This document shows positions 1 to 64,000 of a stretch of DNA of 64,000 bases, in pieces. The notes under the pieces are model-generated. The model ran no database searches. It saw nothing but the letters and a program-made list of their open reading frames with translations, and was not told the DNA's origin. Positions within the stretch are counted from its first letter, which is position 1; every line of letters begins with the position of its first letter. This stretch comes from Nocardioides kongjuensis (lineage in GTDB: Bacteria > Actinomycetota > Actinomycetes > Propionibacteriales > Nocardioidaceae), in the NCBI RefSeq assembly GCF_013409625.1, contig NZ_JACCBF010000001.1, forward strand, positions 3,289,001 through 3,353,000, in the 5' to 3' direction. Position numbers and translations under genes: made by a program.

Positions 1-418
1 GCGCCACTACCGCGACCTGCGCCGCGAGATCCGCCTGCTCGCCCTCGCCCACGAGGACGACTACCCGCTGGCGAAGGTCCTCTCCGAGCACTTCGACGCC
101 CTCGAGCGGCCGCTGCGCGCCAACATGGGCCGCGAGCAGGTCGACAAGGCCTACGCCGACGGTCGCGAGAGCATCGACCTGCGGCTGCGGATGCCGCGCG
201 AGACCGCCCGGCAGATCGGCGGGCTGATCGACCTGCTCGACGCCGCCGACGAGTTCTCGCGGGCCCAGCGCCTGCTGACCGCGCCGCGCACCGCCGAGCA
301 GCGCTCGTTCCAGATCTGGTTCCTCGGCGAGTTCCGCCGCCAGGCCGTCGGCGCCCCGCCGGTCGCCTGGCAGGGCAGCGGCACCGGCTCCGGCTCGCTC
401 CCCAGCCTCCAGGCCTGA
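1..418 (+). CDS. C-terminal part of an unrecognised protein (5' end outside window)
   Basis: The reading frame is open from the left edge (frame beginning at base 2) to a TGA at 416-418, giving about 138 residues. The fragment is rich in Arg, Leu and Glu and looks helical, with an internal stretch rich in Arg/Leu/Asp (around RLRMPRETARQIGGLIDLLD). It ends in a Gly/Ser-rich tail. I see no motif that I can tie to a family, and no transmembrane segment. It converges with the metallopeptidase gene 19 bp downstream. An ATG at 125 is internal to the frame and is not taken as the start. Function unknown. Confidence 0.6.
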   Translation, partial: RHYRDLRREIRLLALAHEDDYPLAKVLSEHFDALERPLRANMGREQVDKAYADGRESIDLRLRMPRETARQIGGLIDLLDAADEFSRAQRLLTAPRTAEQRSFQIWFLGEFRRQAVGAPPVAWQGSGTGSGSLPSLQA

Positions 419-437
419 GCGCTCCCCAGGGCGTCTC

Positions 438-812
438 CTAGGCGTAGCCGAGGTCGTGCAACCGGGCGTCGTCGATGCCGAAGTGGTGGGCGACCTCGTG
501 CACGACGGTGATCCGGACCTCCTCGGCCAGGTCCTGCTCGTCGTCGCACATGTCGAGCAGGGGGCCCCGGAACAGGAAGATCCGGTCGGGGAGCTGGGGC
601 TCGAACCCGCCACCGCGCTCGGTGAGCGCGACGCCGTCGTAGAGGCCGAGGAGGTCGTCGGGCTCGCCCTCGGGGGGCTCGTCCTCGACGAGCACCACGA
701 CGTTGCGGACGAGCCGGGCCAGCTCCTCGGGGATCTCGTCGAGGGCACGGTCGACGAGGGCGTCGAAGTCGTCGGGGCTCATCTCGACCGGCACGAGACA
801 CATTGTGCCCAA
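438..812 (-). CDS. Small zincin-like metallopeptidase family protein
   Basis: A 124-residue cytosolic protein. The C-terminal half holds the zinc-protease signature HEVAHHFGID (HExxH, about residues 105-114), followed by a short tail that could supply the third ligand. No signal peptide is seen. The size and motif fit the minimal metallopeptidase family found widely in actinobacteria (DUF1025/zincin-like group); substrates are not established. The ATG at 812 lies just beyond a hairpin that ends the tRNA-Asp transcript, so the gene either has its own promoter there or is served by readthrough. Confidence 0.8.
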   Translation of the reverse strand: MGTMCLVPVEMSPDDFDALVDRALDEIPEELARLVRNVVVLVEDEPPEGEPDDLLGLYDGVALTERGGGFEPQLPDRIFLFRGPLLDMCDDEQDLAEEVRITVVHEVAHHFGIDDARLHDLGYA

Positions 813-821
813 GCCGAAAAT

Positions 822-858
822 GCAGGAAGCCCCGGTCGTGCTGACCGGGGCTTCCTGC
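822..858 (-). terminator. Intrinsic terminator of the tRNA-Glu/tRNA-Asp transcript
   Basis: Two perfect 16-base arms, GCAGGAAGCCCCGGTC (822-837) and its complement (843-858), surround a 5-nt loop. On the minus strand the stem is followed by ATTTTC, so this reads as a classic intrinsic terminator just after tRNA-Asp (ends at 866). It also separates the tRNAs from the metallopeptidase gene. Confidence 0.85.
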
Positions 859-865
859 TTGTCGG

Positions 866-939
866 CGACCCTGACGAGACTCGAACTCGCGACCTCCGCC
901 GTGACAGGGCGGCGCGCTAACCAACTGCGCTACAGGGCC
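866..939 (-). tRNA. tRNA-Asp (GTC)
   Basis: A 74-nt cloverleaf on the minus strand. The acceptor stem GGCCCTG pairs with CAGGGTC plus discriminator G, the anticodon loop is CTGTCAC (anticodon GTC), and the T-loop is TTCGAGT. The 3' CCA is not encoded. It lies 98 bp downstream of tRNA-Glu on the same strand and before a strong terminator, so the two are probably co-transcribed. Confidence 0.95.
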
Positions 940-1037
940 ATCTCGCTCACTCCGCTCTCGCGTGGTGAAGCGGAAGGAACTCTAACCCATCCACCTCCAG
1001 CAGTCCCAATCGGGAGCCACCTCGGCCGGTTGAGCCG

Positions 1038-1110
1038 CACCCCCAACCGGATTCGAACCGGCGTACCCGCCGTGAAAGGGCGGTGTCCTAGGCCGCTAGA
1101 CGATGGGGGC
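1038..1110 (-). tRNA. tRNA-Glu (TTC)
   Basis: A 73-nt cloverleaf. The acceptor GCCCCCA pairs with TGGGGGT (first pair G-U) plus discriminator G. The anticodon loop CTTTCAC gives anticodon TTC, and the T-loop is TTCGAAT. CCA is not encoded. A TATGCT hexamer on the minus strand (1145-1150), about 35 nt upstream, is a possible -10 element. Confidence 0.95.
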
Positions 1111-1248
1111 CCACCGTGGAGGACGGGCCTCCGCAGCGCCGGCCAGCATAGTGCCCGGCACCGGCAGATGCGCATCGGCGCAGCATCGGCACAGTGTCGC
1201 CCCAGATTCGTTCCTCGGCACACCCTCCGGTAAGGTTGTCGACTGCTT

Positions 1249-1322
1249 GGGCAGGTAGCTCAGTTGGTACGAGCGATCGCCTGAAAAGTGATAGGTCGGC
1301 GGTTCGACCCCGCCCCTGCCCA
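1249..1322 (+). tRNA. tRNA-Phe (GAA)
   Basis: A 74-nt cloverleaf. The acceptor GGGCAGG pairs with CCTGCCC plus discriminator A. The anticodon loop CTGAAAA gives anticodon GAA. The anticodon stem ATCGC/GTGAT contains one G-U pair, and the T-loop is TTCGACC. The 3' end continues CAA, so CCA is added after transcription. TAAGGT at 1231-1236 is a plausible -10 box. A terminator hairpin follows at 1331. Confidence 0.95.
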
Positions 1323-1330
1323 CAAGCAGC

Positions 1331-1362
1331 GAGACCCCCGTCGGGACACCGGCGGGGGTCTC
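1331..1362 (+). terminator. Terminator after tRNA-Phe
   Basis: Perfect 10-base arms GAGACCCCCG (1331-1340) and CGGGGGTCTC (1353-1362) with a 12-nt loop, 8 nt after tRNA-Phe. The hairpin is followed by GTCGTT rather than a long T-tract. It insulates the tRNA from the leaderless oxidoreductase gene at 1399. Confidence 0.7.
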
Positions 1363-1398
1363 GTCGTTGCGCCGGGTCCGCGTTGGCAGGATGGGCCG

Positions 1399-2472
1399 GT
1401 GACCTCGCTCTCCGACACCGTCGTCCTCGCCCACGGCCCCGCCTGGGGCAACCGGTTCGCGCTCGCCCCGCTGACCAACGTGCAGAGCAACGACGACGGC
1501 ACGCTCAGCGACGACGAGCACGACTGGCTCGTGGCCCGCGGACGCGGCGGGTTCGGGCTGACCATGACCTGCGCGGCGTACGTCGCCCCCGAGGGCCGGG
1601 CCTGGCGCGGCCAGCTCGGCATCGCGGGCGACGAGCACCTGCCGGGCCTGCGCCGGCTCGCCGAGAGCCTGCGGTCGACCGGCACCCGCTCCGCCGTCCA
1701 GCTCCACCACGGCGGCCGGCGCTCGGACGCCGCGCTCAACGGGGTGCCCAACGTCGGGCCGTGGGCGGATCCCGCCAAGGACACGGTGGCGCTGAGCACC
1801 GACGGCGTACGACGGATGGTGGCCGACTTCGTCGCCGCCGCGGTCCGCGCCGAGCAGGCCGGCTTCGACGGGGTCGAGCTGCACGGTGCCCACGGCTACC
1901 TGCTCGCGCAGTTCCTCGACGCCCGGTCCAACCACCGCGAGGACGGGTACGGCGGCGCGCTCGAGGACCGGATGCGTCCGTTGCTCGAGGTCGTCGACGG
2001 GGTCCGGGCCGCGACCGGCCCCGACTTCCAGGTGGGCCTGCGGCTCACGCCCGAGGGCTACGGCACGACCCTGCCCGAGGGCCGCGAGACCGCGCGGGCC
2101 CTGCTGGCGACCGGGCAGCTCGACTACCTCGACATGTCCCTGTGGGACGTCCGCATGCAGCCGCGGGCCGAGGGGCACGACGGCCTGCTGATCGAGCACT
2201 TCACCGACCTGCCCCGGCACGGCGCCCTGCTCGGCGTCGCGGGCGGCGTGCTGACCACTGCCGACGCGCAGTGGTGCCTCGACCGGGGCGCCGACGTCGT
2301 CACCGTCGGCACCGGGGCGATCCTGCACCACGACTTCGCGGCCCGTGCGCTCGCGGACACCGGCTTCCGCACCCGGCCCCGGCCCGTGCCGCGCGCCGAG
2401 CTCGCGGCCGAGCACGTCGGGCCGGCGTTCCTCGACTACCTCGCCGCGGGCTGGGACGACCTGGTCGCCTGA
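1399..2472 (+). CDS. NADH:flavin oxidoreductase, Old Yellow Enzyme family
   Basis: A 357-residue FMN-dependent TIM-barrel ene-reductase-type protein. Family hallmarks include the N-terminal core RFALAPLTNVQSN, the substrate-side QLHHGGRRSD, and the conserved block HGAHGYLLAQFLDARSNHR followed by DGYGG. Phosphate-binding segments late in the barrel include GVAGGV and TVGTGAIL. The GTG at 1399 is chosen because CAGGAT lies exactly 6 nt upstream with no Shine-Dalgarno (leaderless pattern); an upstream ATG at 1288 would start inside tRNA-Phe. The natural substrate cannot be inferred. Its 3' end overlaps the convergent MMPL gene by 37 bp. Confidence 0.85.
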   Translation: MTSLSDTVVLAHGPAWGNRFALAPLTNVQSNDDGTLSDDEHDWLVARGRGGFGLTMTCAAYVAPEGRAWRGQLGIAGDEHLPGLRRLAESLRSTGTRSAVQLHHGGRRSDAALNGVPNVGPWADPAKDTVALSTDGVRRMVADFVAAAVRAEQAGFDGVELHGAHGYLLAQFLDARSNHREDGYGGALEDRMRPLLEVVDGVRAATGPDFQVGLRLTPEGYGTTLPEGRETARALLATGQLDYLDMSLWDVRMQPRAEGHDGLLIEHFTDLPRHGALLGVAGGVLTTADAQWCLDRGADVVTVGTGAILHHDFAARALADTGFRTRPRPVPRAELAAEHVGPAFLDYLAAGWDDLVA

Positions 2473-4490
2473 CGCCTCGGCCACCAGAACCGGTCGCCGA
2501 GGCGGAGCGCGATCGCCGGCACCAGGACCGTGCGCACCAGCAGCGTGTCGAGCAGCACTCCGACACAGATGACGATGCCGAGCTGCGCCAGCACGACGAG
2601 GGGCAGCACGCCGAGGACCGCGAATACCGCCGCGAGCAGCACTCCTGCGCTGGTGATGACGCCGCCCGTGGAGGCCAGGGCACGGAGCATGCCCTCGTGG
2701 GCGCCGTACCGCTCCGCCTCCTCCGCGGCGCGCGTCACCAGGAAGATGTTGTAGTCGACGCCGAGCGCGACGAGGAAGAGGAAGGCCTGCAGGGGTACGC
2801 CGACATCGAGCCGCTCGAAGCCGAACACACCGTGGCCGAGCACCCACCCCGCTCCCAGGGCGGCGAGGTAGGTGGCGACGACGGTGAGCACGAGCACGAC
2901 GGGCGCGACGAGCGAGCGCAGGAGCAGGGTGAGCGCCACCAGCACGACGGCGAGGATCAGCGGCAGGACCAGCGCCCGGTCGTCCCTGCTCGCGGCGTCG
3001 GAGTCGACGTCCTGCGCGTCCGTGCCGCCCACCACGGTGCCGGGCAGGCCGGCCACGGCTGCGCGCAGCGCGACGACGTCCTCCCGCGCCCGGGGCGTCC
3101 CGGGAGCGTGGTCGAGGACGACGTCGATCCGGCTCAGGCCGTCGTGCTCACCCACCGGACGCGCCGACGCGACGCCGTCGGCGGACCGGACGGCACGAAG
3201 GACCTTCCCGACGTCGTCGCGGGTCAGCACCACGGCCGGGTCGGCGCTGCCGGCCGGGAACGACTCGGCCAGCCGGGAGGCGGCCGCGATCGACTCCGGG
3301 GTGTCGATGAACTGGTCGGCCTCGGACAGGCCGCTGCGGATGCCGAGGACTCCGCTCGCCAGGACGGCCAGCAGCACGACACCCGCCGATGCCCAGCGCA
3401 ACGGTCGGCGGGCCACGGCGTCACCGATCCGGCGCCACAGGGTCCGTCCCTCCGAGGCGGTCGGTTCCCCCACCTCCGGTCGGCGTGGCCAGAAGATGCC
3501 ACGCGGGAAGACGACCAGCGCCAGCGGCAGCACCACGAGCACGGCGAGGGCGGCCACGACGACGCCGATCGCGCAGGCCAGACCGAGCCCCCGGGTCGTC
3601 GGGAACGCGGAGAGCAGCAAGGCCAGCAGCGCGACGACGACCGTGGCCGCACTGGCGAGCACCGCCTCGCTCGTGCGCAGCCATGCCTGCGCCATCGCCT
3701 CGGCCCGGCTCGGGGTGCGGTGCAGCTCGTCGCGGTAGCGGGAGATCAGCAGCAGCGCGTAGTCGGTGCCGGCGCCGAACACGAGGACGGAGAGGATGCC
3801 CGTCGTGGACTGGTCGTAGGCGACGTCCAGCGCGGTGAGCGCGTGGGTGGCCCCCACGGCAGCCAACCGGTCGGCGACGCCGACGACGAGCAGCGGGACC
3901 AGCCACAGCACCGGCGAGCGGTAGGTGATGATCAGCAGCAGGGCCACGACCGAGGCGGTCACGAGCAGCAAGGTCAGGTCCGCACCCTCGAAGACACGGG
4001 CGAGGTCGCCCTGGATCGCGGCCGGACCGGTGACCTCGGCGCGCACGCCGTCGGGCAGTCCCGCGCGGACGGCGGCGCGCAGGTCCTCGACGTCGTCGGC
4101 GAGCTGGGCAGCGTCGCTGCTCGGCATCGGCAGCACGCCGACCAGGGCGGTCCCGTCCTGCGCAGCCTGCAGCGGCGTTGCCTCGCCGCCGCCGGCCTCG
4201 GCGAAGACCTGCTCCACCACCCGCAGGTCGGCCGGCGCGAGTGGGCGGCTCGCGGAGAACAGGACCACGGCCACCCGGTCGTCACCGGACGGGAACTCCT
4301 GCAGCAGCCGGACCACCGCGGTGGCGTCGTACCCGTCGGGAAGCTGATCGTTCGCGGCACGATCGACCGGCGCCGTGCCCACGACCCCGATCAGGGCGCC
4401 TCCGACGAGCAGGTAGAGGGCAGGGAGCACCCAGGCGACCCGGGGACGGAGAATCAGCGGCAAGCGGGCGCTCACCCGAGATAGTTCCAT
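2436..4490 (-). CDS. MMPL family (RND-type) membrane transporter
   Basis: A 684-residue inner-membrane protein with the MMPL layout. There is an N-terminal TM helix, a periplasmic domain with the DYDATAVV-like region near residue 50, a TM bundle containing FGAGTDYALLLISRYRDEL, and a second half repeating the plan with FLVALGVDYNIFLVTRAAEEA. These two D-Y motifs are the proton-relay signature. Such proteins export lipids or drugs. The ATG at 4490 is preferred over the one at 4532 because a TATCCT -10 element lies 6 nt upstream (4497-4502 complement). It is divergent from a MarR regulator, the usual arrangement for an efflux pump under local repression. Confidence 0.88.
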   Translation of the reverse strand: MELSRVSARLPLILRPRVAWVLPALYLLVGGALIGVVGTAPVDRAANDQLPDGYDATAVVRLLQEFPSGDDRVAVVLFSASRPLAPADLRVVEQVFAEAGGGEATPLQAAQDGTALVGVLPMPSSDAAQLADDVEDLRAAVRAGLPDGVRAEVTGPAAIQGDLARVFEGADLTLLLVTASVVALLLIITYRSPVLWLVPLLVVGVADRLAAVGATHALTALDVAYDQSTTGILSVLVFGAGTDYALLLISRYRDELHRTPSRAEAMAQAWLRTSEAVLASAATVVVALLALLLSAFPTTRGLGLACAIGVVVAALAVLVVLPLALVVFPRGIFWPRRPEVGEPTASEGRTLWRRIGDAVARRPLRWASAGVVLLAVLASGVLGIRSGLSEADQFIDTPESIAAASRLAESFPAGSADPAVVLTRDDVGKVLRAVRSADGVASARPVGEHDGLSRIDVVLDHAPGTPRAREDVVALRAAVAGLPGTVVGGTDAQDVDSDAASRDDRALVLPLILAVVLVALTLLLRSLVAPVVLVLTVVATYLAALGAGWVLGHGVFGFERLDVGVPLQAFLFLVALGVDYNIFLVTRAAEEAERYGAHEGMLRALASTGGVITSAGVLLAAVFAVLGVLPLVVLAQLGIVICVGVLLDTLLVRTVLVPAIALRLGDRFWWPRRQATRSSQPAAR

Positions 4491-4497
4491 GATGGAA
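4485..4497. promoter_or_regulatory. Putative MarR operator covering two overlapping leaderless promoters
   Basis: Perfect dyad TTCCAT-G-ATGGAA in an AT-rich patch. The MMPL start ATG (4490) lies inside it. Its -10 (TATCCT, complement of 4497-4502) and the MarR gene's -10 (AAGGAT, 4496-4501) overlap each other at the right edge. A bound repressor would block both genes. Confidence 0.6.
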
Positions 4498-4507
4498 GGA
4501 TATGCCC

Positions 4508-5008
4508 ATGCCGTCGACCACCGACCAGCCACCCGGAGCCCGGGTCCCGCTGCTGGTCCAGCGGCTGTCCTACGAGCTCACCCGCTTCTCGCACCTGTTC
4601 GCCCGCCACCACGCCCTGCACCCCACCGACGTCGAGGCCCTCGCCCACCTCCACCAGGCCTCGCTGCGAGGTCAGGTCATGACCCCCAGTCGCCTCGCCG
4701 ACGCGATCGACCTCAGCCCGCCGGCGACGTCCGCGCTGCTGCGCCGCCTCGAGGCGAGCGGCCACGTGGAACGCGTGCCCGACCCCGCCGACGGCCGCCG
4801 CCACCTGCTGGCCCTGACCGACACCGCTCGCCAGGTGGCCAGCGGCTTCTTCGGCCCGCTCGCAGGAGCGCTGCGCGCGTCGCTGGTCGATCTCGACGAC
4901 GCAGAGGTCGCCGTGGTCGAGCGCTGGCTCGCCAGCGCTGCGGACGGTGCCGGGCGACTCGCCGACCGGATCGCCGACACGGACCGTCCCGGACCACCCC
5001 ACGCCTGA
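4508..5008 (+). CDS. MarR family transcriptional regulator
   Basis: A 166-residue winged-helix protein. The DNA-binding segment spans about residues 45-105, with the recognition region SRLADAIDLSPPATSALLRRLEASGHVERVPDPADGRR interrupted here only for length; the DGRR wing is typical of MarR. The ATG at 4508 is chosen because AAGGAT sits 6 nt upstream (leaderless); ATG 4502 overlaps that element. It is expected to repress the divergent MMPL exporter and itself through the dyad at 4485-4497. The ligand is unknown. Confidence 0.85.
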   Translation: MPSTTDQPPGARVPLLVQRLSYELTRFSHLFARHHALHPTDVEALAHLHQASLRGQVMTPSRLADAIDLSPPATSALLRRLEASGHVERVPDPADGRRHLLALTDTARQVASGFFGPLAGALRASLVDLDDAEVAVVERWLASAADGAGRLADRIADTDRPGPPHA

Positions 5009-5070
5009 ACGGCGTCGAGACCGACATCGGGGTCGGTCACGGGGGTCGCTGTCCCCCGGGCCCGCACGAC

Positions 5071-5110
5071 ACGTCAGCACGGGCCACCCACGACTCGCCC
5101 GTGCTGACGT
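5071..5110. terminator. Hairpin between convergent marR and livF-like genes
   Basis: Perfect 13-base arms ACGTCAGCACGGG (5071-5083) and its complement (5098-5110) with a 14-nt loop. There is no T-tract, so it is probably a bidirectional or processing hairpin. A weaker GACCGAC/GTCGGTC stem precedes it at 5019-5038. Confidence 0.6.
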
Positions 5111-5127
5111 GCCGGCCCGAGGGCGGC

Positions 5128-5835
5128 TCAGCTCATCCGCAGGTAGGCGTCAGCGACCCGGGGATCGTCCGCGAGGTCGGCGGCCGCGCCCGAGAGGGTG
5201 ATCCGCCCCGTCTCCATCACGTGCGCCGTGCTGGCGAACTCGAGCGCGAGCACCGCACTCTGCTCGGCCAGGAGTATCGCCGTTCCCGCGCGGTTGAGAT
5301 CGGCGAACACCTCGAAGAGCTCCTCCACGACCATCGGGGCCAGACCCAGCGAGATCTCGTCCGCGACGAGCAGCTCCGGCTCGCTGATCAGGGCTCGCGC
5401 GAGCGCGAGCATCTGCTGCTCCCCGCCGGAGAGGGTGCCGGCGAGCTGGTGGCGCCGCTCGCGGAGCCGCTCGAACGTCGCGTACTGCCGGTCCAGGGCC
5501 TCGGCCTGGTCGCGCCCCGGCGGCCGCCAGGCGGCGACCAGGTTCTCCTCGACGGTGAGCGCCGGGAACACCCGCCGCCCCTCGGGCACGTAGGCGACGC
5601 GGTGCCGGACCCGCGCGTGCGCAGGCAGGGCTGCGAGGTCGACGCCGCCGAGCCGCACGCTGCCGCCGGTCAGCGGCAGCAGGCCCATGACCACCTGCAT
5701 CAGCGTCGACTTGCCCGCCCCGTTGGAGCCGAGCACGACGACGAACTCCCCGGACTCGACGGCCAGGCTCACGCCGTGCAGGACGGCGCTCCGTCCGTAT
5801 CCGGCACTCACGTTCTCGATGCTCAGCCGGCTCAT
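5128..5835 (-). CDS. Branched-chain-type ABC transporter ATPase, LivF-like
   Basis: A 235-residue cytosolic ATPase. It has the Walker A GSNGAGKST (about residues 36-44), a Q-loop region, the LSGGEQQMLALARAL signature and the Walker B segment LLVADEISLGLAP, the LivF style. It is the last gene of a five-gene minus-strand operon whose stops and starts overlap by 4 bp (ATGA with the LivG-like gene). With LivG it should energise a hydrophobic amino acid or amide importer. Substrate unknown. Confidence 0.9.
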   Translation of the reverse strand: MSRLSIENVSAGYGRSAVLHGVSLAVESGEFVVVLGSNGAGKSTLMQVVMGLLPLTGGSVRLGGVDLAALPAHARVRHRVAYVPEGRRVFPALTVEENLVAAWRPPGRDQAEALDRQYATFERLRERRHQLAGTLSGGEQQMLALARALISEPELLVADEISLGLAPMVVEELFEVFADLNRAGTAILLAEQSAVLALEFASTAHVMETGRITLSGAAADLADDPRVADAYLRMS

Positions 5836-6653
5836 CCCTCGTGCTCGCTTCCTGTCGACTGCTGGACGCCGCCGTCGGCTCGGGACCGCTTCGTCCCGAG
5901 GTAGGCGTCGATGACGGCCTGGTTGCCGCGGATCTCGTCCGGGTCGCCCACGGCCAGCAGCCGGCCGCGGTTGAGGACGACAGCCCGGTCCGAGAGGGAC
6001 AGCGCCAGCCCGACGTAGTGCTCGACGAGGAGCACCGCGACCCCGCGCTCCCGGATCCTCCCCAGGAGCTCTGCGAGCGGGGTCAGCCCGTCCGAGCCGA
6101 CCCCGGCCGCAGGCTCGTCGAGGAGGACCAGCCGCGGCTCGTCGCCCAGGGCCCGCGCGATCTCCATCCGGCGCAGGTCACCGGGACTGATCTCCGAGGC
6201 CGGACGGTGTGCGACCGCCGTGAGTCCGGCGAGCTCGAGCAGCTCGTCGACCCGCAGCTGCAGCGCGCGGTCGCGCGACCGGGGCCGCAGGCTGCTGAGC
6301 ACGCCGCGCAACCGGTGACCACCGGCACCCAGCAGCACGTTGTCCCGCACCGTCAGCGAGCCGATCGGCCGCGCGACCTGGAAGGTCCGTCCCACGCCAC
6401 GGGCGTGGACCAGGTCGGGGCGTGACCTGCGGACCGGCTCGCCGTCGAAGAGCACCTCCCCCGAGGTCGGCCTCTGCACGCCGGAGATCACGTTGAAGAG
6501 GGTCGACTTGCCGGCCCCGTTGGGGCCGATCACCGAGACGAACTCCCCCTGCCCCACCGCGAAGGACACCTCGTCCAGCGCCTGGAGCCCTCCGAAGCGC
6601 ACCCCGATCCCGCGCACCTCGACGAGCGGTACCTCGCGCCTGCCCGCGCTCAT
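5832..6653 (-). CDS. Branched-chain-type ABC transporter ATPase, LivG-like
   Basis: A 273-residue ATPase. It has the Walker A GPNGAGKST, the early GRTFQVARPI segment typical of LivG, and a Walker B LVLLDEPAAGVG. The ABC signature is changed to ISPGDLRRMEIARAL: Pro replaces the usual Gly, giving SPGD where LSGG(E/Q) is expected. It overlaps both neighbours by 4 bp. The C-terminal extension carries no known domain. Confidence 0.9.
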   Translation of the reverse strand: MSAGRREVPLVEVRGIGVRFGGLQALDEVSFAVGQGEFVSVIGPNGAGKSTLFNVISGVQRPTSGEVLFDGEPVRRSRPDLVHARGVGRTFQVARPIGSLTVRDNVLLGAGGHRLRGVLSSLRPRSRDRALQLRVDELLELAGLTAVAHRPASEISPGDLRRMEIARALGDEPRLVLLDEPAAGVGSDGLTPLAELLGRIRERGVAVLLVEHYVGLALSLSDRAVVLNRGRLLAVGDPDEIRGNQAVIDAYLGTKRSRADGGVQQSTGSEHEG

Positions 6654-7561
6654 CGGGCCACCTCCTTCGGGGTCGGGAGCGACGGACTCGGGCGACGCAG
6701 CAGCCCGGACACACCGCGGGCCAGCCAGCTGTCGTCCCCGACGAGTCCCTGCGGCTGGAACCTCAGCACGAGCACCAGGAACACGCCGTAGACGAGGTTG
6801 CGGTAGTCCGAGGCGAACCGGAAGAGCTCGGGGACCAGGGTCAGGAGGACGGCGCCGACGATGGCCCCGCGGATGGTCCCGATCCCACCGATGATGAGCA
6901 TCGACAGCAGGAGCACCGACTGGTTGAAGCCGAAGGTCTCAGGCGTGATGCTGCTGATGAAGAAGGCGTAGACGGCCCCGACCACACCGGCCAGGAGGGA
7001 GCTCAACGCGAACGCCGACGCCTTGAAGAGCGCCACCGGTGCTCCCAGCGAGGCTGCCACCAGCTCGTCCTCGCGGATCGCCATCAACATGCCGCCGTAC
7101 CAGCTGTCCCGCACGATCCTGGCGACCAGGACGACGACGGCGAGGAGCACCACTGACAGCACGAGGAAGTGGTCGTTGGTGAACGCCGTGCTGCCGAGCA
7201 CCGGGAGCGGGAGGCCGTAGATCCCTGTGGCCCCACCGAAGAAGTCGACGCTCTTGAACAGCGCGACCACCACGAAGTTCAGGCCGACGGTCGTGATCGC
7301 GAAGAAGTCCTCGCGCAGCCGCAGGCTGATCGCCCCGAGGACCGCCCCCGCGAGCCCCGCGACCAGTGCTGCCACGGGCAGCACCGACCAGAAGGACATG
7401 CCGTGCTCGACCGAGAGCACCGCGGCGAAGTAGGCACCGAGACCGAAGAAGGCGCTCTGCGCGAGGTTCGGCTGACCGGCATAGCCTGCCGTCAGGTTCA
7501 GGCTCACGACGACGCTGGCCATCAAGATCGCGGTCACCGCCACGACGATCGCGTAGGTCAT
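6650..7561 (-). CDS. Branched-chain-type ABC transporter permease, LivM-like
   Basis: A 303-residue integral membrane protein with about 8-10 hydrophobic helices. It contains the LivM hallmark LNLTAGYAGQPNLAQSAFFG near the N-terminus and a C-terminal GGIGTIRGAIVGA segment. The ATG at 7561 overlaps the LivH-like stop (ATGA), so it is preferred over in-frame starts upstream. Confidence 0.9.
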   Translation of the reverse strand: MTYAIVVAVTAILMASVVVSLNLTAGYAGQPNLAQSAFFGLGAYFAAVLSVEHGMSFWSVLPVAALVAGLAGAVLGAISLRLREDFFAITTVGLNFVVVALFKSVDFFGGATGIYGLPLPVLGSTAFTNDHFLVLSVVLLAVVVLVARIVRDSWYGGMLMAIREDELVAASLGAPVALFKASAFALSSLLAGVVGAVYAFFISSITPETFGFNQSVLLLSMLIIGGIGTIRGAIVGAVLLTLVPELFRFASDYRNLVYGVFLVLVLRFQPQGLVGDDSWLARGVSGLLRRPSPSLPTPKEVAR

Positions 7562-8421
7562 GCCTTCACCACCCGGGACGGGATCAGGCCCTGTGGCCGG
7601 TTCAGGAGCATCACGATGAGCGCCACGAACGCGATGGCGTCGCGGGGCAGGGCGAACCCGAAGGACGCCACGACCCACGACTCGACGAGTCCGATGAGCA
7701 GGGCTGCCACGATCGTGCCGACAGGGCTCCCGAGGCCGCCGAGGATGATGATCGCCAGCATCTTGTAGGCAGGGATGTCACCCAGGGTCGGGTAGACCGC
7801 GTCGTACTTCACCGAGAGCAGCGCACCGGCAAGTGCCGACAGGAGGTACCCGACCGCGAAGACGGCCGCGATGACCCGAGGGGCGTTGATGCCCACCGCA
7901 CCTGCCACGTTCCGGTCCTGCGCGACGGCCTGCCACAGGACGCCGCTCCGCGTCCTGGTCAGCACGTACCAGGTCGCGCCGATCACGCTGACGGTCACCG
8001 ACAGCACCACGACGTCGATGCCCTCGAGCCGTACGCCGCCGAGGTCGAGGTCGGGCAACGGAAGCTCGACGTGGGCGCTGCGCTGCGACGGCCCGAAGAC
8101 CAGGCGGAACAGCTCGGTGGCCACGATGTAGAGCCCGATTCCGGTCACGAGCGTGACGATCGGCCCGCGGTCGAGGATCGGCCGGTAGATCCAGCGCTGG
8201 ACCACCCAACCGAGCACGGCGCCCGCGGCCAGGCCCGCCAGCACGCCCAGCAACGGGCTGTCGGCGCGCTCGGCGAGGACGAGGACGAGGTAGCCACCGA
8301 GGGTCAGGGCAGCGGCGTTCGCGATGTCGAGCACGCGCAGCAACCCGTAGACCAGGCACGGCCCCAGCGCGACCAAGGCATACAGGGACCCGATGACGAG
8401 TCCGTCGACTGTGGTTTCCAT
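7558..8421 (-). CDS. Branched-chain-type ABC transporter permease, LivH-like
   Basis: A 287-residue membrane permease starting METTVDGLVIGSLYALVALG, the standard LivH N-terminus. The conserved cytoplasmic EAA-type region AVAQDRNVAGAVGINAPRV is followed by the ILGGLGSPVGTIVAALLIGL core. It lies 7 bp downstream of the binding-protein gene and overlaps the LivM-like gene by 4 bp. Confidence 0.9.
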   Translation of the reverse strand: METTVDGLVIGSLYALVALGPCLVYGLLRVLDIANAAALTLGGYLVLVLAERADSPLLGVLAGLAAGAVLGWVVQRWIYRPILDRGPIVTLVTGIGLYIVATELFRLVFGPSQRSAHVELPLPDLDLGGVRLEGIDVVVLSVTVSVIGATWYVLTRTRSGVLWQAVAQDRNVAGAVGINAPRVIAAVFAVGYLLSALAGALLSVKYDAVYPTLGDIPAYKMLAIIILGGLGSPVGTIVAALLIGLVESWVVASFGFALPRDAIAFVALIVMLLNRPQGLIPSRVVKA

Positions 8422-8428
8422 CAGCAGC

Positions 8429-9580
8429 TCACGGAGTGATGACGGCCGGGTCGGTGATCTCGCCGACCGACACCAGGCTCGCGCCCTCGAACCGGAGAAC
8501 CTGCACGGGCTTGACCACCTGCCGCCCGTCGGTGAACTTCGCCAGGGTGCCGGTGGCACCGGCGTGGTCGGAGGTGCCGACCAGCCCCTTGCGGATGTCG
8601 TCCGCGCTGGTCCCCGATGCTTCGGCGGCATCGAGGATCAGCTTCACGGCGTCGTACGACGACGCGGCCACCATGTCCGCAGGGAAGTCGTTGGCCTCGG
8701 CGAAGTCCGCCAGGAAGGTCGTGGTCGCCGTCGCGTCGGCGTCGCGGTTGAGGTTGGTGGTGATCTTCGTGCCGTCGGCGAGGTCGCCGATCGACTCGAG
8801 GAAACCGGCCGAGTCGATGCCTTCGGTGCTCAGCACGGGCAGGTCCACGCCGGACTTCCGCAGGGCGCGGAAGAACTGGGTTCCCTCCGCGACGTACTGG
8901 ACGAGGTAGATCGCGTCGGCGCCGGCGTCGACGGCGCGACGAACGATCGAGTCGAAGTCCTTCTCACCGAACTCGTTCTTGTCGACGGAGACGACGTCCA
9001 GCCCGCTCTCCTCCGCCTGGTCGCTGAACCCGTCCACGAGTGCGTTGCCGAAGTCGTTGTCGATCGCGATGATCGCGGGCTTCCTCACCCCGTCCTGGGC
9101 GAGCTGGACGGCGCCGGCGCGGCCCTGCACCTCACCGTCGAAGTCCTGCTGGAAGACGAAGTCGCCGGTCTCGGGGATGCCCGGGTTGACGGCGTACGCA
9201 GACACGAGCGGGACCTCGTTCCGCTGGAAGATGGTCGCCGCCGCGAGGGTCTGCGGGCTGTAGGAACCGCTGACCGCCGCGACGACCCGGTCCTGGGACA
9301 CCAGCTTGGTCGCGATCACGGCGCCCTGCTTGGGGTCGCTGGCGTCGTCGTAGGTGATCAGCTCGACCTTCCTGCCGTCGATGCCACCGTCCGCGTTCGC
9401 CTGGGCGACGGCGAGCTTCGCGCCGGCCAGGGCGCTGCGTCCGTCCGAGGACCCGAACCCGGACGATGGCGCGAAGAAGCCGATCTTGAGCGTGTCGCCG
9501 CCGGACTCACCTCCCGAGCAGGCGGTCGTCGCGGCCAGCAGCGCGACGAGCGTGCCAGCCATCACAGAGCGGATTCGCAT
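8429..9580 (-). CDS. Substrate-binding lipoprotein of a branched-chain-type ABC transporter
   Basis: A 383-residue type I periplasmic-binding-fold lipoprotein. The lipobox LAATTAC places Cys near residue 21. The mature chain begins with KIGFFAPSSGFGSSDG, the usual ligand-loop region, and has the middle motif VVAAVSGSYSPQTLAAA. The ATG at 9580 has a good Shine-Dalgarno (AAAGGAG, 5 nt upstream). It is the first gene of the transporter operon and is divergent from a PucR-type regulator, which probably controls it. The ligand cannot be told from sequence; nearby acyl-CoA genes suggest a carboxylate or amino acid. Confidence 0.88.
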   Translation of the reverse strand: MRIRSVMAGTLVALLAATTACSGGESGGDTLKIGFFAPSSGFGSSDGRSALAGAKLAVAQANADGGIDGRKVELITYDDASDPKQGAVIATKLVSQDRVVAAVSGSYSPQTLAAATIFQRNEVPLVSAYAVNPGIPETGDFVFQQDFDGEVQGRAGAVQLAQDGVRKPAIIAIDNDFGNALVDGFSDQAEESGLDVVSVDKNEFGEKDFDSIVRRAVDAGADAIYLVQYVAEGTQFFRALRKSGVDLPVLSTEGIDSAGFLESIGDLADGTKITTNLNRDADATATTTFLADFAEANDFPADMVAASSYDAVKLILDAAEASGTSADDIRKGLVGTSDHAGATGTLAKFTDGRQVVKPVQVLRFEGASLVSVGEITDPAVITP

Positions 9581-9620
9581 GCGTACTCCTTTGTTCGAGG
9601 TCGCGGACGACCCGGGTTGA

Positions 9621-9642
9621 GGGACGTCTGGGTCGACGTCCC
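9621..9642. promoter_or_regulatory. Inverted repeat between transporter operon and PucR-type gene
   Basis: Perfect 8-base arms GGGACGTC (9621-9628) and GACGTCCC (9635-9642) with a 6-nt spacer in the 133-bp divergent promoter region. It is a candidate operator for the adjacent PucR-type regulator. The 18-bp arm-plus-spacer geometry suits a dimer. Confidence 0.5.
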
Positions 9643-9713
9643 GACCGGTCGAGGCACACCGCCGCGACCGCTGTCCTCCTTCAGTGGCGATCGCCGTCCG
9701 GCACAATGCGGCC

Positions 9714-11195
9714 ATGCCCGTGGTGCTGCGCGACCTGCTCGACGAGCCCAACCTGCAGGTGCGGGCGGTCGTCCTTCCGGAGGGCGCAGCCGACCAGCCG
9801 ATCAGCTGGCTCTCGACGACCGAGCTCCCGGACCCGGTGCCGTTCCTGCGCGGCCAGGAACTGGTGATGACCACCGCCCTGCTCGACCGCTCTCCCGAGG
9901 AGTGGCACGACCTGGCGACCCGCCTCGCCGCGGTGCCGGTCACGGCGATCTGCCTCGGGATCGGCCTGGTCCACGACGAGCCGCCCGCGCACCTGGTCGC
10001 CGCGGCGCGGGACGCAGGGCTGCCCCTCGTCGTCTCGCCGGTCGAGGTGCCCTTCATCGCGATCAGCCACTGGCTGGCCGACCAGATCTACGCCGAGACC
10101 TATGCCGCGGTGCAGACCAATCTCCAGGTGCAGGACCGACTGGTCCGGGAGCTGTTGTCCCGACGCGGCATCGACGGCATGCTCGGCGAGCTGCGCCGCC
10201 GCCTCGGCCTCGATGCAGTGGTCCTGGCCGAGCCCAGCGGGCACGTCCTGCATCGCTCGCCCAAGAGCTCGCGCTGGACCCCGGTGGCGGGCGAGGACAC
10301 CGAGGAGGGGAGCTCCGCGTCGTCCGAGGTCCTCGTGGACGACGTCCCGGTGGCCGTCCTGCACACCGTCCCGGCTCCGACCCATGCAGGCGTGCTTCCG
10401 TTCGCCGCCACGGTGCTGGGCCTGGAGCTGGCCCGCGAGCAGGCCTTCCTGACCGGCCGCCGGGAGCTGCTCGGCCAGGTCCTCGAGGACGTGTTGCACG
10501 GCCTGGTCTCCGACCACGCGGCACGGAACCGACTGCGGCGGCTGGGCGTCCAGGCCGACGCGGCCCAGACCATGGTCGTCGCGCTGCTGGACGACAGCCC
10601 CGACCGGCTCCGCCGCGTGCCGTGGGAGCTGCGATCGGTTCTCGCGCGCGAGGGCGACGCCCTTCCCACCGCACTCCTGGAGGATGCGGTCGCGGTCGTC
10701 GTGCCCGACGGAGTCGACGCCGCCGCAGTGGCGGACGATCTGCGCGAGCAGCTGCTCCGAGCGCGCCACCAGCCTGCGATCGGGCTGGGCGCTGCGCGTC
10801 GCGGGGTGGCCGGCCTGCGACTCGGCTACTACGAGGCCAGGCAGGCTGCCGTGCCCGACGGGGTGGGCCGTTCCGCGCCCCTGTCGCTCACGGGGCTCCT
10901 CCTCGGGAACCTCGACCTGCCGCTCGCGGAGCTCGGGCAGGAGGTCCTCGGCCCGCTGCTCGATCGCGACGACCAGGCCGGCAACCACCTGCTTCTCACC
11001 CTGCGCACCTACCTGGCCCACGACTGCGTCCCCAGCGCCACCGCTGCTGCGATGGTGATCCACCGCAACACGCTTCGCTACCGGCTGGAGCAGGTCGAGC
11101 AGCTCCTCGGCCGCGATCTCGACCGACTCACGGACCGCATGGAGCTCGCCCTCGCGCTCGCCGCGCTGGACGCGGCGGGGGGTTCCGGCTCGTAG
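9714..11195 (+). CDS. PucR family transcriptional regulator
   Basis: A 493-residue protein with the PucR layout. The N-terminal PucR domain (about 1-120) has the conserved ISWLSTTELPDPVPFLRGQELVMTT region in pieces. A central GGDEF-like sensor region follows. The C-terminal helix-turn-helix has YLAHDCVPSATAAAMVIHRN and RYRLEQVEQLLG. The ATG at 9714 is chosen because CACAAT sits 6 nt upstream (leaderless). PucR proteins commonly activate catabolic operons in response to their substrate. Candidate targets are the divergent transporter and the acyl-CoA dehydrogenase/CoA-transferase pair downstream. Confidence 0.85.
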   Translation: MPVVLRDLLDEPNLQVRAVVLPEGAADQPISWLSTTELPDPVPFLRGQELVMTTALLDRSPEEWHDLATRLAAVPVTAICLGIGLVHDEPPAHLVAAARDAGLPLVVSPVEVPFIAISHWLADQIYAETYAAVQTNLQVQDRLVRELLSRRGIDGMLGELRRRLGLDAVVLAEPSGHVLHRSPKSSRWTPVAGEDTEEGSSASSEVLVDDVPVAVLHTVPAPTHAGVLPFAATVLGLELAREQAFLTGRRELLGQVLEDVLHGLVSDHAARNRLRRLGVQADAAQTMVVALLDDSPDRLRRVPWELRSVLAREGDALPTALLEDAVAVVVPDGVDAAAVADDLREQLLRARHQPAIGLGAARRGVAGLRLGYYEARQAAVPDGVGRSAPLSLTGLLLGNLDLPLAELGQEVLGPLLDRDDQAGNHLLLTLRTYLAHDCVPSATAAAMVIHRNTLRYRLEQVEQLLGRDLDRLTDRMELALALAALDAAGGSGS

Positions 11196-11221
11196 CCCGC
11201 CCCGCGGGCCCGGCTGCGTGC

Positions 11222-12358
11222 TCATGCGAGCAGGTGGCGAGCCATGACGACCCGCTGGATCTGGTTGGTGCCCTCGTAGATCTGCGTGATCTTCGCGTCG
11301 CGCATCATGCGCTCGACCGGGAAGTCCCGGGTGTAGCCGTATCCACCCAGGAGCTGCACCGCGTCGGTCGTCACGGCCATGGCCGTGTCCGATGCCAGGC
11401 ACTTGGCGGCCGCACCGAAGAAGGTGAGGTCATCGCTGCCCGCCTCGCTGCGCGCGGCCGCGGCGTAGACCATCTGCCGCGCCGCCTCGACCTTCATGCC
11501 CATGTCGGCGACCATGAACTGGATGCCCTGGAAGTCGGCGATCGCCCGGCCGAACTGCCGGCGCTCCTTGATGTAGGCGACCGCCGCATCCAGCGCACCC
11601 TGGGCGATGCCGACCGCCTCGGCCCCGATCGAGACCCGGGTGTGGTCGAGGGTCCCGAGCGCGACCCGCATGCCCCGGCCCCGCTCGCCGATCAGGCGGT
11701 CCACGGGGACGCGACAGTTCTCGAAGTAGACCTCGCGGGTGACGGAGCCCTTGAGTCCCATCTTGCGCTCCGGCTCGCCGTAGGAGATGCCCGGGTCGTC
11801 GGCGTGCACGATGAACGCCGAGAGCGAGCGCGAGCCCTGGCCCGGGTCGCTCACCGCGAAGACCACGAGGTAGCGGGCGATCCCGGCCGAGGTGATCCAC
11901 GTCTTCACGCCGTTGAGTACCCACGAGTCACCGTCGAGCCGCGCGCTCGTGCGCATGGCCGCGACGTCGCTGCCCGCCTCGCGCTCGCTGATCGCGTAGG
12001 CCATCAACGCCTCGCCGGACGCGATCTCGGGCAGGTACCGCTGCCGCTGGTCCTCGCTGGCGTAGTGCAGGAGCGGGACCACGCCCAGCTTGTTGGAGGT
12101 GATGATCGCGCAGCTGGACGCGCAGACCCGGGCGACCTCCTCCACGGTGATCGCGGAGGCGATCGCGTCCACGCCGTCACCGCCGTACTGCTCGGGGATG
12201 CCGGGCGCGTGGAGGCCCGCAGCGACCAGGACGTCGTAGCTCTCCTGGGGGAACACGGCGGCCTCGTCGACCGCGGCGGCGCGGGGCGCCAGCTTCTCGG
12301 TGCTGACGCGGCGCGCCGCGGCGCGGAGCTCGTGGTGGACGTCATCGAGGAGGTACAT
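11222..12358 (-). CDS. Acyl-CoA dehydrogenase
   Basis: A 378-residue FAD enzyme of the short-chain acyl-CoA dehydrogenase group. FAD and substrate motifs include [15 protein letters not shown] and WITSAG, and the C-terminal [13 protein letters not shown] contains the catalytic Glu. It oxidises an acyl-CoA to enoyl-CoA with electron-transfer flavoprotein. The ATG at 12358 matches the family N-terminus; an ATG at 12394 would add 12 residues. It is divergent from a CoA-transferase, so the pair probably activates and oxidises one carboxylic acid, perhaps the cargo of the neighbouring transporter. Confidence 0.88.
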
Positions 12359-12426
12359 GGCTTCGCTTTCGACGGGGACCGGTGCGGCACCCATTCACCC
12401 GTTCGTGACGGGACTCACGCAATGTG

Positions 12427-12463
12427 CAAGTGCCCGACACGAAACGCAATGATTGGGCACTTG
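12427..12463. promoter_or_regulatory. Long inverted repeat between acyl-CoA dehydrogenase and CoA-transferase genes
   Basis: Perfect 9-base arms CAAGTGCCC (12427-12435) and GGGCACTTG (12455-12463) with a 19-nt spacer. Extending outward, TGTnCAAGTGCCC mirrors GGGCACTTGnACA. The half-site spacing is about 28 bp, near three helical turns, as expected for two dimers or an activator array. It lies in the divergent promoter, and the PucR-type regulator at 9714 is the nearest candidate. Confidence 0.6.
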
Positions 12464-12562
12464 AACATGGCCTGCCGGGACGGCCGGTTCCTACGGTTGC
12501 CGCGCTCGGGACGGTCGTACGGATCGCCCCGGGATCCCTGAGGAACGACGAGGAGGACGACG

Positions 12563-13726
12563 ATGCCGCTGCTGACCGACGTGAAGGTGCTCGACCTGAG
12601 CCGGGTGCTGGCCGGCCCCTACTGCACCTCCCTGCTGAGGGGCCTGGGCGCCGACGTCGTCAAGGTCGAGGGCCTCCACGGCGACGACGCCCGGCACCTC
12701 GGCCCCTTCCGCGACGGCGAGAGCGTCTACTTCGCGCAGCTCAACCACGGCAAGCGCAGCATCGCGCTGAACCTGAAGGACGCCGACGACCACGCCACCT
12801 TGCTGGATCTGGCCCGCGCCGCCGACGTGGTGGTCGAGAACTTCCGCCCGGGCGTGGCGACGCGGCTCGGCATCGACCACGCGGCGTTGAGCGCGATCAA
12901 CCCGCGCCTGGTGTACGCCAGCATCTCGGGCTTCGGCCAGGACGGTCCGCTCGCCCACGCCCCGGCCTACGACCTGGTGGTCCAGGCCATGTCGGGCCTG
13001 ATGGAGGGCACAGGGACCGCGGAGGGCGGACCGACCCGGGTGGGCGAGTCGGTCGGCGACGTCATCGCCGGCCTCCACGCCGCCTGGGGCGTCACGGCCG
13101 CACTCTTCGAGCGCGAGCGGACCGGCGTCGGGCGTCACGTGGACGTCGCGATGTTCGACTCGCTCGTCTCCTTGCAGGTCACCGCGATGAGCATCCTGAC
13201 CGCGACCGGTGCGCTGCCGGGCCGCGTCGGCAACCGGCACCCCGTCTCCGCACCCTTCGACACCTACCCGTCCAAGGACGGACTGGTCGCGATCGCGGTG
13301 GCCAACGACAGCGTGTTCGCACGGTTCTGCACGCTCGTCGGTCACCCGGAGGCCGCGAACGATCCGCGCTTCGCGGACGACGGGTCCCGGACCGCGCACC
13401 GGGTCGACATCGAGGAGCTCGCGACGTCGTGGTCGACCCGGTTGACGACCGACGAGGCCGTCGCCCGGGCCGAGGAGGCGGGAGTGCCCGCGGCGCCGAT
13501 CTGGGACCTGGCTCAGGCACTCGCCAGCGAGCAGGCGACGCACCGCGGGCTGGTCGACCACTTCGAGCACCCGGTGCTGGGACGGACACCCTTCCTCACG
13601 CAGCCGCTGCGCTTCCCCGGTTCGGGCGAGGGGCGCGCCACGGTCACCGCCTCCAGCCCGGACCTGGGCGCGGACCGCGACACCGTCCTGGCGGACTGGC
13701 TCGACGTCGTCCGCGTCGAGGCCTGA
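12563..13726 (+). CDS. CaiB/BaiF family CoA-transferase
   Basis: A 387-residue type III CoA-transferase. It has the N-terminal VLDLSRVLAGPYCTSLL, DVVKVE, the block VVENFRPGVATRLGID, and APAYDLVVQAMSGLM, whose Asp (137) aligns with the family's catalytic aspartate position. It moves CoA between carboxylic acids. The ATG at 12563 has a strong Shine-Dalgarno (GAGGAGGA). With the divergent acyl-CoA dehydrogenase it may activate a dicarboxylic or branched acid before oxidation; the true substrate is unknown. Confidence 0.87.
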   Translation: MPLLTDVKVLDLSRVLAGPYCTSLLRGLGADVVKVEGLHGDDARHLGPFRDGESVYFAQLNHGKRSIALNLKDADDHATLLDLARAADVVVENFRPGVATRLGIDHAALSAINPRLVYASISGFGQDGPLAHAPAYDLVVQAMSGLMEGTGTAEGGPTRVGESVGDVIAGLHAAWGVTAALFERERTGVGRHVDVAMFDSLVSLQVTAMSILTATGALPGRVGNRHPVSAPFDTYPSKDGLVAIAVANDSVFARFCTLVGHPEAANDPRFADDGSRTAHRVDIEELATSWSTRLTTDEAVARAEEAGVPAAPIWDLAQALASEQATHRGLVDHFEHPVLGRTPFLTQPLRFPGSGEGRATVTASSPDLGADRDTVLADWLDVVRVEA

Positions 13727-13769
13727 CGGACCTCGCGCAGCACGGCGGCCTCACCTCGGGCAGGACGAG

Positions 13770-14750
13770 TCAGGACCCCAGGAACCGGGAGGCGTTGCCC
13801 CAGCGCAGGGCGGCACGGTCGGACTCGCTGAGGAAGTCCGCGTCGTCGACCACCTTGCCGACCGGGCGCTCTCCCAGCGGGTAGGGGTAGTCGCTGCCGA
13901 CCATCACCTGGGACACGCCCATGGTGTCGACGAGGGTGCGCAGCGCCCGCGGGTCGAAGACCACGCTGTCGACGCTGAACCGGTCGACGTACGCCGAGGG
14001 CGGCTGTGCCGAGGTGGCGATGACGTCGCCGCGGCGGTGCCAGGCGTTCTCGAAGCGCCCCAGCCAGAAGGGGAACGAGCCGCCGCCGTGGGCGAAGCAG
14101 ATCCGCAGCGAGTCCGGCACCTTGTCGAACACGCCGCCCAGGATCATCGCGAGCACCGAGAGATGGGTCTCGGCGGGCATCCCGGCCAGCCATCGCGCCA
14201 TCCACCGGTCCAGCCGGGGCGAGGTGTGCATGTCCCAGGGGTGCACGAAGACCGGGACTCCCGAGTCGGCGGCGTGCTGGAGGAAGGTGATGATGCCCGC
14301 GTCGTCGAGGTCGCGATCACCCACGTGGTTGCCGATCTCGACGCCCCGGTGCCCGGCGGCGACGGCGCGGTCGAGCTCGACGCACGCCAGGTCCGGGTCC
14401 TGGAGCGGGACCTGGCAGAACGGCACCAGGCGCTCACCGCCGGGCGCGCAGATCTCCAGCGCCAGGTCGTTGAAGATCCGGCAGACGGCGGCAGCCTCGG
14501 CCCCGGGCAGGTCGTAGGAGAAGAAGACCGGCGTCGGCGAGACGACCTGCCGGGCGACGCCGTCCGCGTCCATGTCAGCGAGCCGCACCCCGGCGTCCCA
14601 GCAGTCGTCCTGGACGCGCCGGAACTCGGAGTCACCGACGAGGATCATCGCGTCGCGCTCGGAGTCGATCCGCAGCCAGGGCTGTCCCGGGCCGAGGTCC
14701 GGCCAGCCACGGGGGACGTAGTGGGTGTGGACGTCGACGGTGCCGCCCAC
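13770..14750 (-). CDS. nbaD: 2-amino-3-carboxymuconate-6-semialdehyde decarboxylase (ACMSD)
   Basis: A 326-residue zinc amidohydrolase-fold decarboxylase. Metal ligands are visible as VDVHTH (H8, H10), FVHPWDMH (H170 region), AHGGG (H221) and GSDYPYP (D287). It converts aminocarboxymuconate semialdehyde, the product of 3-hydroxyanthranilate dioxygenase, to 2-aminomuconate semialdehyde. This diverts the intermediate from quinolinate toward catabolism. The GTG start at 14750 lies 3 bp after the dioxygenase stop. It is the last gene of the six-gene LysR-controlled operon. Confidence 0.9.
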   Translation of the reverse strand: MGGTVDVHTHYVPRGWPDLGPGQPWLRIDSERDAMILVGDSEFRRVQDDCWDAGVRLADMDADGVARQVVSPTPVFFSYDLPGAEAAAVCRIFNDLALEICAPGGERLVPFCQVPLQDPDLACVELDRAVAAGHRGVEIGNHVGDRDLDDAGIITFLQHAADSGVPVFVHPWDMHTSPRLDRWMARWLAGMPAETHLSVLAMILGGVFDKVPDSLRICFAHGGGSFPFWLGRFENAWHRRGDVIATSAQPPSAYVDRFSVDSVVFDPRALRTLVDTMGVSQVMVGSDYPYPLGERPVGKVVDDADFLSESDRAALRWGNASRFLGS

Positions 14751-14753
14751 GGC

Positions 14754-15275
14754 TCAGCCCTTTCCGGGGTGGAGCGCACCGCAGCTCGTGCAGGTGCGCG
14801 CCTCCTCGGAGGCGTAGAACTGCTCGAAGACGGGCGGCAGGTCGGCGACGATGTCGCGCACCTGGAGCTCGACCTCGTGGACCTGGTGGTGGCAGGACTC
14901 GCAGAACCACACGAACTTCTCGAGCGTGCCCTCCTCGCGGATCCGCTCGATCACGATGCCGATCGACCCCTCCTCGGGGCGCTGCGGCGAGTGGTGCACG
15001 TTGCGCGGGAGCATCCACATGTCGCCCTCGCGGATGTCGACGCGGACGGGGCCCTCGTCGGTCATCAGGTTGACGTGCATGTTGCCCTTGACCTGGTAGA
15101 ACCACTCCTCGTAGGGGTCGAGGTGGAAGTCGGTGCGCTGGTTGGGGCCGCCGACCACCTGCACGATGAAGTCGCCCATCGGCTCCCACATCTGCCGGTT
15201 GTTCACCGGCGGCTTGAGCAGGTGCTCGTGCTCGGCGACCCACTTCTCGAAGTTGAAGACGGGTGGGATGTTCAT
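14754..15275 (-). CDS. nbaC: 3-hydroxyanthranilate 3,4-dioxygenase
   Basis: A 173-residue cupin dioxygenase that opens the ring of 3-hydroxyanthranilate. The catalytic residues match the bacterial enzyme in number: R47, H51, E57 and H95 for substrate and Fe(II), with R99 and E110. The C-terminal rubredoxin-like iron site is present as CESC (C125, C128) and CTSC (C162, C165). Length matches the bacterial family. ATG 15275 overlaps the previous gene's TGA. Confidence 0.94.
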
Positions 15276-15709
15276 GCGTCGTCCTTCCGGTCCGCGGTGC
15301 CGGGCAAGCAGGCGACCGCCTGGATCTCGATGAGCAGGTGCGGGTGCGGGAGCTGGTGGACCGCGACCGTCGTACGGGTCGGACCGTCGTGGTCGAAGAA
15401 CTCGGCGTAGGTCTCGTTGTAGCCGCCGAAGTCGTTCATGTTGACCAGGTACGTCGTGACCTGGACCAGGTCCTCGAGGCCGGCTCCGACGGCGGCGAGG
15501 ATGTCGCGGATGTTCTCGATCACGGCCCGGGTCTGCACCCGGATGTCGAGGTTCGTGACACCGAGGTCGTCGACCTCGACGCCGTCGAAGGTGTTGTCCG
15601 GTCGCCGGCTGCTCGTCCCGGACACGTAGGCGAAGCCGCCTGCGACCTTCACGTGCGGGAAGCGCCCCCGAGGCGTCGCCTTCCCGGCCACCAGGTGCGC
15701 CTCGCTCAT
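15272..15709 (-). CDS. nbaF: RidA-family 2-aminomuconate deaminase
   Basis: A 145-residue RidA/YjgF-fold protein. It has [20 protein letters not shown] and [29 protein letters not shown] segments, plus the family's C-terminal [14 protein letters not shown]. The position between the dioxygenase and the oxalocrotonate decarboxylase supports deamination of 2-aminomuconate to 4-oxalocrotonate plus ammonia, rather than generic enamine hydrolysis. It has 4-bp ATGA overlaps with both neighbours. Confidence 0.88.
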
Positions 15710-16500
15710 CGTGCGCCCCCGATCGTGCAGGACACGCTGCCGAGCCCGGCCACGGTGGCCACGACCTGCGCCCCCGCCCGGTCGGGCAGGGGGGCAGCGG
15801 CCGTGGCGGCTCCGGCGAGGATGATCGATCCGGCCGGCGCCGGGACGCCGTGCTGCGACGCCAGTCGGGCGACCGCGGCGACGGCACGCAGCGGGTCGCC
15901 GAGGATGTCGCCCGTGGAGCCGGTCTCGGCGACCTCGCCGTCGATCTCGAGGGTCACCTCGAGGTCGGCGAGATCGAGGTCGGAGAGGACCGTCGCGAGG
16001 TCGCGCCACTCCCCGACCACGAATCCGGCGGCGGAGGTGTTGTCGGCGACGACGTCGGCGAGCGAGAACCGGAAGTCGCGGTAGCGGCTGTCGATGATCT
16101 CGAGCGCCGGTGCGACCTGTGCGACGGCCGCGAGCTGCTCGTCCGCCGGCGCCGCCGGATCGAGGTCGGCACCGAGGAGCAGCGCGATCTCCGGCTCGAC
16201 CCGCGGGTGGATGAAGCGGCTCCGGTCGATCTCGCCGCCGTCCTCGGTCTGCGTCTGCGCGGTCATCACGCCGAGGATGACGTCGGAGACGCCCATCTGC
16301 TCGGCCTTGGCCTTGCTGGTGAAGCCCAGCTTGACTCCGACGACCCGCTCCCCGCGCCCGACCCGGAGGGCGATGCCCTCGCGCTGGACGAGGTACGCGG
16401 ACTCCAGGTCGACCTCGGTGCCGGCGGTCAGCTGGACGATGGGCGCACGCCCGGTCCGGGCCCGGTCGAGCCGATCGGCCAGCTCGGCGATGTCGCTCAC
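15706..16500 (-). CDS. nbaG: 4-oxalocrotonate decarboxylase
   Basis: A 264-residue member of the fumarylacetoacetase-like hydratase/decarboxylase family. Family blocks include [15 protein letters not shown] and the metal site [14 protein letters not shown] followed by [14 protein letters not shown]. It should convert 4-oxalocrotonate to 2-oxopent-4-enoate. The GTG at 16500 is preceded by GAGGAGGAC. It overlaps the deaminase start by 4 bp. It is a paralogue of the next gene; assignment of decarboxylase versus hydratase follows family resemblance and order. Confidence 0.82.
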
Positions 16501-16552
16501 GTGTCCTCCTCGATGTGGTGCGTGCTGTGGGGGCGGCGCGGGCGCCACGTCG

Positions 16553-17344
16553 TCATGCCGCCTCCCGCTCCACGAAGGTCGCGGTGAGCTCACCGAGACC
16601 GGCGATCCGCGCGTGGAAGGCTCCCGGGCCGATGACGGGGACAGCCTGTCCGACCGCTCCGGAGAGGACCACGTCACCGGCTCGCAGCGCAACACCCCTC
16701 GCCGCGAGCGCACGCGCGAGGGAGGTGACGGCGACGATCGGGTTGCCGGCGATCGCACCGGCGAGGTCGCCGTCGCGGCCGACCTCGGTGAGCACGGTGG
16801 TCGCGCCGACCAGGTCGACACCGGCCAGCGGGCGCGGGATGCTGCCGAGGACGAACGCCCCGCTCGAGGCGTTGTCGGCGACGGCCTCGGCCGGCGTGAC
16901 GTCCCAGCCGAAGATCCGCGAGTCGACGATCTCGATCGCCGGCAGCACGAAGTCGGTCGCCCGGATCACGTCGGCGACGGTCGGGCGCTCCAGGTCGAGG
17001 TCCCGCCCGAGCACGAACGCGACCCCGACGCCGACCCTCGGCTGGAGCAGGCTGTCGAGCGAGATCGGCTCGCGGTCGCCGTACGCCATGTCGTCGAAGA
17101 GGGTGCCGATGCCGGACGTGCTGTCTCCGACCAGGTGAAGCCTCGGGGCCGAGGACAGGCCGACCTTGTGTCCGACGACCCGGTGTCCGTTCTCCTCCCG
17201 GTACCGGCTGACCAGCGCCTGGACCCGGTAGGCCGCCGCGAGGTCGTCGGTGTCGATCAGGTCGCGCACGGGCTCGCACGGCTCGCCCCAGCGTGCGGCG
17301 TCGACCAGCCGCCAGGCGGCGTCGGTGATGTCGTCGTCGTTCAC
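16553..17344 (-). CDS. nbaH: 2-oxopent-4-enoate hydratase
   Basis: A 263-residue protein of the same fold as its downstream neighbour. It has VVGHKVGLSSAPRLHLVGDS, the metal-binding LLQPRVGVGVAFVLG and LPAIEIVDSRIFGWDV. Hydration of 2-oxopent-4-enoate gives 4-hydroxy-2-oxovalerate. The GTG at 17344 overlaps the dehydrogenase stop (GTGA). The ligand triad Glu-x-Glu of this family appears as GVGVAF here, so one acidic ligand position looks replaced compared with EPEIAL in the paralogue; this should be checked by alignment. Roles of the two paralogues could be swapped. Confidence 0.78.
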   Translation of the reverse strand: MNDDDITDAAWRLVDAARWGEPCEPVRDLIDTDDLAAAYRVQALVSRYREENGHRVVGHKVGLSSAPRLHLVGDSTSGIGTLFDDMAYGDREPISLDSLLQPRVGVGVAFVLGRDLDLERPTVADVIRATDFVLPAIEIVDSRIFGWDVTPAEAVADNASSGAFVLGSIPRPLAGVDLVGATTVLTEVGRDGDLAGAIAGNPIVAVTSLARALAARGVALRAGDVVLSGAVGQAVPVIGPGAFHARIAGLGELTATFVEREAA

Positions 17345-18810
17345 AGCTGCACGCACACGTTCGTGGGCTCGGTGTAGAAGTGCAGGGAGTGCGTCCCGCC
17401 CTCGCGGCCGATGCCGGACAGGCCGACGCCGCCGAAGGGCGAGCGCAGGTCGCGCAGGTACCAGGTGTTGACCCACGACATGCCCACGCGCATCTGCTGG
17501 GCGACGCGGTGGCCGCGCTCGAGGTCGCGGGTCCACACGGCGGCGGCCAGGCCGTAGCGGGTGTCGTTGGCGAGCCCGACGGCCTCCTCCTCGGTGTCGA
17601 AGGGCATCAGTGCCGCGACCGGGCCGAAGACCTCCTCCCGGACCGCTCGTGCCTGCTGGTGCAGTCCGGCCCACAGCGTGGGCTCGATCCAGGCACCGCC
17701 GGCGAGGTCCGCGCCGAGGTCCGGGACGCCGCCGCCGACCAGCACCTCGGCCCCCTCGTCGACCGCCGTCGCGAGGTAGCGCTCGACCTTGGCGCGGTGC
17801 TCGACGGAGATGAGCGGTCCGGTGGTCGTGGCCTCGTCCTCGGGACGTCCCAGGCGCAGGCCCCGGGCGTGCTCGACGAGGCCGGCGACGACCTCGTCGT
17901 ACACCGGGCGCTCGATGTAGACCCGCTCGGTGCACAGGCACACCTGGCCGGTGTTGGTGAAGATCGAGCGCCCCAAGCCGGCCACCGCCTTGTCGAGGTC
18001 GGCGTCGGCGAAGACGACCGCGGCGTTCTTGCCGCCGAGCTCGAAGGAGACCGGGCGGACGAAGGGCGCGACGCCGCGCATGATCGCCGCCCCGGTGGCC
18101 GACTCCCCGGTGAAGGTGACGCCGTCGATGTCGGGGTGGGTCGTCAACAGCTCGCCGGCGGAGCCGGGACCGAAGCCGTGCACGACGTTGTAGACGCCGT
18201 CCGGAGCACCGGCCTCGGCGATGACCTCGGCGAGGAGCGTGGCGGTCGAGGGCGTCTCCTCGGACGGCTTGACCACGACCGCGTTGCCGCAGGCCAGGGC
18301 GGGCGCGACCTTCCAGGTCAGCAGCAGCAGCGGCAGGTTCCACGGGACGACGATCGCGACGACGCCGAGCGGGCGCGGGACCGCGTAGTTGAGCGCCCGA
18401 CGCCCGTCGGCCAGCTCGGTGAGGAACGAGTCGAGACCGGTGGCGCTGACCGTGTCGGCGAACGAGCGGAAGTTGACCACCGCGCGGGCCACGTCGAGCT
18501 CACGGGCCTGGCGCAGCGGCTTGCCGGTGTCGGCCACCTCGGCAGCGACGAACTCCTCGAAGCGAGCCTCGATCCGGTCCGCGATCCGGCGCAGGAGGGC
18601 AGCGCGCTCGGCGACCGTGCTGCGCCCCCAGGCGCCGTCGACCGCACGCCGGGCCGCGGCGACCGCGGCGCCGACCTGCTCGGCCCCGGCCTCCTCCACG
18701 AGGGCGACGAGCGATCCGTCGACCGGGCTGTGCTTCTCGAAGGAGGCGACACCCTCGACGTACGCGCCACCGACGAAGTTCTGCAGGCGCTGGGCTGTTG
18801 CGTTGACCAC
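17341..18810 (-). CDS. nbaE: 2-aminomuconate semialdehyde dehydrogenase (aldehyde dehydrogenase family)
   Basis: A 489-residue NAD-dependent aldehyde dehydrogenase of the 2-hydroxymuconic/2-aminomuconic semialdehyde group. It shows VPWNLPLLLLTWKVAPAL, the GFGPGSAGELLTTHPDIDGVTFTGES region in pieces, the catalytic Glu in FELGGKNA, and the catalytic Cys in NTGQVCLCTERVY. It is the first gene of the six-gene operon. The start is GTG 18810, with TACGCT exactly 6 nt upstream and -35 TTGGAC 18 nt before that, so the mRNA is predicted to be leaderless. Confidence 0.9.
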   Translation of the reverse strand: MVNATAQRLQNFVGGAYVEGVASFEKHSPVDGSLVALVEEAGAEQVGAAVAAARRAVDGAWGRSTVAERAALLRRIADRIEARFEEFVAAEVADTGKPLRQARELDVARAVVNFRSFADTVSATGLDSFLTELADGRRALNYAVPRPLGVVAIVVPWNLPLLLLTWKVAPALACGNAVVVKPSEETPSTATLLAEVIAEAGAPDGVYNVVHGFGPGSAGELLTTHPDIDGVTFTGESATGAAIMRGVAPFVRPVSFELGGKNAAVVFADADLDKAVAGLGRSIFTNTGQVCLCTERVYIERPVYDEVVAGLVEHARGLRLGRPEDEATTTGPLISVEHRAKVERYLATAVDEGAEVLVGGGVPDLGADLAGGAWIEPTLWAGLHQQARAVREEVFGPVAALMPFDTEEEAVGLANDTRYGLAAAVWTRDLERGHRVAQQMRVGMSWVNTWYLRDLRSPFGGVGLSGIGREGGTHSLHFYTEPTNVCVQL

Positions 18811-18816
18811 ATGCCG

Positions 18817-18885
18817 AGCGTAGGAAGGTCAGCTATGTCCGTCCAATGCCCTTTCGCTCGCCAGCCATGCTCGTCCGGGCATACC
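18817..18885. promoter_or_regulatory. LysR-type binding array and promoter for the nbaE operon and the lysR gene
   Basis: Box A is GCTATGTCCGTCCAATGCC (18832-18850). It contains, on the minus strand, -35 TTGGAC; -10 TACGCT is at 18817-18822. After 13 bp comes box B (18864-18885), a 22-bp dyad with consensus GGYATGYYCG-N2-CGRRCATRCC. Box B's right edge overlaps the lysR -10 (TACCTT, 18882-18887), which predicts autoregulation. The identical 19-mer and same spacing recur at 22520-22573. Confidence 0.8.
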
Positions 18886-18893
18886 TTGGCCCC

Positions 18894-19823
18894 ATGGTCA
18901 CGGATCGCCTCCTCGACGGCAGGCTGAAGCTGCGCCACCTCGTCCTGATCGTCCAGATCGAGGACGCCGGCAGTCTCGCCGGTGCGGCCGAGGCGCTCCA
19001 CATCACCCAGCCCGTCGTCACCCGCGGGCTCCGGGAGGTCGAGGACCTCCTCGGCGTCGACCTCTTCGAGCGGGGACGTCGGGGAGTGACCCCGACCCAG
19101 TTCGGCGAGTCGCTCCTCGTGCACGCGCGGGCCGTGATCGCCCAGCTGCGGCAGGCGGACCGCCAGATCGAGCAGCTCGCGCGCGCCGACCTCGGCACCG
19201 TGACCGTCGGCACCCACCTCGCCGGCTCCAACGTGCTCCTCCCGCGGTCGATCGCCTCCCTCAAGCAGGAGCACCCCGAGCTGACCGTGGTCGTGCGGGA
19301 GGGCCCACCCGACGCGCTCCAGGCGGCCCTGCTGGCGGGCGACTGCGACCTCGTGGTCGGCCGCCTCACGGGCGGCGCGCCGACCACCGTCGTGCAGCAC
19401 ATGCTCTACCGCGAGCCGATCCGCGTGGTCGCCCGGGAGGGGCACCCGGCGGCGCTGCTGCACGAGCCGACGCTGGCCGAGCTCGCCCCGTACCCGTGGG
19501 TGTTCCCCATCAGCCAGACGACGCTGCGGCGAGAGCTGGAGGAGGCCTTCGTCCACGAGGGGGTCGAGCTGCCGGTCAACCGGGTGGAGTGCACCACGAT
19601 CCTGACCCTGCGCGAGCTCGTCGTCTCGATGGACGCCCTCGCCGTGCTGCCCGAGCTGATCGCCCTCGCCGATCCGGCGCTCACGGTGCTCGACGCGTCG
19701 CTGGCCTCGATCCGGCGAGCCGTGGGCGTGACCCGGGCCAAGCACCGGCCCCTCTCGCCGGCGGCCAGCGCGATGCTCGACCACCTCCGGGTCGAGGCCG
19801 CCACGCTCCCCCGCCCTCGGTGA
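18894..19823 (+). CDS. LysR family regulator of the kynurenine degradation genes
   Basis: A 309-residue LysR-type protein. The N-terminal winged helix is at about residues 8-66 (HLVLIVQIEDAGSLAGAAEAL then HITQPVVTRGLREVEDLLG). It is followed by a linker helix and a periplasmic-binding-like effector domain beginning near TVTVGTHLAGSNVLLPRSI. ATG 18894 is chosen because TACCTT lies 6 nt upstream. The gene sits between, and points away from, the six-gene operon and toward kmo/kynU. Both target promoters share its probable binding array. The inducer is likely a pathway intermediate. Confidence 0.87.
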   Translation: MVTDRLLDGRLKLRHLVLIVQIEDAGSLAGAAEALHITQPVVTRGLREVEDLLGVDLFERGRRGVTPTQFGESLLVHARAVIAQLRQADRQIEQLARADLGTVTVGTHLAGSNVLLPRSIASLKQEHPELTVVVREGPPDALQAALLAGDCDLVVGRLTGGAPTTVVQHMLYREPIRVVAREGHPAALLHEPTLAELAPYPWVFPISQTTLRRELEEAFVHEGVELPVNRVECTTILTLRELVVSMDALAVLPELIALADPALTVLDASLASIRRAVGVTRAKHRPLSPAASAMLDHLRVEAATLPRPR

Positions 19824-19841
19824 CCCTCCGGGCCGCGCGGC

Positions 19842-21191
19842 TCAGCGGCGGCGAAGGCCGCGCGCGGCGATCGCGCCGAGCGCGGTCGCGCCCAGGGCCC
19901 CGATCGTCGTCAGCACCCTGCCCTGCCGTCGGGTGCGACGCAGCACCTCGGCGTACGGCACCGTCGAGAAGGAGACCAGCTCGTACCGCGAGACCACGAG
20001 CGAGGGGAACCACCGCTCCAGGGCGTGCATCGCGGTGTTCTTGGTGCGGTGCACCCGCGAGTTCACGAGGTCGCGCATCTCGACGAAGTTCTGCAGCGCC
20101 ATCGCCGCGATGGCGTCCGTGTTGGGCTTGCGCGCCTTCTCGTACGCCGGCAGCACCCGCGACCAGTCCCCGTCGTGCCTGTCGAGCAGGGTGTCGATCT
20201 CGATCGCGTCCTCGAAGGCGCAGTTGGCGCCCTGCCCGTAGAACGGCACGATCGCATGGGCCGCATCCCCGACCAGGGCCACCGAGGCAGCCGCCCCGTG
20301 CGCCGTCCACGGCCAGGCGCGCACCGTGACCAGCGATCCGACCGGGTTGGCGAGGTAGTCCTCGGCGAGAGTCGGCATCAGGTCCACGACGTCGGGGTAC
20401 TCCCGCGCGAAGTGGGCCCGCACCTGCGCGGCGGTGCTCAGCGAGGAGAGCCCGCCCGGACCGTCCTTGGGCCAGAACAAGGTGCAGGTGAAGGACTTGT
20501 CGAGGTTGGGCAGGGCGATCATCATCGAGCCGCCGCGTGCCCAGATGTGCAGCGCCGTCGGGTCGATCGCGAAGTCGCCGTCGCGCGCCGGGATGGTGAG
20601 CTCCTTGTAGCCGTGCTCGAGGAAGTCCTGCGCATAGTTCGTGCCCTCGCGGAACTGGACGGCGCGGCGGGTGGCGCTGTAGGCGCCGTCGCAGGCGAGG
20701 ACGATCGACGCAGCCAGCTCCTGGACGCCGTCCGGCCGGGCGACCGTGACCACGCCCCGCTCCAGGTCGACCGCCTCGACACGCGACTCGAAGAGCACCG
20801 TCACGCCGGGGGTCTTCTCGGCGGTGTCGAGCAACGCCTCGTTGAGGCCGGAGCGGCTGATCGAGTTGATCGCCCGCGTGCCGTCGGCGCTGTAGGACTG
20901 GAAGTTCGGGCTTCCCGTGACGGGGTGGACCATCCGGCCCCGCATCGGCAGCGCCGCGGCCAGGGCCTCCTCGCGAAGGCCGACCCGCTCGAGGGCGTCG
21001 AGGCCGCGCGCGGAGAGCGCGAGGTTGATCGACCGGCCGCGCTCGGCACCGGCCCGCCGGGGGTCGGCACGCCGCTCGAGCACGGTGACGTCGTACCCGC
21101 GGCGGCCGAGGAGCGTCGCCAGCAGGCAGCCGGCCAGACCGGCACCGACCAGGGTGACGTCCTTGCTCCTGGTCGCCTTGTTCGTCGTCAC
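19842..21191 (-). CDS. kmo: Kynurenine 3-monooxygenase
   Basis: A 449-residue FAD hydroxylase converting L-kynurenine to 3-hydroxykynurenine with NADPH and O2. The Rossmann motif VGAGLAGCLLATLLGRRG begins near residue 15; RGRSINLALSARGLDAL and the FAD-ribityl motif VGDAAHAIVPFYGQGANCAFEDA are characteristic of KMO. The last 25 residues form a hydrophobic helix with a basic end (LTTIGALGATALGAIAARGLRRR), resembling a membrane anchor as in eukaryotic KMO. The GTG start overlaps the kynU stop. It is convergent with lysR (18 bp apart). Confidence 0.92.
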   Translation of the reverse strand: MTTNKATRSKDVTLVGAGLAGCLLATLLGRRGYDVTVLERRADPRRAGAERGRSINLALSARGLDALERVGLREEALAAALPMRGRMVHPVTGSPNFQSYSADGTRAINSISRSGLNEALLDTAEKTPGVTVLFESRVEAVDLERGVVTVARPDGVQELAASIVLACDGAYSATRRAVQFREGTNYAQDFLEHGYKELTIPARDGDFAIDPTALHIWARGGSMMIALPNLDKSFTCTLFWPKDGPGGLSSLSTAAQVRAHFAREYPDVVDLMPTLAEDYLANPVGSLVTVRAWPWTAHGAAASVALVGDAAHAIVPFYGQGANCAFEDAIEIDTLLDRHDGDWSRVLPAYEKARKPNTDAIAAMALQNFVEMRDLVNSRVHRTKNTAMHALERWFPSLVVSRYELVSFSTVPYAEVLRRTRRQGRVLTTIGALGATALGAIAARGLRRR

Positions 21192-22468
21192 GAGGACTCC
21201 TGGATCCGGCGCAGCGCGTCGTACGCACGCCAGCAGTCGTGGTAGGTCGAGTACAGGGGCACCGGCGCCAGGCGGATCACGTCCGGCTGGCGGGCGTCGG
21301 CGATCACGCCGAAGTCCCTGCGCAGGGTCTCGGCGAGCTCACCGACGTCGATCCGGTGCGAGCGGACCGAGAGCTGGCATCCCCGACGGGCGGGGTCCCG
21401 CGGCGTGATGACCTCGAAGTGGCTGGCGCCGAGGGTGTCGAGGAGCGACTCGAGGTAGCCGGTGAGTCGCTGGCTGCGCCGGCGCAGCGTCGCCATGCCG
21501 ACCCGGTCGAAGATCTCGAGGCTGAGCAGGACCGGCGCCATGGCCAGGATCGGCGGGTTGGACATCGACCAGGCGTCCGCGGTCGCCTGGGGGGTGACCT
21601 CCGGTGCCATCTGGAAGCGCACCGACGGGTCGGTGCTCCACCAGCCCTCGAGCCGCGGGATCGAGCGGTCCTGGAGGTGGCGCTCGTGGACGTAGGCGCC
21701 CGCAACGGCACCGGGCGCGCTGTTGACGTACTTGTAGGTGCACCACGCCGCCCAGTCGACGCCCCACTCGTGGAGCTTCAGCTCGACGTTGCCAGCCGCG
21801 TGGGCCAGGTCGAAGGCGACGATCGCGCCGGCCGCGTGGCCGGCCCTGGTGATCAGCTCGAGGTCGAGGTGCTCGCCGGAGTAGTAGTTGACGGCGCCCA
21901 GCAGCACCAGCGCGACGGTGCTCCCCTCCTCCTCGAGGAAGGCGGCGACGTCCTCGCTGCGCAGGTTGTCCTCGCCTGCCCGCGGCTTGAGGCGGACGAC
22001 GGTCTTGTCCGGGTCGAGGCCGTGCCACGCGGCCTGGCTGCGGACCGCGTAGCTGTCGCTCGGGAAGGTCGTGTCCTCGATGACGATCCGCGTGCGGTCG
22101 CCCTCGGGACGGTAGAAGGACGCCATCAGCAGGTGCAGGTTGACCGTCAGCGAGTTCATCATGACGACCTCGTGCGGCCGGGCACCGACCAGCCGCGCTG
22201 CGGGCTCGCGGAGCAGCTCGTGGTACGACACCCACGGGCGCCGTGCCTCGAGGTGCCCCTCGACGCCGAGCTGGGCCCAGTCGGCCAGCTCCTCGCCGAG
22301 CCGCTCGGCGAGGGCCGCCGGCTGCAGGCCCAGCGAGTTGCCGGCGAAGTAGGCGATCTGCCCGTCGCCGTACGGCGGCAGCAGGAACTCCTCGCGCAGG
22401 GAGCCCTCGGTGTCCGACGCGTCGAGCGCCAGCGCATCCCGCTCGGTCGGTGCGGGGTAGGAATCCAT
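21188..22468 (-). CDS. kynU: Kynureninase
   Basis: A 426-residue PLP enzyme cleaving 3-hydroxykynurenine (or kynurenine) to 3-hydroxyanthranilate plus alanine. The fold-type I active site is visible: FDLAHAAGN (D220, H223) and WCTYKYVNSAPG, with K246 as the PLP lysine. ATG 22468 has GGAG 4 nt upstream. The promoter has -35 TTGGAC (complement of 22529-22534) and -10 TACGCT (complement of 22504-22509), giving a leader of about 30 nt. It is the first gene of the kynU-kmo operon. Its product feeds the dioxygenase encoded in the sister operon. Confidence 0.94.
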   Translation of the reverse strand: MDSYPAPTERDALALDASDTEGSLREEFLLPPYGDGQIAYFAGNSLGLQPAALAERLGEELADWAQLGVEGHLEARRPWVSYHELLREPAARLVGARPHEVVMMNSLTVNLHLLMASFYRPEGDRTRIVIEDTTFPSDSYAVRSQAAWHGLDPDKTVVRLKPRAGEDNLRSEDVAAFLEEEGSTVALVLLGAVNYYSGEHLDLELITRAGHAAGAIVAFDLAHAAGNVELKLHEWGVDWAAWCTYKYVNSAPGAVAGAYVHERHLQDRSIPRLEGWWSTDPSVRFQMAPEVTPQATADAWSMSNPPILAMAPVLLSLEIFDRVGMATLRRRSQRLTGYLESLLDTLGASHFEVITPRDPARRGCQLSVRSHRIDVGELAETLRRDFGVIADARQPDVIRLAPVPLYSTYHDCWRAYDALRRIQESS

Positions 22469-22503
22469 GACTCTCCAAACTCGTCTGTTGTCCGCCGGAA
22501 CCG

Positions 22504-22573
22504 AGCGTAGGAACGGCCTGCTATGTCCGTCCAATGCCATTTTCCGGGTCAGGTATGCCCGCGCGGACATGCC
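22504..22573. promoter_or_regulatory. LysR-type binding array and promoter for kynU-kmo
   Basis: Box A GCTATGTCCGTCCAATGCC (22520-22538) is identical to that upstream of nbaE. After the same 13-bp gap, box B (22552-22573) has halves GGTATGCCCG and CGGACATGCC separated by 2 bp. Minus-strand -35 TTGGAC lies inside box A and -10 TACGCT is at 22504-22509 (complement). The layout fits a LysR recognition site (B) plus an activation site (A) overlapping -35. Confidence 0.8.
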
Positions 22574-22581
22574 TGGCGTGT

Positions 22582-23361
22582 TCAGCGCACGCGGCGCAGG
22601 AAGCTCGCCGTTCGCTCGTGGCGGGGGTTGTCGAGGACCTCGGCGGCGGTGCCCTCCTCGACGACGACGCCCTGGTCCATGAAGACGACCCGGTCGGCGA
22701 CCTCGCGGGCGAAGCCGATCTCGTGGGTGACGACGATCATGGTCATCCCATCCTCGGCGACCCGCTTCATGACCGCCAGCACCTCGCCGACCAGCTCGGG
22801 GTCGAGCGCACTGGTGGGCTCGTCGAACATCATCAGCTGCGGCTGCATCGCCAGCGCGCGGGCGATGGCCACCCGCTGCTGCTGGCCGCCGGAGAGCTGC
22901 GAGGGGTACGAGCCCTCCTTCTCCGCGAGGCCGACCGTGGCGAGGAGCTCACGCGCCCTCGCCACCGACGCGGCCTTCGGCTGTCTGAGGACCTTCACCG
23001 GTCCGTAGGTGACGTTCTCCAGCGCGGTCATGTGCTGGAACAGGTTGAAGTGCTGGAACACCATCCCGATCCGGCGCCGGGCACGAGCGACGGCGTGCTC
23101 GCCCTGCTCGTACAGCACGCCTCGCCTCATCTCGTAGCCGACCCGCTCCGAGCCGACCTCGACGATGCCGCCGTCGACCGGGTCGAGGTGGTTGATGCAG
23201 CGCAGCAGTGTGCTCTTGCCCGAGCCCGACGGTCCGAGGATGCAGACGATCTCGCCCTGGCGCACCTGGAGGTCGACGCCGCGAAGCACGTGGTTGTCGC
23301 CCATCCACTTGTGCACACCCTCGACCTTGAGCATCGTCCGGGTCGTGGTCGAGGTGCTCAT
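22582..23361 (-). CDS. Polar amino acid-type ABC transporter ATPase
   Basis: A 259-residue ATPase of the GlnQ/HisP group. It has the Walker [16 protein letters not shown], the Q-loop [19 protein letters not shown], the signature [15 protein letters not shown] and Walker [15 protein letters not shown]. It is the last gene of a four-gene minus-strand operon and overlaps the permease gene by 4 bp. The kynU promoter array begins immediately downstream, raising the possibility that the cargo is tryptophan- or kynurenine-related. Confidence 0.92.
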
Positions 23362-24299
23362 GCGACAGCCTTTCCGGTACGCCGCACGCCGGCGCGCTGC
23401 CTGCTCCTGGCGGCCACCCGACGGTGTCCGGCCGACGCGCTGAAGTGACGCTCGAGGAAGTGCTGGCCGACCGACGCGATGCTGACCAGGGCCAGGTACC
23501 AGATGGTCGCGACGGCCAGCAGCGGCAGGATCTTGAAGTTCTGGCCGTAGATCAGCTGGGTCTTGGTCAGCAGGTCGCTGCCGCCGATGACCGAGACCAG
23601 CGCGCTGGCCTTGAGCAACCCGATGAACTGGTTGCCCGTCGGCGGGATGATGACCCGGATCGTCTGTGGGAGCACGATGCGGCGCAGCGCCTGGGGCCGG
23701 GTGAGCCCGATGCTCACGGCGGCGTCGGTCTGGCCGGGCGGGACCGACAGGATGCCGCCGCGGATGATCTCGGCCATGTAGCCGGACTCGGCGAGCGAGA
23801 GGGCGCACAGCCCGGCCGTGAACCCCGAGATGAGTGTGTTCGTGTCCTTGCCGAGGATGGTCGGGAACAGCACCGCCATGTTGAACCAGAGCAGGACCTG
23901 CACCAGCATCGGCACGCCCCGGAAGAACCACACGTACGCGCGACCGATCAGCGCGGCGACCTTGTTCTGGCTCTGCGTCAGCATCGCGACGACGAACGCG
24001 ACCGCGATCGAGATGACCATGCTCAGCACCGAGAGCAGCAGGGTCACCTTGATCCCGTCGAGGATCATCGGGTGGAAGAGGTACTCACCCGTGACGCCCC
24101 AGTCGAGATTGGGGTTGCGGGCCTGGGTGCGGACCAGGGAGGCGAGGACGACCAGCGCGACGAGCGCCGTCAGCCACTGGCCGCAGCGGGGCCGGCGGCG
24201 GGCCTTGATGGCGACCGAGCGCCGGTCGTCCTCTCCCCGCAGGGAGAGGCGACCGGCGTCGACCGGCTGCGCGATCCGTTCGACGTCCACGGCACTCAT
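23358..24299 (-). CDS. Polar amino acid-type ABC transporter permease
   Basis: A 313-residue membrane protein of the His/Glu/Gln/Arg/opine family. An extended N-terminal cytoplasmic stretch of about 40 residues precedes the first helix. The core has [17 protein letters not shown] and the EAA loop [20 protein letters not shown]. Cytoplasmic C-terminal tail is Arg-rich. The ATG at 24299 is used; a GTG at 24305 overlaps the binding-protein stop and is an alternative. Only one permease gene is present, so it probably works as a homodimer. Confidence 0.9.
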
Positions 24300-24301
24300 C
24301 G

Positions 24302-25225
24302 TCACGACGTCGCCAGGTTGATGCCGGGCGTCGGCAGGTCGATGACCTCGACGTCCCACTTCTTGAGGATCTCGTCGTACGTGCCGTCCTCGTGGATCGC
24401 CTCGAGGGCGGCGAAGAAGGCATCGCGCAGCTCGGAGTCGTCCTTGCTGAAGGTCATCCCGAGGTAGACCTTGGGCTCGAAGTTCACCGGCAGCGACTCG
24501 AGCTTGTCGTCGGTCTCGCGGTTGATCACCGAGACGGCCATGTCCGGCCAGAACATGGCGTCCACGCGACCCGACACGAGGGCCAGGTTCTTGTCGCTGC
24601 TGCTCGGGAACGAGACCAGCTTCGTCGGGGGCTTGCCGGCCTGGACGCAGGCGGCGGCCATCATGTCGACGAGGCGCTTGGCGTCGCTGCCCTTGACGTC
24701 GCCGATCTTGATCCCGCAGCCGCCGTCGACCTCGCTGGTGATGCCCTTGGGGTTGCCCTTCTGGACCATGAAGACGGTGCCGGCGACCTGGTAGTCGATG
24801 AAGTCCACCTGCGCCTGGCGCTCCTTGCGGTCGGTCATGCCGGCGATCGCGGCGTCGAACTTCCCGCTCTGCATGCCGATGAGCAGCTGGTCGAAGGGGA
24901 CCTTCTGCCACTCGACCTTCAACCCGAGCTTGGCGGCCATCGCGTCCATCAGGTCGACGTTGAAGCCCTTGATCTCGGACTCGCCGATGGGCGTGAAGTT
25001 CGCCGGCTCGAAGTCGGGCTGGGTGCCGACGACGACGGTGCCCTTCTCGGCGATGTCGGCCGGCACCAGCCCAGCCAGGGCCGAGTCCGCCTTCGGCCGC
25101 GCCTTCTCGGAGCCGTCGCCGCCGCTGCTGCCACACGCGGCGGCGGACAGCAGGACGGCGCCGAGCGCCGCTCCGGCGACACCCCGACGGGCCATGGTGC
25201 GGCGGTTGAGGGTACGGATGTTCAT
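24302..25225 (-). CDS. Substrate-binding lipoprotein of a polar amino acid-type ABC transporter
   Basis: A 307-residue extracytoplasmic binding protein (SBP family 3). The N-terminus is MNIRTLNRRT then MARRGVAGAALGAVLLSAAAC, written in parts, with a double-Arg start and lipobox SAAAC. The mature domain has VGTQPDFEPANFTPIGESEIKGFNVDLMDAM-type core elements and GMTDRKERQAQVDF. ATG 25225 follows GAGGAGCACCCAC. The tail (IDLPTPGINLATS) is ordinary. The ligand pocket cannot be assigned by eye. Confidence 0.9.
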   Translation of the reverse strand: MNIRTLNRRTMARRGVAGAALGAVLLSAAACGSSGGDGSEKARPKADSALAGLVPADIAEKGTVVVGTQPDFEPANFTPIGESEIKGFNVDLMDAMAAKLGLKVEWQKVPFDQLLIGMQSGKFDAAIAGMTDRKERQAQVDFIDYQVAGTVFMVQKGNPKGITSEVDGGCGIKIGDVKGSDAKRLVDMMAAACVQAGKPPTKLVSFPSSSDKNLALVSGRVDAMFWPDMAVSVINRETDDKLESLPVNFEPKVYLGMTFSKDDSELRDAFFAALEAIHEDGTYDEILKKWDVEVIDLPTPGINLATS

Positions 25226-25295
25226 GTGGGTGCTCCTCATCAGGTGCTGTCCCGGGGCGGGCCAGCGGTGGGGTGGGTTGTTCCGAGAGGTCTTC

Positions 25296-26882
25296 TCAGC
25301 AGCAGGCGGGCACGAGGTCGTGGTCGGGCTGGTCGACGAAGACGTCGGCCCGCTCCATCTCGTCCCACATCGCCTGCACGATGCGGCCGGACTCCGCGAG
25401 GATCCGGTCCTCGTCGATCCCGAGGACGTGTCCGTCACGGACCTGCCAGTTGCCGTCGGTCATCACGTTGCGCACCGAGAGACCGTTGGCGTAGAAGAGG
25501 TGGTTGAGCGGCTCGCGCGGCACGGTTCCGACCCCGACGAGCAGACCGGTGACGTCGATGCTCGTCAGGTCGGCCTTGGCGCCCGCCTCGATCCGGCCGA
25601 GGTCGTCGCGGCCCAGGCCGCGGGCGCCGCCGACGGTCGCCGCCTCCAGTCCGGTCCAGATCGACGGACGCACCATCGGGACAGGCGTGCTGTCACCGAG
25701 GAAGTCGGCGCGTATCCGGCCGTAGATCACGGCCATCTTGAGGTTCTCCAGGTAGTCGTTGGAGTGGGTGTCCAGACCGATGCCGGAGTTGACCCCGGCG
25801 CCGAGCGCCTCGGGCCACGGCCACTGCGCGGGCGTGACGCCGGCGCCGGTGCCCGACGGGCAGTTGGCGAACGTGAAGTGGTCGTTGGCGAGGACCGGCA
25901 GGTCCCGGGCGAGGTCGATGCCGAGCAGGTGGGCACCGAACACCCGGACCGAGCCGTCGAAGATGCCCAGGCTCTCGAGCCAGGGCACCTCGTCGTGACC
26001 CCACAGCCGCTGCAGTGCCTGGGTGTCCGGCTGCGGCGCGCGGCCGTAGCCCGACTGCAGGTGGATGTGCAGCCCGTGCAGCTCCTGCGCAGCGGTCTTC
26101 ATCGCGAGGTAGGTCTCGGGGGTGTGCACCGCATTGGTCGCCGGCGCCATCATCGGCCGGATCCGACCGTCGTCGACGCCGTCGATGCTGCGGGCGTAGA
26201 CGAGGTTGTCCTCGATCTCGGCGAGGGTGCCGGCCACGGAGTCGAGCAGGGGCTGGTCGTCCTCGCCGCGCTTCCAGATCGGCAGGATCCGCTTCATCCC
26301 GGGAACGGCGCCCGAGGGGTAGCCACGCAGGCCCAGTTCCCGCGCGACCCGCACGTAGCTCTGCATCTGGCGCAGGCTCTTGGACATCTCGACCTGCGTG
26401 GTGCAACCGCCCCGCACCATCTCGACCAGGTTGAGCGCGGTCATCAGGTCGAGGTCCTCGTCGCTGAGGTCGTCGAGCATCACCATCGCGTGCAGGAACT
26501 GGCGTCCCTGGCGCAGCTCGACGCCCTTGGCCATCGGCGTGAGGTTGCCCTCGACGTAGCCCCGGGTCGCCGCACCACCGGCAGCGTGGCCGTGCATCGA
26601 GATGAAGCCGGGCACGAGGACCTGTCCGTGCATGTCCACCCGCTGGTCGACCGACCCACGCCGGGGTCGGACCTCGAGGACCCGGTCGCCCTCGACGACG
26701 ACCTCGTGGTCGCGCAGCAGGGCCATCCGACCGTCCTGCCAGGCGAGCACCCAGCTGGGCGCGAGGACGAGTGGGCCCGTGGCGGGCACCGAGGTCCGCT
26801 CGCCCCTGACCCTGTCCAGCAGGGCGCCGCGAGCACCGATGCTCGCCTGCAGACCCTCGCGTCGTGCGCTCTCAACAGTCAC
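25296..26882 (-). CDS. Amidohydrolase family protein (TRZ/ATZ type)
   Basis: A 528-residue metal-dependent hydrolase with a beta-sandwich plus TIM barrel. The metal sites are GFISMHGHAAGG (HxH), HIHLQSGYG, NDHFTFAN and LDTHSNDYLENLK (final Asp). This set is typical of ATZ/TRZ-like deaminases and chlorohydrolases. The GTG at 26882 has AGGAG 5 nt upstream. It leads an operon with the amino-acid-type transporter. A TGGTCTACCA operator lies 42 bp upstream, so the neighbouring GntR protein likely represses it. The substrate may be the imported compound. The C-terminal DLVPACC is unusual. Confidence 0.82.
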   Translation of the reverse strand: MTVESARREGLQASIGARGALLDRVRGERTSVPATGPLVLAPSWVLAWQDGRMALLRDHEVVVEGDRVLEVRPRRGSVDQRVDMHGQVLVPGFISMHGHAAGGAATRGYVEGNLTPMAKGVELRQGRQFLHAMVMLDDLSDEDLDLMTALNLVEMVRGGCTTQVEMSKSLRQMQSYVRVARELGLRGYPSGAVPGMKRILPIWKRGEDDQPLLDSVAGTLAEIEDNLVYARSIDGVDDGRIRPMMAPATNAVHTPETYLAMKTAAQELHGLHIHLQSGYGRAPQPDTQALQRLWGHDEVPWLESLGIFDGSVRVFGAHLLGIDLARDLPVLANDHFTFANCPSGTGAGVTPAQWPWPEALGAGVNSGIGLDTHSNDYLENLKMAVIYGRIRADFLGDSTPVPMVRPSIWTGLEAATVGGARGLGRDDLGRIEAGAKADLTSIDVTGLLVGVGTVPREPLNHLFYANGLSVRNVMTDGNWQVRDGHVLGIDEDRILAESGRIVQAMWDEMERADVFVDQPDHDLVPACC

Positions 26883-26922
26883 TGGTTCTCCTGCCTTCCG
26901 GCTTGGCCGTGGTCGATGGCCT

Positions 26923-26934
26923 ATGGTCTACCAT
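26923..26934. promoter_or_regulatory. GntR/FCD-type operator upstream of the amidohydrolase-transporter operon
   Basis: Perfect palindrome ATGGTCTACCAT, 40 bp before the GTG at 26882. Its 10-bp core TGGTCTACCA recurs at 27870-27879 beside the GntR gene. The TGGT-N2-ACCA form is close to the known FCD-subfamily dyads. The remaining 230 bp up to the GntR stop hold no gene that I can support. Confidence 0.7.
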
Positions 26935-27163
26935 TTACCGAAACGGCGTGGCAAGGGTCACATCCCGAAATCTCGGCGGCGGCACACGACGCGGCTCGCC
27001 GCAGGCCGAGCCGCCGCCCGGCGACCAAGCGCGATCGCCCGGGGCGTCCCGCAGGGAGGCGGCGGGCGGGCCGGCCCGCCGGCTCGCGGCCCCAGGGCGC
27101 GCGCCACCGGCACAGGTCCTCAGCAGGGCCGACACCGAGGTGCGCCCCGCGGGCGGACCCGGG

Positions 27164-27832
27164 TCAGGCGCGGGGCGAGAGCTCGAGCAGGCGCAGGGTC
27201 TCCTCGGTCGTCTCGCGCACGTGCTCGCCTGCCAGCGCGGCCGCGTGATCGGCGTCGCGAGCGAGGATCGCCTCGAGGATCCGGGCGTGCTCGTCGACGT
27301 GGTGCCCCTGGTGCTCGCGCGTCATCCAGAAGAGGCGCCGCAGGTGGCCGTGGAGGCTGGCCATGTGCGCCTGGAGCAAGACATTCCCTGTGCAGCGGGC
27401 GATCTCCTCGTGGAACCGCACGCTCGCCGTCGCCGCTTCCTCGAGGTTGTCCGCGCGGACGGCAGTGCGACAGGCAACCTGGATCGCCGCCAGCCGCTCG
27501 GCGCCCGCGCCGTCGTGGCGCTGGGCAGCGAGTCGCGCGGCGAGCACCTCCAGCGGCTCTCGCAGCTCGAGCAGGTTCAGGATCTCCGGCCCGCCGAACT
27601 CGGTCACGACCGACCCGCGCCGGGGAAGCTGGACGACCAGGCCCTCCCCCGTCAGCTGCTGGAGCGCCTCCCGGATGGTGATCCGGGAGACCTCCATCTC
27701 GGCGGAAAGGTCACGCTCCACGAGGCGATGTCCCCCCGGGAGTCGGCCCTCGACTATCCGGTCCCGGATGTCGTCGACCACGTGGTCGCGCAGGGAGCGG
27801 AACTGGGAGCCGAGCGTGTCCGGAGAGGTCAT
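27164..27832 (-). CDS. GntR family regulator, FCD subfamily
   Basis: A 222-residue regulator. The winged helix (about residues 10-75) shows VVDDIRDRIVEGRLPGGHRL, VERDLSAEMEVSRITIREALQ and QLTGEGLV. The C-terminal all-helical FCD domain follows, with metal-type residues in RFHEEIARCTGN and HARILEAILARD. ATG 27832 has GGAAGG upstream. It is divergent from the cytosine-deaminase-like gene. The repeated TGGTCTACCA dyad is its probable site, tying that gene to the amidohydrolase-ABC operon. Confidence 0.88.
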   Translation of the reverse strand: MTSPDTLGSQFRSLRDHVVDDIRDRIVEGRLPGGHRLVERDLSAEMEVSRITIREALQQLTGEGLVVQLPRRGSVVTEFGGPEILNLLELREPLEVLAARLAAQRHDGAGAERLAAIQVACRTAVRADNLEEAATASVRFHEEIARCTGNVLLQAHMASLHGHLRRLFWMTREHQGHHVDEHARILEAILARDADHAAALAGEHVRETTEETLRLLELSPRA

Positions 27833-27869
27833 GGCTGGGTCCTTCCCGTGACGTGATGGCCGACACTCT

Positions 27870-27879
27870 TGGTCTACCA
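27870..27879. promoter_or_regulatory. GntR/FCD-type operator between gntR and the deaminase-like gene
   Basis: TGGTCTACCA, the same 10-bp dyad as at 26924-26933. It lies 37 bp upstream of the gntR ATG (minus) and 27 bp upstream of ATG 27907 (plus), where it would block both promoters. Confidence 0.7.
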
Positions 27880-27906
27880 TAGGCCAGACGAATGGAGACT
27901 GACCAG

Positions 27907-29118
27907 ATGATCGACAGGATGATCCTGCAGGATGTGCACCTCCCCGACGGCACCGGGCCGGTGGACCTGACCGTGGAGGACGGCCGGATCACGGCGGTCG
28001 GTCCCGGCCTCGCCGTACCCGCGGGCGCGACCGCCGTCGACGGCCGGGGTGGAGTCGTCCTTCCCGGCCTCGTCGACGCCCACTGCCACCTCGACAAGAC
28101 CCTGTGGGGGATTCCGTGGCAGCCGCACTCGGCCGGAGGAGCCGCGATCGAGGACCGGATCCGCAACGGCGAGGTCCGGCGTGCCGAGCTCGGCCTGCCC
28201 AGCCGTGACAGCATCCGCGCCCTGCTGGCCACGATGGTCGCCGCCGGCACCACGCTGGTCCGCACCCACACGGACGTCGACCTGAGCTGCCGCCTCGAGG
28301 GCATCGAGGCGGTCACCGAGGTCGCGGCCGAGCTCGGCCACGCGGTCGAGGTGGAGCAGGTCGCGTTCCCGCAGGGCGGGCTGCTGACCCGCCCCGGAAC
28401 CCTGACGCTCCTGTCCGACGCGATCGACGCCGGGGCCACCGTCGTCGGCGGCATCGATCCGTCGGCGCTCGAGCGGAACCCGGTCAGACACCTCGAGACC
28501 GTCTTCACGCTGGCGGCCGAGAAGGGCGTCGGGATCGACGTCCACCTGCACGAGCGCGGCACGCTCGGCGCCTTCGCGATGGAGCTGACCGTCGAGCTCA
28601 CCGAGCAGTTCGGGCTCCAGGGGCGGGTCGCCCTGTCCCACGCCCCCGCGATCGCCGACATCGATCCGGAGCCCGCCCGCCGTCTGGCCGACCGGCTCGC
28701 CGCCGCCAGCATCTCGCTGGCCACGGCGACCGTCTACAACACCCCCGTGATGCCGGTCGCGATGCTCGCCGAGGCCGGCGTGACGCTGGCCTCCGGCAAC
28801 GACGGGATCCGCGACCTGTGGGGTCCGTACGGCACCGGTTCGATGATCGAGCGCGTCCACCACCTGGCCTTCCGCAGCGGCTTCCGTCGCGACGACCAGA
28901 TCCTCAGCGCGCTCGCCACCGCGACCACCGGTGGGCGGCGGATGCTCGGCCGCGACGAGGTGCAGCCGGCCGCCGGCTCGACAGCCGACCTGGTGGTGCT
29001 CCCGCTCCCCAACGCCGCCGAGGCGATCGTCCTGCGGCCGACCCCTGCTCTCGTGCTGAAGGGTGGCGTCGTCGTCGCCCGGAACGGAGAGGTCCTGGAG
29101 GCCGCCCCGGTCGGGTGA
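27907..29118 (+). CDS. Cytosine deaminase-like amidohydrolase
   Basis: A 403-residue metal-dependent hydrolase related to CodA-type deaminases. It has DAHCHLDKTLWG (the HxHxDK signature of this group), DVHLHERGTLG, ALSHAPAI and the final Asp in ASGNDGIRDLWGPYG. ATG 27907 is chosen for GGAGACTGACCAG upstream; an ATG at 27892 is possible. The substrate is likely an amine-bearing ring or cyclic amide, not necessarily cytosine. It is divergent from gntR and shares its operator, so it should act with the amidohydrolase at 25296. Confidence 0.82.
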   Translation: MIDRMILQDVHLPDGTGPVDLTVEDGRITAVGPGLAVPAGATAVDGRGGVVLPGLVDAHCHLDKTLWGIPWQPHSAGGAAIEDRIRNGEVRRAELGLPSRDSIRALLATMVAAGTTLVRTHTDVDLSCRLEGIEAVTEVAAELGHAVEVEQVAFPQGGLLTRPGTLTLLSDAIDAGATVVGGIDPSALERNPVRHLETVFTLAAEKGVGIDVHLHERGTLGAFAMELTVELTEQFGLQGRVALSHAPAIADIDPEPARRLADRLAAASISLATATVYNTPVMPVAMLAEAGVTLASGNDGIRDLWGPYGTGSMIERVHHLAFRSGFRRDDQILSALATATTGGRRMLGRDEVQPAAGSTADLVVLPLPNAAEAIVLRPTPALVLKGGVVVARNGEVLEAAPVG

Positions 29119-29121
29119 CCC

Positions 29122-30399
29122 TCAGCCGTGACGCGCCTCGGCCAGCACCGCGTCCCGGTCCTCGGGCAGCACGAAGCCCGCGGCGATCGCCGCGTCCGTC
29201 GCGGTGACGTACGCCGACAGGTAGGCCTCGTGCGTCGGCCACAGCCGTTCGGCGGCGCCCGCGGCGAGCGGGAGGGTCCGACCGAACAGCCCGCAGATGA
29301 CCGAGGCGTCCGGTCCGGCGTCGCCGGAGACCACGTCGGCGGGAGCGTCGACGACGGGCGTGCGGATCCCGCCGCGGACGATGCCGAGGTCGTCGCGGAC
29401 CAAGGCGCCGTCGACGACCTCGAGCGGTGCGGCGGTCGGGGCCGCCGGGCCGCCGCGGGCCCAGGTGTCGAGGTGGCGCAGGGCCGCGCGGGCGACGTAC
29501 GCGTGCTGGCCGCGGTTGACCGGGTCCGGGCAGCCGAGGAAGGCCTCGAACTCGCCGATCTGGAACAGGTCGGCGTGGGCGGCGCCGGCGACCTCCCACA
29601 CCCGCAGCATCGGGCCGTCCGGCTGGCGTGCGGGCAGGTAGTTGATCCTGCCGAGCAGGTCGCCCTCGGCCTCCAGCACGATCACCGGCACGTCGAGGTC
29701 GTCGCGGACCGGCGTCGGCCGGCCCGCGGCGCGAGCGGCGAGCAGGTCGATGCCGCGGCCGGGCTCGCCGAGCGGAGCGGCGACGTCGCCACGGCTGTGG
29801 ACCAGGAAGCCGTCGAAGTAGCGCTCGGTCGGGTGGACGTGGTTCAGGTAGGTCGTCAGCGTGTACGCCGACTGCGACTGCCCGACCGCCAGCACCAGCG
29901 CGGCACCCGTCCGCTCCGCGACCGCCCGCGCGACCTCGGTGAAGATGCCGTACGCGTAGGCGTCGCCCGGGTGGTCGAGCCCGCCGTAGCGCGCCGGGTC
30001 GACCGCCTTGAGGCCCTGCAGCACCGCGCCCTCGACGGCGACCGTCGCGGTGCCGCTCTCGACGCCGTTGAGCTGAGCGGAGACGCCGGCCCACGCGTGC
30101 CCCTGACGCACGAGCTCGTCGGCCAGGTAGGTCCAGTCCGGCGCCGCGTCGGCGCCGCTGCTGACGTTGAGCCACTCAACGACGAGGGTCCCGCTGGCGG
30201 GCGCCTGCACCGGCCGGCGTACGACGACCCGGGTCGTGAAGCCCGCCGACCCGTGCGCGGGGTCGGCCGCGCGGGCGATGCCGCTGGCGGCGTACTCCTC
30301 CTCGGACCAGCCGGCGGCCGCCAGGTCGGGGCCGGGGCGGGCGGCGGTCAGCACGATGCCGTTGCCGCCGGACAACGGGACGAGGGTGGGGACGGGCAC
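29122..30399 (-). CDS. Alpha/beta hydrolase domain-containing protein
   Basis: A 425-residue protein matching the poorly studied alpha/beta-hydrolase-like family often annotated only as 'alpha/beta hydrolase domain-containing'. The nucleophile elbow GQSQSAYTL (Ser in GxSxS), a downstream acidic region and a HADLFQIGEFEAF segment that could hold the catalytic His are visible. No signal peptide. The start is GTG 30399, with CATGAT 6 nt upstream (leaderless). It is divergent from the propeller gene at 30429 and convergent with the deaminase-like gene (3 bp gap). Substrate unknown. Confidence 0.75.
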   Translation of the reverse strand: MPVPTLVPLSGGNGIVLTAARPGPDLAAAGWSEEEYAASGIARAADPAHGSAGFTTRVVVRRPVQAPASGTLVVEWLNVSSGADAAPDWTYLADELVRQGHAWAGVSAQLNGVESGTATVAVEGAVLQGLKAVDPARYGGLDHPGDAYAYGIFTEVARAVAERTGAALVLAVGQSQSAYTLTTYLNHVHPTERYFDGFLVHSRGDVAAPLGEPGRGIDLLAARAAGRPTPVRDDLDVPVIVLEAEGDLLGRINYLPARQPDGPMLRVWEVAGAAHADLFQIGEFEAFLGCPDPVNRGQHAYVARAALRHLDTWARGGPAAPTAAPLEVVDGALVRDDLGIVRGGIRTPVVDAPADVVSGDAGPDASVICGLFGRTLPLAAGAAERLWPTHEAYLSAYVTATDAAIAAGFVLPEDRDAVLAEARHG

Positions 30400-30428
30400 G
30401 GACGCATCATGCCGCGTAGGGTGCGCCC

Positions 30429-31739
30429 GTGCTGCCGTCCTTCGCGATCGCCGCCCGCCACCGACCGATCACCCTGGTGGCGACCGAGGGGTTCCCGCTC
30501 CTCGCGCCCTTCGGCGCGGTCGAGGGCGCGCTGGAGGGGGACCAGCCGGCGGAGCTGGCGCTGCAGGCCGCGGACGGCACCCGGCTGGCGGTCCGGCTCG
30601 AGGACGACCGGACCTCGCTGCTGGTCCGGACCGGCGGCGCCGAGCACGCGTTGCGCAGCCGGCGGCACGGGAGGCTCGCCAAGCCGGCCACACGGCTGGG
30701 CCTCACCCTCACCGGCAGCCACCTCGCCGTGCTGAGCCTGGAGGACGACGCGTGGGTGGCGCGCGGGCGGATCGACCTGCGCGAGATCGGCGGCCCCGAC
30801 ACCCGGGACCCGGGCTGGCTGGCCGGACTCAGGCCCGAGGCATCAGGGGTGAGCGAGGTCCGCGCCGGGAGCTTCGGGCAGCTCGGGCTGCGCGACATCC
30901 GGCTGGTGTCGCACGCCGACGGGGCGCCGTACCGGATCGGCTCGGAGGTGCTGTTCACCGCCACCAGCGCCGGTCCCGGCTTCTTCGACACCGCGCACAC
31001 CTCGGTGTGGGCGCTGTCCCCGGCCGGCGAGATCACCTGGCGCAGCGACCTGTTCTTCGAGCGCCCCGACCGCCCGGGGGTGCACGGCGACCACGCCACC
31101 CACCTCGTCCGCGACGGCGACGGGTGGCTGGTCGCGACGAGCACCTGGTCGGACTTCCCCGCGCGCAGGTCCGAGCGGGTCCCGGGCGCGCTCGGCGTCA
31201 CCCTGGCCGAGTCTGCCGAGGACCTCACCCGCGGGCAGCACGTGCTGCCCACCCGGCGCCTGGAGCTGCCCAGCGACGGCCCGAGCGTCGGGATGTGGGA
31301 CCCCCACCTGGTGCGTACGCCGGGCGGCTGGCTGGTCGGCTACGTCAGCGCGCGGAGGTTCTTCGACTTCCACCCGCTGCTCGCGGCGGGCCCGTCGCTG
31401 GACCACCTGGCCCTGCAGGGTGCGGCCACCGATCGGCGAGCCACCGAGGGCACCACCCTGCTCCGCGTCGGCGAGGACTGGAGGGTCCTGGCCAGCGACG
31501 GCAGGGACAACCGCCGGGCGGTCCGTGGCCGCTACCCGGTCTTCGACACGTCGATGACCGAGATCGGCACCCTGACCGCGCCGTACCCCAGCAACATCCC
31601 GTGGCCGACCGTCGTGCCGCCCGACCCGGACGTGCCGGGCGACGAGTGGCGGCTGGTGACGTTCGACGGGCGCCGGTCAGGTGGCCGGCTCGCCGGCTAC
31701 GGCACCCACGGGGACGTGGTGGTGATGCGAGAGGCGTGA
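30429..31739 (+). CDS. Beta-propeller protein resembling GH43/GH32-like folds
   Basis: A 436-residue protein without a signal peptide. Strand-rich repeats with D-P-H/W motifs appear: IRLVSHADGAPYRIGSEVLF, HGDHATHLVRDGDGWLVATSTW, and MWDPHLVRTPGGWLVGYVSA. The last two resemble glycoside hydrolase five-bladed propeller blades. I see no clear catalytic triad, so activity is uncertain. GTG 30429 has TAGGGT 6 nt upstream (leaderless). The shared short intergenic region with the alpha/beta hydrolase suggests joint control. Confidence 0.6.
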   Translation: MLPSFAIAARHRPITLVATEGFPLLAPFGAVEGALEGDQPAELALQAADGTRLAVRLEDDRTSLLVRTGGAEHALRSRRHGRLAKPATRLGLTLTGSHLAVLSLEDDAWVARGRIDLREIGGPDTRDPGWLAGLRPEASGVSEVRAGSFGQLGLRDIRLVSHADGAPYRIGSEVLFTATSAGPGFFDTAHTSVWALSPAGEITWRSDLFFERPDRPGVHGDHATHLVRDGDGWLVATSTWSDFPARRSERVPGALGVTLAESAEDLTRGQHVLPTRRLELPSDGPSVGMWDPHLVRTPGGWLVGYVSARRFFDFHPLLAAGPSLDHLALQGAATDRRATEGTTLLRVGEDWRVLASDGRDNRRAVRGRYPVFDTSMTEIGTLTAPYPSNIPWPTVVPPDPDVPGDEWRLVTFDGRRSGGRLAGYGTHGDVVVMREA

Positions 31740-31858
31740 CTGCCCGCCGACGAGCAGCCGGAGCCCCGGGACGAGTACGAGTGGCGGGCCGGGGCGTGAT
31801 GACACGTCTCGAAACGCCCTCGCCCAGGGGCTCGGGCTACTCGACGAGCGAGGTCAGC

Positions 31859-32044
31859 TCAGTCGCGGCGGTCGGCGTAGTCCGACCACTTGTCGTCGAT
31901 GTCGTTGTCGACCTCGTCGGTCCCGACATCGTCCGGCTCACCATGGAGCTCGCGCGCGAGTGCGCTGAGGTCCGTGTCGTGAGTGCGGTACTTCAGGTCG
32001 CGTGCGACCTTCGTCTGCTTGGCTTTCGCTCGGCCGCGGCCCAT
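31859..32044 (-). CDS. DUF3073 family protein
   Basis: A 61-residue basic/acidic protein. It starts MGRGRAKAKQTKVARDLKYR and then has THDTDLSALARELHGEP, the DUF3073 hallmark; the C-terminus is highly acidic. The family is confined to actinobacteria, and this neighbourhood near purM/purF is conserved there. Role unknown. The 155 bp between it and purM hold no gene I can support. Confidence 0.9.
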   Translation of the reverse strand: MGRGRAKAKQTKVARDLKYRTHDTDLSALARELHGEPDDVGTDEVDNDIDDKWSDYADRRD

Positions 32045-32198
32045 AGGGTCCAGCCCCCTCGCACACTTGGCCGGGTACCCTCCGGGCCCCGGACTGCTGA
32101 ATCAGAGTCTCGTGGGTCCAACGGTACATGGCCGATGGCTGTTCCCGCACGCCGGGAGGCCCCTTCCGCGCGCGTGGCGCGCGCGGATGAGGCGCAGG

Positions 32199-33290
32199 TC
32201 ACCAACCGGGGTGCTGGCCGACCAGCTCGACGGTGCCCTGCTGGGCCGGGTCGACCGACACCTCGCCGGCGACCCAGCTGTCGATCCCGAAGTCCGCGAG
32301 GCGGGCCAGGGCCGCGTCGACGGCGTCGGGGGCGACGAGGGCGACCATGCCGACCCCGCAGTTCAACGTGGCCTCGAGGTCGGGCTGCGCGACCTCGCCG
32401 ACCTTGCGGACGACGTCGAAGACGGGGGCGGGGGTCCAGGTGCCGCGGTCGAGGGTCGCCTTCAGCTCGGGCGGCATGACCCGCGCGAGGTTGTTGGCGA
32501 GACCGCCGCCGGTGATGTGGGCCATCGCGTGGGTCTCGGTCTCGCGGGCGATGGCGAGGGCCGGCTTGGTGTAGATCCGGGTCGGCTCGAGGAGCTCCTC
32601 GCCCAGCGTGCGGCCGAACTCGTCGACGTGCCGCTCGACCGTCCAGCCGGCCTGCGTGAAGAAGACGTGGCGGGCCAGGGAGTAGCCGTTGGAGTGCAGG
32701 CCGCTGGCGGCCATGGCGATGACGACGTCGCCCTCGCGGACCAGGGAGGCGCCGAGCAGGGCGTCGGCCTCGACGACACCGGTGGTGGCGCCGGCGACGT
32801 CGTACTCGTCGGGGGCGAGCAGACCCGGGTGCTCGGCGGTCTCGCCGCCGACCAGCGCGCAGCCGGCCTCGACGCACGCCTCGGCGATGCCCTTGACGAT
32901 CGCGGCGATCCGCTCGGGCACGACCTTGCCGGTGGCGATGTAGTCGGTCATGAACAGCGGCTCGGCGCCGCACACGACGAGGTCGTCGACGACCATGCCG
33001 ACCAGGTCGAAGCCGATGGTGTCGTGCTTGTCGACCATCTGCGCGACCGCGACCTTGGTGCCGACACCGTCGGTGGAGGTCGCGAGCAGCGGGCGCTTGT
33101 ACGACGTCAGCGCGCTCGCGTCGAAGAGGCCGGCGAAGCCGCCGAGACCACCCAGCATCTCGGGGCGGCGGGCCTTCTCGACCCACTCCTTCATCAGGTC
33201 GACGGCGCGGTCCGCGGCCTCGATGTCGACGCCGGCACGGGCGTACGCGTTGTCAGCCACGGTTCCCTCGGTCTCCTTGCTGGATGTCAC
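32199..33290 (-). CDS. purM: Phosphoribosylformylglycinamidine cyclo-ligase (AIR synthetase)
   Basis: A 363-residue enzyme of step five of purine synthesis, closing formylglycinamidine ribonucleotide to AIR with ATP. Motifs include STDGVGTKVAVAQ, VCGAEPLFMTDYIATGK, GGETAEHPG, GLHSNGYSL and the late ITGGGLANNLAR. The start is GTG 33290, which overlaps the purF TGA (GTGA), indicating coupling; a second GTG at 33260 with GAGGGA 3 nt upstream would remove ten residues. Confidence 0.93.
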   Translation of the reverse strand: MTSSKETEGTVADNAYARAGVDIEAADRAVDLMKEWVEKARRPEMLGGLGGFAGLFDASALTSYKRPLLATSTDGVGTKVAVAQMVDKHDTIGFDLVGMVVDDLVVCGAEPLFMTDYIATGKVVPERIAAIVKGIAEACVEAGCALVGGETAEHPGLLAPDEYDVAGATTGVVEADALLGASLVREGDVVIAMAASGLHSNGYSLARHVFFTQAGWTVERHVDEFGRTLGEELLEPTRIYTKPALAIARETETHAMAHITGGGLANNLARVMPPELKATLDRGTWTPAPVFDVVRKVGEVAQPDLEATLNCGVGMVALVAPDAVDAALARLADFGIDSWVAGEVSVDPAQQGTVELVGQHPGW

Positions 33291-34747
33291 GGGTTGTTGA
33301 AGACGGGCAGGGCCTCGCCGTGCGTGCTCGGCTTGAGCGTCGCCTCGAGGAGGTGCTTGCCGAGCAGGCTCTCGTCGGGGAGCTCGATCGGGTAGTCGCC
33401 GGTGAAGCAGGCGGTGCACAGGGTGCTCTGCGGCTGGCCGGTCGCCTGGACCATGCCCTCCAGCGAGATGTAGCCGAGGCTGTCCGCGCCGACGCTGGCG
33501 GCGATCTCGTCGACGTCGAGGCCGTTGGCGATCAGCTCGGCTCGGGTCGCGAAGTCGATGCCGTAGAAGCACGGCCACTTCACCGGCGGCGAGGAGATCC
33601 GGACGTGGACCTCGGTCGCGCCGGCCTCGCGGAGCATCCGGACCTGGGCGCGCTGGGTGTTGCCGCGCACGATCGAGTCGTCGACCACGACGATCCGCTT
33701 GCCGCGGATCATGTGCTCGAGCGCGTTGAGCTTGAGCCGGATGCCGAGCTGGCGCAGGGTCTGCGACGGCTGGATGAAGGTGCGGCCGACGTAGGCGTTC
33801 TTGACGAAGCCCTGGCCGAACGGGATGCCGCTCTCGAGCGCGTAGCCGGAGGCCGCCGGGGTGCCGGACTCGGGGACCGGGATGACCAGGTCGGCCTCGA
33901 CGGGGAACTCGCGGGCGAGCTGGCGGCCCATCTCGACGCGCGCCTCGTGGACGCTGCGGTTGGCGATGGTGGCGTCGGGGCGGGCGAGGTAGACGTACTC
34001 GAACACGCAGCCCTTGCGGCGCGGCTCGGCGAACTTGTGGGAGCGCAGGCCGTCCTCGTCGATGACGATCAGCTCGCCGGGCTCGACCTCGCGCACCACG
34101 CTCGCGCCGGTGGTCGCCAGGGCGGCGTCCTCGCTCGCGACGACCCAGCCACGCTCGAGGCGGCCGAGCACCAGCGGCCGGATGCCCTCGGGGTCGCGGG
34201 CGGCGTACAGCGTGTTCTCGTTCATGAACACGAACGAGAACGCGCCCTGGACCTGCGGCAGCAGCTCCAGCGCGCGGGCCTCCAGCGACTGGTCCGGGTG
34301 GTGCGCCAGGAGCGCGGTCACCAGGCTGGTGTCGTTGGTGGACGACTCGAGGTTGCGGGCGTGGATGTCGAGCTCGCCGTCGTCGCTCGGCAGCTCCTGG
34401 ACCATCTCCGCGAGGCGCGCGGTGTTGATCAGGTTGCCGTTGTGACCCAGCGCGATCGAGCCGTCCTCGGTGGGCCGGAAGGTCGGCTGCGCGTTCTGCC
34501 ACGTGCTCGCGCCCGTGGTCGAGTAGCGACAGTGGCCGACCGCGAGGTGACCCGCGAACGACTCGAGGGTGTTCTCGTCGAAGACCTGGGACACGAGGCC
34601 CATGTCCTTGTAGACGAGGATCTGCCGCCCGTTGCTGACCGAGATGCCCGCGGACTCCTGCCCGCGGTGCTGCAGCGAGTAGAGGCCGAAGTACGTCAGC
34701 TTCGCGACGTCCTCACCCGGGGCCCATACACCGAAGACTCCGCACAC
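33287..34747 (-). CDS. purF: Amidophosphoribosyltransferase
   Basis: Catalyses the committed step of purine synthesis (PRPP plus glutamine to phosphoribosylamine). The catalytic N-terminal Cys follows the start codon directly in the chosen frame: GTG 34747 gives fMet-CGVFGVWAPGEDVAKLT, so Met removal would expose it. A -10 (TAGGCT) ends 8 nt upstream; a TTG at 34756 overlaps that -10. The PRPP loop IVVVDDSIVRGNTQ and the iron-sulfur-type cysteines near the C-terminus (LCTACFTGDYP) are present. It is first in the purF-purM operon. Confidence 0.93.
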   Translation of the reverse strand: MCGVFGVWAPGEDVAKLTYFGLYSLQHRGQESAGISVSNGRQILVYKDMGLVSQVFDENTLESFAGHLAVGHCRYSTTGASTWQNAQPTFRPTEDGSIALGHNGNLINTARLAEMVQELPSDDGELDIHARNLESSTNDTSLVTALLAHHPDQSLEARALELLPQVQGAFSFVFMNENTLYAARDPEGIRPLVLGRLERGWVVASEDAALATTGASVVREVEPGELIVIDEDGLRSHKFAEPRRKGCVFEYVYLARPDATIANRSVHEARVEMGRQLAREFPVEADLVIPVPESGTPAASGYALESGIPFGQGFVKNAYVGRTFIQPSQTLRQLGIRLKLNALEHMIRGKRIVVVDDSIVRGNTQRAQVRMLREAGATEVHVRISSPPVKWPCFYGIDFATRAELIANGLDVDEIAASVGADSLGYISLEGMVQATGQPQSTLCTACFTGDYPIELPDESLLGKHLLEATLKPSTHGEALPVFNNP

Positions 34748-34755
34748 GTTGCGCA

Positions 34756-34761
34756 AGCCTA
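34756..34761 (-). promoter_or_regulatory. -10 element of the predicted leaderless purF-purM promoter
   Basis: Minus-strand TAGGCT, 8 nt before GTG 34747. A CTGAAC hexamer 18 nt further upstream is a possible -35. Confidence 0.55.
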
Positions 34762-34781
34762 CCGGCCGGGGCCCCGATCGT

Positions 34782-36188
34782 TCAGTTCGCGACGACCGGC
34801 CGAGTCGCGCGCTCCACCACGGCCGTCGCGACCTGCGCCGCCTGCCCCCGGATCTCCGGGATGGCGGTCGACTCCCACAGCGTGCCCTTGCGCGGCGGAC
34901 CGACCACGAACAGCCCGTCGACCACCCGGCCGTCGGCCCCGAGCACGGCTCCGTCGGCGGTCGCGTCGATGCCCAGCGCGAGCGGGTCGGGGGCCACGGT
35001 GCCGCGGGCGACCAGGGCGCGCAGCAGCGGGTCCGTGCTGCGTCGTACGTCGGCCAGGGGGCCCGTGCAGTTGACGACCGCGTCGACCTCGACCGGCTCG
35101 TGGCCGGGGGCGGTGGTCACCCGACAACGCTCGCCGAGGTCCTCGACGGCGTGCAGGCTGCCGGCGAGGACGGCCAGCCGGTCGTCGTACCGGTAGGACT
35201 GGAGGCGCAGTGCGACCTCGGGCGCCATCCGGTGCCGGCGCACCTCCCAGTCGCGGGCGTGCACCTCGAGGAAGCGGCGGCGCTCGGCGAGCGTGAGCCG
35301 GCGCCAGAGGTCCTGGGTGAGCGGGCGCAGGCCGTCGACGACCGCGCGCCAGCCGACTCCGCGCTCGGCGGCGGCGCGGCACTCGTCGGCGATCGCGGCG
35401 GCGATGTCGTCGGCGGTGGTGGCGTCGTCGGGGACCTTGGTGACCCAGGCGGTGTGGGCCTGGCCGACGTGCGGCTTGGGCAGCAGGCCGTTGCGGCTGA
35501 CGAGCGTGACGTGCCGCCCGGGGCCGTCCTCGAGCAGCGTGATGGCGGTGTCGATGCCGGTCAGGCCGGTGCCGACCACGACCACCCGGGCCTCGGCCGG
35601 GAGCGCACGCAGGCGGGCCAGCTCCCAGGGGTTGGCGACGTGCCAGGGCGCGTCGGGCACAGCCGCCCCGTCCGCGGTGGCGAGCGGACGGGGCGGCTGG
35701 TTCCCGTGGCACAGCACGACGGCGTCGGCGTGCGACGTGGACCGCTCGGTGACGACCTCGAAGCCGGCCCCGGCGGGGACGACGTCGAGCACCCGGCCGG
35801 CCCGGATCCGGAGCCGGTCGTCAGCGACGTCGGCGAGCCGGTCCTGGAGGTAGATCGCGTAGTCGGCGCGCGGCAGGAAGCCCTGCGGGTCGTTGCTGCG
35901 GCCGGTGCGCAGCGCCCAGTCGAGCAGGTCGGACGGCGCGTCCGGGAAGGCGCTCATGTGCCGCGCCCGGACGTTGAGCAGGTGACGCTGGTCGTTGGTG
36001 CCGTAGGCGATGCCGCGCCCGACGATGCCGCTGGCCTCGTGGACGACGACCTCGAGCCCCGGGTCGTCCGAGCGCACGAGCAGGTTGATGGCGGTCAGGA
36101 CGCCGCTCGCACCGCCGCCGATCACCGCCACCCGGGTCCGCGTTCGGGGGGACGTCGGGGTGGTCGTCGGGATGCTCGTCGCCGTCAT
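34782..36188 (-). CDS. FAD/NAD(P)-binding oxidoreductase
   Basis: A 468-residue two-dinucleotide-binding protein. The N-terminal FAD Rossmann is VAVIGGGASGVLTAINLL. A GTNDQRHLLNVRARHMSAFPDAP-type region (written partly) marks the NAD_binding_9/HpyO-like family, and a second nucleotide fold is VVVVGTGLTGIDTAITLL. Cytosolic. ATG 36188 has TAGACT 6 nt upstream (leaderless). Related proteins have been linked to oxidative or sulfur metabolism but no role is settled. It lies alone between purF and the M20 peptidase. Confidence 0.82.
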   Translation of the reverse strand: MTATSIPTTTPTSPRTRTRVAVIGGGASGVLTAINLLVRSDDPGLEVVVHEASGIVGRGIAYGTNDQRHLLNVRARHMSAFPDAPSDLLDWALRTGRSNDPQGFLPRADYAIYLQDRLADVADDRLRIRAGRVLDVVPAGAGFEVVTERSTSHADAVVLCHGNQPPRPLATADGAAVPDAPWHVANPWELARLRALPAEARVVVVGTGLTGIDTAITLLEDGPGRHVTLVSRNGLLPKPHVGQAHTAWVTKVPDDATTADDIAAAIADECRAAAERGVGWRAVVDGLRPLTQDLWRRLTLAERRRFLEVHARDWEVRRHRMAPEVALRLQSYRYDDRLAVLAGSLHAVEDLGERCRVTTAPGHEPVEVDAVVNCTGPLADVRRSTDPLLRALVARGTVAPDPLALGIDATADGAVLGADGRVVDGLFVVGPPRKGTLWESTAIPEIRGQAAQVATAVVERATRPVVAN

Positions 36189-36333
36189 GCGAGTAGTCTA
36201 GCGAATCACTTGACTTAAGCCAGTTCTGCTGGACCGCTCCCCTCCGCCGAGCTGCGGCAGTCACCTCGTCGAGCCCACCGAGGTGGCAGCTCGAGCGCGG
36301 GACCGGGCAGCTCGACGGAGAGGACGGGGAAGC

Positions 36334-37689
36334 TCAGCGGCTGCCGAGGTTGCGCAGCAGCAGCGCCTCGGCGAGCAGCACCTTCTCGAACTCGGCGAGG
36401 TGCAGGCCCTCGTTGGGGCCGTGGGCGCGGGTGTCGGGGTCCTCGACGCCGGTCACCAGCACGGAGGCCTGCGGGAAGGACTCGAGGAACTCCGCGATGA
36501 ACGGGATCGATCCGCCCACGCCCATGTCGACCGGCGCGGTGCCGTCCCAGGCCTCGGTGAACGCGGCCCGCGCGGCGTCGTACGCCGGACCGGTGACCTC
36601 GAGCGCGATCGGCTCGCCGGTGTCGACGACCTCGACGGTGAGCTGGGCGCCCCACGGGACGTGCTGCTCGAGGTGGGCGCGCAGGCAGGCCAGCGCGTTC
36701 TCGGAGGTCTCGCCGGGCGCGGTGCGCAGGGCGAGCCGGGCGCGGGCCGACGGGATGAGGGTGTTGGACGAGCCGTCGACCTTGGGCGCGTCGAGGCCGA
36801 TGACGGACAGGGCGGGACGGGTCCACAGCCGCTCGACCGCCGGGCCGGAGCCGATCCACTCGACGCCCTCGGCGACACCGGACTCGGCACGGAGCCGCTC
36901 CTCGGGGTACTCGACGTCGGCGGCGGGCCCGGAGTGCAGGCCGGCGACGGCGATGTTGCCGGCGTCGTCGTGCAGGCTCGCGATCAGGCGGGACAGGGTG
37001 ATGAGGGCATCGGGGACCAGGCCGCCCCACATGCCCTGGTGGACGGCGTGGCTGAGGGTGCGGACCTCGACGTTGACGCGGACCAGGCCGCGCAGGCTGG
37101 TGGTCAGCGCGGGCACGCCGATGTCCCAGTTGCCCGAGTCGGCGATCACGATGACGTCGGAGCGCAGCTCCTCGACGTACTTCTGCAGCAGCTGCGGGAG
37201 GGTCGCGCTGGCGACCTCCTCCTCGCCCTCGATGAACAGCCGCACGGTGACGGGCAGGTCGTCGCCGAGCATCCGCAGCGCCGCGACGTGGGTGAGGATG
37301 CCGGCCTTGTCGTCGGCGGCACCGCGGCCGTAGAGGCGGCCGTCGCGCTCGGTGGGCTCCCACGGCGGGGAGTCCCACTCGGCGTGGTCGTTCTCGGGCT
37401 GCACGTCGTGGTGGGCGTAGAGGAGCACCGTGGGCGCTCCCTCGGGCCCCTTCTTCTCCCCGATGATGGCGGGCGGGGCACCGTCGAACGCGCGCACGAT
37501 CTGCACGTCGACACCCTCGGCGGCGAACAGGTCGGCAGTCGCCTGGGCGCTCACCTCGACCTGGTCGAGGCGGGCGGGGTCGGCGCTGACGGACTGGATG
37601 CGGACGAGGGCCTCGAGGTCCGATCGGACACCCGGGAGGATCTCGGCGAGGCGCGTACGCAGGTCGTTGGTGGAGACTGGTCCGGTCAT
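36334..37689 (-). CDS. M20 family dipeptidase
   Basis: A 451-residue zinc dipeptidase. Metal ligands include LLYAHHDVQP (His, Asp), GRGAADDKAG, the EGEEEVAS general base, DSGNWD and the C-terminal HGPNEGLHL. The dimerisation domain is inserted in the middle. No signal, so it acts on imported peptides. ATG 37689 has TAGATT 7 nt upstream. The 145 bp between its stop and the FAD gene contain no supported gene. Confidence 0.9.
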   Translation of the reverse strand: MTGPVSTNDLRTRLAEILPGVRSDLEALVRIQSVSADPARLDQVEVSAQATADLFAAEGVDVQIVRAFDGAPPAIIGEKKGPEGAPTVLLYAHHDVQPENDHAEWDSPPWEPTERDGRLYGRGAADDKAGILTHVAALRMLGDDLPVTVRLFIEGEEEVASATLPQLLQKYVEELRSDVIVIADSGNWDIGVPALTTSLRGLVRVNVEVRTLSHAVHQGMWGGLVPDALITLSRLIASLHDDAGNIAVAGLHSGPAADVEYPEERLRAESGVAEGVEWIGSGPAVERLWTRPALSVIGLDAPKVDGSSNTLIPSARARLALRTAPGETSENALACLRAHLEQHVPWGAQLTVEVVDTGEPIALEVTGPAYDAARAAFTEAWDGTAPVDMGVGGSIPFIAEFLESFPQASVLVTGVEDPDTRAHGPNEGLHLAEFEKVLLAEALLLRNLGSR

Positions 37690-37719
37690 GCCGGCCAATC
37701 TATGGGGCAGGATCGACGC

Positions 37720-38247
37720 ATGGCACCTTCTCGGGCCCTCGGGGCCATGACCGTCGCCGCGACCGCCGTCCTCGCGCTGACCGCGTGCAGCGACGACGAC
37801 CCCGGACCCGTCCGGGACGCCGGCACACGCGTGCCGGCGGAGCCGGTCCAGGTCCGCCGCGTCCTCGAGCCGTCGACCGCCCCGTGCCCCCCGTCGGTCG
37901 CGCAGCCGGCCGCCGACGAGGTGGCCGTCGCCTGCGACCCGGACGGCGCCGCCTACCGGCTCGCTGCGGCGGAGATCGTCGGCGGCGTCGACGACGCGGA
38001 AGCGGCCCGGAGCCCGGACGGAACCGGGTGGAGCGTCACGGTCGAGCTCGACGACGCCGCGTCCACCACCTTCGAGGACATCACGCGGGAGCTGGTGGGC
38101 ACCGAGCAGCAGCTCGCCATCGTCTCGGGCGGGACGATCGTCTCGGCGCCCGTGATCCAGTCGGCGATCACCGACGGCCGGGTGCAGATCACCGGCGACC
38201 TCACGCGGGACGAGGCGACGGCGCTGGCCGACGCGCTCGAGGGCTAA
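37720..38247 (+). CDS. Lipoprotein with a SecD-like extracytoplasmic domain
   Basis: A 175-residue secreted lipoprotein: signal peptide, then lipobox LALTAC. The C-terminal 100 residues (WSVTVELDDAASTTFEDITRE, then GTIVSAPVIQSAITDGRVQITG) strongly resemble the P1 head/base region of the translocon subunit SecD, but there are no membrane helices. It could be a chaperone-like or decoy domain; function not known. ATG 37720 has CAGGAT 6 nt upstream. Divergent from the M20 gene; its stop overlaps the convergent sterol-carrier-type gene. Confidence 0.8.
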   Translation: MAPSRALGAMTVAATAVLALTACSDDDPGPVRDAGTRVPAEPVQVRRVLEPSTAPCPPSVAQPAADEVAVACDPDGAAYRLAAAEIVGGVDDAEAARSPDGTGWSVTVELDDAASTTFEDITRELVGTEQQLAIVSGGTIVSAPVIQSAITDGRVQITGDLTRDEATALADALEG

Positions 38248-38603
38248 CCCAGCGGGAGGTACGGCGCCAGGTCGGTCCGCTCCCCGCTCGCCTGCACCCG
38301 CACGCCCTCGACGGCGTCGACCCATGCGAGCCGCCCGGTCGCGAGCGCGATCCAGGTGGCGGCGTCGGTCTCGATGAGGGCGGGCGGGGTGCCGCGGGTG
38401 TGCCGGACGCCCTCGATCACCTGGACGGCGGCGTACGGCGGCACCCGGACCTCGACCGACCGGCCCGGGGCGAGCGCCTCGAGCAGCGCGAGGTAGTGCT
38501 TGGTCAGCAGGCGCAGGTCACCGCGCTCGGCGGCACCGGCGTCGAGGCGGGCGAGGGCGGCGGCGACGTCGGCAGCGGGGGCGGGCTTGAGCCGGGCGGG
38601 CAT
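38244..38603 (-). CDS. Sterol carrier (SCP2-like) family protein
   Basis: A 119-residue cytosolic protein of the actinobacterial 'sterol carrier family' that lies near pur genes in this phylum. Motifs such as RSVEVRVPPYAAVQVIEG, then HTRGTPPALIETDAATWIALATG and the end DLAPYLPLG are typical. It may bind lipids, but no ligand is known. ATG 38603 overlaps the stop of the ArsR-type regulator, so it is translated with that gene. Confidence 0.85.
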   Translation of the reverse strand: MPARLKPAPAADVAAALARLDAGAAERGDLRLLTKHYLALLEALAPGRSVEVRVPPYAAVQVIEGVRHTRGTPPALIETDAATWIALATGRLAWVDAVEGVRVQASGERTDLAPYLPLG

Positions 38604-39163
38604 CAGGAGTCCTCGGGGTAGGGCTGGATGAGCTGGAAGACCGACCACGTCTCCCGGCCCTCGCCGGGACCGTGGCCGCGGCCGGTGTCGCGGTACCGCT
38701 CGACGACCGCGGCGAGCTCCTCCATCAGCTCCTTCGCCTCGTCGGCGCTCATCAGCACCGACCACTCGGACGCGCTGCGGCCGGGGTTCTCGGTGCCGTC
38801 GACGCTCAGGGCCCGCTCGACGAGGTGCTGGCCGTGGGCGACGGCGTTGCGCTGGAAGACGGCGTACGCCGCGCGCCCGCCGGGTCGGGCGAGCACGTCG
38901 GCCGTGCGGAACCGGATGCCGTCGGGGTCCACGAGGCGCCAGACCCGGTCGCGGCGGTCGCGCGCGGCGTCGGGGTCCTCCTCGACGAGGCCGTACTTCG
39001 CCAGCTGGCGCAGGTGGAAGCTGGCCTGGTTGGCGGGGACGTCGATCAGCCGCGCGATGTCGGCGGCGCGCAGCGAGCCGGCGGCGGACAGCTCGTGGAG
39101 CACCCGGTTGCGGGTGGGGTGCGCGATCGCGCGGAGGATCCGCGGGTCGTCGTACATCACCAT
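38603..39163 (-). CDS. ArsR-type winged-helix regulator
   Basis: A 186-residue regulator. The N-terminal winged helix (about residues 5-90) has RAIAHPTRNRVLHELSAAG, RAADIARLIDVPANQASFHLRQLAKYGLV. The C-terminal half is helical and lacks a metal-binding Cys motif, so the signal is probably not a metal. ATG 39163 has TAGGCT 6 nt upstream (leaderless). It is divergent from an MFS exporter across a double palindrome, and likely represses it. Confidence 0.85.
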   Translation of the reverse strand: MVMYDDPRILRAIAHPTRNRVLHELSAAGSLRAADIARLIDVPANQASFHLRQLAKYGLVEEDPDAARDRRDRVWRLVDPDGIRFRTADVLARPGGRAAYAVFQRNAVAHGQHLVERALSVDGTENPGRSASEWSVLMSADEAKELMEELAAVVERYRDTGRGHGPGEGRETWSVFQLIQPYPEDS

Positions 39164-39193
39164 GGCGCCAGCCTAGCGACATCCGCAGGACTC

Positions 39194-39220
39194 ATTGCGC
39201 AATATATGTTGCGCAACATA
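39194..39220. promoter_or_regulatory. Double palindromic operator between the arsR-type and MFS genes
   Basis: Two adjacent dyads share TTGCGCAA: ATTGCGCAAT (39194-39203) and the 16-bp perfect palindrome TATGTTGCGCAACATA (39205-39220), centred 14 bp apart. They cover the MFS promoter (TTGCGC 39195-39200 as -35, TAGGGT 39219-39224 as -10), so occupation would repress export directly. Confidence 0.75.
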
Positions 39221-39230
39221 GGGTGCGGGA

Positions 39231-40493
39231 ATGTCGTCCCACCGTTCGCTGGCGCGCAACCGCGACTTCACCGCGCTGTGGATCGGGGCGACGGTCTCCG
39301 AGCTCGGCACCCGGGTCACGACGTTCGCGCTGCCGCTCGTGGCGTACGCGCTCAGCGGGTCGGCGCTGTGGGCGGCGGCCGCCGAGGCGGCGTACCTCGT
39401 CGGCATGGTCGCGATGCTGCTGCCGGCCGGCGTGCTCGCCGACCGGCGCCACCGCCGGCGGCTGATGCGCCTCTCCTTCGGCGCCGGCGCCCTCCTGCAC
39501 GCCTCGCTGGTCGGCGCCGGGCTCGCCGGCCGGCTCACCCTCGCCCACCTGCTGGCGGTCGCCGTCGCCAGCGGCCTGGTCGCCGGGCTGTTCGTCCCGG
39601 CGGAGAGCTCCGCGATCCGCACGGTCGTCGACCGCGACGAGCTGCCGACCGCGCTGAGCCAGCAGCAGGCCCGCCAGCACGTCGCGAGCCTGCTCGGAGG
39701 GCCGCTCGGCGGTGCGCTGTACGGCGTCGCGCGGTGGGCGCCGTTCGCCGCCGATGCCGTCAGCCACGTGCTCGGCTGGGTCCTGCTCGGCCGGATCCGC
39801 ACCGACCTCTCCCCCGAAGGCCGGCCGGGCGACCCGGGCCGCCCCCTGCGCGACCTCGGCGAGGGGTTGCGGTTCTTGTGGGCGCACCGGTTCCTGAGGA
39901 TCGTGCTGTGCTGGTCGCCGGCAGCCAACCTGGCCGTCAACGCGCTCTTCTTCGTCGCGCTGCTGCGCCTGGTCGAGGCCGGCTTCCCCGCCTGGCAGAT
40001 CGGCCTGGCCGAGACGGCGACCGGCGCGTTCGGCGTCCTGGGCGCGCTCGCCGCCCCGCTGCTCATCGACCGGGTCGCGACCGGGGCGCTCGTGGTGGTC
40101 GTCGCGTGGAGCTTCGTCCCGCTCGCCGTACCGCTCGCGCTGTGGAACCACCCGTGGTCGCTCGCCCTGGCCGCGTCGGTCGGCATGTTCCTCAACCCGG
40201 CCGGCAACGCGGCGCTGGGCTCCTACCGGCTGGCGATCACGCCGCCCGCGCTGGTCGGCCGGATGCAGGCGACGATGCAGACGGTGTCGATGGCGACCAT
40301 CCCGGTCGCGCCCGCCCTGGCCGGCGCCCTGCTCACGCTCGTCGGGGGCCGGGACGCGGTGCTCGCGCTGGCCGCGCTGACCGGCGTGGTCGCGCTGGTG
40401 CCGACCCTGTCCCGCTCGGTCCGCGCGGTGCCGCGCCCCGCGGAATGGACACCCCTCACCACTCCAGATCGGAGTCCTGCACACGCCGCGTGA
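39231..40493 (+). CDS. MFS exporter
   Basis: A 420-residue transporter of about 12 helices in the EntS-like (enterobactin exporter) style. It has NRDFTALWIGATVSELGTRVT at the start, the loop motif LPAGVLADRRHRRRLM and the middle VPAESSAIRTVVDRDELPTALSQ in parts. ATG 39231 has TAGGGT 6 nt upstream. It is under the probable control of the divergent ArsR-type protein. Export of a drug or metabolite is inferred. Confidence 0.85.
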   Translation: MSSHRSLARNRDFTALWIGATVSELGTRVTTFALPLVAYALSGSALWAAAAEAAYLVGMVAMLLPAGVLADRRHRRRLMRLSFGAGALLHASLVGAGLAGRLTLAHLLAVAVASGLVAGLFVPAESSAIRTVVDRDELPTALSQQQARQHVASLLGGPLGGALYGVARWAPFAADAVSHVLGWVLLGRIRTDLSPEGRPGDPGRPLRDLGEGLRFLWAHRFLRIVLCWSPAANLAVNALFFVALLRLVEAGFPAWQIGLAETATGAFGVLGALAAPLLIDRVATGALVVVVAWSFVPLAVPLALWNHPWSLALAASVGMFLNPAGNAALGSYRLAITPPALVGRMQATMQTVSMATIPVAPALAGALLTLVGGRDAVLALAALTGVVALVPTLSRSVRAVPRPAEWTPLTTPDRSPAHAA

Positions 40494-40516
40494 CCCCGCC
40501 CACCACAATGGGGCCC

Positions 40517-41560
40517 ATGCTCCTTCGTCGCAGCTCCACGGCCGTGCTCGGTCTGCTCCTGCTCGCGCCCGGCCTCGCCGCCTGCGGGGGCGAGGCCGGC
40601 GGGATCGAGGTCGGCGACGTCGTGCCGGCGGCGAACGACGCCCAGTTCGCCGGGCAGGGGGTCGAGTCCGTGGTGGCGCTGCCGGTCGGCCGCCTGGAGG
40701 TCACCGCCGGCAAGCCGGTCACGGAGATCTCGGCTGCGGACACCCGCGACGTCACGAAGGTGCAGGCGCCCGAGGGCAGTGCGTTCGTGCCGATCACCTG
40801 GCAGTACGACGCCGCCACCTTCGGTGCGCTCGCCGGCTACCTCTCGACCGACACCGGGCCGGTGGTCGACCTCGTGGCCGACGGGGCGTCGTACCGCATC
40901 CCGGCGCCGGAGCTGACCGGTGAGGGCTCGAGCTCGTTCTACGTGCTGGTGTCCGGCAACGGTGCCGACCCGGAGATGGACGTCGACTTCGACGGCGTCA
41001 CCCAGAGGGTCGACCTGTCCAACGGCGAGGTCGAGGAGGGCCGGGCCGCACCGCTCTACGACATCACCAAGCCCCGCGCCAAGCGCTTCCCGTGCTCACC
41101 CGACGTCGCGTTCGACCGCACCACCGTGCGCCCGCCCGACTTCAGCTGCACCGTGACCCGCCCCCTCGACCTGCCGTACGCCGGCGACGCCTGGGCCGCC
41201 GACGGCCACACCTGGCGGGTGGTGACCGTGCGCACCAAGCTGGGCCGCTGGACCGAGGTCTCCGACGACCTCACCTCGGGTGCGATCTACTACGCCGACA
41301 CCGTCCGGGGCAGCTACCGCCTCGGCGACACCGAGGCCGCCCACGTGATCCGGAACCCGGCCAACACCGCGTGCCCGGACGTCGCCGACAACGGCAGCTG
41401 CACGACCGAGTTCCAGGTCGTCTTCGACGTCGAGGGCAAGCCCTCCCGGGCCCTGTCGATCGAGCAGCACTTCCCCCTGCGCCTGGCCACCGTCTACGGC
41501 GATGCCAAGGCCGAGGACTCCCTGGACGTCACGGTCACGACCTCAGCCACCCTGAGGTGA
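40517..41560 (+). CDS. Secreted lipoprotein of unknown function
   Basis: A 347-residue lipoprotein with signal peptide MLLRRSSTAVLGLLLLAPG and lipobox LAAC. The mature part is beta-rich and acidic. It has two cysteine pairs: FPCSPD with SCTVTR, and ACPDVADNGSC (C-x9-C). I do not recognise a family. ATG 40517 has CACAAT 7 nt upstream, an ATG at 40508 overlapping it. It follows the MFS gene by 23 bp but is probably separately transcribed. Confidence 0.75.
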   Translation: MLLRRSSTAVLGLLLLAPGLAACGGEAGGIEVGDVVPAANDAQFAGQGVESVVALPVGRLEVTAGKPVTEISAADTRDVTKVQAPEGSAFVPITWQYDAATFGALAGYLSTDTGPVVDLVADGASYRIPAPELTGEGSSSFYVLVSGNGADPEMDVDFDGVTQRVDLSNGEVEEGRAAPLYDITKPRAKRFPCSPDVAFDRTTVRPPDFSCTVTRPLDLPYAGDAWAADGHTWRVVTVRTKLGRWTEVSDDLTSGAIYYADTVRGSYRLGDTEAAHVIRNPANTACPDVADNGSCTTEFQVVFDVEGKPSRALSIEQHFPLRLATVYGDAKAEDSLDVTVTTSATLR

Positions 41561-41589
41561 ACCCGGCGCGGGCTGATGCGCTGCGTGAT

Positions 41590-41716
41590 CGACTCACGGT
41601 GCCATTTGGCGCTCGCTCCGCTCGCGCATGTCGGGCGCCCTTTTGACGCGTGATCTTCCCTCGCTGCGCTCGCTGACGCTCGCTCCGCTCAGTCCAGATC
41701 ACGCGGGGCGCCCGAC
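41590..41716. repeat. Nested inverted repeats with CGCTCGCTCCGCTCG-type direct repeats
   Basis: Outer arms GTCGGGCGCCC (41630-41640) and GGGCGCCCGAC (41706-41716); inner arms GCGTGATCT (41648-41656) and AGATCACGC (41696-41704). The loop and the flank repeat GCTCGCTCCGCTC (twice) and GCTGCGCTCGCT. It fills the 198 bp between convergent lipoprotein and purL genes, where no CDS is supported. It is likely a dispersed intergenic repeat that also ends both transcripts. Confidence 0.7.
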
Positions 41717-41757
41717 CCAACCCTCTCAGATGATGCGCTGCGCGAAGAGCGCCAAGC

Positions 41758-44031
41758 TCACCCGAGCGCTGAGGGCAGCGTGGTGGTCCAGGCCTCCCGC
41801 AGCTCACCGAGCGGCACCTCGAACTGTCCCTCGACGGCGAGCACGTCGCCACCGGTGGTGCCGAGCTCGGTCATCGGGACGTCGTGGCGGGCGCACAGCG
41901 CGCGCAGCTCCTCGAGGTCGCCGGCGTCGACGGTGACGACGGCGCGGGCGGCCGACTCGGCGTACAGGCCGACGAAGGCGTCGCCCTCGAGGCTCACCCG
42001 GGCGCCGATGCCGCTGACCATCGCGGCCTCGGCGAGGGCCTGGGCGAGGCCGCCGTCGGAGAGGTCGTGGGCGCTCGTGGCGATGCCGACCAGGTCCTTG
42101 AGCAGGCGGGCGAGGTTGCGCTCGGCGCGCAGGTCGACCCGCGGCGGGAGGCCGCCGAGGTGGTCGTGCGCGACCTTGGCCCACTCCGAGCCGGACAGCT
42201 CCTCGCGGGTGGTGCCGAGGAGCACGATCCGCTCGTCGGCCGCCTGGAAGGTCGAGGGCGTACGACGACGCACGTCCTCGATCACGCCGAGCACGGCGAC
42301 CACCGGGGTCGGCAGGATCGCGGTCTCGCCGGTCTGGTTGTAGAGGCTGACGTTGCCGCCGGTGACCGGGATGCCGAGCTCGAGGCAGGCGTCCTTGAGG
42401 CCACGGCAGGCCTCGGCGAACTGCCACATCACGGCGGGGTCCTCGGGGGAGCCGAAGTTGAGGCAGTCGGAGACCGCCAGCGGCAGCGCGCCGCCGGTGG
42501 CGACGTTGCGGTAGGCCTCGGCCAGCGCGAGCTGTGCGCCGGCGTACGGGTCCAGCTTGGCGAAGCGGCCGTTGCAGTCCGTCGAGATCGAGACGCCGAG
42601 GTGGGTCTCCTCGTCGACGCGGACCATGCCGGAGTCGGCCGGCTGCGCGAGGACGGTGTTGCCCTGGACGTAGCGGTCGTACTGGTCGGTGATCCACGAC
42701 TTGTCGCAGAGGTTGGGGCTGGCGACCAGCTGGAGCAGGGTGGCGCGCAGCTCGTCGCCGGTGGCGGGCCGGGCCAGCTTCTCGGCGCCGTCGGCCTGGA
42801 GCGCGTCCTGCCACTCGGGGCGGGCGTACGGGCGTTCGTAGACGGGGCCGTCGTGGGCCACGGTGCGCGGGGGTACGTCGACCACGGTCTCGCCGTGCCA
42901 GTCGATGACCAGGCGGCCGGTCTCGGTGACCTCGCCGATGACCGAGGCCTCGACGTCCCACTTGGTGGTGATCGCGAGGAAGGCGGCGATGTCGCCGGGC
43001 TCGACGACCGCCATCATCCGCTCCTGGCTCTCGCTCATGAGGATCTCCTCGGGCGAGAGGGTCGAGTCGCGCAGCGGCACCTTGTCGAGGTGGACGTGCA
43101 TGCCGCCGTCGCCGGCGGAGGCCAGCTCGGAGGTCGCGCAGGACAGGCCCGCGCCACCGAGGTCCTGGATGCCGGCGACCACACCGGCCCGGAACAGCTC
43201 GAGGGTGCACTCGATGAGCAGCTTCTCCATGAACGGGTCGCCGACCTGGACGCTGGGGCGCTTGGCCGGGCCGTCGGCGTCGAAGGTCTCGGAGGCGAGC
43301 ACCGAGACGCCGCCGATGCCGTCGCCGCCGGTGCGTGCGCCGTACAGGACGACGAGGTTGCCCTCGCCCGACGCCTTGGCGAGGTGGAGGTCCTCGTGGC
43401 GCAGCACCCCGATGCAGCCCGCGTTGACCAGCGGGTTGCCGAGGTAGGTCTCGTCGAAGACGGCCTCGCCGCCGATGTTGGGCAGGCCCAGGCAGTTGCC
43501 GTAGCCGCCGACGCCCGCGACGATTCCGGGCAGCACGCGGTGGGTGTCGTCGGCGTCCAGCGGCCCGAAGCGCAGCGGGTCGACGACCGCGACCGGACGC
43601 GCGCCCATCGCGATGATATCGCGGACGATGCCGCCGACGCCGGTCGCGGCACCCTGGTACGGCTCGACGTACGACGGGTGGTTGTGGCTCTCGACCTTGA
43701 AGCTGACGGCGTAGCCCTGGCCGATGTCGATGACGCCGGCGTTCTCACCGATGCCCGCGAGCATCGGGCCGATCGGGGTCTCCTGGGGGATCTCGCCGAA
43801 CTGCTTGAGGTGCACCTTGGAGGACTTGTAGGAGCAGTGCTCGCTCCACATGACCGAGTACATCGCCAGCTCCGCACCCGTGGGGCGCCGGCCGAGGATC
43901 TCGCGGATCCGCTCGTACTCGTCGGCCTTCAGGCCGAGCTCGGACCAGGGCTGCTCGCGGTCGGGGTCACCGGCTGCGACGGCCACGGTGTCGAGGGTGG
44001 AACGGGCAGGTGCAGAAGCGGTGTCGGCCAC
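41758..44031 (-). CDS. purL: Phosphoribosylformylglycinamidine synthase, large-type catalytic subunit (PurL)
   Basis: A 757-residue ATP-dependent synthase making FGAM, needing PurS and PurQ in the actinobacterial/Gram-positive system. Motifs include [46 protein letters not shown], a repeated half with [25 protein letters not shown] and [17 protein letters not shown] 44031 has TACCCT 7 nt upstream (leaderless). Here purS-purQ lie 7 kb away, after a kinase and a cytosine cluster, unlike the usual purS-purQ-purL run. Confidence 0.94.
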
Positions 44032-44038
44032 GGCCCCA

Positions 44039-44044
44039 AGGGTA
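44039..44044 (-). promoter_or_regulatory. -10 element of the predicted leaderless purL promoter
   Basis: Minus-strand TACCCT, 7 nt before GTG 44031. I see no clear -35. Confidence 0.5.
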
Positions 44045-44074
44045 TCGGCCGAGCGCCGGATCACCGTTTTCGGC

Positions 44075-45904
44075 TCAGCCCCGTGGGACGTCGGCGACCT
44101 CGGCGGCCGAGGGCAGGTCGAGGTCACCGAGCACCTGGCGAGCCTGGGCCCGGGTGTGGGCGTAGACCGTGACGGAGTACGGCGCCCGCTCGTCGTCGTA
44201 CCAGACCGCGAGCTTGGTCTCCCAGGTCTGCCCCTCGGCCTTGGTCAGCTCGACCCACGCGGCGGTGAGGTCGTCGCCGACGTCGGTGAGCGGGGTGAGG
44301 ATCTGGGCGCGGTAGTTGTCGTCCATCGCCTGCCAGGTCGTCCACTGCGTGTAGTGGACCGACGAGGCGTCGTCGTGGCACCAACGGGAGCGGACCCGGA
44401 CGGGCTTCGGGTCGCTGACCTCCGTGCAGTCACCGGCCTCGGGGAAGGCGGAGACGAGAGGGTCCGGCGCGGCGCCTGCGCGAGCAGCCACCTCCTCGCC
44501 CGTCGGCAGGTCGAGGGCATCGAGCGCGTCGAGCACCGCCCGCTCACTGTCCGCGCAGACGGTGACCGAGTACGGCGCCGCGCGGTCGGCGTACCAGACG
44601 GCGAGCTTGCGCTGGCAGTGCCCACGGTCGACCTCGGCCAGCTCCACCCAGGCTGCCTTCACGTCGGAGCGGTAGGAGTGGTCCCGCAGCGCCCGCTCCC
44701 GGTAGTTGGCGTCCATCGCGTCCCAGCCGCGCCACTGGGCGTAGTACACCGACGACGTGGCGTCGAGGCACCACCGCGCCTGCACCCGCGCCGACTTGGG
44801 ATCGGGCACCACGTCGCAGTCGGCTGCACGAGGGAACGCCGCGAGCAGCGCGTCGGCCTCCGGCTCGGCGCCCCCGGAGGAGGGGTCGCTCGCGCCCGCC
44901 GGCGGAGCCGGGTCGGAACCGTCGAGGGCCCAGGCGATCGCGCCCACCGCCAGGACGAGCGCGGCGACGAGGCCGGCCAGGAGGAGCGGCCGGCGCCTGC
45001 GACGGGACTGCTCCCCAGCGCCCGCGCGTGTCCGGGTGGGCGGCCCGGGGTCGACCAGGGTGGGCTCGGTGTCCGGTCCGTCGAGCGGGACGGCGTCGAG
45101 CGCGGCGACCAGCTCGGCCGTGGTGCGGAACCGCTCGGCGGGATCCTTCGCCATCGCCACCCGGAGCACCTCGTTGAGTGCCCGGGTCGCCCGTGTCGTC
45201 CCCGGGAGCTGCGGGACCGGGCCCTGGAGGTGGCCGAGCAGGACCTGTCCCGTCGCCCCCTCGTACGGCGCCCGCGCGGTGAGGGTCGCCCAGAGCAGGC
45301 AGCCGAGGGCGTAGATGTCGGACGCGACGCTCGCCGCGGTGCCCTGGTGCCGCTCGGGCGCCATGTAGCCGGGCGTGCCGATCGCGCCGGTGGTGGCGAG
45401 CTGGTCGAGGTCCGGGACCGCCGCGATGCCGAAGTCGCACAGGACCGGGCGCAACCCGCCGTCGGGGCGGTGCGCGACGAGCACGTTGGACGGCTTGATG
45501 TCGCGGTGCAGGATCCCGGCCTCGTGGGCGGCGCCGAGCCCGAGCGCCAGGTCGCGGACGATCGAGACGGCATCCGGCGCAGGCAGCGCGCCCCGGCGGC
45601 GGAGCAGCTCGTTGAGGTCGCCGTCGCGGACCAGCTCGGTCGCGATGAACAGCGCGCCGTCCTCCTCGCCGGCGTCGAAGACCCGCACGACGTACGGCGA
45701 GTCCAGCCGCGCCAGCGCCTTCGCCTCCCTCAGGAACCGGGTCCGGTAGCCGATGTCGTCGGCGAGGTGCGGCGCGAGCACCTTGAGCGCGACCGGCCGG
45801 TCCAGGTCGCGGTGGACGGCGGCCAGCACGACGCCCATCCCGCCCCGGCCGAGGTACCCGGTCACGTCGTACCGACCGAACGAGTCTCCCGGTTGCAGCG
45901 GCAC
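44075..45904 (-). CDS. Transmembrane Ser/Thr protein kinase with a duplicated external domain
   Basis: A 609-residue receptor kinase. Cytosolic kinase domain (about 12-270): glycine loop GRGGMG (19-24), K41, HRDIKPSN (133-140), DFG (157-159), GTPGYMAPE. An acidic/basic linker precedes one TM helix (306-327). The outside part is two copies of one ~125-residue domain (351-477 and 481-609) offset by 130, each with Cys (363/493), WC (378-379/508-509) and AWVEL, LAVWY, APYSVTV blocks. Repeat 1 has extra C430 and C450, absent from repeat 2 (T560, V580). GTG 45904 has TACGGT 6 nt upstream. Confidence 0.9.
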
Positions 45905-45923
45905 TCCACCACCGTAGGGGAAT

Positions 45924-45935
45924 TACAGATCTGTA
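45924..45935. promoter_or_regulatory. Palindrome between the kinase and DUF1906 genes
   Basis: Perfect 12-bp palindrome TACAGATCTGTA in the 121-bp divergent promoter region, starting 8 bp beyond the kinase -10 and about 90 bp before the DUF1906 start. A candidate operator; no regulator gene is obvious. Confidence 0.45.
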
Positions 45936-46025
45936 GTTCACCCCGAGGCCTGTTACTCCTGTGATTGCTGTGGTTATCGTGACTCGGTCTTTACCCACCA
46001 GACCCCTCTTCCCCTGGAGTCCGAG

Positions 46026-47204
46026 ATGCCTTCCCGGCCCGTCCGACCGCCCTCCCGCCGCTTCCACCTCCCCCTGCTGGGCACCGGAACCGGCGTCCTG
46101 ATCGTCCTGCTCGCTCTGGTCCTCGCCCCGCTGGGCGGCACGCCGGCAGCCCGCACCGACGCGCCGGTGGACCTGGCCGCCAAGTCGACCAACCCGCCGA
46201 CGCCGGGCGCCTTCACCGGCTACGGCTTCGACCAGTGCGAGACCCAGTCGCAGGCCAAGATGGATGCCTGGCTGGCGCACTCGCCGTTCCGGGCGGTCGG
46301 CGTCTACATCTCCGGGGCGTCGCGGTTCTGCAAGACGCAGAAGAACCTGACCCCGACCTGGGTGTCGACCCAGCTGGCCCAGGGCTGGCAGATCCTGGCG
46401 ATCACGCTCGGCCCGCAGTCGAGCTGCGTCGGACGGTTCCCGCGGTACGGCGCCGCCATCGACCCGACCATCGTCAACGACCCCACGAACGCGTACGCCG
46501 CCGCGCGCGCCCAGGGCTCCGCGGAGGCGGACAGCGCCGTCGCCGCGGCGACCGCGCTCGGCATCGTCCCGGGCAGCACGCTCTGGTACGACCTCGAGGG
46601 CTGGAGCCTGAGCAAGGCCAACGCGGGGTGCACCGAGCCGGCCCTGGCCTTCCTCAGCGCCTGGACCGCGCGGGTGCGCCAGCTCGGCTACGTCTCGGGC
46701 GTCTACTCGAGCGCCGGGTCCGGCATCAAGATCCTCGAGAACGCCCGCGTGCAGGGTCGCGCGGACGTCGTGCTGCCCGACCGGATCTGGATCGCCCGCT
46801 GGGACAACGTCGCGAACACCTCGACCAGCTACATCGCCGAGGACGGCTGGCGCCCGAGCAGCCGGGTGAAGCAGTACCAGGGCGGCCACAACGAGACCTG
46901 GGGTGGCGTGACCATCAACATCGACCGCAACTGGCTCGAGCTCGGCGAGGTCGTCGGATACGGCTGCGGCGGCGTCAAGACCAGCCTGAAGTCCTACAAG
47001 AAGGTCGCACCGCGCAAGGCCAAGCCGCGCCAGGTCCGCGCCCTGAAGTGCCTGCTGCAGCAGAAGGGCATGTACCCCGGGAAGATGTCGGGGAAGTACA
47101 ACAAGAACCTCCGCGCCGGCATCCACGCCTGGCAGGGCCAGGCCGGGCAGAAGGTCAAGGACGCCTGGACGAAGAAGAACTGGGCGTCCCTGCTCGGGGG
47201 GTGA
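46026..47204 (+). CDS. Secreted DUF1906 glycoside-hydrolase-like protein with peptidoglycan-binding-type tail
   Basis: A 392-residue exported protein. An uncleaved-or-cleaved signal anchor (about 15-40) precedes a DUF1906/Rv2525c-like TIM-barrel domain: GFDQC, VGVYISGAS, GSTLWYDLEGW, VSGVYSSAGSG, WIARWDN and IDRNWLELG. After a Lys-rich linker, a C-terminal ~60-residue domain (VRALKCLLQQKGMYPGKMSGKYNKNL, split here) resembles PG_binding_1. Likely acts on or at the cell wall. ATG 46026 has GGAG upstream. Its last 50 bp overlap the convergent pucR-type gene. Confidence 0.85.
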   Translation: MPSRPVRPPSRRFHLPLLGTGTGVLIVLLALVLAPLGGTPAARTDAPVDLAAKSTNPPTPGAFTGYGFDQCETQSQAKMDAWLAHSPFRAVGVYISGASRFCKTQKNLTPTWVSTQLAQGWQILAITLGPQSSCVGRFPRYGAAIDPTIVNDPTNAYAAARAQGSAEADSAVAAATALGIVPGSTLWYDLEGWSLSKANAGCTEPALAFLSAWTARVRQLGYVSGVYSSAGSGIKILENARVQGRADVVLPDRIWIARWDNVANTSTSYIAEDGWRPSSRVKQYQGGHNETWGGVTINIDRNWLELGEVVGYGCGGVKTSLKSYKKVAPRKAKPRQVRALKCLLQQKGMYPGKMSGKYNKNLRAGIHAWQGQAGQKVKDAWTKKNWASLLGG

Positions 47205-48750
47205 GGCCCTCGCCGCCGAAGCCGACCTGCGGGTCGAGACCGGTCCGCATCCGCCAGCCGAGGAGAGCGATCCCGAGGCCGGTGCGGTGGTCGGGCTCGT
47301 CGAGGGAGACGCCGAGCAGCCGCTCGATCCGGGCGAGCCGGTCGTAGAGCGACTGCCGGCGGATCCCCAGCAGCTCGGCGGTGCGGGCCTTGGACAGCGA
47401 GCAGGAGAGGTACGCGTCGAGCGTCCGCAGCAGCTCGCTGCGGTGCTCGCGGTCGTGGTCGACCAGCGGCCCGACCTGCTCGCGCACGAACGCCCGCATC
47501 ACCGCGGGGTCGACCGCCGAGGTGACCAGCCGGTGCGCGGCGACGTCGCGCTCCATGACGACGCCGTCGCGACGGCCGTAGCGCCGGGCGGTGCGCAGCA
47601 CCTGCCGGGCGCGACCGACGGCGGCAGCGAGGTCGCCGGCGTCGGCGACCGGGGTGGTCGCAGCGAGAAGCACCCGCCCGGGCAGTCGGGCTGCGAGCCG
47701 GTCGCGCGCGGCCTCCAGCTCGTCGCGGACCTGCGCCGGCACCGGCCGGCGTCCCCCGCGGTGCACGACCACCACATGGCCGCCGCTGATCCCGACCAGC
47801 ACGGCCGGGTCGCCCCGCTCCTCCTCGTGGAACGCCGCCTCCGTGGCCGCGACCGCGTCGCTCAGCGGTACGGCGGCGTCCACCTCCACCGCGGCCACGA
47901 CCAGGTGGCGTCCCTCCTGGGGCGGCCAGCCCAGCGCGGCCAGCCGGTGCAGCACGTCGGCCCGGGACACCACCGCCCCGGCGACCAGGTCGGAGACCAG
48001 CGACTGCGCCGGACCGGGCCGGTGCCCGGCGCCGCTCCCCCGGCCCACCTCGAGCGCGACGGCGTGCGCGGCGACCTCCGCCAGCCGCAGCCGGTCAGGG
48101 CTCTCCTCCCCGAGCAGGCGCAGGGTGCCGACCGGGCCCGACGGCCCGCGGACCGGGGTCGAGGCGCCCGCGTCCGCGGACACCGACGCGATCCGGCTGC
48201 GCTCCACCGTCTGGCCGTCGGGGTCGCGCAGCTCGACGGCGCAGCCCGCGAGCCGCGACACCTCGTCGAGCAGGGCGCGCAGCCCGCGGCCCTCGATCAC
48301 GACCTGGGTCAGTGCCCGCCAGCCCGCGTCCCCGGCGTCCCCGCCCGAGGCGACCCGGCGTCGCACGAGCAGCTCGTGGAAGTCCTCGACCATCCGCTCG
48401 AAGGGCACCATCGTCGGGAACGTCAGCAGGGCGAGGTCGCGTCGCCGGGCGGCCGCGAGGATCGGCTCGGGCACGGCGAAGAAGGTGCGGCCGAGCTCGA
48501 GCGCCAGGGCCGCGACCCCGGCGTCGGCGAGCTGGTCGACGTACGCCGCGAGGTGGTCGGCCGTGCGGCCGTGGAGGCCCAGGCCCGTGGTCAGCAGCAC
48601 CTCGCCACCCGCGAGCAGGGCGCCCATCTCGAAGACCTCCGAGGAGTGCACCCACCGCACCTGGACCCGCTCGACGTCGCCGTGGACCACCTCGGTGTTG
48701 GCAGCCCGGAACGACGGGAGGGCCAGAACCTCGGCGAGAGTTGCCCCCAT
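47155..48750 (-). CDS. PucR family regulator of the cytosine utilisation genes
   Basis: A 531-residue PucR-type protein. N-terminal PucR domain with VQVRWVHSSEVFEMGALLAGGEVLLTTG in pieces; central region; C-terminal HTH with LDAYLSCSLSKARTAELLGIRRQSLYDRLARIERLLG in two halves. Start at ATG 48750 (family N-terminus LAEVLALPSF) rather than 48840. Divergent from the cytosine deaminase and permease genes, whose expression it likely turns on. The Ser-rich tail (TPSSSSSRRP) comes from the overlap with DUF1906. Confidence 0.85.
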   Translation of the reverse strand: MGATLAEVLALPSFRAANTEVVHGDVERVQVRWVHSSEVFEMGALLAGGEVLLTTGLGLHGRTADHLAAYVDQLADAGVAALALELGRTFFAVPEPILAAARRRDLALLTFPTMVPFERMVEDFHELLVRRRVASGGDAGDAGWRALTQVVIEGRGLRALLDEVSRLAGCAVELRDPDGQTVERSRIASVSADAGASTPVRGPSGPVGTLRLLGEESPDRLRLAEVAAHAVALEVGRGSGAGHRPGPAQSLVSDLVAGAVVSRADVLHRLAALGWPPQEGRHLVVAAVEVDAAVPLSDAVAATEAAFHEEERGDPAVLVGISGGHVVVVHRGGRRPVPAQVRDELEAARDRLAARLPGRVLLAATTPVADAGDLAAAVGRARQVLRTARRYGRRDGVVMERDVAAHRLVTSAVDPAVMRAFVREQVGPLVDHDREHRSELLRTLDAYLSCSLSKARTAELLGIRRQSLYDRLARIERLLGVSLDEPDHRTGLGIALLGWRMRTGLDPQVGFGGEGLTPRAGTPSSSSSRRP

Positions 48751-48869
48751 CAGGACGTTCCGTCCGCACAATGAGCCCTCATGCCAGACAGTATGTCCCT
48801 TGTCGGCCCCCGGCGCCTCTGGTGGTGTGAGCCCCGACACACCGTCCCCACCCGACGCGGAGGCACCCC

Positions 48870-49328
48870 ATGAGCACCGACGACGACTGCAGGTTCCTCG
48901 ACCTGGCGATCGAGCAGGCCCGGATCGGCTGGGAGGAGGGCGGCATCCCGATCGGCGCCGCGCTCGTCCACGAGGGCGAGGTGCTCGCCGTCGGCCGCAA
49001 CCGCCGGGTCCAGCTCGGCTCGGCGATCCGGCACGGCGAGACCGACTGCATCGAGAACGCGGGCCGGCTCCCGGCCAAGGTCTACCGGGCGAGCACCCTC
49101 TACACGACCCTGTCGCCCTGCTTCATGTGCGCCGGCACCTCGGTGCTCTACGACATCCCGCGGATCGTGGTCGGCGAGAACAGGAGCTTCCAGGCCTCGG
49201 AGGAGTGGCTGCGCTCGCGCGGCGTCGTCGTCGACGTGCTCGACGACCCGACCTGCCTGGACCTGATGGCCACGATGATGCGGGAGAAGCCCGACCTGTG
49301 GGCCGAGGACATCGGGGAGGAGGCATGA
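48870..49328 (+). CDS. Cytosine deaminase of the small zinc-deaminase (yeast FCY1-like) type
   Basis: A 152-residue cytidine/deoxycytidylate deaminase-fold enzyme that converts cytosine to uracil. The zinc site is HGETDC (H55, proton-shuttle E57) and SPCFMC (C84, C87). It resembles yeast cytosine deaminase in motif spacing, whereas most bacteria use the unrelated TIM-barrel CodA. ATG 48870 follows GGAGG at 7 nt. Stop overlaps the permease start, so the enzyme and importer form an operon. Confidence 0.85.
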   Translation: MSTDDDCRFLDLAIEQARIGWEEGGIPIGAALVHEGEVLAVGRNRRVQLGSAIRHGETDCIENAGRLPAKVYRASTLYTTLSPCFMCAGTSVLYDIPRIVVGENRSFQASEEWLRSRGVVVDVLDDPTCLDLMATMMREKPDLWAEDIGEEA

Positions 49329-50629
49329 CCCTGTCCGACAACACGCTGCAGCCCGGCGCCGAGACCGCTCAGGCCGTCGTCGACCCCGACTACCCGGTCA
49401 CCCCGGTCCCCGCCCACGCCCGCAAGTCGTTCCTGTCCCTGGCGGTGGTGCTGCTCGGGTTCACCGTCTTCACCCCGACCATGCTGGCCGGCGCGCAGCT
49501 CGGCTCGGCGTTCGCGCTCGGCGAGCTCATCCGGGTGATCCTGCTCGGCTCGCTCGTCCTCGGGACCTACGTCGCCCTGCTCGGCTGGATCGGCGCCAAC
49601 ACCGGCCTGACCACCGTCGTGATGGCCCGCTACGTGCTCGGGCACCGCGGCAGCAAGCTCGGCTCGATCCTGCTCGGCGGCACCCAGATCGGCTGGTACG
49701 GCGTCGTCATCGGCACCATCGGCGACCTCACCGCGCAGGCGTTCTCGTGGGAGTCCGACCTCGCCAAGGCCGCCGTCATGGTCGTGACCAGCGTGCTCAT
49801 GTGCCTGACCGCCTGCTACGGCTACCGCGGCATGTACTGGGTCTCCGCGATCTCCACGCCGCTCATCCTGGTCCTCGCGTTCTGGGTGCTGTTCCGCTCC
49901 CTCGACGAGGTCGGCGGCTGGTCCGGGCTGGCCGACGTGCAGCCCAACGGGTCGATGACGATGGCGGTCGCGGTCACCACCGTCGTGGGCACCTTCGTCT
50001 CGGCCGGCACCCAGGCACCGAACTGGACCCGGTTCGCCCGGTCCGGCAGCCAGGCGCTGGTCGCCTGCGTGATCGGCTTCCTGATCGGCAACGGGCTGAT
50101 GATCTTCTTCGGCGCGACCGGTGCGATGACCTTCGGCCAGGGCGACTTCGTGCTCGTCCTCTACGACCTCGGCCTGGTCACCTGGGGCCTGGTGCTGCTG
50201 TTCGGCAACCTGTGGAAGTCGAACGCCGACACGGCGTACGCCTTCGGCGTCGCCGGTGCCGAGCTCTTCGAGAAGCCGTCGAAGACGCCGTTCGTGGTCG
50301 GCGGCTCGGTCATCGGCACCGTGCTCGCCCTGGTCGGCGTGCAGAACCACCTGGTCGACTACCTGGTCCTGCTGGGCGTCTTCATCCCGCCGCTCGGCGG
50401 CGTCGTGATCGGCGACTACTTCGCCCGCTGGCGCCGCGGCGGGATGCCCGAGGGCGAGCGGCTGCCCGCCCTCAACGTCCCCAACCTCGCGGTCTACGCG
50501 CTCGCCAGCGGCATCGCGTGGATCGCCAAGGAGACCGAGTTCGGTGTGCCACCTGTCATCGGCGTCGTGCTGGCCGCGTGCGGCTCGTACGCCGTCGGGC
50601 GCGCCGGGCTCAACCGCCGGCTCGGCTGA
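49325..50629 (+). CDS. codB: Cytosine permease (NCS1 family)
   Basis: A 434-residue NCS1 symporter of about 12 helices. It has GFTVFTPTMLAGAQLGSAF, the QIGWYGVVIG motif of CodB, GTFVSAGTQAPNWTRFAR and NLWKSNADTAYAFG. It imports cytosine for the deaminase encoded just upstream (ATGA overlap). Located between purL and purQ, so uracil and purine salvage and synthesis genes are intermingled. Ends 8 bp before a strong hairpin. Confidence 0.9.
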   Translation: MTLSDNTLQPGAETAQAVVDPDYPVTPVPAHARKSFLSLAVVLLGFTVFTPTMLAGAQLGSAFALGELIRVILLGSLVLGTYVALLGWIGANTGLTTVVMARYVLGHRGSKLGSILLGGTQIGWYGVVIGTIGDLTAQAFSWESDLAKAAVMVVTSVLMCLTACYGYRGMYWVSAISTPLILVLAFWVLFRSLDEVGGWSGLADVQPNGSMTMAVAVTTVVGTFVSAGTQAPNWTRFARSGSQALVACVIGFLIGNGLMIFFGATGAMTFGQGDFVLVLYDLGLVTWGLVLLFGNLWKSNADTAYAFGVAGAELFEKPSKTPFVVGGSVIGTVLALVGVQNHLVDYLVLLGVFIPPLGGVVIGDYFARWRRGGMPEGERLPALNVPNLAVYALASGIAWIAKETEFGVPPVIGVVLAACGSYAVGRAGLNRRLG

Positions 50630-50637
50630 GCCGGCAC

Positions 50638-50700
50638 CCGCACCCCATGCGAACCGGTCGTGAAACTCCTGAATCCGCGACCGAGACGCATGGGGTGCGG
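50638..50700. terminator. Long hairpin between convergent codB and purQ
   Basis: Perfect 14-base arms CCGCACCCCATGCG (50638-50651) and CGCATGGGGTGCGG (50687-50700), with inner CGGTCG (50655-50660) and CGACCG (50678-50683). A 17-nt loop carries TGAAACTCCTGAATCC. It can end both transcripts. The symmetric layout also looks like a mobile repeat unit. Confidence 0.7.
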
Positions 50701-50719
50701 CGGCATGCCCCCCGGGGCC

Positions 50720-51388
50720 TCAGGCGAACGCGGTCTCGACGAGCGAGGTGAAGAAGCCGAGCCCGTCGAGGCCGCTGCCGGTCAGCTCCTCGACCGCGTG
50801 CTCGGGGTGGGGCATCAGGCCCACGACGTTGCCGCGGGCGTTGGTGACGCCGGCGATGTCGTCGAGGGAGCCGTTGGGGTTGACCTCGAGGTAGCGCGCC
50901 ACGACCTGGCCCTCGCCCTCGATCCGGGCGAGGGTCTCGGCGTCGGCGACGAAGCCGCCCTCGCCGTTCTTGAGCACGATCCGGATCTCCTGGCCCTGCT
51001 CGTAGGCGGAGGTCCAGGCGGTGCGGTTGTTCTCGATGCGCAGCAGCTGGTCGCGGCACACGAACTTGCGGTGGTCGTTGCGGATCAGCGCGCCGGGCAG
51101 CAGGTGGGACTCGCAGAGGATCTGGAAGCCGTTGCAGATGCCGAGCACGGGCATGCCGGCGTTGGCGGCCTCGACGACCTTGCCCATCGCCGGGGCGAAC
51201 CGGGAGATGGCGCCGCAGCGCAGGTAGTCGCCGTACGAGAATCCGCCCGGCAGGATGACCGCGTCGACGCCCTTGAGGTCGGCGTCACCGTGCCAGAGGG
51301 CGACGGCCTCGTTGCCACCGATCCGGACCGCGCGCTGCGCGTCGACGTCGTCGAGGGAGCCCGGGAAGGTGACGACGCCGATCCTCAC
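50720..51388 (-). CDS. purQ: Phosphoribosylformylglycinamidine synthase, glutaminase subunit
   Basis: A 222-residue class I glutamine amidotransferase supplying ammonia to PurL. It has [33 protein letters not shown], the nucleophile Cys in GICNGFQIL, and the catalytic His/Glu in [11 protein letters not shown]. Overlaps purS by 4 bp (ATGA), forming a purS-purQ operon. Terminates against the hairpin at 50638-50700. Confidence 0.94.
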
Positions 51389-51630
51389 TGCTCGACGCTC
51401 ACGGTGTAGTTCTCGATGACCGGGTTCGAGAGCAGCGTCTCCGCCATCTTCTCGACCTCGGCGAGCACGGCGTCGGTGACGTCGCCCTCGAGCTCGATCT
51501 CGAACCGCTTGCCCTGGCGGACGTCGGTGACGCCGGTGAAGCCCAGCCGGGGCAGTGCGCCCTGGACGGCCTTCCCCTGGGGGTCGAGGATCTCGGGCTT
51601 CGGCATGACAGCTACGACGACTCGGGCCAC
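51385..51630 (-). CDS. purS: Phosphoribosylformylglycinamidine synthase, subunit PurS
   Basis: An 81-residue protein: [23 protein letters not shown] start and the end [13 protein letters not shown], typical of PurS. It bridges PurQ and PurL in the complex. The GTG at 51630 is chosen because TAGACT lies 7 nt upstream (51638-51643) and there is no ribosome site; upstream starts lack homology. Confidence 0.9.
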
Positions 51631-51637
51631 GGCCCGC

Positions 51638-51643
51638 AGTCTA
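51638..51643 (-). promoter_or_regulatory. -10 element of the predicted leaderless purS-purQ promoter
   Basis: Minus-strand TAGACT, 7 nt before GTG 51630. Confidence 0.5.
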
Positions 51644-51707
51644 GTGCGGCGGCGCGCTGGGACCGATTCGCGGTCGCCGTCACGGACACCGCCGCCCGGG
51701 CGCCGGT

Positions 51708-52709
51708 TCAGCCGCGGCGCCAGACGCTCGGCGCGACGCCGTGCTTGCGCTTGAACGCGCGGCTGAACGCCTCCTCGGACTCGTAGCCGACCCGGCGCGC
51801 GATCGCGGCGACACCGAGGTCGGAGGTGGCCAGCAGGTCCTGGGCGACGTGCATCCGCCACGTCGTCAGGTAGCGGATCGGCGGCATCCCGAGGACGATC
51901 CGGAAGCGGTCGTCGAGCAGCGACGGGGAGACCCTGCTGGCGGTGGCGAGCTCGCCGACCGTCCAGTGCTCCTCCGGCGCGCGGTGGATGGCGGCCATCG
52001 CCGGAGCGACCACCGGGTCGCGCAGCGCGCGCACGAAGCCCCGGTCGGCGGCCGGCGCGCTCGCGAGGTGCAGCCGGAGGACCTCGAGCAGCAGCAGCCG
52101 GACCAGCTCACGCGGCGTCTCCGCGTGGCCCGGGTCGACCAGCCCCGTGCGCTGCAGGGCGAAGTCGACGCTCGCCCGCACCCAGTGCGCCGCCGCCCCC
52201 TCCGGCCGGACGACGAGCACCGGCGGCAGGGCCCGGAGCGCGGGGTCGAACAGCGGGTCCTCGCAGGTGATGTAGCCGCACACGATGTGGGTCAGGTCGC
52301 CCCCTTCGCCGTGCTCGATGAACGGCATCCGGGTCCACGGCGGCTGCGGGACCAGGCCGCCCGCCTCGACCACGACGGCGTCCTGGGTGCCGCCCATCCG
52401 GTGGCGGTCGCCGTACGGGAGCACGATGACGTCGCCGGCCTCGGCCCAGTGCCGCTCCCCGCCGACGTCGATCCAGCAGCGACCGGCGGCGACCAGGTGG
52501 AAGGGCACGATCCGGCGTGCCTGCGGTGCGAGCAGGGCACCGAGGTCGGTGTTCGGCACCGACCGGAACGCCCACGCCTCGGTGTAGTGGGCGCGCAGGA
52601 AGATCGCGCCGCCGACCTGCAGTCCGTCCAGGGCCGCCCCGAGCGCGTCGGTGGGGTCCTGGTCAGGTACCTCGGGGGCACGGTCATGGTCCGCGGGCGA
52701 CCGAGCCAC
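51708..52709 (-). CDS. AraC family regulator with cupin domain
   Basis: A 333-residue regulator. N-terminal cupin with HLVAAGRCWIDVGGERHWAEAGDVIVLPYGDRHRMGG, shown here in two recognisable pieces, fits the AraC_binding/cupin_6 type. The C-terminal double HTH has WTVGELATASRVSPSLLDDRFR and LGVAAIARRVGYESEEAFSRAFKRKHG. GTG 52709 has CACACT 7 nt upstream. It is divergent from the DUF4242 gene (43 bp); a ligand is unknown. Confidence 0.87.
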   Translation of the reverse strand: MARSPADHDRAPEVPDQDPTDALGAALDGLQVGGAIFLRAHYTEAWAFRSVPNTDLGALLAPQARRIVPFHLVAAGRCWIDVGGERHWAEAGDVIVLPYGDRHRMGGTQDAVVVEAGGLVPQPPWTRMPFIEHGEGGDLTHIVCGYITCEDPLFDPALRALPPVLVVRPEGAAAHWVRASVDFALQRTGLVDPGHAETPRELVRLLLLEVLRLHLASAPAADRGFVRALRDPVVAPAMAAIHRAPEEHWTVGELATASRVSPSLLDDRFRIVLGMPPIRYLTTWRMHVAQDLLATSDLGVAAIARRVGYESEEAFSRAFKRKHGVAPSVWRRG

Positions 52710-52752
52710 GAACCTGAGTGTGGCAGACAACCACCGAACGAAGGAACGAGAA

Positions 52753-53007
52753 ATGGCTCTCTTCATGGACGTGCACGAGACCCTCCCGGACGGCGCCACC
52801 GCAGCCGACGTCGCGGGGGCCCACGCCGAGGACCTGCGGCTGCAGGGCCAGTACGGCGTCGAGTACAAGAGCTACTGGGTCGACGAGACGGCCGGCAAGG
52901 TCTTCTGCCTCGTCGAGGCCCCCGACGCGGAGACCGCGGCACGCGTGCACCGCGAGGCGCACGGACTGGTCGCCGACCACATCTTCGAGGTCGTCGAGGG
53001 CAGCTGA
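52753..53007 (+). CDS. DUF4242 family small protein
   Basis: An 84-residue protein with MALFMDVHETLPDGATAADV and then VEYKSYWVDETAGKVFCLVEAPD, the DUF4242 (SCO4226-type, nickel-binding) ferredoxin-like fold. The conserved HREAHGLVADHIFEV end supplies His ligands. ATG 52753 follows AAGGAACGAGAA. Being divergent from the AraC gene and separate from the next gene, it may be an AraC target. Confidence 0.82.
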   Translation: MALFMDVHETLPDGATAADVAGAHAEDLRLQGQYGVEYKSYWVDETAGKVFCLVEAPDAETAARVHREAHGLVADHIFEVVEGS

Positions 53008-53069
53008 CGGCACGCCGGCCGGCCGCGCCGCACGAGCCGGGGACTGGACGCGCCGGGCAGACTGGGGGC

Positions 53070-53576
53070 ATGAGCAACCCCACTCCCGGCGCGTTCGCGC
53101 GCTCCCTGCTGGCGCTCGAGTTCCCGCAGTCGCTGGCCGTGTACGACGACTACGCGACCGCCCAGCGCACGGTCGACTTCCTCTCCGACGAGGGATTCCC
53201 CGTGCAGAACTGCATGATCGTCGGCACCGACCTCAAGCAGGTCGAGCGGATCACGGGCCGGCTCACCAGCGGCCGGGTGGCCGCCGGCGGCGCGATGAGC
53301 GGGCTGTGGTTCGGGCTGTTCGTCGGCGTGCTGTTCAGCTTCTTCGGCACCGGCGACACGCTGCCGATCATCGTGTCGACCACGCTGATGGGCATCGCGT
53401 TCGGCGTCGTCTTCGCCCTGGCCGGCTTCGCGATGACCCGCGGCCAGCGGGACTTCTCGTCGGTCAGCTCGGTGGTGGCGACCAAGTACGAGGTGCTCGT
53501 CGAGCACAAGGTCGCCGCGCAGGCCCGGGAGCTCCTCGCGAAGCTCCCGGGCGCGCTGCCGAACCCGTTCGCCTAG
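53070..53576 (+). CDS. General stress protein-type membrane protein (GSP17M/YflT-like domain)
   Basis: A 168-residue protein. The N-terminal cytosolic domain (about 18-60, SLAVYDDYATAQRTVDFLSDEGFPV) resembles the GSP17M/YflT domain. Two TM helices (about 68-115) follow, with SGLWFGLFVGVLFSFFG and GIAFGVVFALAGFAM; the tail is basic. ATG 53070 has CAGACT 6 nt upstream. The IS element begins 23 bp after its stop. The stress role is known for the family only. Confidence 0.8.
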   Translation: MSNPTPGAFARSLLALEFPQSLAVYDDYATAQRTVDFLSDEGFPVQNCMIVGTDLKQVERITGRLTSGRVAAGGAMSGLWFGLFVGVLFSFFGTGDTLPIIVSTTLMGIAFGVVFALAGFAMTRGQRDFSSVSSVVATKYEVLVEHKVAAQARELLAKLPGALPNPFA

Positions 53577-53599
53577 TGTCCCTGGCCCGGGCGCCTAGC

Positions 53600-53624
53600 T
53601 GTACCCGGCCAGGACGTTGGTAGC
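53600..53624 (+). repeat. Left terminal inverted repeat of the IS481-family element
   Basis: TGTACCCGGCCA, then GGAC where the right end has TCAG, then GTTGGTAGC; 3 mismatches in 25. Confidence 0.9.
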
Positions 53625-53644
53625 GGCGAGCCTGGCTGAACGAA

Positions 53645-53703
53645 CGAGAACCTCCGGGTGGGATGTGGCTTGTCTAAGGCCCACTCCAACCCGGAGGTTC
53701 TCG
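53645..53703 (+). repeat. Hairpin in the transposase leader that covers its start codon
   Basis: Arms CGAGAACCTCCGGGT (53645-53659) and its exact complement (53689-53703) with a 29-nt loop. The right arm ends at the G of the likely GTG start at 53703. Transcripts entering from outside would fold this stem and hide the start, a known self-limiting device in some IS elements. Confidence 0.7.
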
Positions 53704-54659
53704 TGTCCCACGGTAGTGCCCGACTGACCGTCCACGGTCGCCGATTGATCGTCCAACGCCACCAGGCCGGCTGGAAGCAAGCCCACATCGCCACGGCGAT
53801 GGGCGTGTCTCGCAAGTGCGTGAAGACCTGGATCGACCGCTACGCCGCCGAGGGCGAAGTCGGCCTGACCACCCGCTCGTCACGCCCCCACACGATGCCC
53901 ACCAAGTCCAGCGACGAGATCGAGCAGAAGGTCCTCGCCGCCCGGACCGAGCTCCGCGACGGCCCCGATGTCCTCGGCCCCAAGCTCGGCGTGCCTCCGC
54001 GTACCGTGTCCCGGATCCTGCGCCGCCATCGCGTGCCCTACCTTCGCGAGTTGGACCCGATCACCGGCGAGGTCATCCGGTCCTCGAAACAGACCGCCGT
54101 TCGTTACGAACGCGACCGCCCAGGCGAGCTGGTCCACATGGACGTGAAGAAGATCGGCCGGATCCCCGACGGCGGCGGCTGGCGCGTCCACGGCCGGGCG
54201 ATCCCTCGCGACCGCGTCAACGGGCCCGGCTACGACTACGTCCACTCGCTCGTCGATGACCACTCCCGGCTGGCCTACTCAGAGGTGCTGCGCGACGAGA
54301 AGGGCACCACATGTGCCGCGTTCCTCGAGCGTGCGATCGCCAACTTCGCCGATCACGGGATCACTCGGATCGAGCGGTTGATGACCGACAACGCCTGGGC
54401 CTACCGCTACTCGCTGCGCACGGTGTGCGCCGAGCACGGCATCGTCCAGAAGTTCATCCGTCCCCACTGCCCGTGGCAGAACGGGAAGGTCGAGAGGCTG
54501 AACCGCACCCTGGCCACCGAGTGGGCCTACCGCCAGGTCTTCACCAGCAACGACGAGCGAGCGGCCGCTCTTGCACCCTGGCTCGAGCACTACAACACTG
54601 AACGCCGCCACAGCGCACTCGGAGGCAAACCGCCGATCAGCCGACTGCTACCAACCTGA
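53703..54659 (+). CDS. IS481-family transposase
   Basis: A 318-residue DDE transposase. N-terminal HTH (QAGWKQAHIATAMGVSRKCVKTWIDRYAAEG, in parts) is followed by the integrase core: VHMDVKKIGRIP (first Asp), RLMTDNAWAYRYS (second Asp), and CPWQNGKVERLNRTLATEW (Glu). The sequence is uninterrupted. GTG 53703 matches the family start VSHGSARLT; ATG 53658 lies in the hairpin loop side and would add 15 residues. The stop lies within the right inverted repeat. Confidence 0.92.
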   Translation: MSHGSARLTVHGRRLIVQRHQAGWKQAHIATAMGVSRKCVKTWIDRYAAEGEVGLTTRSSRPHTMPTKSSDEIEQKVLAARTELRDGPDVLGPKLGVPPRTVSRILRRHRVPYLRELDPITGEVIRSSKQTAVRYERDRPGELVHMDVKKIGRIPDGGGWRVHGRAIPRDRVNGPGYDYVHSLVDDHSRLAYSEVLRDEKGTTCAAFLERAIANFADHGITRIERLMTDNAWAYRYSLRTVCAEHGIVQKFIRPHCPWQNGKVERLNRTLATEWAYRQVFTSNDERAAALAPWLEHYNTERRHSALGGKPPISRLLPT

Positions 54660-54671
54660 TGGCCGGGTACA
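54647..54671 (-). repeat. Right terminal inverted repeat of the IS481-family element
   Basis: Reads GCTACCAAC...TGGCCGGGTACA on the plus strand, complementary to the left end except at 3 positions. Contains the transposase TGA (54657-54659). Confidence 0.9.
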
Positions 54672-54672
54672 C

Positions 54673-56229
54673 CTAGCTCAGCTCGCGCTTGAGGATCTTG
54701 CCGGTGGCGGTCATCGGCAGGCTGTCGACGACCTCGACGATGCGCGGGTACTTGTACGCCGCCATCTGCTCCTTGCCCCAGGCGACGATCTCCTCGGGGG
54801 TGGCGCTGGCGCCCGACTTGAGGATGACGAACGCCTTGATCTCCTCGCCGTGGCTCTCGTGCGGCACGCCGATCACGGCGGCCAGGGAGACGGCCGGGTG
54901 GGTGAGGAGGACCTCCTCGATCTCGCGCGGGTACACGTTGAAGCCGCCGCGGATGATCATGTCCTTGGAACGGTCGACGATGTAGTACCAGCCGTCGGAG
55001 TCCTTGCGGCCGAGGTCGCCGGAGCGGAACCAGCCGTCCTCGCTGATCGACGCGGCGGTGGCCTCGGGCCGCTTGTAGTAGCCCTTCATGATGTTGTGGC
55101 CCTTGATGGCGATCTCGCCGATGCCGTCGGGGTCCTTGACCTCGTCCCAGGTGTCGCCCTCGAGGAGCTTCATCTCGACGCCGGGGATCGGCGTACCGAT
55201 GGAGCCGACGCGCACCGGCGAGCCGAGCCGCGAGAAGCTCGCGACGGGCGAGGTCTCGGAGAGGCCGTAGCCCTCGAGGATCACGACGCCGAAGCGCTCC
55301 TCGAACTGGTGGTGCACCTCGACCGGAAGCGCCGCGCCGCCGGCCACCGCCACCCGGAGGTTCTCGGCGAGGGCCTTGACGTCGACGGACTCGTCGAGCG
55401 CGTTGAGCAGGCCCCAGTACATCGTCGGGACGCCGGCGAAGAAGGAGACCTTCTCCTTGAGCATGAGGCCGATCGCGGCCGCCGCCTCGAAGCGGGGCAG
55501 CATGACGACGGTGCCGCCGAAGGCGAAGGCGCCGTTCTGGATGACGGTCTGGCCGAAGGAGTGGAACAGCGGCAGCACGCACAAGAAGGTGTCGGGGTTG
55601 GCCGGGTCGGCGCCGAACAGGTCCTTGCCGGCGAGCGCGTTGTCGCGCATGTTGCGGTGCCGCAGCTCGGCGCCCTTGGGCTGGCCGGTGGTGCCGGAGG
55701 TGTAGAGGATGACGGCGGTGTCGTCGTCGGACACGTCGACCGAGTCGAAGGTCGGCGCCTGGCCGGCGAGGCCCTGGCCGAGGGTCTCGGTGCCCTCGAT
55801 CGGCGACGGGGCGGTCGGGTCGGCGGTGATGACGAAGAAGTGCTCGCAGCCGTCGGCGGCCTGGAAGCCGTCGTACGCCTCCTGGCCGATCGGCAGGTCC
55901 GGGGTGCCCTGGAAGGCGAAGTAGGCCTTCGCGTCGGAGTCGGCCAGGTGGTAGGCGACCTCACGGCCCTTGAGCAGCACGTTGAGCGGCACGACGGTCG
56001 CGCCGGCCTTGAGGATGCCGTAGTAGACGATCGTGAAGTAGGGCAGATTCGGGCAGCTCAGCGCCACCTTGTCGCCCGGCTCGATGCCGCGCGAGACGAG
56101 GAGGTTGGCGACCTGGTTGGCCGCGCCGTTGACCTGGGGGTACGACAGCCGGGTGTCCCCGAAGACGATGGCCGTGCGGTCGGGGTAGGACTGGGCGCTG
56201 TTCTCGAGGAACTCGGCGAGGTTCGTCAT
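54673..56229 (-). CDS. Acyl-CoA synthetase (AMP-forming), long/medium-chain type
   Basis: A 518-residue ANL-superfamily ligase activating a carboxylic acid to the acyl-CoA. It has the P-loop LYTSGTTGQPKGAELRH, GYGLSETSPV, the hinge GWFRSGDLG and the adenylation Lys in MTATGKILKRELS at the C-terminus. ATG 56229 has TAGGTT 7 nt upstream (leaderless). Its TAG stop lies in the IS target duplication CCTAGC. Chain-length preference cannot be told. Confidence 0.9.
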   Translation of the reverse strand: MTNLAEFLENSAQSYPDRTAIVFGDTRLSYPQVNGAANQVANLLVSRGIEPGDKVALSCPNLPYFTIVYYGILKAGATVVPLNVLLKGREVAYHLADSDAKAYFAFQGTPDLPIGQEAYDGFQAADGCEHFFVITADPTAPSPIEGTETLGQGLAGQAPTFDSVDVSDDDTAVILYTSGTTGQPKGAELRHRNMRDNALAGKDLFGADPANPDTFLCVLPLFHSFGQTVIQNGAFAFGGTVVMLPRFEAAAAIGLMLKEKVSFFAGVPTMYWGLLNALDESVDVKALAENLRVAVAGGAALPVEVHHQFEERFGVVILEGYGLSETSPVASFSRLGSPVRVGSIGTPIPGVEMKLLEGDTWDEVKDPDGIGEIAIKGHNIMKGYYKRPEATAASISEDGWFRSGDLGRKDSDGWYYIVDRSKDMIIRGGFNVYPREIEEVLLTHPAVSLAAVIGVPHESHGEEIKAFVILKSGASATPEEIVAWGKEQMAAYKYPRIVEVVDSLPMTATGKILKRELS

Positions 56230-56327
56230 GCGGCACAACCTACTTGCCGGTCGTGACCGTGGTCACTGGTCGCGGGACCAATGCGTCCGGAACGGGCTTG
56301 TGCCCGGGACCAACCTGCCGGGAGCGC

Positions 56328-57230
56328 TCAGAACGTCTCGCCGGTGAGGCGCTCGTAGGCCTCGATGTAGCGGCTGCGCGTGCGCTCGACGACCTCGGCG
56401 GGCAGTGCCGGCGGGGCCTCGCCGGACGCCTTGTCCCAGCCGCTCTCCGGGGAGAGGGCCCAGTTGCGCACGATCTGCTTGTCGTACGACGGCTGCGCGC
56501 GACCGGGCTGCCAGTCGTCGGCCGGCCAGTACCGCGAGGAGTCGGGGGTGAGCACCTCGTCGCCGAGGATGATCCGGCCGTCGCCGCCGGGCACGACCCC
56601 GAACTCGAACTTGGTGTCGGCGAGGATGATGCCCTGCTCGCGGGCGATCTCCTCGGCCCGGCCGTAGACCTGGAGGGTCAGGTCGCGCAGCGCCTCGGCC
56701 GCGTCGGCGCCGATGGTGGCGACCACGGCGTCGTACGAGACGTTCTCGTCGTGGTCGCCGAGCTCGGCCTTCGTGGCCGGGGTGAAGATCGGCTCGGGCA
56801 GGCGGCTGCCGTCCTCGAGGCCGGCGGGCAGCGCGATGCCGCAGACCTCCCCGGTGGCGCGGTAGTCGAGCAGGCCGGAGCCGGTGAGGTAGCCGCGGGC
56901 GACGCACTCGACGGGGAACATGTCGAGCCGCTCGCAGATCACCGCGCGACCGCGGACGGCGTCGGGGACGTCGGTCGAGATCACGTGGTTGGGGACCAGC
57001 GGGGCGAGCTGGTCGAACCACCACGACGACATCCGGGTGAGGATCTCGCCCTTGTCGGGGATCGTCGTCTCCAGCACGAAGTCGAAGATGGACAGCCGGT
57101 CGCTGGCGACCATCAGCAGCTTGCCGGCGTGCGGGCCCTCGGTGAGCTCGTAGAGGTCACGCACCTTGCCGGAGTGCAGGTGGCGGGTGCCGGGGAGCTC
57201 CGGGGCGGGCGGGATGTTCGCGAGCGTCAC
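56328..57230 (-). CDS. purC: Phosphoribosylaminoimidazole-succinocarboxamide synthase (SAICAR synthetase)
   Basis: A 300-residue enzyme joining aspartate to CAIR. Motifs: HSGKVRDLYEL, VASDRLSIFDFVL, PVECVARGYLTGSGL, ILADTKFEFG and ILGDEVLTPDSSRYW. GTG 57230 has TAGTCT 7 nt upstream, overlapping the end of the upstream membrane-protein gene. Followed by purB at 63161 rather than adjacent, so again pur genes are scattered. Confidence 0.93.
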   Translation of the reverse strand: MTLANIPPAPELPGTRHLHSGKVRDLYELTEGPHAGKLLMVASDRLSIFDFVLETTIPDKGEILTRMSSWWFDQLAPLVPNHVISTDVPDAVRGRAVICERLDMFPVECVARGYLTGSGLLDYRATGEVCGIALPAGLEDGSRLPEPIFTPATKAELGDHDENVSYDAVVATIGADAAEALRDLTLQVYGRAEEIAREQGIILADTKFEFGVVPGGDGRIILGDEVLTPDSSRYWPADDWQPGRAQPSYDKQIVRNWALSPESGWDKASGEAPPALPAEVVERTRSRYIEAYERLTGETF

Positions 57231-57237
57231 GGGCGAC

Positions 57238-57243
57238 AGACTA
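57238..57243 (-). promoter_or_regulatory. -10 element of the predicted leaderless purC promoter
   Basis: Minus-strand TAGTCT, 7 nt before GTG 57230 and overlapping the 3' end of the gene at 57241. Confidence 0.5.
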
Positions 57244-58302
57244 CGGCGCCGGGACGCCGTCGATCTCGGCGCCCGCCGTTCCACCACCCGGGCACCCGAT
57301 CCCGTCGAACCGGCCGTCGAGCAGCTCCTGGTCCCGGGCGGTCGGTACGCCGGCGACGACGATGTCGGCGTACTGCCAGATCGCGTCGGACCACCCGCCC
57401 TCGTCGGCGATGTCCTGCAGGGCCGGCCAGTGGTGGGCGGTGCCGAGCGCCTGCTGCGCCTCGGCGACGAGGGCCGTCTGGTTGCCCATGCGTGCACCCT
57501 CGTACCGGTCGATCCACTCGCAGGTGACCGCTCGGGTGACGTCGGCGACGACCTCGTAGCGGGTGAGCCCGGTGCTGAGGACGTCGGCCCGGCTCAGCGT
57601 CGAGGGCAGCGGGATGCCGGTGAGCGCCTCGTCGATCGCGGCAGCCCGCTCGTCGTCGAGGATCGCCTCGTCCGGCAGGTGCTGCTGGAGCTGGTCGTGA
57701 GCGACCAGCTCGAGCTGCGCGAGGACCGCGCGGAAGGCGGTCTCGTCCATGCCGGAGCCACGGACCTCGAGCGAGAACCTGCCCTCGACCGGGCGGATGA
57801 CGGTGTGGTCGCGCTTGCTGTAGGCCCACAGCAGCGACGGCTTGCCGAGCACGTCGACCTCGGTGGGTGTGCCCAGGTCGTTGCGGTCGGCGACGTAGGT
57901 CTCGTGGAGGTCGGCGGGCCGCCACATGATCTCGAGGGTGCGGTCGTCCTTCGCGAACTCGTAGTCGAGCTCTCCGCCACGCTTCGGGTCGTCGGTGACG
58001 TAGGTGACCGTCCAGCCGGGGGCAGACAGGACGGCGAGCTCGCCGGACACGGCGGGACCCTTGGCGGCGGGGACCGGGGCGACCTGCTGGTCGCGCTGCA
58101 GCCCGAGCCAGGCGGCGCCGGAGACGACGGCGAGCACGGCGGCGGCCGCCGCGAGGACGGGCAGGACGCGGCGGTGGCGGCGGACGGGGGTGGGCTCGGT
58201 GGTCTCGACGGGGGCGAGGGTCATGATCTCCTCCAGCAGCTCGGCGCGACCCTCGTGGATGGCCAGGCCGGCGACGCCGGCGTCGGTGATCGGGCGGTTC
58301 AT
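57241..58302 (-). CDS. Membrane-anchored protein, probable partner (anti-sigma) of the adjacent sigma factor
   Basis: A 353-residue single-pass protein. Cytoplasmic part about 1-45 (MNRPITDAGVAGLAIHEGRAELLEEIM), TM helix about 46-68 (VLPVLAAAAAVLAVVSGAAW), external part of 285 residues with one Cys pair. It lacks the HxxxCxxC zinc anti-sigma motif. Start ATG 58302 overlaps the sigma stop (ATGA), as in sigma/anti-sigma pairs. The external domain is unrecognised. Anti-sigma role is inferred from position and topology. Confidence 0.65.
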   Translation of the reverse strand: MNRPITDAGVAGLAIHEGRAELLEEIMTLAPVETTEPTPVRRHRRVLPVLAAAAAVLAVVSGAAWLGLQRDQQVAPVPAAKGPAVSGELAVLSAPGWTVTYVTDDPKRGGELDYEFAKDDRTLEIMWRPADLHETYVADRNDLGTPTEVDVLGKPSLLWAYSKRDHTVIRPVEGRFSLEVRGSGMDETAFRAVLAQLELVAHDQLQQHLPDEAILDDERAAAIDEALTGIPLPSTLSRADVLSTGLTRYEVVADVTRAVTCEWIDRYEGARMGNQTALVAEAQQALGTAHHWPALQDIADEGGWSDAIWQYADIVVAGVPTARDQELLDGRFDGIGCPGGGTAGAEIDGVPAP

Positions 58303-58862
58303 CGGTGACCTTCCCTCCGGGTCGTCGTGACGGGTTCTGCAGGGAGATGTCCGGGGGCGGATGGATCGTTGCCGGGATCGGGGCCAAGCAGGTCCCGCAG
58401 CCGGGAGCGGGCGCGCGACAGGCGCGGTCGGACGACGGCCGCCGGGACGCCGAGCACGTCGGCGATCTCCCGCGGCTCGAGGCCCTCCCACAGGTGCAGC
58501 TGGAGGACCTCCTCGTCGCGCGCACTGAGCCGCTTCATCGCGGCGGTGACGTCGGCGCGGTGGACGACCTCGTCGGCGAGGTCGTCGACGGCATGGGCGA
58601 GCTGGCGGCGCAACCGGTCGCCGAGCGCGGCCCGGCGGCCCTCGCCGCGGCGGTGGTTGGCGAGGGTGCGGCGGGCGACGCCGTACAACCACGGTCGCGC
58701 AGCCTCGCCCGCTGGCACGTGGGCGAGCCGGCGCCAGGCGACCACGAAGGTGTCGGCGGCGACGTCGGCCGCGTCCTCGGGCCGGTCGGTGCGGCGCAGC
58801 GCGAAGCCGAGCACGGCGTCGAAGTGCGCGGCGTAGAGCCGGCGGAAGTCGTCCTCTCCCAT
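58299..58862 (-). CDS. ECF RNA polymerase sigma factor
   Basis: A 187-residue sigma-70-family protein. Region 2: DFRRLYAAHFDAVLGFALRRT, DRPEDAADVAADTFVVAWRRL (core-binding and -10 region). Region 4: LSARDEEVLQLHLWEGLEPREIADVLGVP then RPRLSRARSRL (HTH for -35). Start ATG 58862 has AGGAGAGGGGC upstream. Co-translated with the membrane protein next to it. Target promoters unknown. Confidence 0.9.
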   Translation of the reverse strand: MGEDDFRRLYAAHFDAVLGFALRRTDRPEDAADVAADTFVVAWRRLAHVPAGEAARPWLYGVARRTLANHRRGEGRRAALGDRLRRQLAHAVDDLADEVVHRADVTAAMKRLSARDEEVLQLHLWEGLEPREIADVLGVPAAVVRPRLSRARSRLRDLLGPDPGNDPSAPGHLPAEPVTTTRREGHR

Positions 58863-58956
58863 GCCCCTCTCCTGTCCGGCAGGAGGACGATCGTTGCACC
58901 ACGCCTTGTTGTCCAACTAGAGTCACTTACTAGACTTAATGCCGAGGGAGGCGCAC

Positions 58957-59931
58957 ATGACCAGGGAACCCCGCCCCGACTTCCTGCTCGTGGGCGCGCC
59001 CAAGGCCGGCACCAGCGCGCTGCACCTCGCGCTCGCGGCCCACCCGGACGTCTTCGTGACGACGCCGAAGGAGCCGAAGTTCTGGCTGTGCGAGGGCGCC
59101 CCACCGCCGCACTGGGGCGGCCCCGGCGACCGGCACTCGCAGCAGGAGTGGATCTGGCGCGCCGACGCGTACGCCGACCTGTTCCGCCCCGCTCCGCCGG
59201 ACTCCGTGCGGGGCGAGTCGACGCCGTTCTACCTGTGGCACCGCGGCGCCCAGCGCCGGATCGCGGACGCGCTGCCGGAGGTGCGCCTGATCGCCGTCGT
59301 GCGCGACCCGATCGACCGCGCCTACTCCAACTGGATGCATCTGTGGTCCGACGGGCTCGAGCCCGAGGCCGACTTCGAGACCGCGTTCGGCCGTGAGGCG
59401 GAGCGGATCGCCGCCGGGTACGCGCCGTTCTGGCGCTACCGCGAGCTGGGCCTGTACGGCGAGCAGCTGCGCGACCTGGTCAAGCTGGTGGATCCCGCGC
59501 GGATCCTGGTGGTCCGCTACCGCGACATCGTCGACCACCCGGCCGAGACGGTCGACCGGGCCTGCCGCTTCCTCGGCATCCGCGAGGGTCGGGTCGAGCA
59601 GATCCCCCGCGACAACTCGCGCCCGTACGTCGCCCCCGGCTGGCGCCCGCGGGTGCTCGGCCCGCTGGTCCGCGGCGGCGCCTGGGCCGGGCAGTTCGTG
59701 CCGCCCGAGGTGTGGCGCCGCGCCAGCGTCCCGGTCGTGGCACAGCTGCAGACCCGCGACGCCCACCGGCCCTCGCTGAGCGCCGAGCAGCGCGCCCGGC
59801 TGCTGCCGGCGTTCGCCGACGACATCCGGCTGCTCGGCGAGATCACCGGCGAGGACTTCTCCGACTGGCTCTCCACCCGCGACCGGGGATCCTTCGCCCA
59901 GCGAGCACAGGGCGTGCCGAGCCCTCGCTGA
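58957..59931 (+). CDS. Sulfotransferase family protein
   Basis: A 324-residue PAPS-dependent sulfotransferase. The 5'-phosphosulfate loop LLVGAPKAGTSALHLAL (residues about 9-25) and the 3'-phosphate region VVRDPIDRAYSNWMHLWSDG are visible. ATG 58957 has GAGGGAGGCGC upstream. A promoter TTGTCC-N16-TAGACT lies just upstream (TAGACT at 58932-58937). It probably sulfates a lipid, glycan or small molecule; acceptor unknown. Confidence 0.87.
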   Translation: MTREPRPDFLLVGAPKAGTSALHLALAAHPDVFVTTPKEPKFWLCEGAPPPHWGGPGDRHSQQEWIWRADAYADLFRPAPPDSVRGESTPFYLWHRGAQRRIADALPEVRLIAVVRDPIDRAYSNWMHLWSDGLEPEADFETAFGREAERIAAGYAPFWRYRELGLYGEQLRDLVKLVDPARILVVRYRDIVDHPAETVDRACRFLGIREGRVEQIPRDNSRPYVAPGWRPRVLGPLVRGGAWAGQFVPPEVWRRASVPVVAQLQTRDAHRPSLSAEQRARLLPAFADDIRLLGEITGEDFSDWLSTRDRGSFAQRAQGVPSPR

Positions 59932-59937
59932 GGCGCC

Positions 59938-60831
59938 TCAGCGCACCAGCGTCACCAGGTCGTGCGCCCCGTCCGGGCGGGCGGCCTCGACGTAGAACCG
60001 GGTGCGCCCGTCCGGCAGCGGCACGGCGGACGCGTAGCGCCACGCGCCGTCGCCGTGCGGCGAGGCGATGGGCGGGCGATCGGCGGCGACCAGGCGGGTG
60101 CCGTCCCAGGTGGCGACGCCGGTGGTCTCGAACCAGTTGGCGGCGGCGTCGCGACGGCCGTCGTACAGCACCGTCAGGGGCAGGCCCGGGACGGGCGGGA
60201 GGACGGTCGTGACCCGGGCGCCGCGGGCGTCCCACTCCCCCGGCCGTCCGGCGAGCACCTCGCCGTGGTCGGTCCAGGTCAGGCCGTCGGGGCTGCGCAG
60301 CAGGCGGGTGGTCATCCGGTCCTCGTGGCCGGCCTCGGTGAGCGGGTGGCAGCACAGCCACATCTGCCAGCCGTCGGGACCGTGGGTGAGGACCGGGTCC
60401 TTGACGGCGACGGTGTCATCACCGGGGAGCACGACCCGGCGCTGCCCACCGGGCAGCTCGGCGGGCGTCGCGGCGGTGAGGCTGTCGACCCACCAGTGCT
60501 TGGAGCCGGGGGTCGCGCAGGACAGGTAGAGCCGCCAGCCGACGCCCGGGACCGGCACCAGCACGGGGCGCTCGAAGGACTCGCAGCCGAAGGCGTCGCG
60601 GTGCACCTCGGCGACGGTGGCGAAGGACTCGCCGTCGTCGGAGCGGGCGACCACCACCGTGACGCCGCGGCCCTCGTCGAGCGGGCGGCGCACCCGGTAG
60701 GTCAGCCAGAAGGTGCCGTCGACGAGAACGGCGCTCGCGGCGCCCGCCCAGTTGCCGGCGCCGGCGGCCGGGGCGGGTACGACGACCCGCGGGTCGTCGT
60801 ACGTCGGGACAGCGAGGGCACCCAGGGTCAT
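59938..60831 (-). CDS. Glycoside hydrolase GH43/GH130-like beta-propeller protein
   Basis: A 297-residue cytosolic five-bladed propeller type protein. Blade features include [67 protein letters not shown] and [17 protein letters not shown]. An acidic triad is suggested by DDPR, ESFERP and DGRRD but unproven. Start ATG 60831 is chosen because TATTAT (60839-60844) lies 7 nt upstream and covers ATG 60840. It is a second propeller protein like 30429, with no clear relation. Confidence 0.65.
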
Positions 60832-60849
60832 GGGCGCCATAATACTTCA

Positions 60850-60867
60850 CAAAGTCAATCGACTTTG
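60850..60867. promoter_or_regulatory. Inverted repeat upstream of the propeller gene
   Basis: Perfect 7-base arms CAAAGTC (60850-60856) and GACTTTG (60861-60867) with AATC between. It lies just upstream of the TATTAT -10, so it is a candidate operator for a local repressor. Confidence 0.5.
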
Positions 60868-60926
60868 ACGGCTGCGAACTCGGGGGTCCTGCTCGGCGCC
60901 GGGGCAGCAGGTGGCAGAGTGTCGCC

Positions 60927-61289
60927 ATGACGGAGTCCGCGCAGCCGCTCATCGACAGCTCGTCCTTCGCCCCCGGTCAGGTGGTGTGGGAGGACGAGGT
61001 CTGGATCCTCGCCCGCCACGACGCCGGCACCCGGCTCGGCCTGACCCTGCACCACCGGGAGCCCGAGGCCTTCGGCCAGCTCTCCGACGAGCACGCCTCG
61101 CAGCTCGGCCGGATCGGCAACCGCCTGATCCGCATCATCGAGCACCTGCCCGAGGCCGGGAAGGTCGGCCTGGCACGCACGTCGGGCGACCACGTCCAGC
61201 TCGCCTTCGAGGCCGAGGGCGTGCCCGAGAGCCGCCTGCACGACATCGCGGTGAAGCTCGCCAACTGGGGCGGCGACGCCCGGGCCTGA
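60927..61289 (+). CDS. Small conserved-type protein, possibly HIT-like
   Basis: A 120-residue cytosolic protein: VVWEDEVWILARHDAG, then TLHHREPEAFGQLSDEHASQLGRIGNRLIRIIEHL. The layout recalls HIT-fold proteins, but the HxHxHxx catalytic triad is absent, so activity is not predicted. ATG 60927 has CAGAGT 6 nt upstream. It is divergent from the propeller gene. Confident only that it is a real gene. Confidence 0.65.
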   Translation: MTESAQPLIDSSSFAPGQVVWEDEVWILARHDAGTRLGLTLHHREPEAFGQLSDEHASQLGRIGNRLIRIIEHLPEAGKVGLARTSGDHVQLAFEAEGVPESRLHDIAVKLANWGGDARA

Positions 61290-61354
61290 GCCCGCACGCC
61301 CGGGCCGTCCCTCGCACCTCCGGCCGCCGGTGTGGTGATGCGTAGGCTCGACGC

Positions 61355-61672
61355 ATGTCCGTCGTGAAGATCAACGCCATCCAGGTCCCGCCGAACGCCG
61401 GTCCCGAGCTGGAGAAGAGGTTCGCCGCCCGCGCCGGCGCCGTCGAGGGCTCCCCCGGCTTCCTCGGCTTCCAGCTGCTCCGCCCGACCGCCGGCGAGGA
61501 CCGCTACTTCGTCGTCACGCACTGGGCCGACGAGGAGTCGTTCGCCGCCTGGCGCGACGGCGATGCCCGCGCCGCGCACGCGACGCCGGAGGGCGAGCCT
61601 CAGCGCAAGCCGGTCTCGACCGGCGCGAGCCTGCTGGAGTTCGAGGTCGTCCTGGACGTCAAGCCCGCCTGA
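61355..61672 (+). CDS. Antibiotic biosynthesis monooxygenase-like (ABM) family protein
   Basis: A 105-residue ABM-domain protein: VKINAIQVPPNAGPELEKRFAARAGAVEGSPGFLGFQLLRP in pieces, VVTHWADEESFAAWRDGDARAAHA. Such dimeric ferredoxin-like proteins are heme-degrading or quinone-type monooxygenases. The heme/active His in the HA motif is present (AAHA). ATG 61355 has TAGGCT 6 nt upstream. The last 73 bp overlap the convergent DUF2306 gene. Confidence 0.82.
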   Translation: MSVVKINAIQVPPNAGPELEKRFAARAGAVEGSPGFLGFQLLRPTAGEDRYFVVTHWADEESFAAWRDGDARAAHATPEGEPQRKPVSTGASLLEFEVVLDVKPA

Positions 61673-62766
61673 GTGCGGGTGGCCGCCGAGCGCACGACCA
61701 GCGCGAACGCCAGCACGATCGGGCCGCTGGCGCCGACCATCGTGCCGGCGAGGAAGCCGTCGACGGTGCCGTAGACCGGCGTCGCCAACACCGCGGTGAG
61801 CGCCGCCGACGGCGTCGCGAGCGCGGCACCCCACGACAGGCTCCGCCAGCGGGCCTCGGCGACACCGCGTCCCGCGGCACGCGAGCGCAGGGCGCCGGTC
61901 AGGCAGACCAGCACCAGGCCGGTCGCCGGGACCAGGTGCCCGACCCACAGGCTGGTTGCCGGCACCTCGTCCGGCAGCGGCGCGAACCGGGCGGCCAACC
62001 ACCCCGAGCCGGCGACGGAGACGACCAGCGCGGCGGGGTACTGCCACCGGACGCCGGCCGCGACCGGTGACGTACGCCGGGCCGGCTGGCTCAGCAGGAA
62101 CGCGAGGGCCCCGGCACCGGGTGCCACGACGGCCAGCGTGGACGCGCCGACGTCGAGGCCGACCATCAGCTCGATCCCGTGGTCGAGCCGGCCGAGGCCG
62201 ATCCAGAGCACCCGCAGCAGGGGCGCCGTGAGCATGAAGGCGATGTTCATCCCGATCCACGCGCGGTGGCTGACCACGTCGCGGCGACGGATCGCGACCA
62301 GGGCGAGCCCGGCGCTGGCGAGCGTCGAGCTCGCCAGGACCCACAGCTGCAGGTCGAAGGCAGAGCCACCGAAGTAGTCGATCTGCGGCGCCGCAACGAG
62401 GAAGGCGTACGCCGCCGCCATGCTCACGCCCGTCAGCAGCAGGTACGTGCGGCCCGTCCAGCGGTGCACGCCCGGGACGCGCCGCAGCCGGGCGGAGTAC
62501 TGCAGCACCGCCAGGGCCAGGGCCAGCGCGCCGGCCGAGGTGTGCACGAGCATCACGACGCGGTGCGCGCGGTAGTCGTCGGCCCGCAGCGCCACCACCG
62601 ACCCGTGCCCGTAGGCGAAGTCGTGGCCGACCACGGCGCTCTGCACCGCGTCCTGGAGGCGTGGTGCGCCCGGGACGAAGAAGTGCCAGACGTAGGTGAA
62701 CGCCAGCGGGAAGTAGCCGACGGCGAGGAGGACGACCACGACCACGCCGAGGCGACGCGCGCTCAT
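61600..62766 (-). CDS. DUF2306 family membrane protein
   Basis: A 388-residue protein of about 10 helices. The DUF2306 stretch is HRVVMLVHTSAGALALALAVLQYSARLRRV, with RRDVVSHRAWIGMNIAFMLTAPLLRVLWIG; paired HR motifs are probable heme or metal sites. The N-terminal helix holds YVWHFFVPG. It is co-transcribed with the SRPBCC gene upstream (4-bp overlap). Tail overlaps the ABM gene. Function unknown. Confidence 0.8.
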   Translation of the reverse strand: MSARRLGVVVVVLLAVGYFPLAFTYVWHFFVPGAPRLQDAVQSAVVGHDFAYGHGSVVALRADDYRAHRVVMLVHTSAGALALALAVLQYSARLRRVPGVHRWTGRTYLLLTGVSMAAAYAFLVAAPQIDYFGGSAFDLQLWVLASSTLASAGLALVAIRRRDVVSHRAWIGMNIAFMLTAPLLRVLWIGLGRLDHGIELMVGLDVGASTLAVVAPGAGALAFLLSQPARRTSPVAAGVRWQYPAALVVSVAGSGWLAARFAPLPDEVPATSLWVGHLVPATGLVLVCLTGALRSRAAGRGVAEARWRSLSWGAALATPSAALTAVLATPVYGTVDGFLAGTMVGASGPIVLAFALVVRSAATRTQAGLTSRTTSNSSRLAPVETGLR

Positions 62767-63149
62767 CGCCGAGCCACCAGGCGCGCCGCGCGCCGCAGGT
62801 CGGCCGCCACGGCCGGCCGGGCGCCGGCGGTGAGCAGGCCACCGAGCCCGAGGCCGTGGACGGCGAAGTCGGCCCTCACCGTGCAGGTCCCGGCCTCGCC
62901 CGGGGTGAGGCGGAGCTCGAGCCGGGCCCGGAACGGGCCGAACTCACCCTCCTCGGCCCAGCGGTACGGCGGCTCGTCGATCGTCGTGCGCATCCGCGGG
63001 CGCACGCCCGGGACGACGGTGACATCGGTCCACGCGGCACCGTCGCGTCGTACGTCCGCGACCGAGCGCAGGGACGACTGCCACTGCGGCCGGTTGCGCG
63101 GGTCGGCGAGATAGGCGAACGCCCGGTCCGCGGGGACCGGGAACGCCAC
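62763..63149 (-). CDS. SRPBCC (START/polyketide cyclase-like) family protein
   Basis: A 128-residue helix-grip protein. FPVPADRAFAYLADPRNRPQWQSSLRSV is the standard N-terminal strand-helix, and ELRLTPGEAGTCTVRADFAVHGL follows. GTG 63149 matches the family start, but there is no good ribosome site and a CTG at 63164 overlaps the purB stop (TGA 63161-63163), so the exact start is uncertain. Likely binds a hydrophobic ligand. It lies between purB and the DUF2306 gene and is probably co-transcribed with purB. Confidence 0.75.
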   Translation of the reverse strand: MAFPVPADRAFAYLADPRNRPQWQSSLRSVADVRRDGAAWTDVTVVPGVRPRMRTTIDEPPYRWAEEGEFGPFRARLELRLTPGEAGTCTVRADFAVHGLGLGGLLTAGARPAVAADLRRAARLVARR

Positions 63150-63160
63150 CTCCAGCGCCG

Positions 63161-64000
63161 TCAGAGGATCGCGCCCGGCTGGTAGTCGGCGGCGCCGGGG
63201 TGCGCGGCGACGACGGCCGCGACCCGGCGGCAGACCTCCTGGGTCTGCGCGACCGCGGCACCGGTGAAGGTGATCGGCTCGGCGACCAGCGACTGCAGCT
63301 GCTCCTCGGTGAGCCCGAGGCGCTCGTCGGCGGCTAGCTTGGCGAACACGTCGTTCTCGGCCTGGCCCTGGCGCATGGCGAGGGCGGTGCCGACGGCGGC
63401 CTGCTTGATCGCCTCGTGCGCGCTCTCGCGACCCACGCCGTTGCGCACGGCGGCCATCAGCACCTTGGTGGTGGCGAGGTAGGGCAGGTAGCGGTCGAGC
63501 TCGCGCTGGATGACGGCCGGGAAGGCGCCGAACTCGTCGAGCACGGTGAGGAAGGTCTGGAACAGGCCGTCGACGGCGAAGAAGGCGTCGGGCAGCGCCA
63601 CCCGTCGTACGACCGAGCAGGAGACGTCGCCCTCGTTCCACTGGTCGCCGGCGAGCTCGCCGACCATGGAGAGGTAGCCACGGGTGACGACCGCGAGGCC
63701 GTTGACCCGCTCGCAGGAGCGGGTGTTCATCTTGTGGGGCATCGCGGAGGAGCCGACCTGGCCCTCCTTGAAGCCCTCGGTCACGATCTCGTTGCCGGCC
63801 ATCAGCCGGATCGTCGTGGCGAGGTTGGACGGCGCCGCGGTCAGCTGGACCAGCGCGGAGAGCACGTCGAAGTCCAGCGAGCGCGGGTAGACCTGCCCGA
63901 CGCTGGTGAGGACCCGGTCGAAGCCGAGGTGGCTCGCGACCCGCTTCTCCAGCTCGGCGAGCTTGTCGGCGTCGCCGCCGAGCAGGTCGAGCATGTCCTG
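63161..64000 (-). CDS. purB: Adenylosuccinate lyase (3' part; start outside window)
   Basis: The last ~279 residues of a fumarase/aspartase-superfamily enzyme acting twice in AMP synthesis (SAICAR to AICAR, adenylosuccinate to AMP). The catalytic Ser loop signature GSSAMPHKMNTRSCE, GDQWNEGDVSCSVVRRVALPDAF and the end AGAVAQTQEVCRRV-type region (here TGAAVAQTQEVCRRV) are present. The N-terminal domain is beyond the right edge. Purines purC and purB flank seven unrelated genes here. Confidence 0.93.
   Translation of the reverse strand, partial: QDMLDLLGGDADKLAELEKRVASHLGFDRVLTSVGQVYPRSLDFDVLSALVQLTAAPSNLATTIRLMAGNEIVTEGFKEGQVGSSAMPHKMNTRSCERVNGLAVVTRGYLSMVGELAGDQWNEGDVSCSVVRRVALPDAFFAVDGLFQTFLTVLDEFGAFPAVIQRELDRYLPYLATTKVLMAAVRNGVGRESAHEAIKQAAVGTALAMRQGQAENDVFAKLAADERLGLTEEQLQSLVAEPITFTGAAVAQTQEVCRRVAAVVAAHPGAADYQPGAIL

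Follow-up and report, generated by a model that had tools for sequence, protein, structure and literature searches.

NbaR of the Pseudomonas 2-nitrobenzoate nba cluster is an example of a LysR gene that occurs together with nba genes. In an excerpted account of LysR proteins, the primary site lies near -65, overlapping the promoter from which the divergent regulator is transcribed, and the secondary site lies at the -35 (PMC4834489). CatR and ClcR both bind two neighbouring sites, an RBS and an ABS, according to an excerpt of PMC6449761. One palindromic secondary site of ThnR, found at the expected place, proved dispensable (PMC4834489, in the same excerpt). PltR has a 22-bp lys box at -74 to -53 that contains T-N11-A (PMC3382589, excerpt). 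The kynurenine pathway of proteobacteria is controlled by KynR, a regulator of the Lrp/AsnC type for which L-kynurenine is the proposed effector (PMC7057948, excerpt). KynR is the published bacterial case that we found, and it belongs to another protein family than the LysR-type candidate described here. No LysR regulon for the kynurenine pathway in Actinobacteria was among the matches listed from the open-licence PubMed Central literature. The kind of system is known, and this regulon appears to be undescribed.

The candidate regulon was studied in a 64-kb window, the whole stretch of DNA that was analysed. The features are as follows.

18864 to 18885, minus strand: 22-bp dyad between nbaE and lysR, putative recognition site, GGTATGCCCGGACGAGCATGGC; -54 to -75 from the inferred nbaE start
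18832 to 18850, minus strand: 19-bp box A of nbaE, putative activation site, GGCATTGGACGGACATAGC; -22 to -40 from the inferred start
18841 to 18846, minus strand: nbaE -35 TTGGAC within box A, by eye
18817 to 18822, minus strand: nbaE -10 TACGCT, 18-bp spacer, by eye; same hexamer and offset in loci L041, L042 and L044
17341 to 18810, minus strand: nbaE, 2-hydroxymuconic semialdehyde dehydrogenase model (TIGR03216, 782 bits against a cut-off of 693)
13770 to 17344, minus strand: remainder of the presumed nba operon, with hydratase-like, decarboxylase-like (by eye) and Rid-type genes, nbaC and nbaD
18894 to 19823, plus strand: lysR, candidate regulator, divergent from nbaE, with its ATG 8 bp past the dyad
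18882 to 18887, plus strand: candidate lysR -10 TACCTT across the dyad's outer end, by eye
22552 to 22573, minus strand: 22-bp dyad of kynU, putative recognition site, GGCATGTCCGCGCGGGCATACC; exact match to the consensus
22520 to 22538, minus strand: 19-bp box A of kynU, putative activation site, identical to the nbaE copy
22529 to 22534, minus strand: kynU -35 TTGGAC within box A, by eye
22504 to 22509, minus strand: kynU -10 TACGCT, 19-bp spacer, by eye
21188 to 22468, minus strand: kynU, kynureninase (TIGR01814, 413 bits against a cut-off of 246)
19842 to 21191, minus strand: kynurenine 3-monooxygenase-like FAD enzyme (kmo), second gene of the kynU operon, named by context

The LysR protein has both expected domains above their cut-offs, the N-terminal HTH_1 (PF00126, 65.6 bits) and the C-terminal LysR_substrate (PF03466, 113.6 bits). 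Its best NCBIfam model is that of PcaQ (TIGR02424). The score of 192.4 bits falls under the cut-off of 303.8, and the neighbours of the gene are nba and kyn genes, which sets it apart from PcaQ. Models for 3-hydroxyanthranilate dioxygenase match nbaC above their cut-offs. NbaD had no NCBIfam match; its name is presumptive and follows its position in the operon. The substrate of nbaE we take to be the 2-amino form. For the kmo-like FAD enzyme, no equivalog model scored above its cut-off. The region upstream of kynU (22585-26882) holds genes of a polar amino-acid type ABC transporter, with the permease and binding protein recognized by eye, and an amidohydrolase-like gene. A matrix scan of the window found no array belonging to this region.

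Each of the two target promoters carries the same array, which reads in the direction of transcription (both targets are on the minus strand) as a 22-bp dyad, 13 bp, the 19-bp box A and a TACGCT -10 element. The sequence-only reading had proposed an identical 19-bp box at both promoters, and GCTATGTCCGTCCAATGCC is indeed exact at 18832-18850 and 22520-22538. No third copy exists at up to three mismatches in the window (0.03 expected) or in the whole genome (G000, one contig of 5,673,606 bases). The proposed dyad consensus, GGYATGYYCG-N2-CGRRCATRCC, is exact at 22552-22573 and has one mismatch at 18864-18885. At up to three mismatches 0.17 sites would be expected by chance in the window, and two sites occurred in 1 of 100 shuffles. 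A slightly looser dyad pattern finds these two sites alone in the whole genome at up to one mismatch; at two mismatches it falls to chance level, giving 27 rows where the reversed control gave 25. The two elements share half-sites, GGYAT-N12-ATRSC in the dyad and GGCAT-N9-ATAGC in box A, where they stand three bases closer.

The 13-bp gap and the start-to-start distance of 32 bp are right at both promoters. The distance from the box to the -10 is not identical. TACGCT begins 9 bp past the box at nbaE and 10 bp past it at kynU, so the spacers from TTGGAC to TACGCT are 18 and 19 bp, respectively. A sigma-70 consensus scan called no promoter. If transcription starts at 18810 and 22497, as placed by eye, the dyad centres fall at -64.5 and -65.5, and box A spans -22 to -40 at nbaE and -23 to -41 at kynU. 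The nbaE GTG lies 21 bp past box A and 7 nt past the -10, and its transcript is probably leaderless. The kynU ATG at 22468 lies 51 bp past box A and has a leader; this start was chosen by eye, and the longest ORF begins at 22570. The nbaE dyad overlaps the putative lysR promoter, ending 8 bp before the lysR ATG with the by-eye TACCTT across its end. The kynU dyad has no divergent lysR.

In its geometry, the window resembles the CatR, ClcR and ThnR class: counted from the inferred starts, the putative primary palindrome would centre near -65, and a putative secondary site lies at the by-eye -35. This secondary site is box A, which is conserved with fixed spacing and whose function is putative. 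The symmetric half-site spacing in the window is N12, in contrast to the T-N11-A of that class. T-N11-A is absent from the kynU dyad, and the nbaE dyad has one, off centre. The nbaE dyads of L041, L042 and L044 are shorter by one base and read ATG-N9-CAT, which is T-N11-A. The half-sites of CatR and ClcR, AkACC-N5-GGTAT, are unlike those of the window, and nbaE and lysR of the window both look leaderless, unlike the genes of the class. As with PltR, the palindrome measures 22 bp and the regulator is divergent from its target; from the inferred start, the window dyad lies at -75 to -54. PltR differs in sequence and pathway, and its box is reported to contain T-N11-A.

The conservation of the array was followed in other genomes. 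Contigs of close relatives held only two distant LysR genes (32% and 25% identity), and whole-genome searches were therefore used. The LysR protein was searched in 215 genomes of the genus (11 matches, E<=1e-60), 394 of the class (13 matches, 1e-85) and 391 of the order (5 matches, 1e-85), with scoring limited to the top 5 or 10 candidates of each genome. NbaC was searched in 215 genomes of the genus (15 matches) and 396 of the phylum (6 matches). These counts include G000, and the samples overlap. A stretch of up to 20 kb per locus was mapped with the window proteins by tblastn; matches below 80, 70 or 40 bits, depending on the mapping round, were left out of the gene maps.

Genomes that carry the array of 22, 13 and 19 bp bear nine family labels, and the gene behind it is nbaE, nbaD, the Rid gene or kynU. 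The array is present at 22 of the 23 loci that encode this LysR (about 50% identity or more) and at none of the nine nba/kyn clusters without such a LysR in the stretch. Because the loci share ancestry, these counts are a measure of association and not of independent trials. Loss of the boxes at orthologous loci was named beforehand as one outcome that would speak against the motif; the boxes are kept. The proposed geometry of a recognition site plus an activation site also gains support, since the conserved boxes track the LysR gene rather than the pathway genes and the arrangement matches the excerpted account in PMC4834489.

Among three LysR loci added later, two have the array, scoring 38.6 before the Rid gene (L110) and 35.1 before nbaE (L111). 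The third, L109 of genome G1007, has no array near lysR, though its LysR is the closest among the genomes searched (69%, residues 21-306). Closer LysR proteins, P0001 (96%) and P0002 (79%), turned up as protein clusters only. In L109 (9955-12129, minus strand), lysR lacks its first 20 codons, and the remainder, from about codon 21, shares one reading frame with an integrase-type ORF to which it is fused. It looks as if a mobile element had integrated into the 5' end of lysR. The nba/kyn cluster of G1007 (L114), 4.5 Mb from the broken lysR, has no array; it was counted as a cluster without LysR in its stretch, and its genome carries the broken lysR elsewhere. Clusters L043, L045-L049 and L114, from the genus and order, have nba/kyn genes and neither this LysR in the stretch nor the array. 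Genome G216 has two LysR genes, one adjoining nbaE (L041) and one adjoining kynU (L060), while the window has one for both.

The array also stands out by score. A held-out matrix of fixed spacing, built from 11 arrays outside the genus, scored the nbaE site at 42.7 bits and the kynU site at 33.5. The next best score in the 64 kb was 6.3, and the maximum in 60 Markov-1 sequences of 64 kb was 10.6. With fixed spacing, L041 reached only 4.4 and L042 11.3. A freedom of one base in the spacing was added after the one-base-shorter dyads of L041, L042 and L044 had been seen. In this spacing-free test, the similarity group of each locus was left out, and the null was the maximum of 12 shuffles of its own region. 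All 20 LysR loci (the window, L041, L042, L044, L055, L056, L058, L059, L060 and L075-L085) scored 18.9-45.3, each above its own shuffle maximum (6.8-20.1). The eight nba/kyn loci without LysR in the stretch (L043, L045-L049, L057 and L086) all scored 9.8 or less; L043, at 9.8, exceeded its own null of 9.0. In L044, L075 and L076, the best held-out match was a second array and not the one before nbaE. L086 (5 kb) and L085 (4 kb) are fragments, and nbaE of L085 was read by eye at the contig end. Scores of 15-19 occur at other places in L056, L076, L077 and L079, probably by chance, which leaves the weakest array (L059, 18.9) in some doubt.

The best explanation of these patterns, in which we have high confidence, is that both regions are predicted operators through which the LysR encoded at 18894-19823 jointly controls the two operons. 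The protein is best read as a ligand-dependent activator of 3-hydroxyanthranilate breakdown, with its own promoter probably repressed. One dimer of a LysR tetramer would sit on the 22-bp dyad, centred near -65, and the other would sit across the 13 bp on box A at the -35. Upon binding a pathway metabolite, LysR would shift on box A and recruit RNA polymerase, and the nbaE and kynU operons would be switched on together. LysR on the nbaE dyad would repress lysR by the same binding, because this dyad overlaps the likely lysR -10. Such a scheme for LysR proteins is published, as excerpts of PMC4834489 and PMC11739112 describe. As inducer we would guess, with little conviction, 3-hydroxyanthranilate or the product of its ring cleavage, and not kynurenine: of the 23 LysR stretches, 18 have a mapped nbaC, against 12 with kynU, three of which match at only 32-35% identity.

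Several distances recur across the loci. Of the 18 arrays that precede nbaE or the Rid gene, 14 have the first codon 21-22 bp past box A (the exceptions are L058, L079, L082 and L085). Eleven of 19 loci have a possible lysR start 6-8 bp past the dyad. Nine of these 11 also show a TANNNT across the dyad's outer end, and the half-site itself contributes part of that TANNNT. With these fixed distances between dyad and lysR, the dyad can serve the target as its recognition site and at the same time cover the lysR promoter like a lid. We give even chances to a broader proposal, an undescribed LysR regulon for 3-hydroxyanthranilate breakdown in many actinobacterial families that works as a rigid two-way switch. 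The outer end of the dyad would be the -10 of a leaderless lysR, the gap would be fixed at 13 bp, and the box would contain the -35 of a leaderless target. The N12 and N9 half-site spacings could set the preferred state of the tetramer, held or released.

Other explanations fare less well. It is unlikely that LysR mainly represses both operons, with the dyad and box A blocking the -35 until an inducer releases them. Box A does cover the presumed -35, but a dyad centred near -65 points to an activator, as do the weak -10 elements, and most LysR proteins activate their targets and repress themselves (PMC4834489, excerpt). Binding of the array by a different regulator that co-occurs with this LysR is quite improbable, although some arrays lie kilobases from lysR (L079 and L111). 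Within the genus, LysR and array are both absent where nba/kyn genes stay (L043, L045-L049); both are present in L059, where no nba gene was mapped; and in 11 of 19 loci 6-8 bp separate the dyad from a possible lysR start. We consider it very unlikely that a recent duplication of one promoter explains the identity by ancestry and not by function. The two promoters agree at all 19 positions of box A, but only at 15 of 22 in the dyad, 7 of 13 in the gap and 9 of 40 upstream of the dyad. The last two values argue against a block duplication of the promoter, and the same pattern and spacing occur in other families, where the distant arrays largely contradict a recent origin. A duplication retained by selection is possible and would leave the function unchanged. 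It is scarcely credible that the kynU dyad serves to terminate transcription of the ABC transporter gene upstream and resembles the nbaE site by chance: the dyad begins 8 bp past the stop codon of that gene, but 18700-22700 contains no terminator-like site and the array score is far above chance.

Under the predicted joint control by LysR, the regulon found in the window genome consists of the nbaE and kynU operons only, with lysR itself probably a further member. The motif had been offered as a means of finding further members. In the window genome it adds none: no third array was found by box or by dyad at up to one mismatch in the whole genome, or by the held-out matrix in the 64-kb window. 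The gene for tryptophan dioxygenase (PF03301) lies at about 311.4-312.2 kb of G000:C1, about 3 Mb from the nba/kyn locus, and has no array (best matrix score in L088, 0.4). In L112 (2256-4159), it is followed by a PLP-enzyme-like gene with a weak EgtE match, 27 bits against a cut-off of 400. By eye this gene had been considered as a kynureninase, and no such model matched.

In relatives, the motif does lead to other genes. Additional arrays stand before a periplasmic-binding-protein gene (L044), before MFS transporters (L056 and L059) and before a flavin reductase-like gene (L085). The L059 array is weaker and accompanies a LysR in a stretch in which no nba gene was mapped. In L075, the array stands before a gene with a weak LVIVD match, and similar genes were seen by eye in L055 and L076. 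A looser pattern for box A by itself matched 16 of 296 phylum genomes, 15 besides G000, and one of the 15 (G342) is the LysR locus. In three others (L097, L098 and L107), the match in box A brings the full-matrix score to 17.7-24.1; their dyads are poor and no cluster gene was mapped. The pattern also missed G285 and G503, both of which were sampled and have arrays. Box A alone is thus neither specific nor complete. The full array is specific enough to flag members of the regulon, transporters in relatives included, in genomes without annotation. Kynurenine and 3-hydroxyanthranilate breakdown in actinobacteria gains a candidate regulator and a precise putative operator, and the promoter could act as a metabolite sensor if the inducer is identified.

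A more distant LysR clade (44-47% identity, L050-L054) has an arrangement adjoining lysR of a dyad, a 12-bp gap and GG(C/T)ATTGG. These five loci score 10.9-27.7, each above its own null (5.7-14.0), and were left out of the 22 of 23 because their box A is without its second half. The gene behind the L050 array encodes a Pfam Cyclase domain, and similar genes were seen by eye in L051 and L054.
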